From Saxidomus purpurata (taxonomy: Eukaryota; Mollusca; Bivalvia; Venerida; Veneridae): a stretch of 64,000 bases of DNA. The translations under genes were made by a program, and so were the position numbers. Of this stretch, positions 1 to 64,000 are shown one piece after another. The first letter of the stretch is position 1. Every line of letters starts with the position of its first letter. The notes beneath the pieces were generated by a model. That model searched no databases. It was not told where the DNA came from and was given only the letters and a program-made list of their open reading frames with translations. The stretch lies in the NCBI GenBank assembly GCA_022818135.1, contig JAFMSR010000027.1, positions 654,699 through 718,698 on the forward strand. Reading direction: 5' to 3'.

Positions 1-3000
1 AATTTCGAGGTATCATATTTCAACAACAGGACCTTTATAAAACAGAGGAACAAAATAAAAATGAATTATAATCATGTTTTTCATGATAAAATTGATGTAG
101 GCTCAATAACTAGTATGTACTATTCTTTGAAAGGACCATTTCATATGCCAAATATATAAAAAGTCAGATTTCATATATACATTTTATTTATGTAATAAAT
201 CAAGTGATTTTTGTCTACAAGGACACATATACTTGCTAATATCATACCAGTGTGGTTTTAAGGTTATTTCAATTTTGTCTGCTAATAACAGATAATTCAT
301 GAGAGTTATTTCTCACATTATTTCTAAAAGTAAGCATCGTTCTAGACATTCATGTATTATGGTCAATCTGAACTTAAAACTTGAAAAATCAAAATTAATA
401 TATACCATTCTCCTCATCTAAATAATATTGGGAATAAATTACACATTCTGTTAAATTAATTAAAGGCCCTGTGCTAAAACAGAACACAATTAAATGGTGG
501 TTTCCTACAATGTCATGTACTGCACAATTTTATGACAATACTGGTCATTAATTAGCAGGTGGCCAAATTTTTTATTGCCCCTCAGGGGATTATCATACTG
601 TCTGTCAAACCAATCTAGAATGGGGACAAGTTGCTACAGCAACATACCAACTACTGTACAAGCATCCACTTGTTTTATTGATTTTTCTTGTGAATTCTAG
701 TAAATGTGCATCTAGAATCCGCCAGTCAGCAACAGATAAATAGTATTTGGTTGATTTATATGTGAGCTAGGTGCTAGACAATTTGAAAAATTAATTTAAA
801 AAGCTAACAAAGAACACCCTACATTCAAATTTTAGAAATAAAAGTTTAAAAGTGAAAATAAGGGATGTAGTAATAAGCATGATAAGACAAGAAAGATATT
901 CAAATCAAAATTCATAACTGCATAATGTTAATACGAGCATTTTGATTGTATGAGAAAAATAGATCAATATCGATTAGTGTGAAACATTGCGAAATGAAGC
1001 TAACAATTTAAATAAATTAAATTTACATGTTCTCTTGCACCATGTTAACATAAAAAAATAAAAGTTTTTTTTTATTTGTTTTACTAACCTGGTAATAATT
1101 GAGATAATGTGAAGCATTAAAAACTTTCAGAAAGTTACATTTATCACTGCATTAGGTGCATAAGAAACATTGTTTATCCGTTACCACTCTGGTAGAAAGT
1201 GTTCCCGCCTTTGTTATCAGCGCAGATCATGATCATTCTGCCCGGACAGAAACCCCTTATATTTTCGTTTGAAATTTTTTAACAAAAGCTGAGGAAAATT
1301 AATTACTATGTCTACCTAATTTGACTTGGCAGCTTCTATGCCGAGGGTATTCGTCAAAATCATCCGTATTCAAGGAGGTCTGAAAAGGTATATGAAAACA
1401 TGAAATTTTAACAAACTGAGTAACAATCCCCGTACACGTAATTGTCATGCGTATATAAGCTGGAAATGATGGCATCACTTCCCACTTCTTTGTTACGGGG
1501 GTATAGTAAACAGAATTCTGATGTGATATAATATTAATCTATGGCGTTTTCTGCAACATCCCTAACCATGGTAAAAAGGAAAATTCTGATGACAATCCAT
1601 GACAAAAGTTTTAAGTCCCAGGAGTACATTAAATACTCTTCATGCTCTTCTATAGAAAAATGAATTTTAAGGTAGAATAATGAATGATAGAACATTGTTA
1701 GATGTATACTTTCCTTTCATTCCTTTGCCGCTGTAACCTCACTTAACACATTCTCAGAACACTTTTCCTATTTTTTGCAATATCATCGTAAAAATTAATG
1801 CGCTGTACATGTACAAGACTTAGTATAATGTAATGCAGTACTTTTGATTTACAAATAAAAAGCAATGTAAGGAATGTTTTTCATACAAATAATTGCCAGT
1901 TTCAACGGTAAGGGATTGCTCTTTGTACATGTAATGTAAAGGCTACAAGTAATTGTGAATACAAAGTGCTCCAGGGACTATAAATTTACACCATTTTTAC
2001 CATTTTCATTTTGAGGCTCTCAAAGGTATATTTGGCTGCAGCATCATTGAAGAATGCAGACAAAACATAATTATGATGTCAACATGAGTGTAAAGACTAA
2101 ATACTGGGTTTTATAATCAGTTAATACCACGACATGCAACTGAGGCTCCCTGATAGAAAGTGAACTAAGTACACCTGGGCACGTTCTTTTCTTGGGCAAA
2201 GTAGGGTCGGAATGTTGTTTCCTTTTTTTAAATGCATTATCATTATTCCTATCAATACTGTAATATTTGAAATACTGTTCGGTTGTCATGGTTGTAGTCA
2301 TGGTTGATCACCAAAACTTAGTAAAAACCGTAAAAATTAGAAACAGATCGAAACCAAAGTCGCACGATTTACATGCTTGCAGATCTCTGTAAATATTTAC
2401 AGGTACAGTATAACTTCTTGAATTGGAACATTAATAACTCGACTTCATATGATAACTCGAGAAATCTTGTTGGTCAGGTCACACCAGCGCATCTACATTT
2501 TTGACATGTCACGATTATAATTTCTATTTTTAATTGTCACTGAGAGTTTGTTTAATGCCGATCAATTTTTTAGTGGCTCAACTGTAAAAAATATTCATCT
2601 AAAGTCTTCAACTAAAGTAACTTATCATTTGATTCAATGAAACAAATGCAACAAAAATAAAGATTAACTCGGGCTGATATTTCCATGTATGGTAGACAGA
2701 AATGTAATTAACATTTCATTACATTAGTAAATAATTTGAAATAGAATCTAATCAATTAATATTTTCATTTTCTTAAATGACATTACATCATAAAACATGA
2801 CTGTGTAACATAGAATGACTGTTATAAAAAACTACATCGTAGGGCACTTGAAAAGTGGATGTAACAGTGACCTGGTAATCTCAGTTATTCAATACAGTAG
2901 ACATAATTTGTTGTTTGTACTGTTTAACAGCCTACTGCTTCCTAAATGCCGTGCAATGTACAACATGGGAATTAAAAACATAGTGTTCAAATGTCAGTGA

Positions 3001-3097
3001 AGTAGTTTACGATATACGTCCGTCCGTCATCCATTGTTCCGTTCGGTACCTGTTTTAAGGCACAACTAACAGAAATAACTCTTTGAAAAATTGTAAA
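1..3097. other. Non-coding, nothing recognised
   Basis: AT-rich sequence with only short, compositionally random open frames on both strands. I see no domain, no RNA gene, no terminal repeats and no clear tandem array. Confidence 0.6.
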
Positions 3098-3099
3098 TA

Positions 3100-3877
3100 C
3101 AGTAAACTCCGTATATATCGACTCCGAATATAACGTAACTTCGGATATAAAGAACATTTTTTTTTGGCTCGATTTTTCCCCGTCTTTGTTTAATGTAAAC
3201 ATGTACGGTTATATTGTACTCCGGTTATAAGGGAACTTCGGATATAAGGAACAATATTTTCCGGCCCAACAATGAAGAATGTACAGTAAAGTTATCGAAT
3301 ATATCAAACTGAAAATATGTTCTGAAGAGTTAAAAATATCAACTGATTTTGCATTTTCCTTTTGCCGTCTGCATTGTAATTTTCATAGCGCATATTCATA
3401 AAGGTAAATCATTACACATGTGTAAAACCTTTTGGTTAACTAGTTTAATGAGAATATAAGCATAATTGCTAAGTAAGATATTGAAATAATAATATTTCAC
3501 GTAAATAATTGTGAGCGTTTTTTTTAAAAGCATGCAGATGGGATGAAATCCCATACTGGGAAAAATACCCTGTTAAATATTAAAGTTATGACAAGAGCGG
3601 TGTATTTGATTAAAACATGAACCGTCTTTTTTTTGTTTATTAATCCCTGCAATCATTTTACATAGGTTTACGGATATAGAAAAGAATAACAGTTATAGAT
3701 TTTATAACTCTTCAAAAGGACAGTAGGAGAATCAAAAGCAACTATAAGTCGATGGTTCGGATTTAATTACATTTGACAAGAAAAATACTTGTGCTATAAA
3801 TATATATTTTAGTTCGATATATAAACATCGTATATAAGGAAATTGTTTAATACACGGGGTGGAAAAAGAGTTTACCT
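3100..3877 (+). mobile_element. pogo/Tigger-like MITE, copy 1 (3' end degraded)
   Basis: The segment starts after a TA with CAGTAAACTCCG and contains repeated ACTTCGGATATAA-type motifs. It matches the better preserved copy at 45411-46250 along most of its length, in the same orientation. The right terminus, GAGTTTACC near 3870, is a damaged version of the expected CGGAGTTTACTG. TA target and CAGT-type ends suggest a non-autonomous Tc1/mariner superfamily element of the pogo/Tigger group. There is no transposase frame. Confidence 0.7.
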
Positions 3878-3888
3878 TAATAAAAAGC

Positions 3889-4006
3889 TAGAAACTTTAG
3901 CGATTTCATTGCAAGTGACGATTTTGCGACTTCTTAAGTTCGCAGATCCACCGTGTCGCAAATTTGCTTACTTAAAACGTGCGAAATAATTTCTAGGTTT
4001 ACAGTA
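3889..4006. mobile_element. MITE fragment, TACTGTAAACC terminus
   Basis: A short stretch abutting the previous element ends in GGTTTACAGTA and is rich in short GCGA/TCGC words (GCGATTTC, TTTGCGAC, GTCGCAAA, GTGCGAAA). The end resembles a TA-flanked MITE terminus. Only one end is recognisable, so this is a weak call. No coding capacity. Confidence 0.3.
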
Positions 4007-5174
4007 ATGCCAGGAGATTTTTGCAAATCTCCGGGTGTTTGGACAACTCACTGGTAGATATATGTTTTAGCAGGAAACCCTGCATTTCAAAGCTTTGAGA
4101 AAACATTGGTCACTAATCATCATGATCTGCAAGCTGATAAATTTTAAGGCGTTATGCACTAATCCAATCAGAACACAAGAGGTTTCAGATAATTTATCAC
4201 AACATAGTTGCATGGATGTGTAAATTTGTTTGTGTGCTGTTACAAAAACATCAAATCTTTGAATTTTGTTAAACTTGATTAAATTATTTAATTATTGGCA
4301 TGTTTGGAGCGTAGTGAATTGTTTGACAGTTGATTATCGGCTAATCATCTATTTGAAAAGTTAATGAATTACCGCTATCTACCCTTTGGGCAATTTACCT
4401 AAGATGATAGTGACAATTAACACAAACTCTTGTCAACAAATTAGTTTCGTCATCTTATCGACTGTACACAATACGAGTACTTCTTCATTATCGATATCAC
4501 TTGTCATGGTATTGACCGTGTAATTTGGTTGATATTTTATGAACCTCATAGTTTTTTTTTCCAAAATTTAATTTACCAGGAATTTTAAGTGTTTTTCGAG
4601 CTTCGCTGGGCACCGGGATAGGGTCTTAATAATGAAACACTAACAAAGGTAGCACTCTATCCGTATGTAAACATTAATTGCGCACAGAGCATGCACAGGG
4701 GTTTTACCCAACCCCATATATTCAAATATATATATTTATTACGTTTTTGAACCCGCTCTCACAGGGCATGCGCAGGTATTTAATAATAGAGATGTGAGTG
4801 ATTATGACATGATTCGGGTCATACCGTTTATTCACAACAATGTGACTGTATTTAGTACCAGTTATGGTTAGGAGTGTCACGTTTAGGGAATTTGGTAAAC
4901 GTGAACACTCTATAATTAAACGAAACGGATCCGTTTACACGTTGTTTACATCAGTTTCAGTAAATCATCATACATGCTGCGTTCAAAACAATATTCTTTG
5001 AAGTAACAAATGTTACATACCTGTTTAAATAAAAGTAAAGTGTTTGTTTATTATAGTGTCACTCCTATTTAAAGGGCCAGCCATTTCTGACTTACGAGAC
5101 ACCTTCTTTTTCAGCACATGTACCTCCCGAATCCTATCTTTTTTTATGCCCCAGGCAGGTAGGCATATGGTAAC
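4007..5174. other. Non-coding, nothing firm
   Basis: No coding region or RNA gene recognised. A perfect 14-bp palindrome AAACGGATCCGTTT lies near 4923-4936. TAAACG/CGTTTA words recur here and again near 5940-6000 and 6490-6600, which hints at an old degraded repeat, but I could not define ends. Confidence 0.4.
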
Positions 5175-5317
5175 TGTCACGGTTCGGACTTAGTTCACAA
5201 TTGGGGAGAATATGTGTAAGCGGCCCGGTAGCTCAGTCGGTAGAGCATTCGCCCTGTAAGCGAAAGGCCCCGGGTTCGAGCCCCGGTCTGGCTGCACATT
5301 TTTCTCACCCTGTGACA
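5175..5317 (+). repeat. 5' LTR of the TRIM
   Basis: 143-bp direct repeat, TG at the start and CA at the end, with the short inverted ends TGTCAC/GTGACA. It contains the tRNA-like sequence 5222-5294 in its middle, preceded by about 47 bp and followed by a tail containing ACATTTTTCTCACCC. Confidence 0.9.
5222..5294 (+). tRNA. tRNA-Thr(TGT)-like sequence inside the 5' LTR
   Basis: The 73 bases fold as a full cloverleaf. The acceptor stem has one mismatch. The D stem is GCTC/GAGC, the anticodon stem TTCGC/GCGAA with loop CCTGTAA, and the T stem CCGGG/CCCGG with loop TTCGAGC. Read by position the anticodon is TGT (Thr). Position 33 is C where nearly all functional tRNAs have T, which argues against normal decoding. 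Internal A box (TAGCTCAGTCGG) and B box (GGTTCGAGCCC) are close to the Pol III consensus, so transcription from within the LTR is plausible. I call it a tRNA-like component of a transposon, not a host tRNA gene. Confidence 0.7.
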
Positions 5318-5319
5318 TT

Positions 5320-5337
5320 TGGCGCCCAACGTGGGGC
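5320..5337 (+). promoter_or_regulatory. Primer binding site, tRNA-Lys type
   Basis: TGGCGCCCAACGTGGGGC begins two bases after the left LTR. It is the complement of the 3' end of eukaryotic tRNA-Lys (the Lys1,2 kind), a primer used by many LTR retroelements. The spacing and sequence are exact. Confidence 0.88.
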
Positions 5338-5428
5338 TGTGACTGGATATATACTTCGAGATCATGTTTACCTTGTTCTCTTAACCCGTACGAAATTCGA
5401 GGACGAATTTCAATATGGTGGGGGAGTA

Positions 5429-5572
5429 TGTCACGGTTCGGACTTAATTCACAATTGGGGAGTATATGTGTAAGCGGCCCGGTAGCTCAGTCGGTAAGAG
5501 CATTCGCCCTGTAAGCGAAAGGCCCCGGGTTCGAGATCCGGTCTGGCTGCACATTTTTCTCACCCTGTGATA
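5429..5572 (+). repeat. 3' LTR of the TRIM
   Basis: 144-bp copy of the left LTR. Differences include one inserted A in the D-loop, a CC-to-AT change after the T-loop and a terminal CA-to-TA change. It begins directly after the purine tract and TA. Confidence 0.9.
5476..5549 (+). tRNA. tRNA-Thr(TGT)-like sequence inside the 3' LTR
   Basis: Second copy of the cloverleaf. It has one extra A in the D-loop (GGTAAGAGC) and a T arm of CCGGG/TCCGG around TTCGAGA, still pairing with a G-T pair. The anticodon loop is unchanged, including C33. Confidence 0.65.
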
Positions 5573-5581
5573 TAACCATTA

Positions 5582-5692
5582 TTTAACTAGCTGGCGGCTC
5601 ACCAACCGGCCATATCAGAACGGACCCCTGCTTGGATTCGAACCTTCGACCTCCCGCTCCCAAGGCGGATGCCTAAACCACTAGACCAAGAG
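5582..5692 (-). mobile_element. SINE head derived from tRNA-Pro
   Basis: On the minus strand TTGGTCTAGTGG is followed by an arm with loop CTTGGGA (anticodon TGG, Pro) and a perfect B box GGTTCGAATCC (complement at 5634-5644). Extra bases in the D-loop and a non-tRNA continuation (through CATATGGCCGG) show that it is a SINE, not a functional tRNA. It lies 10 bp from the TRIM's right end. Confidence 0.65.
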
Positions 5693-6728
5693 TTTATATA
5701 TTATATGATATGAAAAATAATATATAATATGTCTGCCGTTCTAGCTACGTAAGCGTTTAGTTATGTAGACGTCCAGATCGCCCTGATTCAGCGACCATAT
5801 ATAATACATATGTTTTCAATCATGTGACTTATATTAAAGTTATCAGGTTATAGTACATAGTCCGGTTCAATGATAAGGTAGATGTTATTGACTCAGCTGT
5901 TGTATGTGTTATTTTACGTGTAAATGGATACCCCAGTTACTAAACGTTTACCGCTGCTAATCGAAACGCTTCCGTGTAAACGTGATACCCTTAGTTATGG
6001 TGATTTATTTTTTTTAAACTTGAGACTTTTCAGTTTTTGTGATGAACAGATGAATGAAAATCTCCTTTGTACTCACATTCACATAGTGACAACCCTTTAA
6101 ACTCCTAGCGCCACTTCAATTACATTTCATTTTCTCAGTGTAACAACATTTACACAATATCTATGCTTACCTTAACAAATATTCACCTGTTTGCATCAAA
6201 CGATCAGACTTCATCATTTCTGCGACCATCTTTTGCAGCTTCCGTTAAGTGGTTATTGTGCGGAATTTTGCGGGCCTATTTAAAATCGATTTTGTCATAA
6301 TAATTATTATTACATGTGTTAATAGTTATAAGTAATCGGCAATTTCCCGTACATTTATTCAGTATTTATGAATGAAAGTAAAAACATTTAAACAGGTCAT
6401 TGTCTAAACACTTTCAATATTCTAAACCAAAAATAAATACCCGTAGAATAAACTGGTCCATCCTGCCCTTTTGATAGGCTACACGGTTCCCGTAAAACGT
6501 TTCACGGTTAGAGTCATTCTGATTGGCTACACGGTTCTAACCAAACTGAAAACGAGAACCGTTTACGGTGCGGTTACCGTTAATCGGTAATCGAGAACGC
6601 GCGGAAGTGAAACGCTGGCGGTACTGTACGTAGGCCTGAATTAATTGTAAAGTTGTTGTTTTGAACAGAAGCATTTGTTATTCTATCGTTTGATTGCATT
6701 ATATCATTAAAATCTCCGCCAATTTTTT
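5693..6728. other. Non-coding, nothing recognised
   Basis: No gene or bounded repeat. A GC-richer patch at about 6480-6600 contains overlapping short palindromes built from GGTTACCGTTAATCGGTAA-like words. Confidence 0.45.
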
Positions 6729-7154
6729 TCATACCTTGTGTTTTTTAAATAACTCATCAGCTAAGTTTTCAAAAAATAGAGTACGAGATTTCTTATCATT
6801 AGGTGCATATATCTTTAAGAGACAAAATATGTTACAATGTGTATCCACATTTATCAAAACATATCGCCCATTTGCGTCTGAGCAGCTGTCAAGTACATTA
6901 TGATTCAAAAGCTTATGAATTAAAATAGAACAACCTCTAGCATTACTTTCGCCGAAAGAATGGTAAAAGTCCCAGTCTTCAAGTTCGTTCTTTAAGCTAT
7001 TTGTTAAATCGGTGGTGAAGTGCGTTTCCTGCAAGAAAACTAATTTACATTTTTGATTATTTATCCATTGTATAAGACGGTTTCGTTTATTTTTATCCCT
7101 AAGACTTTGGCAGTTTAGAGATAGTGTGTGCAATAAATCAGTATTTTGGTTCAT
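6729..7154 (-). pseudogene. LINE ORF2, N-terminal AP-endonuclease fragment
   Basis: 141 residues beginning MNQNTDLLHTLSLNCQSLRD. Recognisable exonuclease-endonuclease-phosphatase motifs are LNCQSLRD, then LVFLQETHF with the catalytic Glu, then GCSILIHK and IYAPND. The pattern RLIQWINNQK before the QETH box is typical of the L1/Tx1 group. In an intact element this domain nicks target DNA to prime reverse transcription. Later motifs (GDFN, SDH) and the RT are missing, so this is a fragment. Confidence 0.8.
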
Positions 7155-8138
7155 ATTGCTATAATATTTTATAAAATGTTACATAGAATGTTTAGTCTGT
7201 TTAAACACATTAGCAAAAAACAACTTTCGTTTTACATAAGTATTTGCTAAACAGTTGCACAGATTGTACTACATGTATAAAAGTTATCTTTTGCAAAAGA
7301 TGTGTGTAGTATACATTCAATAAATACATCTTACTTCTAAAACAAAGTAATACACGCCTGTTATAAAAACAAGCCGCGGAGAACTATGTAGCCATTTCAC
7401 TATATACATGGTAATACCTTTACCCAAAAATAAAATTGGAGCCTGTGTAGTGTTTTCAAAAAGCCTTAACTTTTCTTATACCATATACAATATACATGTA
7501 TACATGTACTTCGTTTCTCTAATATGTAAACTCATGAATTAAAGTTCATGGAAACAAATCAATAATCAGCTGTCACAAGCGGCGTTATTTAAACGCATTA
7601 GATACATTACATGATAACAAATATTAAAGACACGGCATCTATAAAAAAAAACACCGTGATTTAAGTTTCAAGCAAAGGTCAAATTTAACATCTGACCATT
7701 AAAAATTAATCGTGTCTTTGATAAAAGCGTAACAAAATAACAGTACTCTTTCAAAACAAGGACATGGTTGTCCACATAAGAGACATAATTTACAAGATAT
7801 TTTACAGCAAAAAAAACGATGTAATTGTCAAAACATGTATTCTTGAAAAGAGTAATATTACACCTTTATCATGTTTCGATATCTTCATTTTATTTAAGCA
7901 ATATTTATGTACTGTCATATTACTTTTTTAAAACCTGTTTTACATATACAAATATAATTTGTGATATTTATACATTCATTTTTTATCCACAGCTTTATAT
8001 ATGTCGTACCTATCACATGGGTCACGACGAAAATCCATATAGATAGCGTATACTCGTTAAATTCATTACTCATAGTCCATAAAGACATATATAGATGTCT
8101 GAAAAAAGGTATAAACGTTATCAGACAAGTCATTCTAG

Positions 8139-9255
8139 TTAAAGACGGGTCTCTGAACCCTTTCTAGTTTTCTTAGCATCGTCATTTAGAACCACCGCTG
8201 GCGTGGGTGGTGACCTATTTACGACACTTTGTTTGCCATTGTTTGGAGTTTCACAATTAGATTCTTTACTTTTCATGAAAAACTCGATCTGTTGCTGGCC
8301 GCTGGAAGATTGCTTGTTAGCTTTACGGTTATGTTTTCCCGGACGTTTTTGAATAAAAGGGACATCCTCGTAATCACTTGGCAAACCGTTATCCTCGATA
8401 TCCTCGGGCTGCACATTTTGTTTTACACAAGATGTTTTATTGACAGTATTTGGAAATAGTTCACTATCGGAATGAGGGGGTGTCGGTGTTATGTTTTGCA
8501 CCTTGCACTGACCGCGTTTGTGTCCAGTTTCACCACAGTCCAAGCACTTCCAGTCATTTTGGCATTCCGATACTTTATGTCCTTCATGAAGACACCTTTT
8601 GCAAATAATTACCTGGGCTTGGATGTATCACTTGTGCTCTGTCCAGGATGGAAAACGCTACATGTAAAATGTCCAAATGACATGAACTTGTGCAGAGGGA
8701 CAGTTAGGGTACTAGATTTGACAATACATAAACGATCACTAGTATCTCAGTTCGTGAGTTTTACTTTGAAGCGAAGTTTTTCGCATTTTGTAGATGCTAC
8801 ATCTAGACCTTTTAACACAAGTGCATGTGTGATAATATCATCATGTACGGAGAGAGGAATGTGTTTAATACGTACTCTAGTGGTGTTTTCTGCATCAAGT
8901 CTGTTGGGGTTAGTGTGTAAAAATTTTACACGTTTTCCCCTTAAATTACCCCATCGGTCAATAAAGCTACTTCATCATCAAGGTTTTCAACGTAAAGTCG
9001 CCATAAACCTCTCACTCTCCGAATTCCTGTTATATTTAAAGCATCAATAACTTCTGATAAAGCTTCGTACATGTATGCATGGTTTAACCAGTTTTCTTTA
9101 TCCGGCTTTTGACTACCGAACACACTTGATTCCTGCATAAAAACTATAGGCGGTCCGCCATATTGGACAGTCATTCCATTGTCCTGATTACAAACATCAC
9201 TACTACCACTCATTTCGTTATCCATTTTGTCTATGTTCCATAACAAATACAACAC
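8139..9255 (-). pseudogene. LINE ORF1 (RNA-binding, two CCHC zinc knuckles)
   Basis: The reading frame starts at 9255 and can be followed for ~370 codons with damage: a one-base loss near 8940, an in-frame TGA near 8743 and another shift near 8612. The middle part contains an RRM-like segment (RVRIKHIPLSVHDDI). It is followed by two tandem zinc knuckles of the form CX2CX4HX4C (CKRCLHEGHKVSEC and CLDCGETGHKRGQC, ~8510-8605), then a polar tail with SETRL at its end. ORF1 proteins of this type bind the LINE RNA and act as chaperones. The gene is broken and cannot make the full protein. Confidence 0.75.
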
Positions 9256-9757
9256 AAAAAGTCCAGTTTCAAAGTCAAATACAAAAGTATGTGCAATTCT
9301 GCATCAACAGTGCAAAATAAATTATTTTACTTCAGTAAACAAACACTATCCGTGGTTAGCGGTCGCTTACTTAATATTTCTCAAATGTCTTAGTGATGTC
9401 TAAAAACTTAAAAACTGAACAATTGGAAGGTAACAGTCTATAAAGTGATAAATGGTTGATGTCCTTCTAAGAACAATACTATTTCGAGTAAATAACGTCA
9501 TTTGATATCAAACGATAGTAATGTATACACTCGTGAGCCCGCACACAATAAAAAATACCCGCATAATTATTACAATTAACAATTTGAAAATAGTAATCAT
9601 AATTACATGTTCTCCGAAATTGACTAATGTGTTTACAAAAACACGATACTTAAGCAATCGGAACTTTGCTTGGTGACAATGAATGTCAAGAGGTATAATG
9701 TCGTCTGCAGCCAGTTTGTCAAAATAACTTGAAAAGGACAACATTGATATAGCATTC

Positions 9758-9856
9758 TCACAGTGTACGAACTCCAACTGTATCAAACCGGAAGTCGCCA
9801 CCTAATATGCATACAGTAACTGTTTTCAAGTTTACCGTGTAATTTTATATCAAGTT
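9758..9856. repeat. Left arm of a 4.4-kb-spaced inverted repeat
   Basis: About 97 bases match the reverse complement of 14058-14155 with few differences; both contain ACCGGAAGTCGCCAC next to ATATGCATACAGTAAC. The arm is interrupted on its inner side by the TTAA element at 9861. Read on the minus strand from 9801 it contains an ATG followed by a 97-codon open frame with no recognisable domain; only the first dozen codons are shared with the other arm. Confidence 0.7.
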
Positions 9857-9860
9857 TTAA

Positions 9861-10492
9861 AGCGACTGCACTCCAGATGACCCCCAAAATAAATAACTTC
9901 GCTTTCGCCCTTAAACATTATCCTTTGTGTATTTAAAGTCTAATAATGGTCAAAAACGAATTGTTTTTAAGAAATAAAAGCTTTTGCTGTTGTTTTTTAT
10001 CTTCCCGGAGAATGGGTTTCCCGTTTAAAAATAGCGGGGTTGGCGGGCAGTTTAAAACGATCACGTGATCGTTTTATTTAGATGTAAACAAAACAAAATG
10101 GCCGAGTCTTCAGCATCGAATATTGAAGAGGTAAGTGTATAGGCTGTATCATCGATTAAATCGACGTATGATGTATGAAAAATGTTGTAACTTTTGTGAA
10201 ATGTTTAAATGACGTTAATCTCTGCATGTGCGCGATGTCACGTGATGACTCCACAATATCATGTGACGATTCAGATAAAAATAAACATGATATTTTTAAA
10301 CTTACCCCGTTAGTCACGGGGTAAAATTCGCGATAGAAAATATATCAAAAAAAGTATTTTTTCGTAGTTTCTTTAGCTATAAGATATGTCAGTGGTCAGA
10401 TTTCAATGCCCCACATACAAATGTAACACTGATTTTCATGAAATTTGAATTTTTTTTTTTTAAGTCATTTGGCCATCTGGAGTGCAGTCGCT
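9861..10492. mobile_element. TTAA element 1, 632-bp MITE with perfect 19-bp TIRs
   Basis: Perfect terminal inverted repeats AGCGACTGCACTCCAGATG (9861-9879; complement 10474-10492) are flanked by TTAA on both sides (9857-9860, 10493-10496). Inside lie a perfect 22-bp palindrome (10054-10075, centre CACGTG) and an ATG at 10098. The ATG opens 11 codons (MAESSASNIEE) that end exactly at a consensus splice donor GTAAGT (10131). TTAA duplication is typical of piggyBac and Kolobok transposons; no transposase is present, so the superfamily is not decided. The other copy of the host repeat (14050s) reads through this point without an insertion. Confidence 0.85.
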
Positions 10493-10911
10493 TTAAGTAG
10501 GAATTGGGACAGCATAGTAGGTGTGATTTAACATTTTGTATCATTCGTCATATAAATGGTTTAATCTTGAAAGATATGGAGAGTACTTTGCCTCAGAAGT
10601 GTTGTTTACAGTTCGGTCGTTCATTCATGTAATGAGAACAGTCTTACTTACTAGTTAAAACGTAAGGAATGTGTCAAAATACTGTCGGTTTTTACATGCA
10701 TTAAAGATATGCACTGTATGCATATTCGCAAACGTAAACTTGTTTACTGTATGGTAATCGTAAAACCACTGTACAATAATTGCACAGAACGCAACAAATG
10801 TAATATTGATTTAAAAGCGCAATTCTTGCTTCCGCTACTAATTTTGGTTTAAAAGTTATCAAATTGTTTCAACATTGGACCTGTGTATATATTAGCTTAC
10901 TATGACTCTTC

Positions 10912-11888
10912 CTATTATTGGTGGTGCCAATTTTAACATATGGAGCTGAGGTCTGGGGAATATATGACACAGCTATAATGGATAGAGTCCAGGTAAAATT
11001 TTATAAACGTGTATTAAGTGTTAAATCTTCAACTCCCAATATGGCCGTTTACGGAGAATTAGGGTGTTACCCCATTTCAGTCATTTGCCGAGAAAGAGTC
11101 TTAAAATACTGGCAACATATTTCATGTAAGCCTGATACGATTATGAATACGGTATTTAAATCACTGTGTACAGATATCAATGTAGCAAATAACAAGTCTT
11201 GTTAAAGACAACAACATATTTCAACATATTTCATGTAAGCCTGATACGATTATGAATACGGTATTTAAATCACTGTGTACAGATATCAATGTAGCAAATA
11301 ACAAGTCTTGTACAAGTTTTTGGTACGTGGCGTTCCCTGTTTGATATTATTTTTGTTTTTTTGGCCTAATATGTAAAATGTATGTTAGATAGTTTATGTT
11401 TTAGCTATCTCTGGAATGATGCAAATGAAAATATTAATTACACTATTCTATTACGCAACAGATTGCATGACCAGTTCCAACAGAAATGGCACGCGGCTGT
11501 GACTAATATGTCTAAACTTGATTACTATAACAGATTCAAAAATTCATTTAAATATGAAACATATTTAGATTTAACAGAAAATGACTTTTTGCGAAAGCTA
11601 TTTACTTGTTTCAGGATGTCTTCACATAGTCTTGCTATTGAAACTGGTCGATACATTGGTACAGATAGAGTAAACAGATATTGTCAACAGTGTCAATCAA
11701 ACATGATAGAAACAGAATACCATTTTTTAATGATTTGTCAAAAATATAGATGTTTACGTACAAAATATTTAACAAAATTGTCATGGCCTAATCTGAGAAA
11801 ATTCGATAGATATATGTCATCGCAAAATAAAAGTCTCCTCCTTAACATATGTAAGTTTCTAGAGGAGGCATATAAAATGAGAATTTAA
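10912..11888 (+). pseudogene. Non-LTR reverse transcriptase, C-terminal region
   Basis: First block (10912-11202) reads VPILTYGAEVWGIYD then MAVYGELGCYP, the usual post-catalytic RT region of CR1/jockey-type elements. Second block (11382-11888) has the thumb/tail region. It includes WHAAVTNMSKLDYYNRFK, then LAIETGRYIGTDRVNRYC and a zinc-binding CXXC...H...C pattern (CQQCQSNMIETEYHFLMIC). The catalytic YxDD palm is missing (5' truncation). Between the blocks an exact 90-bp duplication and a stop disrupt the frame. Confidence 0.78.
11113..11311 (+). repeat. Exact 90-bp duplication within the LINE
   Basis: 11113-11202 is repeated without change at 11222-11311, separated by 19 bp in which AACAACATATTT words are partly repeated. 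The duplication adds a premature stop to the RT frame. It looks like a local template-switch or slippage event after or during insertion. Confidence 0.9.
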
Positions 11889-12404
11889 CTTAATGTGGAT
11901 ATAATATTGTCTTATTTAAGAATACCATATTTTTCGCATGTTTGCACTTATGTATATATATATATATATGTTTCACTGTTCTTAGCCATAGACATGTCAG
12001 ATGTCGATATTGCTAATAAAGATTGTTGTTGTTGTTGTTGTTGTATTATTTGAGGGAGTAAAATACGCAATCGATTGAAGAGTATCGGTACATGTATAAA
12101 TATGATAACCGCTTATGAATGAAGCCTTTTTGACAACTTAAAAGTATTAGCGTGTACAGGGATTGTCATAAAATATAATTGACTTGCCGTACATTGCATT
12201 ATTGAATGGCTCTGTTGGTAGCGAGTATTGCCAATCATCAAATACATTGTATATGATTTATTTTCTTTCGTATAAAGATCGAAAATATCTGCTTTTTAAC
12301 TTTATTATGATAACATTTCGTTAAATGAATTTTATCTCGCCCCTTCTTCCCAACATGTATGATTTAAAAAAGGCAGTTGAAAGTGTACTGTAACACCGGA
12401 TACA

Positions 12405-13170
12405 GCTTTTTCGAATACAGCTCCATCGTGAGCTATATTCGGTACACATTAACGAATACAACTCCCCAACGAATGCATTTCCCCTAATCAAATTGGAGCT
12501 GTAATCGGGGTTCTTGTATCTTTTTTCGCGCAGAGCACCCCAGTGACCCTTTGCAACATAGACGTACCATTCCTTTATACAAATACGCGGTAAAGAATTT
12601 ATTATAAAATAACAAGGATCTATACCGCTATTCAGGATGCAGTACTAAGTCATGGGCTGTATGTATTATTGTCCGCATTTGTTGGTCGGACAGTTGAATG
12701 AAATTTTGAAGATTAATTACTGTTTTGCTGACATTGAAAAACAATCTTTTTCAATAAACCATCATTATTTTCATATTACGATAACATATAAGGCAACACA
12801 TTTTTTGACGGAATGGAGCTAATACACATCATGGTGTACGGCCTGACAGACGGAAAGATAAAGCAACATAAAGGATAGGACAACAGACAGATGGTGGGAC
12901 AAATAGACGGACGGAATAGATGTAACATGTAGTATATTGAGCATGTGTTAGATGTTTTAGGTAATTAAGGTTCCTTATATCTATCTGTGGACATTTTTAA
13001 CAAAGGGAGCATGGTTCTTTATGTATTCTTATAAAGCAAACATAGGGAGATTCAGTCGAATTGGCATATGCTTTGCTTCGAATAAAGCTCCGCTATACAA
13101 ACGGAGCTGTATTCGCTAATGTGCACCGAATACAGCTCCCCGCGGAGGTGTCAGCTGTATTCGAAAGAAG
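12405..13170. repeat. Foldback repeat with GAATACAGCTCC motifs
   Basis: The arm near 12405-12470 matches the reverse complement of about 13080-13165. The motifs TCGAATACAGCT, ATTCGGTRCACATTARCGAATAC and GAATACAGCTCC occur in the same order. The centre is AT-rich with a GACAGACGGA-rich patch near 12845-12915. No clear target duplication and no gene. Confidence 0.55.
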
Positions 13171-14057
13171 ATGTACTGCTAGAGTTATTGTAATTATATG
13201 CATGTACATTTATTACATTTCTCTGTTGTTGTTTGAATTAGGGGCATTCTTTAGTAAATGAAATGTAAATGATTGAGTCATATATTATCATCTTCTGTCG
13301 TCGAAACATGTCATGAAACATTCGATTATGAGATATTTAAGCAAAAATAACTTTGTTCATAGCGATAAAAGAATTGACCGAGCAAGGACTCGAACTCATG
13401 TCCCAAGATGGAGTTTCACAAATTTAATATAAATGTAGTCTTCAATATTTTGCAACCCAAGTAAAATTCAGTTGTGACAGAATAAACACAGTGACTGTTG
13501 CATGTTTATCATATTTTGATTTTTATAATGCTGTTAGCGGGAAAAATAATGGAGTGGTTGATGATATCACTAAACGATGTTGAGGTCAAATTTCAATAAT
13601 AGCACTGCCAGTCAGCCATAGGTATCTGAAATAACTGGAAATATAAAATCGACGTATATGCGAATATGCATACAGTCATTTTATAACGGTTTGCGATTTG
13701 CATACAGTGTCATAGTGAATAGGCATACAGTCAAATCGATACACGTACCGCAAAAAAGGTATTTTCTTCAAAAGAACTGCAATAAATGGACGGCAATGTT
13801 GGAACTTATCTACGGATAAGACATCGTTGTAGCGGTGGTGGCTACTAAAGTTCGCTTAACAATGTTGAGAAGAGATAAATTGACAAAATACCGCAATTTT
13901 AGAACAGCTGAACTATTTTCAACAATTCTTTCCTATGTTTTCAAACAAATAAACAATGTAAAACATAAACTTCGATATTTCCTGATACATGCAATTATCT
14001 GTGTATCAAATAAAATTGGAATTCTTACTCTATTCTTTCTTTTTCTACTTGAAAACT
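13171..14057. other. Non-coding repeat debris
   Basis: No gene. The words GCATACAGT and ACTGTATGCATATTCG near 13655-13730 are inverted copies of sequence near 10705-10725, suggesting that the inverted structure 9758-14155 is larger and older than its best-preserved ends. Confidence 0.4.
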
Positions 14058-14155
14058 TCATATAAAATTGCACAGTAAACTTGAAAAAGGTTACTGTATG
14101 CATATTCAGTGGCGACTTCCGGTTTGATACAGTCTGAGTTCGTACACTGTGATTC
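14058..14155. repeat. Right arm of the inverted repeat with 9758-9856
   Basis: Reverse complement of the left arm with small differences. It lacks the TTAA element present in the left arm and thus shows the empty site. Confidence 0.7.
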
Positions 14156-14249
14156 TTAACTGAGCATAAACGTTTTGACCATTCAAAATAGTTTAAAGAT
14201 ATAATTGACAGCAGTTACAATAAGCATACCGCATGCGACCCTAACTTCG

Positions 14250-14810
14250 ACATATATGGGAGTCTTAGATGCGGAAAAGGTGGTATTTCTATTATGTATA
14301 ATTCATCTTTACAATTGCCAATTCGGAATATGGACGAGATACCGGATGAGTGTTTTCTCGGTATTGAGTTATTTTGCTCTGATAATACTAGATTTTATGC
14401 TTTTTTATGTTTATATGCCACCTTCAATTTATCAGAAAAAATTATTACACAGATTGTATTAATAAATTACAATCTATGTGCATGTCTTTTTTAAAATGTG
14501 GCACTATCCTGATCCTTGGTGACATGAACGCAGAACTTTCGGCCAGTAAAATTAGAACAAATAGTCACACCGAGACAGGCTTCTTACAAATTGTGTGTTC
14601 GAAAACAATTTGTGGTCACTTGTTCACCTTCCAATTTGCCAAGGCCCAAACTTCACGTATATTACTATAGAAAAAACGCTAGATCATATCATTATGTATA
14701 ACTATGAAACAGATACATTGTCGATTTTGTCAAAATTATGTATGAAGATATTTTCCTTGTTTCAGATCTTCTACCCATTGTTGTATCTCTTAAGATCTTA
14801 GATAAGAAAA
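14250..14810 (+). pseudogene. LINE endonuclease fragment
   Basis: In shifting frames one can read CGKGGISIMYNSSLQLPI, then LGIELFCSDNTRFYAF, then ILILGDMNAEL (the GDxN catalytic box) and finally EKTLDHIIM (S/T-x-DHI, the catalytic Asp-His). The order is that of an AP-type LINE endonuclease. At least two frameshifts break it. No RT follows. Confidence 0.65.
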
Positions 14811-15904
14811 CGAAAACATATGCTGAAAATAATAGGTACGCTTGGCACAAAGTATCTCTGCACTAAAATCGTTTTAGCTTTAATTATCAAAAAAACTTGA
14901 AATGGGTTCGAACTCAAGACTTACACTCCACGTACGACGTTATTGTAAACTGCAGCTTGCAGCAAATTTTGCGCTACCAAACACTGCGTTTAACTGTCAT
15001 TCCAAGCCTTACTGGTAACCGGAAATTAAAGCTTGACATGATGCTCAAAGGCACGCACGACAGGTAATGATAGCCGTACGGCGATCCCGGGGAACGCATT
15101 ACATATCATACGCTAACTACAAATTATCAAAACGGAAATGTGTTACTATACAAAAGCATTCAATTGAAACTGGAACGTTTCCAAAGTTACTGGAATAGAA
15201 CAGATTATTGAAAGCAGTAACATAAAATTTTGAAACTGAAACATGGCGTGAACGTTTTAGATTTTATACACCAATATAGAACTTTTCCTATTATGGGAGT
15301 GTTGTACCGATTCTCAATCTTTATTAAATGCTCATTCTGTAAGTACTCTATTGGTAAACCGAACTCAAACATGTTTACACAATCAGACAACGACTATTGA
15401 TGAACAATTAACAAGCTGGTTTAGAAATTATGTTACAAGCATTTCTTTATTTCTGACTTACAAGAATTTTGCAAACTTCTTTATTGAAAATAATTGGTAA
15501 TACTTGTGATAGTTTATTTAGAATATAACGCTCAAATCCTCCTTTCTTTATATGAGACGAACTAAAGGTACTGTTAGTATTCGATATCCGAATCTCCACC
15601 TAATTTGAAATGTATCATAGGCATATTTGAATACACAATATTTAACTGCGCAAGAGATATTGCATATAGTTAGGACAATGTGCTAAATTATCCTTGGTAG
15701 AGTCTACTAAATGACTTTGAGGGATTCATTTCTCTTTTCATATTTAAGGCGTTTGATTTTAATCTAATGTATAGTAATATGCCTTTTATGATGTTAAATG
15801 TGTGTTACCTTTGTGTTTTTGTTTTGTACAAATAGTGCGTCGTTCTGTATTTTCCGTAGTTGTTAATTTGTGTTGATATATTTTTCTTTTTTGTTAAAAA
15901 TCAG
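14811..15904. other. Non-coding, presumed 5' intron of the NXPE gene
   Basis: AT-rich, with no exon I can support. The N-terminal signal or anchor exon expected for an NXPE protein was not recognised here. Confidence 0.4.
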
Positions 15905-16052
15905 TTATTACAGTGTGTGCATCCTGAGCAACTAGCCGTTTTCTGTACAGAAAAGGACACCTTATCGTGTAGTTCAGATTACATATTGTTTGACGCATGT
16001 ACCGATAGCCAAAAAGCAAGTGACCCATCACACTCTACACTTGCGTTAGAAG
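15905..16052 (+). CDS. NXPE-family protein, N-terminal exon
   Basis: Open frame ending ACTDSQKASDPSHSTLALEG. Upstream is a pyrimidine-rich run and two alternative acceptors (exon start 15905 or 15914, both in phase 0). The donor is AAG|GTTTGT after 16052, leaving one base (phase 1), which joins exactly to the next exon to give LEGGPVFKLGEE. In NXPE proteins this is the linker just before the neurexophilin-like domain. The true start codon and any signal peptide lie upstream and were not found. An in-frame ATG at 15860 falls in the pyrimidine tract and is unlikely to be the start. Confidence 0.6.
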
Positions 16053-16918
16053 GTTTGTTTGTTTTTTTTTAATTTCAGACATTACATTTATCAGTAGTAC
16101 AATGCATTTCTTATTGCTCTTGAGATCTTTGCCAAATTTATGATTTTCCTAATACTAGTAAACTTTGTCCATGTAATAAGATAAGCTTTTCATTTGTATA
16201 CGGAGCTGCACTCGTTGAAACACTTCAAAATAAAAGATGATCTCCTTTTCAAAAATGTTTATTGTCTGTAGTGAAGATATATTTATGATTATTTCAGATA
16301 CTAACATACTTAAATAATTTCGTCAGCAGATTACTGCATACTGGAGATTAAATGTAGAAACATTGATTTCATTCTGTGCTCCTTTAGCGCAAGCTTTTGA
16401 ATATCGAACTTCCTTTCATAAATTCTAAAACACAATATAGATATCTATGTGTTAAAGCTCTTAATTGACAAAAGGAATATAACTGTTGTTCTGATTTTTC
16501 GATGTTGTATATCATTGATCATTACATTTATAAGATATTACATGTACTTATCCCTTATCCTATTTTTGTTCACCTCATACAGAAATAAAACAATAATATA
16601 ATTAACCGTTTTCCGAATTTAGAACGAATGATATTGTTTAAATAAAACAACACTGTTTGAAATACAACTAGCAAATGTTTATAAAAAAACAATGATAACA
16701 ATATATCTGTATTACTAAAAACCGTCTTACTCCGTGAGCGCTTTATAACACTTTATGATCACTATGATATCATAAACTCTTTATTTTATGAGTAAATATA
16801 AGTCGCCCTCATAAAATCGGCTTAAAACATGTATAATGTGATGCATGTATTGTACAAATATAAAGTCTCTTACAATAGAAGTTTCTTTTGTGAACTAATT
16901 ACAACGTGTACTTTATAG

Positions 16919-17193
16919 GTGGACCTGTTTTTAAGCTCGGTGAGGAAATAAAATTAAGTGCTCACATTTTCGACGGATACAATGAATCAAATTTCTTCGG
17001 CGGTGATCATTTACGTGCAAGAATGTGGAGTACGGACAAAAATGCTTTTTCATCTGGAATTGTGTTCGATAATTATGACGGGACTTATACAATTATTTTT
17101 AAAGCGTTATGGACGGGAGTGATAAATTTCGAAGTAGAACTCCTTTATCCAAGAGAAATAATATCTGCAATATATCGCACAAGGAATGAAAAG
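16919..17193 (+). CDS. NXPE-family protein, neurexophilin-like domain exon
   Basis: 275-bp exon after acceptor TTTATAG and before donor AAG|GTAATA. It encodes GGPVFKLGEEIKLSAHIFDG, then the family hallmark FFGGDHLRARMWS and NYDGTYTIIFKALWTG, ending YPREIISAIYRTRNEK. This is the Ig-like neurexophilin/filamin-like fold found ahead of the esterase domain in NXPE proteins (secreted or Golgi-lumenal in animals). Phase is 1 at the start and 0 at the end. The frame is intact, so the exon looks under selection rather than pseudogenic. Confidence 0.82.
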
Positions 17194-17830
17194 GTAATAT
17201 AAAGTCAATAGTTTGCACAGTTAATCAATAAAATAACCTTTTCCAATTGTCATTCTCAACTCGATATCAATGCAATACATAAAATGAAAAAATCTAATTT
17301 AAGCTTTCATCAAAGAAGCTTAATTTGAAAGATTTAAAACTTCATCTGGAAAATACATAGTTATCAAACAGTAAGCAGACTATAGGAAATATATATTTTT
17401 GATCGCAAGAACAAAAACAGCCATCGTTATTTTGAAACTATGAGTCTGAAATACGTAAATATATATTTGTGTAAGGACAAATATAATGTGGTAAGTTGCT
17501 TCATATTCTACCATAAAGGTTCAGAATCGTTGCTTGTAAACGTCCACTATTATTTGATGGTAGTGTTTGCTAATAAAGTGCTCAGTTTGTACATCTAAAT
17601 CAAAGAAAGTGTACATACATGTTCAGTGAATTAACTCATTTCAATATAAGAACATAACCAAATAGAGGTGACAGACAGGGTTAGACTTGTTTGAATTTCA
17701 ATAGATATACAAATATACAAATGAACGACATCAATAACAGCTTTAAAACAGCCACGAGAAATTTGTTTAAAGGATGCTCTTCTTGGCAATACAACATTTA
17801 GAACCTCATAATACCTAAATAACATTGCTG
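17194..17830. other. Intron sequence, nothing recognised
   Basis: Start of the large NXPE intron. AT-rich, without coding region or bounded repeat. Confidence 0.5.
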
Positions 17831-18000
17831 TGTTGGGAATTTACTCTATAATAAATCGTGCTTTGTGGTCTTCGATCGTGCTTTGTGGTCTTCGACCGTG
17901 CTTTGTGGTCTTCGGCTACCGTGCTTTGTGGTCTTCAAATCGTGCTTTGTGGTCATTGGACCGTGCTTTGTGGTCTTCAGGGAAATTGAGTTATAGGGTT
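17831..18000. repeat. Minisatellite at the left edge of the satellite array
   Basis: TGTTGGGAA at 17831 is followed by six copies of CGTGCTTTGTGGTCTTC-like units starting at 17857, 17877, 17897, 17920, 17941 and 17962 (period 20-23 bp). The same words in reverse complement (GAAGACCACAAAGCACG, TTCCCAACA) recur at 18816, 19170, 29592-29630 and 29945, so this block sits inverted relative to the array to its right. Confidence 0.85.
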
Positions 18001-19308
18001 TTTTTTAGGGGTTAAGGGTCTCCTTCTCTGACGGTCTTAAAATTGTATTAGGGGTGTCCAGGGGCGTATCTTGGATCAATTTATGGGTGAATTGTATTTT
18101 CATCAAACCCTGACATAGAATGAGTTATCCATGAAAGTTGTAGAAATTTTAACCCATATAGGAGCCACTAGAAAAAGGTTTTTTTATGGATTTCAAGAGT
18201 ATATACCCCTGAAATGTCCTTAGTTACACCTTATTTTTCAAATATATCAACAGGGGTATCTTGGGACAAAAGTTATCGAACTTTGAATTTTACCCTGAAT
18301 TTCTGTTGGAACATTTCAACCCTGTGTTTATTGTCCAAGCCAAGTGTAAAGTTATTGCATGGGTTTATTTGTCGATAAATAGGGCACAAAAGACACAAAA
18401 GGACATTACTTAATATTTTTGTTCGTTTAGATTAGACAAGACTCCTTCTAAGGTGTATTGAGTCATTAATGTGTATTAACTAAAGCAAAAGGGATTCAAT
18501 GTTTATTATGAGGTTAGTTGCTATCCCCTGTGTGAGCCCTGAAAATTGAAAATTGATATATAGCATGTGAAATGTACCAAGTTAAAGATAAAGCCAAAGT
18601 TTTAACCTTTGAAAGAGACCATGCATAAGTAAAGCGGTAATATAATCGTGATAAACATACGTTACGTTAGCTTTTCACGTGCATTTCGTGCACTCTGTGT
18701 GAGTATTGCGCGTCTATAATAAGTCGAAACCTTGACTATGTTTAAAGATCCGGCAATGCTTTTTATCACTGATATAGGTTTCTTAATGTGTTCTCCAAAA
18801 AATAAGACACTAGTCAGAAGACCACAAGGTACGATTTTTCCCAACATGAATTTCTTTTTTCTTTTTTACATGTAATGTTGCATTCATACTCATGCAAGCT
18901 TAATTTTCTGAAAGACATCAATAATTTCGTCAATATATTTCAGCACTGTTACCTTAAGTTCTGTAATTTTAAAGAAAATCAAGATTGAAATTGTAACTTC
19001 TTTCAAACCCTAAACCAGGTATCTGTTAAATCGTATTTAACTATGAATTATCATTATATTTGAGGAAGTCGTGTGAAACACAGTTACTATTCCCCGAAAA
19101 CACTAATAGCTAGAGATGTTTAACCTTATAAAAGACTTTATGCACAAAATAGATAGAAAAAATGAAAGAAGACCACAAGGTACGATTTTCCCAACAAAAT
19201 ATTTGTTTTTCATTTTTACCTTTAATACTGGTGGCATATCTTTCTAATCATATTTTCTTGAAAGAATACCAACAAAACTAAAATGTAGCTTATTATCAAT
19301 TTATGGTC
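18001..19308. repeat. ~345-bp satellite-like array, left part
   Basis: Diverged units marked by ACCACAAGGTACGATTTTCCCAACA-like anchors, whose last base is at 18846 and 19196 (350 bp apart). Units also contain CCCTAAACC/CCCTAACCCTAG words in the middle. The array is cut at 19309 by an inserted TTAA element and resumes at 21016 and 28501. Sequence before ~18800 is more diverged and may belong to a different part of the same repeat. Confidence 0.65.
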
Positions 19309-19312
19309 TTAA

Positions 19313-21015
19313 CACTGTCGTGAATGCGCACCGGTACGGTGTTTCCGTAGACCGGTACAGTCAACCAAGATGGCGGAGGAAAACTACCAAACAAGGTATG
19401 TGTCAGTTTAAGTCTCTGTAACTTCAGTCCAATTACGCTTAGAAGTGTATCTTTGACATTTTCTGGCGTGGAAAGGGTTAATATTCTTGTTGCATATATT
19501 CTTACCGGTCCAAGAGCTAAATTTACACTGCAAATTTCAGCCGAATGGGTCATTTCTAACCCGATTAAATATGAATCGAGACCTGTTGCTGTTTTTGCAT
19601 GAAAAGTGACACGAACGTAAAATAATCAGCCAAACATTAACAGAAACCTGTCATAAATGTATTATCCTTCATGAAACTGGCTAAATATCAGCTTTGATTT
19701 GCAACTGTTCGTTTTATTCTTGTACTTTCTCTTTCAACAACATACCGGTACGGTCAGCACGCACCGGTATCACTTTTCCGTAAAAAGTCACCGGTACGGT
19801 CGCAAAAACGCAACGGTACAGTCATCGCTCACAATTGTAAACGGTACGGTCACCTTTTGATGTGAGGCTTTCCTTGTGGGATATAAATATTCTAATTTGA
19901 GTTGTTTGTTCATTTTTTGCTCTTCCTTTTCAGATATTCTGTAACGGATGCTTCTTTTCACTTTATTGTACTTTTCAAATCATGATTAATCTGGTACTAT
20001 GATTTAAACAGGAAAAATATGTAAAAATGCAGGCTTTGTGCAAATGTCAACTGTCACAATCATTAAAAATTCATAGAAAATGGCATAGAGTGCAAATTCG
20101 AAAGAAATACCTTAATTTATTAACCCCGTTACACTTTTGTGAAGTGGGTGTGTATTATAATCATGTAGTTGTCCAGTGGCATCCTATGCAACATAGAAAT
20201 ATAAATGTTACAACTATATTATCACTTATGTTAAGGGGATGTCTTTTAGTAGACAAAAAGTAGCATAACCCTGCCCAACCTGTTTGTCAACCATGATTCC
20301 CTTTGTTTAATATCTTAATATTACTGGTGATATTTGAATTAAATTAGTTGAGGTTGGTTGAAATTTTGAAAAGAGAAATATTCACAAACATAACTCAATC
20401 TTGTACGGTTCTTGCACGCTGCATGTCTCCTCAACATCCTCAATGAAATGGGTGGTAACCGATAAATTCCACGACTACCTTTACGGCAACTCTTTCACAG
20501 ATTTCAAAGACAATAACCCATTGACATACATGTATGCTCTATCGACTGCAAAGATTGTTGCTAGTAGTCATCGTTAGGTTGCTGCTCTATCACCTTACAA
20601 CTTACAAGCTGGGCAGAGTTATGTTACTTGTTACTTGTACAAATCAAAGCTGATATTTAGCCAGTTTCATGAAGGATAATACATTTATGACAGGTTTCTG
20701 TTAAAGTTTGGCTGGTTCTTTTACGTTCGTGTCACTTTTCATGCAAAACCAGCAACAGGTCTCGATTCAAATTTCATCGGGTTAGAAATGACCCATTCGG
20801 CTGAAATTTGCAGTTGGACCGGTAAGAATAAATGCAACAAGAGTATTAACCCTTTCCACGCCAGTAAATGTCAAAGATACACTTCTAAGCGTAATTGGAC
20901 TGAAGTTACAGAGACTTAAACTGACACATACCTTGTTTGGTATTTTTCCTCCGCCATCTTGGTTGACTGTACCGGTCTACGGAAACACCGTACCAGTGCG
21001 CATTCACGACAGTGC
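19313..21015. mobile_element. TTAA element 2, 1.7 kb with ~380-bp TIRs
   Basis: TTAA flanks at 19309-19312 and 21016-21019. Long inverted arms (about 19313-19700 and 20640-21015) begin CACTGTCGTGAATGCGCAC and share CGGTACGGTGTTTCCGTAG. Each arm carries ATGGCGGAGGAAAA overlapping an AAGATGGCGGA (YY1-type) motif, and eight codons later a splice donor AAG|GTATG. Copies of ACCGGTACGGTC also lie in the left half of the interior (19745-19850). The interior has one 78-codon open frame (20027-20263, +) without a recognisable domain and no transposase. Confidence 0.85.
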
Positions 21016-21091
21016 TTAATTGGTAGAAATGTTTTAAGACTTTAAAATTTCTGGAACTTGCAAACCCTTACCCTAGTTTTGTGAAATGCTT
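21016..21091. repeat. Short remnant of the satellite array between two insertions
   Basis: 72-76 bp including CCCTTACCCTAG, matching the CCCTAACCCTAG part of neighbouring units. It is bounded on the left by TTAA element 2 and on the right by the Ngaro-like element. Confidence 0.6.
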
Positions 21092-21164
21092 AGTCTTCAC
21101 TTAAACTAAATAATGAAGAAACAAATAAATATGTTTCGCCCAGTAGCGGTGCGCGACTGGCTAC
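21092..21164 (-). repeat. B2 repeat, 3' terminus of Ngaro-like element 1
   Basis: Second copy of the 73-bp block, forming the outer end of the element. Sequence to its left is satellite. Confidence 0.9.
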
Positions 21165-21624
21165 GGGACCGTTTATTCCCACATTATTACTATTTTACAC
21201 ATGTACCTCTATATTATATATAGAAAATAGAAGCTATATTACATCGAATTTGATTTTAAATAATACATTGGCTATATACCAAACAATTCTCTGAATGAAT
21301 TTTACATAAACATTCCCTGTTAATAGAATACAACACTTTCTTTACTATTAATACAAGAGATGCATTAGCTATCGTCTGCATGTATACAAACATGTATAAA
21401 ATACAAGATTCTTCATATTTTCCTTTATGTTCATATCGGAAAAAAGTACAAACAAAAACAAAAAACCCATATCCTCAAAAAAACGCGAGGTCCAGGAAAA
21501 AACAGAGAATTAACTCTGAAAACCTGTGTCCAAAAACAGTCAGCGCTTTTCTCAATGGCGTGTATGGACTTCACACAAAATATTTTACAATTTTAAATAG
21601 TTTCACTTAATTGTTTAAACTTGA

Positions 21625-21844
21625 TGACACATGAGTGTTGGGTGTGCACGCTAGAACTGACAAACCTGTCTAGAACATTTACCTTATCACATTTACTTCA
21701 ATCTCATTGGTCAACCTTCTACATAAACAATTGACTATTGGTCACTCTCTACACAATATCTTACTCTTGACCTGAGCGGTTCAACTAACCGTAACTGTAA
21801 GACAAAACTTTCCCGCTAAACTGCGAAACGCGGGAAAGTAAATA
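21625..21844 (-). repeat. A2 split direct repeat of Ngaro-like element 1
   Basis: 220-bp copy of A1, abutting B1 on its right. It contains the short inverted pair TTTCCCGC/GCGGGAAA near 21809-21838. Confidence 0.92.
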
Positions 21845-21916
21845 GTCTTCACTTAAACCAAATAATGAAGAAAGAAATAAATATGTTTCGCCCAGTAGCG
21901 GTGCACGTCTGGCTAC
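21844..21916 (-). repeat. B1 repeat of Ngaro-like element 1
   Basis: 73-bp block AGTCTTCACTTAAAC... through CGCCCAGTAGCGGTGC...GGCTAC, repeated at 21092-21164 (B2) with about four differences. Confidence 0.9.
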
Positions 21917-22303
21917 AACTGTTGAAAGTTAGAAAAGGTGGAAAAATAAAAATAAAACTTTAAATGTTTATTAAATTAGCAATGAAGTACTTTTGTGAAG
22001 AAGGAAACATTATCCCAATGCACACATGTTATCAAAATCTTTAAGCCTAATTTGTTAAGAATGAACCCTACAAACCATAAACATGGTCACCCTAGAATAT
22101 GCGTAAAAATATTTAGCCTTGACACACACATATATATTTATATATATGTAAACAGCAATTACAGCACTGAATGTTTTTAAAATGGTTATAATTTAAACAA
22201 CATTAAACTACCATTATTTCTTAAACAGCTTCATGAAAAAATGCTGCGCATATACCGAATAAATCTGCAATACAACCAGCTGTGCATCCATTAGACTGTA
22301 CAT

Positions 22304-23347
22304 TTATAATTTAAGACTTTTAGTTACATTTAACCTGTTTTCAAAAGAATCTGCTACATACATATCTTTTGCAAAGTCTGATTTCCACCTTCCATGCCTC
22401 TTGAGGCACCTATCATTGACATGATTATTTGCTGCTGAAGATGCACCTCCAGACCTCAAAGAATGCAAACCTACATTAATGCTCGAGTCAACCTCCTTTA
22501 GCAATCTAACTACTGATTCTCTAGCTGAGGTGTAGCTTATGCGGTTATCTTTATAAATTAACTTTTTAATACCTTTTGTGTGAAAAACCGGTTTGAACAA
22601 ATAACCATCGATGGAAACATCTAAACCTGCTAAAGTCATATATCTTTTTAACATTGACACTGGACAGGCTACTGTGCATCCTGCGCTGATCAGAATTTCA
22701 CTACCAAACCTGTACTGATCTGTTTTACTTTTTCTGATCTTGATCTTAATATGACGGTCTTCAAAAATAATATCATTGCATTTAATGTTACTTGATTTAT
22801 CAAACCTTAAAAAACCAGAATATGCTATGAGTATCATGCATAAATTTCTAACAGTGCACAAGTCTTTTGATGACTCATATTTTTTACATAGCTGTATTAA
22901 CATGTCCGAAGTTACAGGGTCCTTTTTTGTTGTTGGGTTCCTTGCCACACGTCTCGAAGACTCCAACAAGTTTTTAACAAAATAATTTCTGGTAGGAGCG
23001 GTTAAGTCATTCAACTCATGAGCCCATTAAATGCCATAGTAAGCTTTAGATACAATGTGATAAGAAGATGCCTGATCTAACAGTTCTGATAAATACATTG
23101 CTACCAAAAGGGGCTGTGCTGGTAAAGCTGAATAACCTTTGTTAATACAATACATCTTCCATCTATTGAATCCAGAATTGTATGTCTTTACAGTATTATC
23201 ACTTTTGGATTTTAGCACATGACTGCAAAAACTGTCAACATTTGAGAAATCAACACAACCAGCTTCCTTCAGCTTCTTCAAGACATTGACCTTCAATTCG
23301 ACACCTGCAAAATTAACATATATCTTAAATCTAGCCTCTTTTTTCAT
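22304..23347 (-). pseudogene. Ngaro-like tyrosine recombinase (YR)
   Basis: Two blocks separated only by an in-frame TAA at 23024-23026 (GI*WAHEL). N-terminal SAM-like part: TVKTYNSGFNRWKMYC. Catalytic part: AYSGFLRFDKSSN (first Arg), RKSKTDQYR, VGLHSLRSGGASSAA (His-x-x-Arg), KRHGRWKSDFAKDMYV (His and nucleophile Tyr). All five catalytic positions are visible. Ends SLKL and TAA at 22304. The enzyme inserts the circular cDNA into the genome. With a single stop, this is the best preserved gene of the element. Confidence 0.88.
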
Positions 23348-23423
23348 TTGCCTAATGAGCTACCAATACAATCTCGCTTTCTGCTGGTTTGTACCATTAG
23401 TACCTGCAATAAAACTGATACCA

Positions 23424-24336
23424 TTAGTGCTTTATTTTCATGGCGACCATATGGAATTTCATAGGATTTTCTACAAAGATACCATTGTTTCCCAAACCTG
23501 GACTAATGACATTATGCTTTGACAATAATTTGTACCCTTCTATACATTTTCTGAAAATGCCATCATCGTCAACCAATAAGGGCCAAAATGTGGCAGATCT
23601 CCATTCTTGTATAACCAAGGTCCCACAAGCTTTATCCCTAGTTATTTTATTTATGACCTTGCATATTAACCTAGGTGGTGGAACCAACCAGTTCAGAACT
23701 CCAACCCATGACTGTTCAAATGCATCTACCCCATCGCAACCATGACACCAACACTTACAATTAAACCTTTTGCACTGTGCATACAAATTTGAAGCAAATC
23801 TATCCACTATATATGGTCCCCATTCCATATTCAGCATTTCAAAAACCCACGACTGAATTGTCCAGTCGTCATTGTCATACATTCTGCTAAGACTATCTGC
23901 CATCACATTGTCAGATCTTGGAATCCACTCTGAAATAAAATTTACATTGCTATTTTCACAAAACTGATGAATACTCTCAGATTTGCTGTGAAGTTTTGGG
24001 ACTTTGCTACCTTTTTTTCAGAATGGAAACTGCATTTTTGTTATCACAGAAAATCTTAACACTCTTATTTTGCAAGACCTTTTCACTGTTTTTCAATACT
24101 CTCTCTATTGATACTATCTCTCTCCATGTGGAGCTTTCTGATGCTTCAAAACAATCGCCCTTCCCCATTATCTCACTGCCTTCAAGTAAGGCGCCCGAAA
24201 AAAGGGCTACATATCCTCCATATCCGGAAACAGATGCATCCGAAAAACACTGCACTTCGCAAATCATTTCTTTGCTTCATTTTCTACCTTTTGCATTTAG
24301 ATTTCTTACATTGTCTCTCCAAAATTTCAACTGAGT
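23424..24336 (-). pseudogene. Ngaro-like RNase H and C-terminal region
   Basis: Resumes on the far side of the TTAA insertion with LKFWRDN, then VQCFSDASVSGYGGYVALFS (first RNase H Asp), EIVSIERVL (Glu), KIFCDNKNAVSILK (Asp). After a shift near 24010 it reads WIPRSDNVMADSLSR (last Asp), MEWGPYIVDRFASN and DGVDAFEQSWVG, then NWLVPPP and SATFWPLL. This is the standard DIRS-order RH tail leading to the recombinase. Confidence 0.85.
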
Positions 24337-24340
24337 TTAA

Positions 24341-26374
24341 AGGTCCCATTGATTGAAAAATTTTCTTTTTAACATTTGAATATTATTCGTCAGCAAATGC
24401 AAATTTGATAATTTTTAACGAAAAATACCGAGTGGTTACCTGTCCGTAAGCCGATAAAGTTCTCAAAAAACACACCTGTACGGAAATTGACGATAATATT
24501 TCCGGAAACCTACGAGCGGCAGTTTCGGAATCGCTAGCCTGGAGTGACGTCATCTGCAGTACAATCGTCCCCGATAACAGGTACTCTAACAACAACGAAA
24601 GCGATAATTTCGTCTTATTAGGCATCTTCAGAGAGTAGAGATGAGGATATTTTGAGCCCGTAACGTATAGAACGAAGTCCGTGTAATGTTATAAAATTAT
24701 TTGATTAAAATATAAAAATAAAGCAGTTATGTAGAGTTGTTTTTATATGCAAATGCCACCAACTTCTGTTTGTTTCTATCAAAATGAAATTTATGTTTCA
24801 TTCTTAAATGTTGATGATGAAAATGAGAACACAAATGCTCGATCTAATTACAATATCTAAAATGATGAGCTTGTCAGTTTTCATGACACGTTTTCTTGTG
24901 GGTAGTTTAAAGAATTAGATTTACATTTGAATTAAGAATGTAAATCAAAATAGTTTACACGATTTTGTTGGTTAAAAAGCAATTCTGACGCAAATTTATT
25001 TGAAAACTCATTATAATTAAAATCACGATATCTACCTAAATACGTGTCAAATTTCACTTTAAGAAAAATATTTCATTCGAGTACATAAAATGTGTCATCG
25101 GCAACCAAAAAGATATACTTTCTGAACATTTATAGGGTTGCTGGAAACTTTCTTTTGCTGAATTGCTTTTTACCAAGTTGTATATTTTTATGTTTTTCAA
25201 GATTGAAACTTGAAAACATAAATAATGGTTTCATAGTTTTAATTGGACACTTTGCATGTTAATAAACTATATTGTTGTTGTTTTATATTGTTGTGTAATT
25301 ATCAATTGCAATTGACCATTGTGCAATATGCAATAATGTGTGACCAGTTAGATTGCTGGCAGGGGGGCGCCAATTAACAACAAATCATATCGCATCCTTT
25401 GTTGTGACTTATGCCCTTGGGCTAGATTAACTGTAATTCCTTCAATGGTTAGATCTACGCTAATTATTTACCATGGCAACGTTGTTAAAACGAGATATTG
25501 TTAAGGATTTGAAACTTTTATGGATTACTGTAGTGTTCCGCACCATGTAAGTTAAACTTCTAGTAGAGTAACTGTTATTTTCTATATAGGGCCTTTGCTC
25601 TACACTTTTTTTTTAAATGATCTTGAATATAAATGCCAGCTTTTTCATAAAGACCCTCGTATATGATGTAATTCGGCATGATTTAAGTTATACAAGTAAA
25701 GTTGCACTTGGGAAAATCTAGATTGGAAAAGTTTGTAACAAACAAAGTCTTAAACTTATTCCTAAAGAAAATAATCAAATTGAATAGATCGAGATCATTT
25801 TAGAAAGGCCGAATTTAAAATACATTTTCTATCTTTTCTTGTCGTGCATGAGCGACTGAGAGGACTTTCAACGCTCGGACCGTTTCACTCAGTTGCTAAT
25901 CTAGAATTTTGAAACGTTCGTCATTCTGTCACATGAAGTTCGGACCCGAAAAGATATATATTAAACACCCCGGGCCGACCATAAAAATATATATTTCGTA
26001 TTATATATGCTTGATAGTCGGGCCGGGGTGTTTTATAAGAATGACTTTCTAGGGCCCAAACTTCATGCGACTGCGGTTCGTCCCTATTGTCTTAGTCCCT
26101 ATTGTCTTAGTCACTGACTTTTTATATTAGAGTCCCAAGGTTACTGGTGTAGGCTTATTCTTTATCTCCATTTGTTGCTGCATCCACCCATCCACCTATT
26201 TTACGGAAGTCGCCGAGGATCGTAATATTTGCGTTTCGGTGAAATACCGGCCAATTTATTTGGTGATTTATGTCCCAATAATCACGTTTCTTGTCGAAAA
26301 TTTCCGCCCAACTGGGTTCATTAACAAATGGCTTACAAAATATTAACAGGTGAAATTTTGAATCAATGGGACCT
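24341..26374. mobile_element. TTAA element 3, 2.0 kb, inside the Ngaro pol gene
   Basis: Terminal inverted repeats AGGTCCCATTGATTGAAAA (left) and the complement of AGGTCCCATTGATTCAAAA (right) are flanked by TTAA (24337-24340, 26375-26378). Removing it rejoins the RT-RNase H coding sequence. Interior: on the minus strand an ATG at 24625 opens about 75 codons towards the left end. No domain or transposase is recognised. A 136-bp foldback MITE (25932-26067) is inserted in it. Confidence 0.85.
25932..26067. mobile_element. 136-bp foldback MITE
   Basis: Ends CATGAAGTTCGGACCC / complement GGGCCCAAACTTCATG. Inner arms AACACCCCGGGCCGAC and GTCGGGCCGGGGTGTT pair with one mismatch around a short AT-rich loop. 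Non-coding. Confidence 0.75.
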
Positions 26375-26511
26375 TTAAGCTTGATCATCCAACAAAACTT
26401 TGAAATTCCAACTAGCACGCATATCAAAACAGTGGTAAAATGATGTGGTATGAAAAAGAACCATACTACCTAGCGCATTTTGCAATGAAATAATTTGCCC
26501 CACTATAGATG

Positions 26512-27519
26512 CTAAAATCTTGCCGGTACAAAACATACCTGATGAAGTTTCATTTGATAAAACAAAGAATCTAATGCTTTTTCTAAGCGACCGATTATTT
26601 CGTCAGTAGCATGCAATGTACCACATAATATCTTCCAAATGTATCCTAACCATACGGCCTGCTGTTTTAGTTCCCAAAAATATTTCTCTTCAGCTATGAG
26701 AAACCTTAAATCTAATAAAAATGTGCGGACTTCAGCGCTCAAACTGAGAGCTCCATGAAAATTACTGTGCCCGCCCATTCCATCATCCAAGAACATAACA
26801 ACCTTTCTCGCTTTGGATCTTAGGTACCTGATTGGTACTCTCATTACTATAAATCCTGCTGTTGCTAAACCGAAAGGAAGCACATTGAAAAAGTAAAAAT
26901 GCCTATTCCCTTTAGTGTCATGCCATGAAAATCCTAGGTATTTTCTATGCTCTTTGAAAATTTTTATGATGTGATATGCGGACTTGATATCAAAAGTAAA
27001 CAAAAAATCATTTACGCAAAACATGTCAGCGGCCACAGAAACATCTTCGTACTTGAACTTAAATTGCAATAAATGCGGGTTTATGTGTCTACAGTCTAAA
27101 CCCAGGCGTTTCTTGCCCGATTTGCTCACGGCTACAGTAAGAGGATTCACCACATGAGGTATCTCTTCTACCTCGGAAATGCAACATTTTTTAGACAATT
27201 TTGACAACTCTTCTTCCACAAACTGAACGTTATCTCTAGCAGATTTATTGTTATTAAGTAAACATTTACCTGGCAATGTTTTAAAAGGAATCTTGTACCC
27301 ATACTGAACGACACTCTTGATACACAAATCAGTTTCAATACTCTCCCATTTTGCTGTACATGTATGCAATCTACCCACACGCGAGACGCCCTCTATCGGC
27401 GTGTGTGTCTCACTGACACGGCTATTAATAGAATCGACAGCTACATGTGAGGCCCATGAAGGGGTTCTATCTTTATCTACAGTATTTACATTTACTTTTG
27501 TTTCAGTAACTTTTTCTTG
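26512..27519 (-). pseudogene. Ngaro-like reverse transcriptase
   Basis: Motifs in order: LGLDCRHINPHLL, FTFDIKSAYHIIKI (first catalytic Asp), KYLGFSW, FNVLPFGLATAGF, VVMFLDDGMGG (the catalytic FLDD form typical of DIRS-order RTs), WLGYIW. It follows gag in the same frame after one stop. It ends VPARF at 26512; one base shift later the reading resumes as KILASIVGQIISLQNALG, the start of the RNase H connection, up to the TTAA insertion at 26375. Core catalytic residues are present, but the polyprotein is interrupted. Confidence 0.88.
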
Positions 27520-27522
27520 TTA

Positions 27523-28245
27523 ATCGAGAAAAGAATAACTAACATTTCTACTTTTCTTGTCAACTCTACTCTCTCCACCGGCTCTGCACTCAAATCTCCA
27601 ATGCCCCGGTCGACCACAGTTGAAACATAGACCCGGCCTGTTAGACGTGCTGGTCCTATTAACGCCGCTTATCGTTGGGATGCTCTGGCTCTGTGTTTGC
27701 TGATCCGACTGCTGAAATCTTGAGTAGGAAAAATATCTGTCCCGTGAATGTTTAGAGCTAACTAGAGACCGCTTCGCCTTTTGCTAACGAGTGGCTCTAC
27801 CCTCCGCTCTGGATATCTTCTTCTCATCCTCTGAATCAGAGGCTAACGGATTTGCCTGATACTCTTTAACGACGGACCATCCTAATTCTGACGAGTCGGC
27901 TATTCTGATTAGCTTCTGACGATGATGCAAAAGCTCCAAACCTTCTGCTAACGATTTAGTCGCCGCTCCCATATCCAGTTGCTGTATTTCGACGTCAGCG
28001 TCTTTCAGTTTGCTTGTAACTTTGACGTTGAACTTAAACTTGTCCTCGCAACTTTTTCTCTTGAAAATGTAACTATCATTGCTCAAAATGTCCTGCTGAA
28101 TCTGCGAAATCTGATTGTCTGCTATGTTTTTCTGATTTTGCATTAGTTTCTCTTCGAAAGAAGAAATCTTTGAAGGTATTAAGTCCTCTAAATGCTCCAT
28201 CATATTAGATTGCATGATTACACTTTCACTATTTTCTCTGTCCAT
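27523..28245 (-). pseudogene. Ngaro-like gag (ORF1)
   Basis: Starts MDRENSESVIMQSNMMEHLE at 28245, just inside A1. It has charged coiled-coil-like stretches, then KLIRIADSSELGWSVVKEY and SDSEDEKKISRAEGRATR. An in-frame TAG (27784-27786) interrupts it. The same frame then continues through a Ser/Gln-rich stretch to a zinc knuckle CFNCGRPGHWRFEC (~27600-27640) and a TAA at 27520-27522. The clear homologue of residues IADSSE...RRAE occurs in the other Ngaro-like copy (46474-46920). Gag packages the element RNA. Confidence 0.8.
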
Positions 28246-28280
28246 AATCTAAAAATCCCGTAGCTAGAAAACTTGAAACT

Positions 28281-28500
28281 TGACACATGAGTGTTGGGTG
28301 TGCACGCTAGAACTGACAAACCTGTCTAGAACATTTACTTAATCACCTTTACTTCAATCTCATTGGTCAACCTTCTACATAAACAATTGACTATTGGTCA
28401 TTCTCTACACAATATCTTACTCTTGACCTGAGCGGTTCAACTAACCGTAACTGTAAGACAAAACTTTCCCGCTATACTGCGAAACGCGGGAAAGTAAATA
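28281..28500 (-). repeat. A1 split direct repeat of Ngaro-like element 1
   Basis: 220 bp, starting TGACACATGAGTGTTGGGTG on the + strand and ending CGCGGGAAAGTAAAT. Differs from A2 at only a handful of sites. It lies directly upstream of gag. Confidence 0.92.
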
Positions 28501-29967
28501 TAAAGGATAAAGATTTTGTTCAGAAGAAAGTACAAGCATATTATATTTTTATTCTCTAAATACATATTATAAATCGTTTTACGCATATAAAACTCCTGCT
28601 TAAACAGAATAAATCGAAAAACTCTTCGAAAAACAGACGGTACGAAATTCCCAACAAAAAATTACATCTTCATTCATTCTAAAAATACTACTATACCTTT
28701 TTCTTAAACTTAATCTTCTTATAGAAAACAAGATAAACCACACAATGTTTAAATGGCGACCTTCTGTTTCTCTTATTTTCAAAGTTATAATACTTTAAAA
28801 ATCAAGACCATTCATACCCTAACCCTAGTTTAGAAAAGTCTTGATTTATTTCTGAAATTCATATTTTGTGTTAAGGTTGTCTAGCATATGATACTTAATT
28901 TGTAACAATGAGCTTTAAGATATGATTAACTCTTGCTAAAAGTCAATTATCCGAAAAAAAACAAGAACGACCAGAAGATACGAATTCCTAACAGAAAACG
29001 TATTTCTTCCTTTTTAGCCTTAACTATGTAATTAGTATGTTTTTATATAAAGTTTTCTGAAAAATTGCATGAAAAGCATCCAGGACTTGTTTAAGTCATT
29101 GCTGTCAAGACGTTTGCAAATAAGATATAGGCCATATAAATTTTAAGCACTCTTACCGTAACCCTAACCCTAGCCTTAGATTTTCATTTCCATCTAAGTA
29201 CAATAAATTCAGAAATTTCAAAGAGTAATTACTTTCATGTATATAAAAACAAGATATTCTAACAATTTCCAACAATATAATAAGCATTCAGTTTCAAGAA
29301 AATTGCCCAAAAACAGAAGATACGATTCCCCAACAAACCCTGAAGATCACAAATTACGATTCTTGGCCCCTTCAGGGTTTGGGTCCTAGGCCCCTTGGCA
29401 ATATTTCGATTACATTTCTGAGTCGTTTGGTCAAATAGGGATCCATTGCACCACTAAGAAACATTCATCCCCCCAAAAAATAAAAAATCCCTTTTGACCG
29501 CTTAATATTAGGGGCTGACCCTAAAAATTGTGCCATGTCAAAAAGGGGCACAACCCCTGATAGTGGTTTGAATTTCAGCTCAATGACACTAGAAGACCAC
29601 AAAGAACGATCGAAGACCACAAAGCACGATTTGGGCCCCTCTAGGGTTAAGCCTCAAGACTTTCACAAGTCTAATTTTGACCAAAATTAAAGGGTCAGGG
29701 TTTCTCTAGGGTTTTATAATAGAAGTTCCCGAGGGTCCCAACTGTCATTTCTGAATAGTTTTGGTATAAATCTAGTTTCTATTAAGACAATTTGAAAAAA
29801 GTCGTTTTTTTCAACGTTAAACTATAAAGGCAAAAGTTACAGAAATGGTTGCCATGGCAACAAAGGCCATGAAACCGGTCTTATGTTTGGCCCAAACCCC
29901 AATTAGATACTTAAAACCCAAAGCCGAATAATGACTATCCAAAGCTGTAAAGCACGATTTCCCAACA
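28501..29967. repeat. ~345-bp satellite-like array, right part
   Basis: Anchors TTCCCAACA-like ending at 28656, 28993, 29345 and 29967 (spacings 337, 352 and about two periods). Each unit has a CCCTAACCCTAG word and a variant of GAAGACCACAAAGCACG. Two adjacent copies of that word lie at 29592-29630. After this point the repeat stops. Confidence 0.65.
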
Positions 29968-30548
29968 TAATTCCCAGTTAGGGCTGCAAATCAAAAACAA
30001 ATGGCGGAATAAGCGCGTCTGTTGTTTGATTGATATGCGGTAAGTGTTTGTTTCTATAGATAATCTTGATGAATAAGGTTTGATTAAATGTACTTGTTAT
30101 TTGCTATTTTGTAATGATTGCTGACAGCAGTCCCAAAATAAAGCAATTTATATCGTCATTGGAAGTTAATCAATGATAACAAAATACAGCCGATATCTGT
30201 CATCAACAATTAAGTGAATCGCTTCAGTCAACGAAAACGTCAAGTCAACAAACCCGTGTAAGCACTGTGGCAAAACAATTCATGAATCACAAAACAATTG
30301 ACTTGAAATGTCAATTTAGATTGTTTATATTCCTTGTCAACCCTTTCCAAATATTGCAATGACAGGGACTTACAAATTGAGGTGGCAGGTGCAGATACAA
30401 AGGAATCCGGGTACTACAATCAAGTTCTTTTACGAATACATCCTTTTGTTCTTAAATGGGCCCTTTAAATGTTTAGCACCGATACAACCTTGTATAGAGA
30501 CAACCTCTTGCTTTCTAGATGGGTGGGACAGACATAAAAGTATTTCAG
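29968..30548. other. Intron sequence, nothing recognised
   Basis: No gene. A YY1-like AAATGGCGGAATAAG word occurs near 30001. Confidence 0.4.
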
Positions 30549-30630
30549 AATGTCAGGGATTCGAACCGGGGACGTCAGATTTAGTAGCCGAGAGCTTTAA
30601 CCATTTGCGAGCGAACCATGTAGACTTACG
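30549..30630 (-). mobile_element. SINE head, tRNA-derived
   Basis: On the minus strand GGTTAAAGCTCTCGGCTACTAA resembles the D and anticodon region of a tRNA, and a perfect B box GGTTCGAATCC follows (complement at 30557-30567). The downstream part is not tRNA-like. Which tRNA it came from is unclear. Confidence 0.45.
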
Positions 30631-30689
30631 AATGAAGTTTATCGTCTTTGTAGGACCAAATGACACATTATATCACTATGCATGAAATT

Positions 30690-32945
30690 GGATGACATTT
30701 ATTTGGCAGACAATGTTTGTGATGAAAACGTCATACTTGTTAATTTATTACGGAGGGCGAACAACAATGAAATACGGATTACTCCAACAATCGATTGGGA
30801 AAAGGCTACACAGAAAGTTGACACTGATTGACACTGGTAGTCATTACGCTGATCTCAAACAGAAGATTCAAATCCATATTTGGAGATTCTTTATTAGTTT
30901 CCTCTGATTGTACATGGAAAGAGTATTCAGGAGAGACAATTGAACAAGTCGAAAGAGGGCATATGATGTAGACTATAATGAAGAAAATGAGTTTTGCGTT
31001 GGTAAAATTGATGGATCAACATTATTCACAGTACAATAACATTTTATAAGACTGGAATGGATTATGTAACTACAATACAGTACAGAAATAATGTTTAAAT
31101 AAATTAGAATTTGTTGTGTTTTTTTTTCAAAGTGCAAGAGCGTATTCAGTGATGGTATCGGAGAAGTCAAGGTAGTGAACCATAATAACGCTACGCCCAG
31201 AAACCAAATCTGTATTTACGAAGGCTAGAAATGTGCCATTCTTGCTAAAGCCGACGATTGAGTTTGATTAAGACAATCTGAAACGTGAATGGATCATTAG
31301 TAAGGAGAATACCAGTAAATGGGCTTCGCCCATTGATCCAGCTGTGAAAAAGGCAGCGTACGTGTTTATAGTGATATAAAGGCCACTTGTAACCTGTTTC
31401 TTTACATAGTGTAATACCCACTCCGAGCGTCATTTGCTAATCTATCACAAGGTCAAGTATTCAGCAAATTGACTCGCAACACGCCCATTTCCAACCCGAG
31501 TGCGACGAGGATGAAACGAATGATTTATGATATAGTATAAGGATCTGCCAATTTACACAGGACAATAGAACAAACATTACAGAGTTAATCCAGTGTGCAG
31601 TGCATTCATGACGATATGTGTGTAGCATAAAACAAGGGCGAAGAATATTTGCAAAGTTTAGAAAACGTGTTTTTCAAAACTCAGAAAAAAATGATAAAAG
31701 CAAACAAAGAAAGACAGGATTACCTATCGTGATTACGAATACGAACGGGATTCTCAATAGAATCATGTAAGGCTCGTGTCTGATCACCGTTTGTATGGTA
31801 GTTCATGCATATTGTCACGTTGAACACCTGACGGTCCAAAAAGCAATTGCTTTTGCATCAAGATCGCTAACAAATACTGATCAAATGCACGTTCAATAGA
31901 CCGCGAATGGTTGGGACTATTTTGGTTAGTGAAAAAGTTTCATCCACACTTGTACGGAAAACATTTCACATTAATAACCGGTTGCAAAACACCGGTGGTG
32001 TAGAGGTTTAGGTGTCTGCCGCTCATCCCGGAGGTTGCGGGTTCGAGCCCCACCAAGGTCACGACCGTACCTCCTCATATGACACCAGTACTGGTTTTTC
32101 CAGGAAGCGGACTCGAGAGTGACTCGATAAGCTACACGCTTTCTTCACAATCGAGCTTAAATAAATTAGTATAAACTAACCCATTGACACCTTTTTTTAA
32201 TCGAAATGTAAGCATAAATCATTGAGGTATCTCTGGAATGAAATATTAACGATAAGTAATGTAAGGTGGCCAGGCATTGATTTTTTCATACCGGGCAGTT
32301 TGTGGAAAGCTTTATAGACTGTCAAATGCAACTATCTTTTGTGAACATGCACACATGGGAATGGCCAAGTTCAAGCTGGGAACGTATACATGTAGATTTA
32401 GTAGGACCTTTCCTTGTCAGAATATTCCGTGCTTCAAATAGACGCGCATTCAAAGTGGCCGAAATAGTACTGTAGAAAAAAATAGTTCAAGAAAGGCGAT
32501 CTGTATCTACTAGAAACGGTTCACCTAAAATTAGCGTTTCTGATAATGGTGTACAGTTTGGCATCAAACATATCTGCTAAGAGTGATATCGGAAATTTTC
32601 ACATTAGAACGTCAATTGCATAACCCAGTGCTAACGGCGCATGTGAAAGTTTCAAGGGTCAGTTTAATGGAAGGTCAAGGCGACTAGACTCAGAAAAATA
32701 AATAATAAATATGCTAAGTTACAGAATAATACCGCATTAGGTTACTGGTAAAAATCCAGCCAAGCTCAGGCAAAATTTGTGCACGGGGTTATACTTGATT
32801 TAACCTGACAATAAAGCATGCGGAAATGCATCGCGAATTAAACTGACTAATACGCGGAAATTTCGCAAATTCGAAGTAAGTCAAAGAGTATAAGCTCGTA
32901 ATTACAGACCTACGTCAAAGGAAAATTGAATAACATGTTCCATAA
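30690..32945 (+). pseudogene. Decayed Ty3-type pol (protease, RT, integrase remnants)
   Basis: Fragments in correct order but many frames. Protease-like LTLIDTGS (30827-30841). RT start VFSDGIGEVK (~31143) and FAPIDPAVKKAAY (~31325). Integrase WEWPSSSWERIHVDLVGPF (~32350-32410), then ISVSDNGVQFG (~32530) and SANGACESFKGQFN (~32625), and an integrase tail ARNYRPTSKENW (~32895). The order and motifs fit a Metaviridae-like LTR retrotransposon. LTRs were not identified. A SINE at 31991 interrupts it. Confidence is best for integrase and weaker for protease and RT. Confidence 0.65.
31991..32180 (+). mobile_element. tRNA-derived SINE with conserved tail domain
   Basis: A-box-like GGTGGTGTAGAGGTTTAGG, B box GGTTCGAGCCC (near 32040), then a body with ACCAGTACTGG and AGGAAGCGGACTCGAGAGTG, ending TAAATAAATTAGTATAAACT. 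The same body and tail occur in reverse at 51185-51324. The conserved middle resembles the central domains of molluscan SINE superfamilies (for example V-SINE-type RUDI), but I cannot assign the domain from memory with certainty. Confidence 0.7.
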
Positions 32946-32951
32946 TTGATC

Positions 32952-33688
32952 GCGAAGGGCAAATTATATTTTATTTAATTTACGAAACGGACATAAAAAT
33001 AGCAGTTAGTACTGTGCTGAACTAACTTATTTACGTATTACCCGGAAGCGTACATCCAATGAACAGCGTAATATTTTGATGACATCAAATCGAATTTAAA
33101 GGCTTTACAGTAGCAGAGAGTCTGATAAAATAATGAGGTTTTAGATTTCTGATCAATCTAACGTTGTATGGATGAAATTTGTAAAATTCGGCTATTACGT
33201 ACACTATTTCTTTTCTCAATGCTTTATTGATCGTTTCACTAACTCATACAGTCAACAAAGTTATAAGGGGAGAATTGTTACGCGTTTGAGAATTTTATAT
33301 TTAATAATTTTATTTTGTGACTGCGAAGGGCAAATTATATTTTGTTTAATTTACAAAACTGACATAAAAATAGCAGTTAGTACTGTGCTGAACTAACTTA
33401 TTTACGTATTACGCGGAAGCTTACATCTAATGAGCATCGTAATATTTTGATGACATCAAATCGAATTTAAAGGCTTTACAGTAACAGAGAGTCTGAAAAA
33501 ATAATGAGGTTTTAGATTTCTGATCAATCTAACGTTGTGGGATGACATTTGTAAAATTCGGCTATTACGTACACTATTTATTTTCTCGATGCTTTATTGA
33601 TCGTCTGATTAACTCATACAGTCAACAAAGTTATAAGGAGAGAATTGTTACGCGTTTGAGAATTTTAGATTTAATAATTTTATTTTGT
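32952..33688 (+). repeat. Two tandem 371-bp copies at the pol 3' end
   Basis: GCGAAGGGCAAATTATATTT at 32952 recurs at 33323, and the two copies match to about 33318 and 33688. Each encodes the same short integrase-tail remnant EGQIIF..., and each ends with a purine run AAGG(G/A)GAGAATTG just before TGTTACGCG. Similarity is over 90% by eye. Confidence 0.85.
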
Positions 33689-34009
33689 AAGTGTTTTTGT
33701 AATGATTATGCATGCTGGAAAGAACAACATCCCCTTGAGGTACTTTCCTCGAGAAAAGTGTTGAGATATTCAGGGTATTAAAACAAGAAGACGCGGCAAT
33801 GCCGCCAAAGCAGGTTGAAACGGCGCCTGTAGAAATTGCAGAATTAAAAAAAACAGTCACCTTGACCCCCCTGCACTCTGCAAATAATTTTTTTTTGCTT
33901 AAACAATTTAAAAATTGAGAAAAAAATGTTTCTTAAATTAATTTTTAGTAACAGCGTTTTATCAACAATATTTTTATTGCAAACCTCCAATGTATTCCAC
34001 CGTTACTGA

Positions 34010-34330
34010 AACACAATTTGCAACTTTTTACATATTCGTGAAATGCGGCTAAATAGTCTTCTTTCGGTATTTGTTTGAGACACTGCTATAGCGCTGCAAA
34101 GAGAGTTTCTCGACCAATGTTTCTTTCCAAAATGCAATTTCGTAAACCTTGGAAAAAAGTCGCATGGTCGCGGGTTCGGTGAGTATGACGGCTGATTTAC
34201 ATCATGCACCTTTTCAGACGCCGATAAAGATTATCACACTCGCACCTGCGAGAGGAGGCATTGTCATGAATCACATTAGTGCCTGACCATCCTTTGCTTG
34301 GACGCTTTTTAATGCAACACTTTTAAACTT
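34010..34330 (-). pseudogene. mariner transposase C-terminal fragment
   Basis: Minus-strand VIHDNASS (~34275, the HDNA box) and, after frameshift, PSYSPNPRPCDFFPRFTKLH (~34130-34190), matching the HDNA and YSPDLAPCDFF signature of mariner transposases (second and third catalytic Asp). The N-terminus is missing and the frame is broken. Confidence 0.8.
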
Positions 34331-34390
34331 TCGTCACCACTGATTAGACATGTCCACTAACTGTATGATCATATGGACAAGGCACTTTAA

Positions 34391-35754
34391 GGGGGTCACT
34401 GTTGAAATTTAAAATAACAAGACATTTTGTTGACCCTGTTTTTTATCGAGACTTATATATTGCTAGTTTCCTGGAAAAATAATGATTGGTCAATGACTTT
34501 ACTTTTTCGCAATATTAATGTTTAGTGATACACTATCAGATTAAGGTGCTAAATGCAGAATTAGCTAGAATTTTGGTATTGTAAACGTTTATGTATGTGG
34601 TGTATTTTTCTGAATAGGTATCAATTTTTAATATTTTCTAATGTAGTATGTCATGCTTTAGGATGACAATTTAGAGATAGTGGTATTTCTATCATCATCT
34701 GAATAAATAAAACGTTCCTTAATATTATCCCACCCACTTTAATAAAATTCATTTTTGTCATTTTTTGATAAATGTATATTTTCAAGATAACGGAATAACA
34801 CGTTTTTTAAAAAATGTTGCTTTCAGTTTGATGTACATTTATTTTTTAGAATACATAAATAAAAAATGGGGGTCAATGTGCATATAAGAAAGAAATTCAA
34901 TGAAAACTGACAAAAAATGTGTTTTTAAGATTTCGACGAATCTTAATATATAGAGGATAATTGTTGGTTTCGGTGTAAGATCACGTTATAATTTCACCGA
35001 GTGGGCACCAAAAGTGATATTTTCACGAGTGGCGTAGCCACGAGTGAAAATAACTTTTTTTGGTGTTCACGAGTGAAATTAACGTGATATTACACCGATA
35101 CCAACAATTTTTCTGTTTATTTTATGGTTAAAACTCTACTTTTATTGAGTTTGTTTCTATAAAATATCGAAAATCGCGGGAAACGTCATCAGAAAACATA
35201 GCGCAAATGACGTCATTTTGACGACGTCATCGTCGCATGGTTTCCAGCATTAATTACGCTCGGTATACTTTTTGACGTAAATCCGGGTCAAAGATTGCAA
35301 AAACAGTGAAAAATAAAAATGGTAATCCACTGTTTCAAAACTGTGGATTATCACTTTTATTTCACTGAGAAAACTCTATAATTCACTGGAAAACATAAAA
35401 TAAATGACAGCAAAGGTCTGTAAGAAATAACTATAAATGGAACTTGTTATTTATGTATTTTTATATTCTACCAATTCTCCTTGTAATAAAGTTTGAATTA
35501 AGAAAATATCTTCAACTCTTTTTAGAAATGACTATTTTTGTACCCCTACCCCTATTTTGGCAGATGGCAAATTTGTATATTTAGTCACAAAATGTGAGGT
35601 CAAACTATTTTTTTCTCTAAACTGTGCATTTTTTTCACTGAAATATTCCGATTGTGCGTAAGTTCACTTATTCCAGTTAATTCATCATTTTTGAAATATA
35701 ACAAATGTAAATTTCCGGAAGTGCAAAAATTCAAAATCTCACCAGTGATTCCCC
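34391..35754. mobile_element. TTAA element 4, 1.36 kb
   Basis: TTAA at 34387-34390 and 35755-35758. Imperfect TIRs GGGGGTCACTGTTGAAATTT and, from the right, GGGGAATCACTGGTGAGATT. No coding sequence. It contains a large hairpin at 34962-35110 and a smaller one near 35314-35352 (GGTAATCCAC / GTGGATTATC). Confidence 0.7.
34962..35110. repeat. ~148-bp foldback hairpin
   Basis: TTGGTTTCGGTGTAAGATCACG is answered by CGTGATATTACACCGATACCAA. The core TTTTCACGAGTGGC GTAG CCACGAGTGAAAA is nearly perfect around a 4-base loop. Non-coding. Confidence 0.85.
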
Positions 35755-35758
35755 TTAA

Positions 35759-36339
35759 CAACTTGCCCGCTACAGTTTAAAAACAATGTGTACATCATTT
35801 TTTTCCTACTGATGATTCCTTTTGGCAATACATGAGCGTGGATGATGTTTTTGGTTCCATTGCTTGTTATAGGCTCTTATCTGTGAACAAGTAAGAAATA
35901 ATCCGATTAATACAGGTTTTGTATTTTGACATCAGTTTCTTGGAACATTTTAGACGTTGTTTCCTTTGCTACATAGTTAGCAGATGACGTACCCGCCTAG
36001 AGTAAATATCTCTAAGGTACAAATGCTTCCCCAAACTCGTTTGCATGCTGCCTTCTAATATGCTAGTACTACTGGTTATACTTTTCATCGTCAAGCGGTC
36101 ATCCTGTTTCACGACAGCCTGTACAGCAGCTATATTTGCCTTTGTAACAGAGGTTTCAAGACTCTTGTCAACATTAACATGGGATTAATCTACGGAATTC
36201 CATTTGTTAAATAGTTGCCCGTCTGTAAACATAAAAACTAAGCATTATAATACATCTACTTTTATCAATCTTTTTTTAATATTTCTCTTTTGAATTGTTT
36301 AAAGACAACCCGTTCTTTATCACACTATATAACAATATC
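35759..36339. other. Intron sequence, nothing recognised
   Basis: No gene or bounded repeat seen. Confidence 0.4.
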
Positions 36340-38600
36340 AAAATTCAACACATATTAAGTTAATATAGTCACAGTACATAAACAAAATATGATGTAGATA
36401 TTGTCCATACATTTAATGAACATATCACATCCCCAAAACTTTGTAGATAGTTGTTTTATAAAGTTTTTAAAAAGATGATGTTTTCTGTTTTTATTCTCAA
36501 AATGCGTTTGAGCAACCAATAAATCAAAGTAAAGTGTTTTAGTCGTGTTAAGGAATTTGTGTTGGCTGTAATTCATAAAATACGTTTTATAGATATAATA
36601 ATCTATTAGACTAAGTAGTATATTAGTAATTTGATACTCTATCATATCAATTTTATATCTTATAACTATATTTTCAAGATTTTTTATAGGATTTTGAAAT
36701 ATCACATTTTGTAAAAATATCCGATATCATAAGCAAAAAGTCCGAAAGATAGCTGCAGTCTAAGAAAAGGTTATCATAGCCTTCTACGTTTTTGCAGCGG
36801 AAACATAAAGGACTCGCATTCATTTTCATGGTGAAAAGGTTAAGATTTGTTGTAATGCTATTATATACAAGTTCATACATGTACTTAGATTGTTGAATTT
36901 TATTATCTATTACATTTGTATAATTTTATCTAGAACATAGTAAAATGACTCCTACTTAATGCTATGTCCAAAAACATGTTCCCAATGGTTATACAGACAC
37001 GGGCTTTCACACACTCTTTCTAGAACTTCATTAATCCCATTATTGTTTAGGTCGTTTACTTTAATGAATATCTCAAACTGTGTATTAATATGTGTCTTAC
37101 GCGAATAATTGATTTCAAATTTGTTTTCCATTAGGTTGGTAATACATTATTCATTATGTTTATTTCAGACACCAAGTTTTGCTTGTGATCCATGTTACGA
37201 ACTATTCCATTAACATCAATTTCCCATGTTTCGGATAAAATATCATCGATAAAAATAACTTTACAATCTATCCAGGCGTTGATTATTAAACATTTTACTT
37301 TTTTTTAGTGAAACGACTACCCTAAATTACTTGTTTTATTATTTCCCGGAAGGCTTCAAGTTTTCTTGTGTAAAGGTTTTTTTTATGAAAATCAATCCAT
37401 ATGTCTAGAACTGTTTTTTTTAGAAAGAAGACATAGGTAATTAAGTTACAGGAAGAGATTTGAATGAAACTAGTATCATGTTGAAAATCAAATGATTATT
37501 TCAATATTGATTAAAAAAAGATAGTATTGCTGTCCAATTTGCGTTGTCCGTTGTAAAAAGATTTTTAACCCATTTTATCTTCATTGTTTTTAAAATTATG
37601 TTTATATCTATCATATCAAGACCGCTATCGAATCTATGTTTTATGGTTATTTGACGTTTTATTTTGTCCGTTTTCCAATTCCAAAGAAATTTGAAAAATA
37701 AAGAATTGATTTGACCGTTTTAGTTTTGTTTAGTTTAAGAACATTATGTATTCCAAATTCTTCAATAATTCCTATCGAAATGGGAACTTCTTTCAGAGAA
37801 AGAGTGGTATCATTGGCCGGTTGAATTATGTTTAAGAGCTTCGCCTTAACCGACTGCATCTACCTCACCTAATATCACATGTTATCAAAAGATAGTAGTC
37901 TAATACTCTCTATTGATCCGCTTATATAAAGACTCTTTAAAACCAAATGTACCCAAAACATTCAGCATAAAATCTCATCCAACAGTATAAAATGCATTTT
38001 TGAAGTCTAGAAATAGAATTGTACCATCTAAATCGAGAAGATCTGAGTATTCTATTATGTTTTGAAATTGACGTATATTGTAACCGATATACCTTTCTGT
38101 TACATATCCTTCAAAACTTATTATTTATGGGAATACACTTTGTAATATTTTAACTAAAACTCTCTATGTTAATTTATAGTCTATATTTAACAAGGAAATA
38201 GGTCTCCAGTTTTCGATATTTTCAGGATTAGCTCTTTTATAAGTCAAAGATAAAACGCTTTGTTTGAGAGTTCGGGACATTCACCTTTAGTTTATCCTTC
38301 ATTTAAAGACTCGACACCAGTGGTCTTATTACATGTAGTTGCCATAATTTCAATGATTTTCACCGTTAAGCCGTCAAAGCCAGGGCTTTTATTGAGTTTC
38401 ATATCGTTAATAGCTTAATAAAATTCTTCATATGTAAACAGAACTTTACACTTATTTGAAAGCTCGCTTTCTAATGCATTTTCTAAATCAATTAAGTTGA
38501 GAAAGGTTTCTGTATGTAAGATGTTTTCATCAGAGCTATATAACTGCCTTTAAAATTGTACTTCCTGATTTAACATTTATTTTCTGTCTGTTATTCGTTT
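36340..38600 (-). pseudogene. Decayed Tx1/L1-like LINE ORF2 (RT to C-terminus)
   Basis: On the minus strand, from ~38600 down: QLYSSDENILHTETFLN, EEFY.AINDMKLNKSPGFDGLT (the KSPGxDGL motif, ~38330-38430), ENIENWRPISLLNIDYK (~38190-38240), TILFLDFKNAFYTV (first catalytic Asp block, ~37985-38030). The end shows a zinc-like CFRCKNVEGYDNLFLDC (~36765-36815) and QHKFLNTTKTLYFDLLV (~36530). Many stops and frameshifts. The endonuclease is absent (5' truncation). The wording of the RT blocks is that of the L1/Tx1 group. Confidence 0.8.
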
Positions 38601-40309
38601 GTTATTGATGACTAAAAATGTATTAATTTCAATTTATTACTTTGACATCTCGATTAAATTCACAACGAGAACCAGTTGAAATGATTAAAATGTTAGACTC
38701 TCATTAAAACTCATTACTTTATACTTTTAACGTTCATTTTCCCCTAATTATCTTATAGCTATCAGATTCCCTTACGTAAATTTGAGAAACAGTCTTGATC
38801 CAGACGTTTATTTCTTTTCACTTTGACATTTGTGCAAGTCTTACATATTCACTTGCAATTTAACAACACACTTTGTATGAGGTATTTGTTTAACTTATAT
38901 TGAAAACATCGACAAATACTATTGCAATAATAAGGAAAAGTAAATGGTGAAAATGTGTTTTAAAGAAGAAATAGTGTATCGAACATGTATACACTTAACT
39001 AATCTATTCACTGCTTAATAGAATAATTTTGTGATTTATGATAAATGAGTGCGAGGGAAAGTTATTTCTCAAAATGTCATTCAAATTTACTCATTCATTT
39101 TATAGTTCAATATACACAAACATGAACAAAAAAGTACATTGAAATATATATCAGTTTTATAAACAAAATTATGAGTACAATACTTTAATAAGTAAGTATG
39201 TGATCATGCTAATATTCTGAATAGTTTTAAAAATTGAGTTCAGAAATATGCTCGTATTAAAAAAATAATAACTTTTCATTTTCTAGGGTACAGGTCTATG
39301 CCAATATTCACAGACAAAATCATCTATATTTAGGAAAGGGTCGTGTATTTTCAAAAAAAGAAAGTCAGGACAAATAAAGTATTTAGACACAGAACGAAGT
39401 GCTTGCAATTTTTCATTTGACAAACAAAAAGGCAGCTTACGATACTGTTACCTACGCAACGCTTCTCGTAATTCATGTGAGGATTGGGAGACGAATGCTC
39501 GATCTTGCTGGACATTAAATCACCCATTGAGCGCCTGCGAAAAACAATTAGCAAAAAGGTTAACACTCTAACTATATCATTTCTTACTTTAGGAAGGCGA
39601 ATCAGGGAACAAAGTTAAATAATAATTCACTATGTATAGGTAAGTGTTAATGTAGCTGTATTTACGAAACAAAATTGGTCAGGTGCTGCGCATACCGACC
39701 GACCGACCGACCAATTTATAGTAGTAAATGTATCAAAATGAACATTTACCCTACTTTGTGATTAAAATTATTTTTGTAAATCAGCATTGTTCCTCTATTT
39801 ACTGACTCAGATTATAATTGTTGATTAACCCAAATTGAAATGCAGCGAATACATTGGTGCGATTGGATAAAAAAAATACCAACACTAAATTGCTTTCAGT
39901 TGTTTGATCATTAATATTACGGATTATAACCATCGATTCGTTTCATCTTGAATAAGTCTTTAAATTGATTAATCTAAGTTCTAAGAACATGTTTGCAAGG
40001 AAAAAAATTAAAAAAACATCAGAGTAATATGCTCTCGTACGTAATATTGTAAAACCGGTACCCGTTTCGTAGGGTTGTTACTCGGTTCTTTTTTGGCACT
40101 CTTTTAGGTGGATTTTTGATGTCAATTTGAAATTTAAGAATAAGAAACGCAGCAATGTTCGACACCGCGTACTATCATGAGAAACACCTCAAATATGTAT
40201 TCGCTTGATGTTCAGTTCACTGATGACTGCGTTTTTTAACAGCAAAATTGTGGACCTCCGCAAAGTCTACAATAAATGAGACAATGATCGGAAATATAGC
40301 GGCACTAAG
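38601..40309. other. Intron sequence with a short (GACC)n run
   Basis: No gene recognised. A short tetranucleotide repeat (about four CCGA/GACC units) lies near 39696-39713. Confidence 0.5.
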
Positions 40310-40536
40310 TTCTGAGTTTCCGGCTGATCACGGTAACTGATGAAATCCGAATGTACGAGGGGCATCCAAAAGCTATTGAGACTTTGCTCTCATTAAAAGG
40401 TTGCTGGGATTATAACAATAAACACTACAATAATATATTTTCATCTTTCATGCACCAGCTCAGTAACAATCATGATAATTGTAAATATGATATTGAAAAT
40501 GGTGCAATCTGGTGGTTTGATACTTACTCGAGTCCG
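40310..40536 (+). CDS. NXPE-family protein, putative middle exon
   Basis: Open frame containing SLKGCWDYNNKHYNN, then HDNCKYDIENGAIWWFDTYS, ending at a strong donor CCG|GTAAGC. The spacing Cys...Cys...WWF resembles the CNF...PWFC segment between the two NXPE domains, so I assign it to this gene. The start is uncertain: candidate acceptors give 40310, 40317 or 40360, of which only 40360 is in phase with the previous exon. The donor leaves phase 0, but the next exon needs phase 2. A small exon may be missing, or this exon may be damaged or wrongly assigned. Confidence 0.45.
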
Positions 40537-41394
40537 GTAAGCAAACGTGTTCCTGGTTTTTCTCACCTCTCATTTCACATTTGCTTCAAATTTGACATCG
40601 TCGGTGCAAAATGAAACAAATCGTTCGCAGATACTTGTGCTGCGTATTTCAAAGGTTTTTATGTGGCCAATGTACTTTTTATGGATGACTTTAAATTTTC
40701 AATATGCATTGTTGTTTTTGTAAACGCTGCAGATGTATAAACTCTGATTTTCAAATGTTCTACAAATATGACGAGTAAGCTCCCATAGCGTTACGCTCGC
40801 GTTGTTGACCTTTATATTATATGTGAAACAGTGATGGGATATTTTCTGAATGGTTATTTATTTTATTCAACAAAATAATGTATGAATAGAAAACAAAAAT
40901 GTTTTAGATAAGAAATATGCATATAAAAGATTAACATAAAACTGAACCAGTGCTGCGTATTCAATTAGATAATTGAGCGTATCAAAAATTAAAGCTCGTT
41001 CAATGTTCAGAATCAGCAGATGTCTCAATTCAAATGACATTAACAGTTCGTTCATTTATCTGTTTTTGATACATTTAAGTAAAAATCAAATTATATTTGA
41101 AAAGCTCATGTGCATATGTACTCTCTATCTATAAATATGATAATACCTAAATATATTAACTGATTTTTGAGTAGTAAGTCTGCATCATTAACTCTATGTT
41201 ATATTGGATATTGTCATAACCTTCGAAATTCGTTGTCTCATTTCAAACTGTTTATCAAAATAAAAACATAAAATCGAAAATCAATCAGACGATTCAATTC
41301 ACGATCAAATACTAATACTAGTCGTCTTTATATTTAAGTAAACAATTAAGCATACTATGACCTTAGTGCCTTGCCTTTAATTATATCGTTTTAG

Positions 41395-41573
41395 AATACA
41401 ATTTGTCATTGGTGGTAACCTCAATGTTACGGTCATATCTGTGGATAAACGGAAGCGTATTGTGGATATTCCAAGTGTTCCTTGTACAAGCTACAATACA
41501 AGAGAATTGTGGTTAAGGAATGAGCCAACTGGGTTTTTCTATGAAGGAGTATGGCTACTTCGCCATTGTCGAG
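41395..41573 (+). CDS. NXPE-family protein, pre-esterase exon
   Basis: Acceptor CGTTTTAG, donor CGAG|GTAACA. It encodes IQFVIGGNLNVTVISVDKRK, then VDIPSVPCTSYNTRELW, then the family pattern GFFYEGVWLLRHCRG (GYF..G.W...C). The exon ends in phase 1, which matches the next exon exactly. One unpaired base at its start calls for phase 2 upstream. Confidence 0.75.
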
Positions 41574-42487
41574 GTAACATAAATTCGATACCTAACTTTG
41601 ACTGTGTCGGTAAGGGATACTGTTCATCACAGTTTTTATTTTTGCAAGTCTTTAATGACGTTTTTCTTCATTTATATCATACGGACTCAACAGTTGTATT
41701 TACCACTTTACTCGAAGCAGCAATTATGTAGCAAAAGAAATGCTGAAATGTTCTCGTTAACTGTATTCGTTTAGTATTTTCTTACTACTTAAGGTTTAGG
41801 TGTAGTATATGTCTATTACGTTATAATGCTACATCGTTTAGGTTAAAAATTATTAATATTATATATCTACATTATATTCATTTTTACTCAAAGGAAATAA
41901 AACGCAACATCCTAAATAGCTCAAACAAATTAATACGTTTCCTCTTGAATCATTACCACGAGTTTCTTGCATCGCTTATTTCATTCTAGGTTTTGTTATT
42001 GTCCAATGACATATTCAAATATCGCTTTCACAAAAGTACTGAACTGTTCTGTAGTTTAAACAAAATACGCCTGTACCAAAAATTAACCTACTAATACCTT
42101 ATCTTTAAAAAAGCCAACAAAACATTGTCAAACAGTCATTTTAATTGTACATCATTCTACATTATTGACATTATGCGGAACAATGTCGGCAGGGGTCCGG
42201 TCTCCGCGCTTTTGTAACAAGAACATAAGCAAAAAATGGAGGTCAACAGTGGATGCGTTTAACATACAATGTCTGTGCTATCAAACTTGGAAGTAACACT
42301 TTTCTTAAAGCTATCGTTTCTATAAAATACTTCAAGAATACTGAGCTATTTCGCTGTCTCCTTTGTCCTGATGATTTGTTGACACTGCTGACTGCCGAAA
42401 ATTATGTATAAGTAAATTTCTGTGATATTGGGAGAACATCGAGTATTAATATTTTGCATTATAGGTTACAAATACTTTCTTATTCAG

Positions 42488-43203
42488 GAGGAAATACTAG
42501 TTTTGGAAAATGCCTACAGAACAAAACAATCCTTTTCCAAGGCGATTCGACACTGCATCACTGGCGAAAATTCATTCTGAAAAATTTTACTCTTAGCTGT
42601 GATATTCTAGAGAAAGGATCGACGCCTATATTTGAATATCAGGACTGGCACAATACAGAAAAATGTTACTCTAAAGAGTACAACTTTACATTTATCTGGG
42701 TGCCACCAAATGGTTTTCCAAGGAAAAATATATTCGAATTTTACTACAAGAAACTAATCTGTAAATTAGATACAGTTGACAAACGTTACAAATTAATCGT
42801 AGTTGTTACTGTTTTTTTACATGGTCAAATGTTAGAGTTCGGTTTGTTTAAAACACATATGGCGGCAATTAGACAACAATTTGACGACATACTAAAGAAG
42901 TTTGTGTCTGCAAAGCTTTTTGTGAAATTGCCTCATACTCATCGTCCGTTTGAGCTTGATCTATTACAAACTGACACAATGATTGCAAGCTCAGACTACG
43001 TAGGATATATTTTTTATTGTATTATAAACGATGTTTTTAAAGGAATGTATGACAAAATTATTGTGCTTGACAATAGAGATGCAACAATTGCGATAAAAAA
43101 TAAACCTTCACATCCAGGAACAACTGTTATCGCAGGAATGGTTAAACAGCTTATGAACTATATATGCTTTATTCCAAATGATATGGAACATATATCAAGA
43201 TAA
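42488..43203 (+). CDS. NXPE-family protein, PC-esterase terminal exon
   Basis: A good acceptor (ACTTTCTTATTCAG) and phase 1 join give HCRG+GNTSFGKCLQNKTI. The 238-codon terminal exon then shows the esterase nucleophile motif LFQGDSTLHHW (GDS at 42541-42549), IFEYQDWHNTEKCYS, FTFIWVPPNGF, LIVVVTVFLHG, and the C-terminal block DNRDATIAIKNKPSHPG with the conserved His. It ends MEHISR and TAA at 43201-43203. PC-esterase (GDSL-like) domains are predicted to act on acylated glycans; the substrate for animal NXPE proteins is not settled. The frame is intact with both catalytic blocks. Confidence 0.85.
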
Positions 43204-43375
43204 AACTTAGTTTGTGAACACACCGATATCAGTGTCTAGTGCGTTATAAAATGATAGCACTTATAAAACAATAGCTTCAATTCAACACAGCCAGCACTTT
43301 ATTTTTGTGCAATATGTATGCATACTTGAATAAATCGTATTTCTTAGAGTTTTGACGCAATAACAAAATAACTAT

Positions 43376-45314
43376 CACTGCGGATGAACGACCACCGAAT
43401 ATTGGCTCTAAATTGAGCACAGATAATTAGTTTTCGCGAGGAGCATGTTGCAATTGTGGTAAGTTAAAATCCGATTCTTACTCTAATACATATAATTTTG
43501 TGTTTATTTGTGTGTTTTTGGATACTTAAATGACTTTTCCAGTCTAGTGTATTCCCGATCTGTAAATGATGTAGGTTGATACGTTAAGATACCACAAAAA
43601 AGATGGCCTGCTCACTTGAAAATTTCTACCGTTGGTAACGTTTTCCGTTTTATTTGCTAAATGTGCTTAGATGTGAATAACCTGAGTCGAACGATTTATT
43701 TGCGAATGTACAAGGCAAAAGTGTTCAAAATTGTATCAACAAACGTTATTTCTGGGCCAAAATATTGATAAAAATATAACTTGAGTTAGTGTACTGAGTA
43801 TTGTTTATTTTGCTTGTTGGGCATTAAAATGACTAATCGAAATATTCTGCTGCTATTATAAGCGTTTTCCTAGCTCATTTAAGCACGAAGTGCCCAAGGT
43901 GAGTTATTACAATTGCCTGGTGTACATCGACTGTCTGTCTGCCTGTCTGTCATCTGCCTGGCGTCTGCTTCTAATACTAGATTACTGGGTCAAATCATGG
44001 AAATATCTTGTGTATGCAATAGAGGTTGCATTTTTCATTGGATCTTCATGAACTTGGTCAGTATGATTGCTTTTATGAAATATAAGTCGAGTTCGAATAT
44101 GGATCATCTGGGGTAAAAAGCTATGAAACGGGGTCAAATCACAGAAAAACCTTGTGTATGCAATAGAGGTTGTATGTTTCATTGGATCTTCACGACACTT
44201 GGCCATAATGATTGCCTTGTTCATCTGGGATTAAAACTGGTCTAGGTTGAGTTTGAAAACCAAAAACAAGATCACGGGGTCAAATCATAGAATTACCTTG
44301 TTCATGCCATTTTCTTTTGATGTTCATGAAACATGGTAAGTGTGATTTACCTGATGGAATTTAGGTTGAGTTCCAATATAGGTAATCCGGGGTCAATATT
44401 AGGTCACTCAGCTACAAGTCTCGTGTATGCCATACAGGTGACATTAAAAACCAAACAATCATGTTAATTGATAAGAAGTTTACCTTGTCAAGGTCAAAGA
44501 GAATGTTTGTGTTTATGATATATAGTTTAGGGCTGAAGTTTGGTAACATATTGTCATAAGTAGGTCTCAGGTGAGACTTGTAAACTTACTAGTAATGAAG
44601 ATATTTTTATAGCAAATGTGGCAGAGAGTTCAGCAATTTTCATTACCAAGAACAAAACACCACATTTTATGTATTTTACAACTTATAAGTATTTTAGACC
44701 AATGTTTACTAGTTGTAGATAACTTTAAAAGTCACTTCATGTCTGACTCATTGAACAGGCAGTTAAGTAATGCACAGTACATGCATTTACATGCGATATA
44801 AATGTTTATTTGGTGAAACTTCTTAAATGCAATACTCAGTACAGTGATTCGCACATTCCGTCAATACTCAGTACACCTTTTACCAACACCCAGTACAGTA
44901 ATTGATATGTTTCAGGACCCGTATCTTCGCTACACTTTCATGAAACTTGATGAAATTTGGAGAATTTATATGTTGCCTTTGGGCAAATGAATCGCTTCAT
45001 TCAGATTATCCACATAATTATTAATGATTTCCCAAATATAACGGCAGAATTTGTCAACGGTCAAGATTTTTCGAGTGGGCAGGCCCAACTGTATTGAATA
45101 TCTTCAACATTTCAACGTATATCTGTTGCATCTCGAGAATACGTTCGGCTTGGATAGTCATTAAAGTTTCTCAAAACACATAAATTACCACAAAAAATAT
45201 GCATCAGAGTGAAAATTGGGTTTTTACTTACCCCAGTTGTTACACGTTCCTCGCGAAAACTAATTATCTGTGCTCAATTTAGAGCCAATATCCGGTGGTC
45301 GTTCATCCGCAGTG
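43376..45314. mobile_element. 1.9-kb inverted-repeat element with 5-bp target duplication
   Basis: Termini CACTGCGGATGAACGACCAC and its complement form arms of about 75 bp (43376-43450, 45240-45314). Direct flanking repeats ACTAT lie at 43371-43375 and 45315-45319. The interior carries about four diverged tandem units (43985-44500). No transposase, so non-autonomous. The superfamily is not decided. Confidence 0.82.
43985..44500 (+). repeat. Tandem ~115-145-bp units inside the element
   Basis: GGGTCAAATCA(T/C)(A/G)GAA recurs at about 43988, 44130 and 44277, and GGGGTCAATATTAGG at about 44390. Each is followed by TTGTGTATGCAATAGAGGTTG- and TTCATG(A)AAC(A/T)TGGT-like blocks. Resembles tandem cores common in bivalve repeats (pearl/Helentron-associated); that assignment is from general knowledge, not a search. 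Confidence 0.65.
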
Positions 45315-45410
45315 ACTATGTTCAGTAACTTTTATGTGTTACTGGTTCTATACATTATAAAGATGGGTATAAAATTAATTGTCTGGTACTGGATGCCTTC
45401 AAAACATATA

Positions 45411-46250
45411 CAGTAAACTCCGTATATATCGACTCCGGATATAACGTAACTTCGGATATAACGAATAGTTTTTTAGCCCGATTTTTACCCTTCTTTGTTT
45501 AATGTAAAAATATACGGTTATTTCGTACTCTGGTTATAAGGAAACTTCGGATGTAAGGAACAATATTTTCTTGCCTTATAATGCAAAATGTAAAGTCATC
45601 GTATATATCGAACTGCAAATATATTATGTTCCGAAAAGTAAAAAAAAGAAATCTGTTGATTTTTCATTTTTCTTTTGCAGTCTACATTTATTTTTTTATA
45701 GCGCACTTGTAGATATTATTCATAAAGGTATATTATCACAAATGTGTAACGTTTTGGTAAACTAGTTAAATGAGAGTACAAACATAATTGCTAAGTACGA
45801 TATTCAAGTGATAATTTTTTACGTAAATAATTTTGAGCGTTTCTGACATGCAGACCGGATGAAATCCCATTTTGGGAAAAAATACCTTGTTAAATATTTC
45901 AAGTTATTGCAAGTAAGTGAAAATCAGCTTTCTTCAATTGTGTTTGTTTAAGTATTGCCAATGAAAACATGGACTGTCCTTTTAATGTTTTATTAATCCT
46001 TGAAATTATTTTACATAGATTTACGGGTATAGAAAATGATAACATATATAGATCTTTATAACTCTTCAAAAGGAGGTAGGAAAATCAAAAGTTGATGGTT
46101 CGGATTTTATTACATTTGACTATAAAAATACTTGATCGATATATATTTCAGTTCGATATGTAAACATCGTATATAAGGAACTTGTTCGATATACGGATAT
46201 AAGGAACATTTGATAGGTCACGAGGAGTTCTTTATAAGCGGAGTTTACTG
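45411..46250 (+). mobile_element. pogo/Tigger-like MITE, copy 2 (complete)
   Basis: 840 bp bounded by CAGTAAACTCCG and CGGAGTTTACTG, with TA on both sides (45409-45410, 46251-46252). Similar to 3100-3877. Interior rich in TTCGGATATAA/TATAAGGAAC words, with no transposase. Confidence 0.85.
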
Positions 46251-46293
46251 TAAATTATTTGTTTTGAAACTTTATAATTGTTTCTTAATATGT

Positions 46294-46467
46294 ATAAAAT
46301 TATTCACGATTCCCACTGTTGCTATACTCCAGTCGCATTTTATTTTGTCCTTTTAAGTCTTTAACATGTTTATTTCGTGAATTCGTGTCATATATAGTAT
46401 TTAAGCAACTGATTAAATTTTATTAGTATTTGATACCACCAGCTGTTAATAATCTACATCAGCTTTT
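46294..46467 (+). repeat. A1 repeat of Ngaro-like element 2
   Basis: Matches 51758-51981 from ATAAAATTATTCAC to ACATSAGCTTTT, but lacks about 50 bp present in A2 (region TTATGCAGTTGTACTC). Confidence 0.85.
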
Positions 46468-46473
46468 TTTATT

Positions 46474-47120
46474 ATGTCGCAGGAAAATTCACCACGAGGT
46501 AGATATTCTACACGTGAAGACTTTGTAGACGAGCTGAAGGGATACTTTGATAGCAAATTTCATGACCTTCAACTGAGTGGACGGCTGATATTGCAGTTAA
46601 AAAGGTAAAAAGAGATTCATTATTATCGTTCAAGAACATTTCTAACAAGAAACAGTTTGAGTTTAACTCTTCAATATTAGACATTGTCGACAACATAGAA
46701 ACCGCAGTTGGTTACAGAGAGGCTAGTAAAGCTCTCGAATTTGTTGAAGAGGCCAGAAGAGTTATTAAGCACAGAACTAAACTAATTAAGGATTGCTGAT
46801 AGTTCTGAAACGGGACGGGCTACCATCAACGAGTATGAGCTTTTGGAAATTGCCTCTGACTCTGAGGACGACAAGAGGATTCGTCGTGCAGAAGAGCGCG
46901 CTAGGATAAAAGCAGAGTAAACAGCTAACATTTTCGATGTTCAGTCTCGTTCTTTTCGCAACAGCAGGGTCCCTAAAGCAATGGAAGGACGACGTGTAGA
47001 CCGCTGCGATGTCATCTGATACAAGTGTGGTCAAGAAGACCTCAACACAGTGGAGTTGTTAAACCGACAGCGACAGTATCAAAGCCTCCAGCTAACGACG
47101 CATAGGAAACCCAAAACAAG
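46474..47120 (+). pseudogene. Ngaro-like gag remnant
   Basis: Begins MSQENSPRGRYSTREDFVDE at 46474, just after A1. With shifts it continues KFHDLQLSG, then SNKKQFEFNSSILDIV, EASKALEFVEEARRVI, IADSSE and ASDSEDDKRIRRAEERARI, which parallels the gag of element 1 (IADSSE..., SDSEDEKKISRAE). A stop follows near 46918. Beyond it, YKCGQED near 47015 may be a ruined zinc knuckle. Confidence 0.75.
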
Positions 47121-47319
47121 AGTAACGTTCATGACAGACTTTCAGAATATGATAAGTATCTATCTTTGACCAAACTTTTGATCAGTTGAAAGAATGTGCA
47201 GTATTTTTTTGTGAATTTAAGGAAAGCAAAGTAAAAGTACTGACAAATGCAGTGAAAGGAAGGTTAAAAATTGTATTTCTTTTGGAAAGACACTATTCGT
47301 TCAAATAACGAAATTATTT

Positions 47320-47705
47320 CATTGTTTTTATCAGTTTTACTGGTCATCTTAGATTATCCGAAACACTTAATTTGAAACGTTCTGATATTGTATTCGAAGA
47401 TATTTATTATTCGCTATTACATTTGTATTAAAAAACCAAAACTGACATTTATAGAGATGGAAATTTTGTACTTCTAGCTAAAACAGGAAACTATACCTGT
47501 CCTGTGCAATTATTATATAGATAAATTACAGAAGCTGATCTCGTTAATTATTCTGGCTAGCGATATGCTTTGGAATAAATATGGTAGATGGCGCTCGGAT
47601 TCTGCCAAAGATGGATACGTTAAGGACAATTTAAAGGAGTGGTTACCTGTTTCATTAACCTTGGTATTTAAAGATAACTCTTCAGTCACGAGTATTTACG
47701 AATAA
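47320..47705 (+). pseudogene. Ngaro-like tyrosine recombinase remnant
   Basis: Reads FTGHLRLSETLNLKRSDIVF (first catalytic Arg), then KTKTDIYRDGNFVLLAKTG, CPVQLL, and after a gap RWRSDSAKDGYVKDNLKEWL (the W...Y nucleophile block). The segment with HxxR between them is lost, so it is inactive. Only ~200 bp separates it from the gag remnant, marking a large internal deletion. Confidence 0.78.
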
Positions 47706-48194
47706 TGTCTGTTGTTTCTAATTTACTGCATAAGTGCTTTTCAAGAAGTATCTTAAATAGTTTGTGTTAATTATGAAGTTTCATAAATATTATATGTATA
47801 AATGAACTAGTTATGATTTGCTAAACATGTATTATATCGACAGATAAGAGGTCAGGGCTTAAATTAGTAAATGAGCTAGACATACTGGCAAAGTGGCAAT
47901 GGTATGTGTTTATTTTGAAATGACAGTTTTGTTTGGACCATGACAAACAACAACGAATTATTGGTCGGAATTCCTCATCGTTCATTCTCTGTCAAAATTC
48001 GTCAGGATTTCAGATAAGTATAGTTTGTTGTTGTTTCTTGTTTTGTTCTTGTTCAGTAATTAATTTTTTTTTAATTTAAGTAAATTACAATGACACGAAC
48101 ACTCTATCTACAGCTTAATAAATCAAAGGTTCAAAAGGTGTTATATTTTGCTTTTCATAGAACGTCATTCGTTTTTAAGCTTGTCTATAATTAA

Positions 48195-50420
48195 GGTAGG
48201 TCGCGGGTTTCCGCCAGAAAACGGGTCATTTTTTAAAAGGCAACGCAGATTTAAGATATTTTGCATGACAACCCTGTGGCTAATTAAACTTTGTAGAAAT
48301 AATACGGTTTAGTGATATTTCCAAGGTAACTGAGTTAAAAGCGCCACCTAGCCGGGAGGTGTATTTTCATCAATTTTCGTGTTATTTACGATACATCTCT
48401 GTCTATGTAGATAACGAAACCATCTAACTTTCATATATGCAATGTCGAATCATTTATCCATCTGAAAAATAGAAAGATATCTAATGTTTTTTGCCAAAAA
48501 TATGAAAAAGAGTGGAACGAACGCTGTAGGAGCGACAATTTTCAAAGCAAATATAACTACAAAGTTGACGCATTTAGCGTCAATTGCGAAAAAAACGGCT
48601 CGAGAGAATTTTTTTTAAAGGCGCAATGGAATCCTAAACCAATCTAAAACAATTTTATCAAATAAAAAAGGGGGGTCACCGTCCTTCTTTTCGTGTCACC
48701 GAAACTATTTTGAATTGGGAAAAACATGAGAAACGTTGACGTAAAATACAAGATTGGCATGAAGTTACGAAACATCGCTTTTACCGCACGCTTCCCTGAC
48801 ATCAAAATACGGGTATGAATTAAAAGATATTGAGCCGACTGGAGTGGTCTGTATTAAGTACAAGACGTGAATGATCCAATAAATGGACTGTAATGCGAAT
48901 AGAATTACCAAGGGAAAAATATCTATGGTAACTGCTGAACACACCCTGAAACCCTGTGTCCTCTTGATAACTCTTTTGTATAAAGTGTCGTATCTATACT
49001 ATACCCTGTCTATGCAGATATGTAAAGCATATTTTACTAGCATGTATCTGATTATCTCAGCAAATTAAGTACATGTACACTGATGTTTGCGAAAAATTGT
49101 CATCTTTAAATTACTAATATAAATGTTTTGAAACAAATTTATTATTGTAAATTAGCGTTATCTTCAAAATTGTTGCGATGGTCGCCGAGTGGTTTGAGGC
49201 GTTCGAAATTTGCATTGCTAGCCGATGCCGCCGTACGTACAGGTCCGAGTCCTGACTTTAGCCTTCTAATGTTTTTTTTCGATGTATTTTTAGGTAAGCG
49301 CTCAATGAAGCCCACACTACTGTACAACTCCTGGCAAATATTACCGTAAATCGTACACTTTTTGTGTACTTTTTGCGACACTCGCAAATATTATTATACT
49401 GTACTAAACACTATAATATAGAGTAGTGTTTTCGTGTTTTAAAAAATCCATTTAATCTTCCTAAGAATGAATTTGTTTGCTTCTTCAAGTATAATGTTAA
49501 AGATTTTTGTTCATTAATCTAAACGAAGACGATTAAAGTGTGTTTCAACCAGGAGCCTTTTACTTCTTAATTTTATATTTTTATATCGATACGCATTTTA
49601 CTTTTTTGTACACGATATCAAGCAATATTGGCAGAGAGAAGGCAACTTGAAGTATGTGAAGCTTCTTTAATATGAAGAAAACGTAATATATATTTTTTTA
49701 AATAAATGCACGTTAATATGGCAGATAACAATAAATTGTAACCTTGATCACTTCGAATAATCGATCTAAAATGATATCTGCATAATAAAGCAACAACATT
49801 AGTAAATGATTTTAATAAGAAACGTCAGAAAACGTCAGTAACGGGTCGTAACGTCACGCCAATCTTGTATTTTACGTCAACGTTTCTCATGTTTTTCCCA
49901 CTTCAAAAAGGTTTCAGTGGCACGAAAAAAAGGACGGTGACTCCCCTTTTTTATTTGATAAAAATGCTTTAAATTGGTTTAAGATTCCATTGCGCCTTTT
50001 AAAAAAATTCTCTCGAACCGTTTTTCGCAATTGACGCTAAATGCGTCAACTTTGCAGTTATTTTTGCTTTGAAAATTGTCGCCCCTACAGGATTCGTTCC
50101 ACTCTTTTGTCATATTTTTGGCAAAAAATATTAGATATTTTTATTTTTTCAGATGGATAAATGATTCGACATTGCATCAATGAAAGTTAGATCGTTGCGT
50201 TATCTACATAGACAGAGATGTATCGTAAATAACACGAAAATTGATGAAAATACACCTCCCCGCTAGGTGGCGCTTTTAACTCAGTTTCCATAGAAATATC
50301 ACTTCACCGTATCATTTCTACAAAAGTCAATTAGTCACGGGGTTATCATACAAAATATCGTAAATCTGCGTTGCATTTTAAAAAAATGACCCGATTTCTG
50401 GGTGAAACCCGCGACCTACC
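48195..50420. mobile_element. TTAA element 5, 2.2 kb with ~565-bp TIRs
   Basis: TTAA at 48191-48194 and 50421-50424. Arms 48195-48763 and about 49852-50420 begin GGTAGGTCGCGGGTTTC. They match along their length, sharing for example GGTGGCGCTTTTAACTCAG, TTGACGCTAAATGCGTCAA and AAATACAAGATTGGC. The ~1.1-kb centre has no transposase. A tRNA-Ser-like sequence lies within it. Confidence 0.9.
49170..49262 (+). mobile_element. tRNA-Ser-like remnant (probable SINE head)
   Basis: GGTCGCCGAGTGGTTTGAGGCG resembles the 5' half of a class II tRNA (Ser). ATTGCTAGCCGATGCCGCC and a B-box-like GGTCCGAGTCCTG follow. Stems are imperfect, so it is unlikely to be a working tRNA. Confidence 0.4.
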
Positions 50421-50584
50421 TTAAGTATTTGATTTTCAGGTCAATATTTATACAGTTTAACGTAGGTGACGCACTAAGGTAATACACACCTGGAAAGATC
50501 AGCGACACGTCCTAAAGGTGAAGCGTTGGTTTTGTAAGCTTTCTGTTTTCGTCAACAATTCAACAAAGTTAGTGTTTTTTATCA

Positions 50585-51003
50585 TGTGATGCTGTGTAAG
50601 CTCACTTATTACTGTTTGGTGTGATGCTGTGAAGTTCATTTAACAGTGCTGTTTGGTGTGATGCTGTGAAAGCCCACTTGATATTGATATTTGATGTGAT
50701 GCTGTGAAAGCTCACTTGGTGTTGATGTTTGATGTGATGCTGCGAAAGCTCACTTGATGTAGAAGTTTGAGGTGATGCTGTGAAATCTCACTCGATATTG
50801 ATATTTGATGTGATGATGTGGTGGCTCACTCGATACTGATGTTTGATGTGATGCTGTGAAAGCTCACTTGATGTAGATGTTTGATGTGATGCCGGGAAAG
50901 CTCACTGGATATTGACAATTGATTTGATGCTGTGAAAGCGCACTTGATATAGATGTGACGCTGTGAAAGCTCACTTGATATTGATGTGACGCTGTGAAAG
51001 CTT
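50585..51003 (+). repeat. 38-bp minisatellite, ~11-12 units
   Basis: Units of the form GTGATGCTGTGAAAGCTCACTTGAT plus 10-13 variable bases start at 50585, 50621, 50658, 50696, 50734 and onward to about 51000. The last units are shortened. Lies between TTAA element 5 and the SINE, inside Ngaro-like element 2. Confidence 0.9.
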
Positions 51004-51184
51004 ATTTATTTTCAAGTGGTTTGTATCGTTTGTAGTAAGTATAACATACATTTTGGAGGAAAATATTGTTGATTTCATTCTGTACAAATTAATTCTAAAG
51101 GAAGGTTTAATATGTTACCTTAGTTTAATTTACTAAGTGCGAAAGGTGTTTCCAGTATTTTAACTCACTTGACACTAGTGCTAT

Positions 51185-51324
51185 AGTTTATACTAATTTA
51201 TTTTAGATCGATTTTGAGGAAAGCTTGTGGCATATCGAGTCACTCTTGATTCCGTTTTCTGGAAGGGCCAGTGCTAGTGGCATGTCGGGAGGTACAGTCG
51301 TGACTCAAGTGGGGCTCGAACCCG
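51185..51324 (-). mobile_element. SINE, same family as 31991-32180, 5' truncated
   Basis: On the minus strand: GGGTTCGAGCCCCACTTGAG, GTCACGACTGTACCTCC, body with AGAGTGACTCGATA, tail TAAATTAGTATAAACT. It starts at the B box, so the tRNA 5' half is missing. Confidence 0.75.
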
Positions 51325-51665
51325 TTTATATATATTGAAGTATGTTATCTTTTCGTGTTGTTTCTCCACATGTACCCCATATTTCTTATATAAATAGTAC
51401 TTGTTTTATAATTGCAGCTTCCTATATGACAGACATCTTATTCAAAGTTCAAATACCGGCGAGGTTGACTATGACGTCAAAGCCAGGAGCCAACTGTGTT
51501 GAGTAGACCTAAATTCATCAGACCTATTTCATTTAGCTTGTTAGGGTGCTGTAATTTAACATTTGACTGGAAAGATTTTGATATGATGTAATATTTATAT
51601 TATCACTTTTTTAAGCCTTTGTGCATATTCTAAGATAATCCTTCTTGGGTTTGCTTGATCGAAAT

Positions 51666-51757
51666 GGTATCAAATACAATTGCCTGTATCCTACAATGGG
51701 TTTTGTTGTGTTTTGGTTTAAGTAATAATTGATTTACTCACGAATAAAAGTGAGTAA
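51666..51757 (+). repeat. B1 repeat of Ngaro-like element 2
   Basis: GGTATCAAATACAATTGCC...TGATTTACTCACGAATAA; second copy at 52194-52300 (B2), which has a short extra stretch near ACATGGGATAAGTGA. Confidence 0.82.
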
Positions 51758-51981
51758 ATAAAATTATTCACACTTTCCACTGTTGCTATACTCCAGTCAC
51801 ATTTTATTTCGTGCTTATTAGTTTTTTACATGTTTTACTTTATGCAGTTGTACTCTTGTTTTGCAAGGTTTCTTTGTGAATTCGTGTCATACACAGTAAT
51901 TAAGCAACCGATTACATTTTATTAGTTACTCGAGGCAAAGTATTTGATACCGCCAACTGTTAATAATCTACATGAGCTTTT
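51758..51981 (+). repeat. A2 repeat of Ngaro-like element 2
   Basis: 224-bp counterpart of A1, directly joined to B1 on its left. Confidence 0.85.
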
Positions 51982-52193
51982 ACCACCCACCCTCCATTAA
52001 TTGTAGGGGCGTTGGATCATTTAGTTGATCTTCCATATTTATTCTGATGACCAAGGCACCATATGTTGTCTATTATATTGTTTTCACTTTACAGTTTGTT
52101 AGTATTTTTCAGGTAAATCAAGATTCGCTAGCATTGGGACAAATGCGAAATAATATAGAATTGGAAACTTATCGATTAATTGTTAAATGAAAA

Positions 52194-52300
52194 GGTATCA
52201 AATACAATTGCCTGTATCCTACATATGTTTTTCTTGTGTTTTGGTTTTAGTAACATGGGATAAGTGAATAATTGATTTACTCATAAATAAGAGTAATTAA
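52194..52300 (+). repeat. B2 repeat, 3' terminus of Ngaro-like element 2
   Basis: Copy of B1 forming the outer end of the element. Confidence 0.8.
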
Positions 52301-54717
52301 CTATCCATAAAACGAGAGAAATGTCGATCATCACTGTTATTTAACCGACATACTGCAGATTTCATAATATACCGTGCCGTTTTAGTATTTGCATTACACA
52401 CAGGTAGTAAAAGACGTAGATGACACATTCTGTAGTTAACTCCGCCAAAATCGATACCTTCATCTATCGTACACACTGACTATACTATACTGACAGTACA
52501 ACTATATATTCAAGTCGAGACATCTTCAAGCTACAATTGCGACGATATCTGAACCTAGTGCTTATGTATCCGTAGGATAAAATTCGAAACCTAAAGTTTA
52601 TTTCTTAAAACAGCTGAAATGAAACTATTACGAACCGATCTATTCAATTTTTACAAACGATACCGAACTGTACTGCGCGTGTTCTATAATTAACACGAAG
52701 CATGTACTGTATGTTATATAGTCCATGTAATAAGTGTTGATGCCTCCGCTTAGTCTCTGAAACGTTTGCTGTGCTAAGAAGAATCTGACTTTCACAACGT
52801 ACGCTTGAAGGATGTTGCGAATCACCTAGTTTAAGACATCTCATATTCGTATATCACTGTTGAACCTGCAGAGAATATAGCACCCTAATCATCTTTCCTG
52901 TATATTTTTTTATACGAGGAATCCTTTCTAATGCGAGATTAGAAATGTATCTATAGTTGTTTGTTGCATCATTGTCGATTGTATTTTACGATAAAACCGA
53001 AATTCACCTTCGTAATATCGTTTATAACAAAAATGTCTAGATCAATGAGTGACCACACTTTAAACTTGTAAATTGTATACCTTGTATATGCAGTCTGAGT
53101 ATAGCAAAATTCGGTATAACATCTCAGATCCAGGTAAATGTAACAATCGTATGTCGATAAAATAAACACAAATTGAAAATATCAAAACTTGGCTCGCTTA
53201 TACATGTAATCTTCACCAACGAAGCGAACGAAACTACCTAATATAAAACAAAATAAATTTCATTTGTACTGGCGATATGTCAACTTGTTGGCATGTGATG
53301 TACTTGTCTACTATTATCGGTAGTCCTAGAAATAAAACCTCGCATTTATTTATTTTTAGTTTTCACTTTTCACTTTGAAGATATTTCATTTTTTATATTC
53401 ATTGAGGAAAGTCATGCTAACAAAGATGTTAAAAACTAACCATTAAAAATTCGAAAATTAGAAACAAGCATGATGTATAAATAGTTGGACTACCGGTATA
53501 GGAAAACACTCTACATTCAAGTTTTACGCAACGACTCTGATGACATAATTATGCGCTAGACACCTTCAGCAGGAACTGTAGAAATAATCTGATAGTCAAA
53601 AAGGTGCATGATAGATATAAATCCTGTCTACAGATATAAAATAAACAAATTTTAACGGTCTTTGTAACATTAATTGCTACATAGATTATCCTTTTGCAGT
53701 TTTCAGAGCAGCGCCAGAAGATTTTATGCATGATAAATGACTTTAACTTTTAGGCCTTTTATTGAAATTTAGTGAAATACATTGATTTAATGTTGTGTTA
53801 AGTATTTGTATAATGAAAGTTTTCATTTTGGGAGAGTAAAGTTTCGATAAAAATTTGATTAGCCCTTGCTAATTAGGTAAACGCTTATTGTTGAGCAGTT
53901 TATTTATTATTTATATATTATAGCTTTTTATAGTGTTAGGGGAAGGTTAACTTATAAATCGATGAATAAATAAAGGCAACAATAATGATTAAACAACTGT
54001 CATCTTTCCCATTGGAGTTAGCTTCCTTCTTTTCCAAAAAGTGATATATTTTTTAACTTTTGATAGTTTATCATTTTATTTGAATCTACATCAAAATGCA
54101 AAGCTAACAACAAAAATATTGTTTTACTTGGTTTAAGAAGATCAGAACACGATAAAATTTGATTTTCTTGTTTACTATTGCATAAAACATTTTAAAATTT
54201 GGCATGTCTTCTTAGAATGTGTATACCAACAGAAGAAATAATTTTATTTTAACTGTAGGAGTTGGTATGGGCTTGAGCTATTTTAGATTTATGATGTTTT
54301 TTTTTGAATCGCTAAACACTTAAACGTTGTAATTGAAATATCAAACAACTGTGTTGGCCAAAAATCTAACTTTTTTCTCAAATTGCTTCACAGGGTACCC
54401 CACATGCCTTATCCCGTTATATATTGCGTGGCCATTATCAGGAATGATTCAAACAAATGATGAACAAATTCTCAGTACAAATATCCTTCATTGAGAAAAA
54501 ACGCATGCACATCTCAACAAAGCAACCAACATATACATTTTGAAGTGGACACTGAATTTCAAACAATGGACGCACAAAAACACAGCTATATTGAAAAATC
54601 ACAAAGAAGTTTTCCCAAATTGCCCCTCTGTAAAAACAAAAATAATATCAAACAGGGAATGCCACGTACCAAAAACGCAGCCTCCCCAAAACGAGCCCCA
54701 TAGCACCCAGAAGTGCA
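52301..54717. other. Non-coding, nothing recognised
   Basis: No coding region, RNA gene or bounded repeat that I can support. Confidence 0.5.
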
Positions 54718-54797
54718 CACCACCAACACACACACACACACACACGCACACGCACACGCACACGCACACGCACACACACACGACACACACACACAAT
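54718..54797. repeat. CA microsatellite with CGCACA interruptions
   Basis: About 75 bp of (CA)n interrupted by five regular CG CACA steps. Apparent open frames across it encode only Cys-Val or Thr-His repeats and are not genes. Confidence 0.95.
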
Positions 54798-56608
54798 CAT
54801 GTAAGCCTCCCAACCTTTTCCGCCATTACATATTATATTCTACCTGACCATTATCAATAATATAATCCAAGAGCCAAGGGCCATTTATTTACAATTCGCG
54901 CCCAAAAGCGAAAATAGTCTTAATAAAATCAAAATTTCTACTGATTACAAAAACCCATTTCTTACAAAAATTCTCTGTCACAAGGCTTGTAAATTCAAGA
55001 TGGCCGACAAGATGGCCGCCGAATATTTTAAACTTACACCCGTAAAAAACAAAGCATACTCCGAGTTCCTTGTATAGCCGGTTGAAACAAATTTTCAATA
55101 AACTGAACAAAACTATATAATAATTGACAAAAATAATAAATTTTATGTGAGTATAACCGCCATTTTGGAATTAGTGCAAAACAAATCCCCAAAAATGGTG
55201 TAAAAATCAGTGTTTTTTTTAACAGTTTACCTTTCAATTGTCACAGACTTCAATAAATCCATCAAATTGTGTCACAAACTTTCTAGGACAGTAAAACAAT
55301 TATTAAACAAGAGAATGCTGCCTCAAAATAGTATCTTGCTTGGTGTTGTAGACACAAAAAATATGCAAAAGTGGGTGGGGTAAATTAACCCCTGAAAGTG
55401 AATTATAAACAAATGTCAATATTTATAAATTCTGAGCATTGTTTACTCTTTAATGCACGTTTTAGAAATGTGATAATAAATATAATGCACTTTTTAAGAA
55501 AATACAGCTTACTGTTATTAATTTTTGATGATTTTAAGTTAAAATTGAGTTGTATTTTCAACTTTATTAGTAAAAAAGCAGTTTCTTTCTCCTCATCTCT
55601 GTTTGACATGGAACGTCTTAACAATTGACACTTCAATCAATTAAATCGAGTCTTTTATTGACACATCTTGTCCCTGAAACAAAAACTGCATAAATGTGAT
55701 AGACTTTCCTGTCTTTATATAAAAAGGTTATGCTTTTAAGGTGGGTTGGGTGGACCAAGGCCTTACAATATTACGTGTTTATGTAATGAGTCAAATTCAA
55801 AGGCTAATTTAATGTTTTTATCAGATTTTGTGTTATGTTTTTGCATACATTTTGCAAGTGATTTTGGTATTCAAGTATTTGCTTAGTTTTTTAAACATCA
55901 TTTGTGTAAAACGTCTGCGAAAACTATATTGTTTTACAATGTAGTGTTACAGACAAAGAGATTCAACCTTACACGTATTTGCAAATGTACATGCATGTAC
56001 TGGTCTGTACCACTTAACTTCAGCAGTATTTGAAAAGAGATTTGAACACTACTGAAATTGATTATCTGCTTTGTCTTAAGCAACTACCTATCTCCTCTTC
56101 TTCTTCCTGTTTATACTCTGAGTAACAACTGTTTTGTCAACACATGTAGTTCACTATAGAGTCATCTACAACAAAATCGTCAATACATTCAATAAACATC
56201 GCTGCAGTTATCAGAAGGTCAACAACGGAATGTGGTAGTTGGTAACCTTCGAACCAAATTACTTTGTACGTCACCTCATCTAGTGACCAACCATATTCCT
56301 CGGATAATGGACATTGCCCTCGTACAAATGATCTAATTCACTGAACACGATTTTTTGAGCTATTTGCCACACCTAACGCAATATTTGCATTTATACTGCC
56401 AATATGAGAGGTACCCAATTCACTGAACTCTGTTTGATTGCAAAGGCCGTACTGTAGGCATATAAACCAGGTAAAGCTGTTTGCCATACTAAAGCTTGGT
56501 GTCTAATAGGGAACTGTACATCGAATTATTACTAACATTTTTAAAGAAAAGCTGCGGAGAAGTGTAAATGTTGTCCAGATTATAAAGAAACGTACCAGAT
56601 GTTGAAGG

Positions 56609-56791
56609 TTGTATCTGAAGTTACGTGGTGGACGATGGAAAAACTTTGTGACATATGGCGAGGCAATGTTTTATCTAGGTGGCAGCTTTGGAAGAAGACG
56701 CGTTTGTTACGTAAACAATGGAGAAAAATGCATTTGTAAAGCATGGCTTTTTTGTCAGCGCTTTATGATATTGCCTGTTGAATCATACTGA
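56609..56791 (+). other. Unassigned 60-codon open frame in the foldback interior
   Basis: Contains LRGGRWKNFVTYGEAMFYLG, then GRRRVCYVNNGEKCICKAW. The Gly/Arg-rich, Cys-bearing stretch looks less random than its surroundings. I do not recognise it, and it could be a remnant of an element protein. Confidence 0.25.
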
Positions 56792-57369
56792 GGCAAACCT
56801 GTTAATCGTATAATTGAAAACACTGACAAAAGTAAACTATCACTTCTATATATACATGTTCTTAAGCCGTTTTTAAATAAAGATGTGCACATACTGTTCC
56901 CGCCAAGGGTAAACAAATAATTATGGTGTTACATCAGAACAGTGCGTCTCGCCATATGATACCTCTAAACAAAAATATAAACTTTATCACACCATAAGAG
57001 TGAATGCATAAATCACCTGATGCCGTCCCGTTGACGATAGTACATGCATATGATGAATCGTGAAGCGACGTCTGCAAAAGCGCACGATAAACTCGTTGAT
57101 GGAGCTTAAAATAGCATTGCATACACTGAATATCGTACCCTGCACCTTTGGTGAAGTTTCTAGACTCATCCTGAATGGCAAAGCTTGTTCACATTGTTTG
57201 TGACCCAAACTCGTATATTACATCCCCAATAAAAGGTATTAAACACTTATGGTGGGATAGGAGCAATTAGATGGTATACTCTGTAATGGTAAGAAACCAA
57301 ACAACTGGGAAAATGCACTTCAGTCATCAGCCTTCAAAACTGTACTATTTCTGTTTGTTACCCTAAGAA

Positions 57370-58775
57370 CAAGGTTGGTCACTAGAGTCTGGCTCTACCA
57401 GCATGCCCTACTCCAAAGGCTATTTGGCCATTGATGCTATACGAGGTACCAAGCTCAAAAGTAGAAGCCCTTGAGAGACTCACCAGCCGACATCTCAGAA
57501 AGTGGCTAGGGATACCACCAAGTTTCACCGGCATAGGACTGTATGGGAAGAGCAACAAATTACAGCTTCCACTGTCTTCACTGGTAGAAAAAGACAAGAC
57601 AGCCAAGACAAGACTGTTGTTGACTCTAAGAGATTCGCCCGATACATTTATCCGTGAAGCCGGGATTGTTACCCGTACTGGCAGGAAATGGTCAGCAACA
57701 GAGACAGTGAGTCAAGCAGAGAATTCACTCAAGCACAAAGACATTGTCGGAATGACTGTTGTAGGACGTCAAGGTATCGGTGCAAGCAAGACAGTACTGT
57801 GGAGCAGGGCAGACCAGAAAAAGAGGCGAGCCATGATCCAGTCAGAGGCCAGGAGAGCAGAAGAACATGCCAGAAAAGCGAGGGCAGTGGAAATGGGATC
57901 ACAGGGATCATGGACTACGTGAAACACAACATACAGAAAGTTGACCTGGGGTACATCTGGAAGTACGAACCACTAAGACTGTCCTTTCTCCTCAGATCTG
58001 TCTATGATCTTTTACCATCACCAGTTAATCTCTGTCGATGGGGACTCACAGCTCACCCTAACTGTAGCCTATGTGGCAGACCAGGCACACTAGAGCATGC
58101 ACTCTCATCCTGTTCAACATCACTGACACAGGGAAGGTATAGATGGAGACATGACACAGTCCTAAGAGAGTTGGCTGACTGGCTTGAGGGAGAAAGAAAG
58201 AGAGAACGCAGAAGTAACCCCACACAAGGTCACATCACCTTTGTCAAGTCTGGTGAAACTGCAAAGAGAGCAACCTCACAGCAAACATCTATCCTTGACG
58301 GCACTACTGGGTGGAACATGGAAGTTGACCTGGGAAGGAGACTTGTATTCCCAAACATTGTACAGACCACTTGAGACCAGACATTGTGCTGTGGTCCAAG
58401 AAAGAGAAGAAGCTCATAGTTATCGAGCGTACAGTACTATGGATGACAAGATGTGAGGAGGCCTACGAGAGGAAGAAGGCAAAGTACACAGAGCTTCTGG
58501 GCCTTTGCAGACAGCAAAGTTGGCGCACTTGGCTGTTCCCCCATTGAAGTAGGCGCTAGAGGGTTCTGTTCACATTCTGTCTAATGACTTTTAACAGCAG
58601 TTGGAACTACTGGCAGAGAGAAACAGAAGGCTATCCAGCGACTGAGCCAAGCAGCTGAACGTACATCGAGCTGGCCGTGGCTACGACAGGAGAAGAGCTG
58701 GAAGCCATCAACCAACACACAATGACTGATCACCACTGTGGGCCCATCCGTCGCGAGAGTGTCCATTGATTAAAG
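57370..58775 (+). pseudogene. R2-like LINE fragment (RT tail and restriction-like endonuclease)
   Basis: Frame 1 (57390-57922): VPSSKVEALERLTSRHLRKW, WLGIPPSFTGIGLYGKSNKL. Frame 2 (to 58374): LLPSPVNLCRWGLTAHPNC, then the zinc-like CSLCGRPGTLEHALSSC with TQGRYRWRHD. Frame 3 (from 58371): LRPDIVLWSKKEKKLIVIE with the PD...E/K arrangement of a restriction-like endonuclease, TRCEEAYERKKAKYTEL. After another shift it reads IEVGARGF. The order (RT tail, CCHC, RPD endonuclease) is that of R2/NeSL-type LINEs. At least three frameshifts. Confidence 0.75.
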
Positions 58776-59519
58776 GGCCGAAACGCTCATTGACGGCGGA
58801 CTCCATGCTTAGGATGTTGGTTGAAAGGCAGTTGATAGTACAAGTACAGAGCAGATACTATGACTGTTTTACAACACATCGATAAGTGCTTGTACAAAGT
58901 AATTTGGTTCGAAGGTGACCAAATGCCGTAATGCGTTGTTGACCTTCTGAAAGCGGAAGTGATGCACACTGAATGCAATGACAACTTTGTTGATGATGAC
59001 ACTATAGCAAACGACGAACTAAACAGTAGTGACTCAAGAGGAAGAATAGATAGATAGTTCCTAACGGAGAAACTATATTCTTTGCTTAAACTTCTTTTGA
59101 AATACTGCTTTAGAGAAGTGAAAGAGACATAAACGTAACATTAATGTCCGAGGTTTTGTATATTCATTTACATTACATATCAGAAAAAGCAGATACATTC
59201 GCAAGTACCTGTGCATGCCATGGTGAAACTTTTTATATGTAACACTACATTGAACAAGACAGTAATGGTAATTAACATCGCTCACATGGCTACCATTGGC
59301 TTTATACAATATCAAAAACAGCGTCGTAGACAAAAAACTAAAAGTACAGTACACTATAACTCCAAATTTAGCTAACAAGAAAGTAAATCAGTAGGTAAAG
59401 TGACCCCGGCGCCAAGAAGAATGATTGAAACAGTCGTTGTACATGACCACTAGGAAACCCTTCAAGCCAAAAATCTAAGCTGAGACTGAGACTAGTGGTC
59501 TGAGACATAAGGATTTTAA

Positions 59520-60095
59520 AAGATTTTCCAATCAAGTGAACCCCAAACGGTCAAGTTGAACCGTGGGTCATGATTTGAACTTTCTTGGTAAAGGTTTACT
59601 GGTTAATGCTACATGCAAAATATCCAACCTCTAGGTCTTGTTGTTTCAGATAAGAAGACCTTTCTTATCGAAATTTATGATAAATCAAGTGACCATCATG
59701 CGACTGTCAATTTTGACCCGGAGTCATGGTTTGAACGATCTTGCTAGGGGCATACAAAGAAATGTCACACTCCAAAAACCTAACCTCTGAGTCTTGTGGT
59801 TTCAGAGAGAAAGACTTTTTAAGTTTTCCCTTTATAAGTCTAGTTTTCCCTTTATAGGTCTATGTAAAATGAACAAACCGCCTGGGCGGGGTCAATTTTG
59901 ACCCGGGATCATGAATTGAACCATGTTGGTTGGGGTCAACAATGCAATGCTACACGCTAGATATCATAGCTCAATGCCCTTTGATTTCAGAGAAGACGAT
60001 GTGTTTAATTTCTAATACAGAAATCTATGTAAAAGTAAATGACCCCTTGGCAGGGTCAATTTTGACCCAATGGTAATGAAAGATTCAATTATGAT
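59520..60095 (+). repeat. Pearl-like tandem core, four ~165-175-bp units
   Basis: GTCAATTTTGACCC or close variants recur at about 59549, 59706, 59890 and 60053. Each is followed by ATCATG.(T/A)TTGAAC-, ATGCTACA(T/C)GC-, TATC(C/A)AACCTC-like and TTTCAGA(T/G)AAGA blocks. This fits the tandem cores described for bivalve pearl elements (probably Helentron-related), by general knowledge. Confidence 0.65.
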
Positions 60096-61488
60096 AGAGA
60101 TCTACTAGACAATGCTATATGCCAGATATTTCAGCTCTAGACATTCCGGTGTTTGAAAATAAGATTTGTAAATGGTATCCTGTTTGTTCCCACAACAATC
60201 AAAGATCAACATAGAAATAAACTGTTTTGAAAAGGTTTGGTAGAGCTTTATGCAAGAAACATCCATGTAAAGCTTCTTTGAAGTAGGTTTAGTAGGAGAT
60301 CTTGTTTGAAGCAAACAGTAGACGACAATCGCCAACATTAATCGATCCTGAAAGCTCACATTGGCATTTCGTACCAGTATTGCTAAAAACCCTATAATTT
60401 TGTAGACATGTTACTGACACATTGTTCAAATGCAATCAAATACTTGTATACCAAAATCAGCCATCTAATTATACATTTACTCAATCGATGGCATACTTTA
60501 TGCAAACAAATATAACACAAAATATTATATTCAAATTATATCAGCCCTAGAATGTGACTCATTTTATAAACACATATTATATTTTCATTTTAAGGCATTG
60601 GTTTACCCCACCCACTTTTGCATTATCCTTTATAAATTTATCCTAATAAAGACACGAAATTCTACCACAGATACATAATTCTTATTGAAGGGACAACATT
60701 TGTCACTTTGATTAAATTAAATCTCATTTGTTTAGACGTTCCACATCAGACATGGGTTATGCGAAAGAAACTGCTATTTTTTTACTCATAAGGTTGGAAA
60801 ACACAACTCAATTTAACTTAAGGGCATCAAAATTAAATAAAAGTCAGCTGTATTCCTTAAATAGTGCATAATTATATGAATACATTTCCAGAACGCGCAG
60901 CAAAGAGTTAGCAATGCTCAGAATTTATAAAAGATTTACCTTCTTTATAATTCATTTTCAGGGGTTAATTTACACCACCCACTTTTACAGAAAATTTGTG
61001 TCTAAAAACCAAGCAAGATTCTATTTTGATGCAGCATTTTCTTGTTTAATAATTGTTTTACTGTCCTAAAAAGTTTTTGACACAATTTGGTGGATTTCTT
61101 GAGGTCTGTGGCACTTGACAGGTAAACTGTTAAAAAAAACACACTGATTTTTATACCATTTTGGGGGATTTGTTTTGCACTCATTCAAAAAGGGCGGTTA
61201 CAGTCATATAAATTTTATTATTTTTGTCAATAAATATATATGTCTGTTCAGTTTAGTGAAAATTTGTTTCAACCGGCTGTACAATGAACTCAGAATATGC
61301 TTTGTTATTTACGGGTGTAAGTTTAAAATTTTCGGCGGCCAACTTGTCGGCCATCTTGAATTTCCAAGCCGTGTGACAGAGAATTTTTGTAAGAAATGGG
61401 TTTTTTTAATCAGTAGAAATTTTGCTTTCAATAAAGACTATTTTCGCTTTTGGACGCGAATTGTAAATAAATGGCCCTTGGCTCTTGG

Positions 61489-62980
61489 ACTAATACAGTA
61501 CCAATTTTGAAATAGTGAGTATTTAGCTCGAATAAGCATTCAATAATTAATGTACTTTACAACAATAAAATAAACTAAGTTCTTTCTAAGCGTAGATTAG
61601 GTAAACCATTTCTACATTAATTGAGACGAGTTACTATTACCATTTCCTAGTAATAATAATAACTTAATTTGCTTATGATTTTGACAACTTTAAGACAGGT
61701 ACAACATTTTGTATCGGCAAAACGCACTGGCTCCAATTTAACGATACTGCTTCGACTAACGTAACGACAAGGCTCCAACAAAAATGGCTGATTTAGTAAA
61801 CAAAACTCAAGTCAGTATGACAGATTCGTGTATTTTACATGGTATATCGCAACTTCTGAAGAATCGAATACTCTAACGGAATGCTCACTTCTTTCCTGCA
61901 TGACCGTAGCTAGTCGGCTGTTTCAGACATTGATGCGTTTGAAAGTAATGCAAATTGAATGTAGAGGATTCAGCGGTAACAAATGCAAAACAGACCCAAA
62001 ATGCATGGATTTTGCTCACAATTATCGAAGTTAAGGTGTTTAGCATAAAAGATATGCATTGGCATGTAGCTTTGGGTCAAATGTCGTAAGCATAAACAAA
62101 CAATTTACCGATCTGCTATTTTTATAGGCAAAACTTACCCATTTCAAAAATACAACGATTCAGGCTCCAATTGACGATACAACGAAAATGTTCCAATTCG
62201 TGTTTCACGGATCATTTTCACAGACGTTTTTGAACAATTACAAATATATAATTTCTTATCGGACAAATTTATGTGTTTTCTTAGTGAAAAAAAATGAAAA
62301 TTCAACGCAGCCAGAACTTTCAAATATGAAATATATTTTCCAAAATTGCAGGATTCATGGACTCAGTGTTTAAGATTTTATTTGACCTAGCGTTTTGACC
62401 GCTATAAAATCACAATTAGCTTAGACTAAAAGATAAATGGTCAGCTATAATGAAAATTTGGAAAGCGACGGTTTAAGAAGTATATAATTTTGCATTCGCT
62501 ATTTATGCTTTATCTTCTTTCTGTGAACTTGTACACGACCACAATATAATATATCTGAGCTTTTTTGCCTTAGTGTGCTTATTGTGATAAGCATTCTGGA
62601 ATTCCCACCCAGTTCGTGTTGAGTTTATTCTGGTAAAATATAAATTTTTAATGGGTTGTGTCCTTTGTTGGAAAAAGTCATGAAAATGAACGCAGGATAA
62701 AACATTTTATTTTCAAGTGTATAAAGTGTTGTTCTTGACTAAATTAAGGAACACTGGATAAAAGTACACGGTACGAAAGTTTGCATCAGTTTCTTATGAA
62801 AATAAACGTTTGTATCTAGTAGATATGTGAAACACTAATTTTCAAAGGTCAATTGTGGACAGCGCCATTATAATACATAGTTGTCACGGTTTATGAACGT
62901 AAATTACCCGAGTTGAAAATTTGGGACGAATCCTACGAGTCACGCTAAATTATTCTTCACATACACTGCACATAAAAAGT
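61489..62980. other. Non-coding, nothing firm
   Basis: GGCTCCAATT(T/G)AACGATAC-like words occur near 61730 and 62163, a possible old direct repeat. No gene supported. Confidence 0.4.
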
Positions 62981-63967
62981 ATGGCGGATAGTAATTTAGA
63001 AAGTAAGAACAGTCAACAGAAAAGAGGGAGATCCGACACTAGTAGTATCAGTGACCTAGATTCTAGTATGAATACTCCTCCTGTAAATAAGAAAAAAACT
63101 AAGAAAGACATTAAAAATAAAAATAAAAACGAAAAGACTGAAAAAGGAGAAAAGGCAAAAGATGAATCACTTATAAATATTCAGGCCGAGCTAATTCAAA
63201 TCAATAAAAAGCTTGCAAATGTTATGACAAGAAATGATGGGAATCTAAGAGAAATGATAAAAGAGATGATTCAACAAATGAAAACCGACTTATTAAAATC
63301 TGTGGAGAAAAAAATCGAAATACTAGAGGGTAAGCTATTTGAAAAAGAACAAGAAAACGATAAGCTGAAAAGTGAAATTAAAACTCTGAATCAGAAAATA
63401 GATGATAAAACAGAAGAAAATGGTAAATTGCAATGGCGAATCGAAAAAAACTATGATGACGCTACAGAATAGCTTAACAATACAGAGCAGTACAGTCGAA
63501 TAAATAACATTAGAATTAGTGGATTACCAGAAGGAGAAAAGGAAAATGCAGATAAAACAGCAGAGATAGTCGTCAAAACTTTAAATGAAAAACTCCCTGA
63601 ACTTAATTTAGAAAAAAAAGACATTGATATTGCACATAGATTAGGTGTCAAAAAGCCTGACAAAAAGAGGCAAATCATTGTAAAATTACATGCGCGGGGA
63701 CATAAGAATAAAATAATGAGCAATGTTAAAAATTTCAAAGGTACAAAAATCTTTATCTCAGAAGACCTAACAAAACTCAACCAACACATATTATACTGTG
63801 TTCAGTCAAAAATGCCAGATGAAGTAAATTCAACTTGGACACGAAACGGAAAAATATTCTATGAAAATACAGTAGGAAGAATCCACCAAGTACGATATAG
63901 AGATTTTCAACATTGGATTGATTTACCTTGGATAGAGAAAGATGATAACATCATAAGTAAACCATAG
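62981..63967 (+). pseudogene. L1-type LINE ORF1 protein with one internal stop
   Basis: The start is the ATG at 62981 (MADSNLESKNSQQKRGR); an upstream in-frame ATG at 62921 adds only unlikely sequence. Residues ~40-70 are a Lys-rich basic stretch. About 75-160 is a heptad-like coiled coil (LREMIKEMIQQMKTDLLKSV...). After an in-frame TAG (63470-63472) the frame continues with EQYSRINNIRISGLPEGEK (RRM start), DIAHRLGVKKPDKKRQIIVK and a C-terminal domain with FISEDLTK. It ends at a TAG (63965-63967) after ~328 codons. This coiled coil-RRM-CTD layout is that of L1 ORF1 (Transposase_22). Apart from the stop the frame is intact. ORF2 would lie beyond the window. Confidence 0.85.
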
Positions 63968-64000
63968 ATTCTGTGTCACGCTATTTACGGAGAACAGTAT

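Follow-up and report, generated by a model that had tools for sequence, protein, structure and literature searches.

The 398-bp repeat of Saxidomus purpurata described here is a Helenus-type TRIM, a kind of element that was named in 2024, as assigned by the features described for that kind. It has no coding capacity and holds a tRNA-like block within each of its two LTRs; that this block likely serves as a Pol III promoter, and that the element is copied by proteins predicted to be of Ty3/gypsy type, is a reading in which we place considerable confidence. The target duplications of the copies and the tRNA sequences of the host support the idea that, for an LTR element to spread, a primer site, a purine tract and a promoter of tRNA-like form are nearly sufficient.

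Structure and classification of the element

In the window, i.e., the whole stretch of 64,000 nucleotides that was analyzed, the two LTRs form direct repeats with 95.9% identity. The following features were assigned (positions in the window, with strand where there is one):

5171..5174: target site duplication TAAC, left copy, read from the sequence
5175..5317 (+): 5′ LTR, 143 bp, TGTCAC...GTGACA, by repeat comparison; the LTR recurs genome-wide
5222..5294 (+): tRNA-like cloverleaf with TGT anticodon within the 5′ LTR (Rfam; 5222-5295 by ARAGORN)
5229..5240 (+): box A-like TAGCTCAGTCGG, predicted Pol III promoter, from the sequence; same motif as in PMC10886601
5273..5283 (+): box B-like GGTTCGAGCCC, predicted Pol III promoter, from the sequence
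5299..5303 (+): T5 run resembling a Pol III terminator, between tRNA and PBS, from the sequence
5318..5428 (+): internal domain of 111 bp, in which the required proteins could not be encoded
5320..5337 (+): PBS, 18/18 complement of the host tRNA-Lys-CTT 3′ end plus CCA, by comparison with the host tRNA
5392..5411 (+): hairpin GAAATTCG-AGGA-CGAATTTC upstream of the purine tract, by folding; partly altered in relatives
5417..5428 (+): purine tract GGTGGGGGAGTA, from the sequence
5429..5572 (+): 3′ LTR, 144 bp, by repeat comparison
5476..5549 (+): tRNA-like cloverleaf within the 3′ LTR, with one more base in the D loop (Rfam; 5476-5550 by ARAGORN)
5554..5558 (+): T5 run of the 3′ LTR, where the genomic RNA is predicted to end, from the sequence
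5573..5576: target site duplication TAAC, right copy, read from the sequence

The internal domain opens with TT, and the PBS (TGGCGCCCAACGTGGGGC) starts two bases after the 5′ LTR; the hairpin follows further on, and the purine tract lies immediately before the 3′ LTR. In each LTR the TTTTT starts four bases past the cloverleaf. The hairpin has a perfect 8-bp stem (z of -2.48 for 5389-5428, folding vs shuffles), and a 15-base form of the purine tract, ending in GGTGGGGGAGTA, is present in 59 of 70 internal domains. The original prediction had placed the 143/144-bp LTRs, the lysine PBS, the purine tract, the TAAC duplication and a cloverleaf in each LTR exactly to the base.

Helenus (TRIMp3) was introduced as a group of tRNA-carrying TRIMs of fungi, animals and plants, non-coding and 311-1263 bp in length, with two LTRs, PBS and PPT (Kojima 2024, PMC10886601). 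According to the parts of this description available to us, the motifs TRGCY..YGG (box A) and GGTTC (box B) are conserved across Helenus, the animal families have 4-bp duplications, and the use of Gypsy was inferred by Kojima (PMC10886601). The window element resembles Helenus in being a 398-bp non-coding unit with two LTRs, PBS and PPT, and in the tRNA-derived block with box A and box B in its LTRs, which scores 58.7 bits (5′ LTR) and 51.3 bits (3′ LTR) against the Rfam tRNA family, with a gathering score of 29, and which ARAGORN calls as Thr-TGT in 106 of 116 LTR copies, with another call in 2 copies and none in 8. The resemblance extends to the 4-bp target duplications (24/41 insertions, none reaching 5 bp) and to a PBS complementary to the 3′ end of a host tRNA, with 18/18 bases in 53 of 70 internal domains. 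The 4-bp duplication together with the lysine PBS fits Kojima's inference that animal Helenus use Gypsy. Bivalves were reported to carry 51 Helenus families in five pteriomorphian orders; some of these have a tRNA-Lys PBS, and seven "can encode a tRNA-Thr" (PMC10886601).

The original prediction regarded the element as analogous to the Cassandra TRIMs of plants and as perhaps undescribed. The analogy holds, whereas the novelty does not, since the tRNA-in-LTR design is already described as Helenus, a name for which literature listings gave no other paper. As far as the Cassandra report could be consulted, Cassandra shares a Pol III-type promoter and terminator in the LTRs, the promoter being a predicted one here, as well as tandem arrays (PMC7215508); however, its LTRs carry 5S rRNA and those of the window element carry tRNA. 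A 5S rRNA block was not found in the window by Rfam at gathering scores, where tRNA was the sole RNA family. The biv-TRIM elements of bivalves are likewise small, non-autonomous LTR elements with tandem forms, yet their available description gives repeats of 202-218 bp and no canonical PBS (PMC6934838), in contrast to 143/144 bp and an exact lysine PBS here. Ajax, a nemertean TRIM, also has a small-RNA promoter in its LTR (predicted in our case), but its block is derived from 5S rRNA and its duplications are of 5 bp, as given in the consulted part of PMC10886601.

The tRNA block and predicted transcription

ARAGORN reports a tRNA-Thr(TGT) in both window LTRs, and the element had been described as primed by tRNA-Lys while encoding a Thr-like tRNA. 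The first part of this statement is supported by the 18/18 match of the PBS to host tRNA; the second needs rewording, because the Thr-likeness comes from the anticodon, whereas the body is Lys-like, with 55/76 aligned positions identical to host tRNA-Lys-CTT. Against reference sequences, identity was 57/76 for tRNA-Lys-CTT and 47/73 for human tRNA-Thr-TGT. The Lys-like body agrees with the alignment of molluscan Helenus tRNA blocks with Aplysia tRNA-Lys-TTT, which the accessible part of the Helenus paper includes (PMC10886601). When the host genome was searched with the 74-base tRNA query, 1,029 first-look candidates were obtained, and the 40 that were scored were all identical to the query; many false tRNA-Thr(TGT) genes are thus likely to enter genome annotations. 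Just downstream of the element, at 5633-5689 of the window on the minus strand, there is also a degenerate tRNA-like match (21.2 bits, below the cut-off of 29), perhaps an old SINE.

In the proposed mechanism, Pol III would initiate immediately ahead of the tRNA block in the 5′ LTR, would read through the T5 run of this LTR at some rate and would stop at the T5 run of the 3′ LTR, so that the resulting RNA would be terminally repeated over ~85 nt. The first strand would then be primed by host tRNA-Lys-CTT or tRNA-Lys-TTT and the second by the purine tract, and a borrowed Gypsy-type integrase would perform the integration. The T5 stop, kept in 93 of 110 LTR copies, counts against this scheme by its place between the predicted tRNA promoter and the PBS, since a Pol III RNA that ends at the first T5 run is not reverse-transcribable, the PBS lying beyond. 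Several further points also speak against our explanation: among young family copies no extra conservation of the tRNA block was seen (non-modal fraction 0.0162, vs 0.0221 before and 0.0142 after the block), the acceptor stem has a C-U mismatch in 102/110 copies, 17 of 41 insertions are without an exact duplication and the signals are partly decayed in relatives. The folding energy of the two window tRNA stretches is no better than that of shuffles (z 0.19 and 0.58).

Could the block be a passenger, i.e., the head of an old SINE that was captured in the LTR and is no longer used, with Pol II transcription driven by a cryptic LTR promoter or a neighbouring one? The lack of extra conservation and the T5 stop upstream of the PBS would suit such a history, and the LTRs of an Echinococcus TRIM drive polyadenylated RNAs, as stated in the part of that report at hand (PMC4558846). 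However, box A, box B and the T-run are recognizable in at least one LTR of relatives diverged by ~16-18% in their LTRs, the two boxes are reported as conserved across Helenus, and the motif scan detected no polyadenylation signal (AATAAA or ATTAAA) along the element, nor any TATA-type box within the 5′ LTR. We regard a passenger block as quite improbable, and the Pol III promoter remains the preferred reading.

Copies in the genome, target duplications and age

The original prediction had looked to further copies with different target duplications, and these were found in number when the window's own assembly (1.135 Gb) was searched. The 398-bp unit gave at least 59 matches (40 of 2,329 candidates scored; array matches overlap), and 54 of the 59 listed span query positions 1-396 or more, while the internal domain gave at least 40 matches (40 of 239 candidates scored); these copy counts are lower bounds and are biased toward young copies. 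All places listed for both queries yielded 87 overlapping loci (L001-L087), which were merged into 62 distinct chains, 41 with both outer LTR ends intact and 21 truncated. There was no intact solo LTR among the 62 chains, as expected, because loci were chosen by matches to the unit or the internal domain.

Exact 4-bp target duplications flank 24 of the 41 intact-ended insertions, vs 16 of 1,640 mismatched-flank control pairs. They comprise 20 different sequences and none reaches 5 bp; in 5 further intact-ended insertions the duplication matches at 3/4 bases. Among the 17 insertions that miss an exact duplication, three (L015, L019 and L054) share flanks and are thus not independent. The LTR pairs of 34 single elements differ at a median of 3/143 positions and 9 pairs are without mismatch, which points to recent activity.

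The recurrence of PBS and purine tract in copies with different target duplications upholds the TRIM reading. A separate SINE insertion into an LTR was considered and rejected for this family, since the tRNA block sits in both LTRs of its copies as a fixed part of them and not as a later addition. The copies themselves are not SINEs either: instead of a body free of LTRs with a LINE-type 3′ tail, they show an LTR-internal-LTR structure with 4-bp duplications. It might also be argued that the two repeats are no LTRs but a local duplication of a tRNA-derived SINE or tRNA pseudogene, given that a tRNA scan alone reports two tRNA-Thr genes and that tandem arrays of the unit exist. This idea is contradicted by the recurring LTR-internal-LTR units with different target duplications, by the 4-bp duplications around the whole unit, by the PBS and purine tract and by the TG..CA ends, and we consider it extremely improbable.

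A preference for insertion beside Pol III genes was not indicated, box B-like motifs being not notably frequent in the flanks (5 in 40,825 bases, and 5 in the 64,000 of the window). Viral contigs had no match to a 24-base PBS pattern. A COX1 match was likewise absent from the assembly, and for an ORF with an NXPE domain the protein search gave no homologue.

Primer sites and the lysine tRNAs of the host

In the 70 internal domains the PBS is of several types: TGGCGCCCAACATGGGAC (...ATGGGAC) in 36, TGGCGCCCAACGTGGGGC (...GTGGGGC, the window type) in 17, TGGCGCCCAACGTGGGAC (...GTGGGAC) in 8 and others in 9. The two main types, found in 53 of the 70, are complementary at 18/18 bases, CCA included, to the 3′ ends of host tRNA-Lys-CTT and of an intron-bearing host tRNA-Lys-TTT. 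A pattern for the T-arm and acceptor of host tRNA-Lys had 57 genomic matches, against 0 in the control, with the 3′ ends GCCCCACGTTGGGCG (28), GTCCCATGTTGGGCG (28, one of which is the element locus L117) and GTCCCACGTTGGGCG (1). Eight of the 57 places were fetched (L109-L116). L109-L111 were called Lys-CTT by ARAGORN and their 3′ end yields the PBS type of the window, where the match to Lys-CTT runs over 19 bases; in L112 and L116 inspection by eye shows a TTT anticodon with an intron behind it (the ARAGORN isotype being undecided), and their 3′ end yields the PBS type that is most frequent. Of the remaining places, L113 is related to the L112/L116 genes but truncated, L114 is a divergent relative with no ARAGORN call, and L115 is an element. 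On contig C1043, 17 tRNA-Lys-CTT-type 3′ ends lie mostly ~1,759 bp apart, as a tandem tRNA gene array.

Elements without LTR mismatch occur with either main PBS type, and therefore both types were used recently. In LTR elements the new PBS is a copy of the primer, so an element primed by the other lysine tRNA would change its PBS type. The family thus offers a natural system in which the choice of primer between two isoacceptors can be read from DNA.

Tandem arrays with mixed primer sites

Two or more internal units are present in 14 chains, 12 of which have at least two typable units. PBS types are mixed in 7 of these 12 arrays, 6 of the 7 having both main types. Such arrays are best explained by the joining of different co-packaged copies before integration, or by cDNA recombination during it, which fits better than duplication in place. 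One exact outer target duplication surrounds four arrays, 2 of 5 with three LTRs and 2 of 2 with four; L003 has both main PBS types, L006 two types one base apart, and L071 and L072 one type each.

If, instead, one inserted element had been multiplied on the spot by unequal crossing-over, with PBS mixing by later mutation or gene conversion, then the four outer duplications, the single PBS type throughout L071 and L072 and the likeness of LTRs within arrays (3.02 differences, vs 5.66 between loci) would be accounted for. The internal units, however, are no more alike within an array than between loci (2.76 vs 3.14 differences; 1,221 of 5,000 permutations as low), and 7 of the 12 arrays mix PBS types, six of them with both main types. 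Growth in place is in our opinion rather unlikely, and the joining of different copies is preferred. The units of Cassandra arrays were reported without differences by Kalendar and co-workers, in the portion of their paper available (PMC7215508), whereas the units differ here.

A candidate copied primer

L117 (C5:6338400-6338720), a locus that overlaps L115, has a complete LTR, then TT and 38 contiguous bases, after which other DNA begins. Complementarity of the 38 bases to the 3′ half of tRNA-Lys-TTT plus CCA is exact, and they are probably a copied primer. The three sampled tRNA-Lys-TTT genes have TTA or CTA where the L117 copy has the CCA complement. By manual count, the last base of the copy corresponds to tRNA position 39, barely within exon 2; two bases further on is position 37, in tRNA-Lys-UUU usually a bulky modified base. 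A recombination of an element with a tRNA-Lys-TTT gene would be in line with the absence of a target duplication around L117 (TATC / AAAA), with the shared PBS homology, which could mediate it, and with the fact that a single such locus is known. The end of the copy just inside exon 2 argues against recombination, and so does its continuation from a CCA complement that the sampled genes miss, yet a PBS also supplies this complement. Recombination carries some weight as an alternative, though we think it doubtful.

Read jointly, these observations may describe one tRNA-promoter TRIM family that rewrites its PBS between host Lys-CTT and intron-bearing Lys-TTT whenever the other tRNA primes. Co-packaged genomes of the family would be linked to each other, the resulting mixed multi-unit DNA would integrate as a single array, and L117 would be a genomic primer fossil, left by plus-strand synthesis that passed its usual stop, went 38 nt into tRNA-Lys-TTT and ended just before position 37. 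This joint account is tentative and falls a little short of what we would call probable. The PBS match to two lysine isoacceptors within one family, the PBS-mixed arrays (7/12) and the L117 tRNA copy do not appear in the available parts of the Helenus description (PMC10886601), and they extend it, as do diverged relatives in the same genome, in which tRNA block, T-run, hairpin and purine tract are partly retained. No report of primer switching and mixed arrays was found among the papers that literature searches listed, as judged by titles and the beginnings of abstracts.

At four other loci (L092, L097, L103 and L104) GCCAAATGT directly follows the lysine PBS and resembles an inverted LTR end, which in L097 belongs to the LTR of the window TRIM family (99% identical). 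The 22 nt TGGCGCCCAACGTGGGGCGCCA lie before the inverted end. These loci may be snap-back products; L103 and L104 have one and the same sequence, on two contigs.

Diverged relatives and the search for an autonomous partner

A search for the lysine PBS followed by A or G gave 18 places, with 0 in the control. L090, L098 and L099 belong to the same family as the window element, while L089 and L100 are relatives with LTRs ~82-84% identical, in which the tRNA-like block, T-runs and either PBS type are present and the middle of the internal domain differs. In L089 the hairpin is kept exactly; its 3′ LTR has both boxes, its 5′ LTR has T5, and one of its LTRs has a broken T-run. L100 has box B and T5 but no box A in its 5′ LTR, and its hairpin and purine tract are degraded. 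The comparison of hairpins suggests that the hairpin may be a working part. Its role is suggestive and not proved, because the loop-closing pair is changed at both bases in the more distant L088, whereas one-base changes leave an unpaired A-C in L107 and, at the other base, a G-U pair in L106.

An autonomous partner was not found among the 18 PBS loci, which were screened by LTR similarity and, in 7 cases, for open frames. Nor did the hairpin lead to one, its 12 matches comprising 4 known copies, 3 new loci that were read and are all TRIM relatives, and 5 unread. L095, L096 and L101 belong to a dispersed repeat family that shares up to 1.8 kb around a Lys-TTT-type PBS; they were rejected as a partner, the longest forward-frame open stretches being below 80 residues in the 3 kb read.

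Some of the loci have features of their own. L105 has, at ~1501 in PBS orientation, a Lys-TTT-type PBS with a purine tract within ~20 bases, a TGT start and flanking direct repeats, and might be an element with long LTRs whose internal domain measures ~38 bp. In L102, at ~1227, a Lys-TTT-type PBS and an extra purine-rich stretch precede the internal domain of a relative, as in a rearranged copy. Elsewhere in the window, a 109-bp tandem duplication at 11113-11311 (1.8 copies, 100% match) is probably recent, and separate open frames on the minus strand at 22304-28245, with tyrosine-recombinase and reverse-transcriptase domains, are probably a DIRS-like element.
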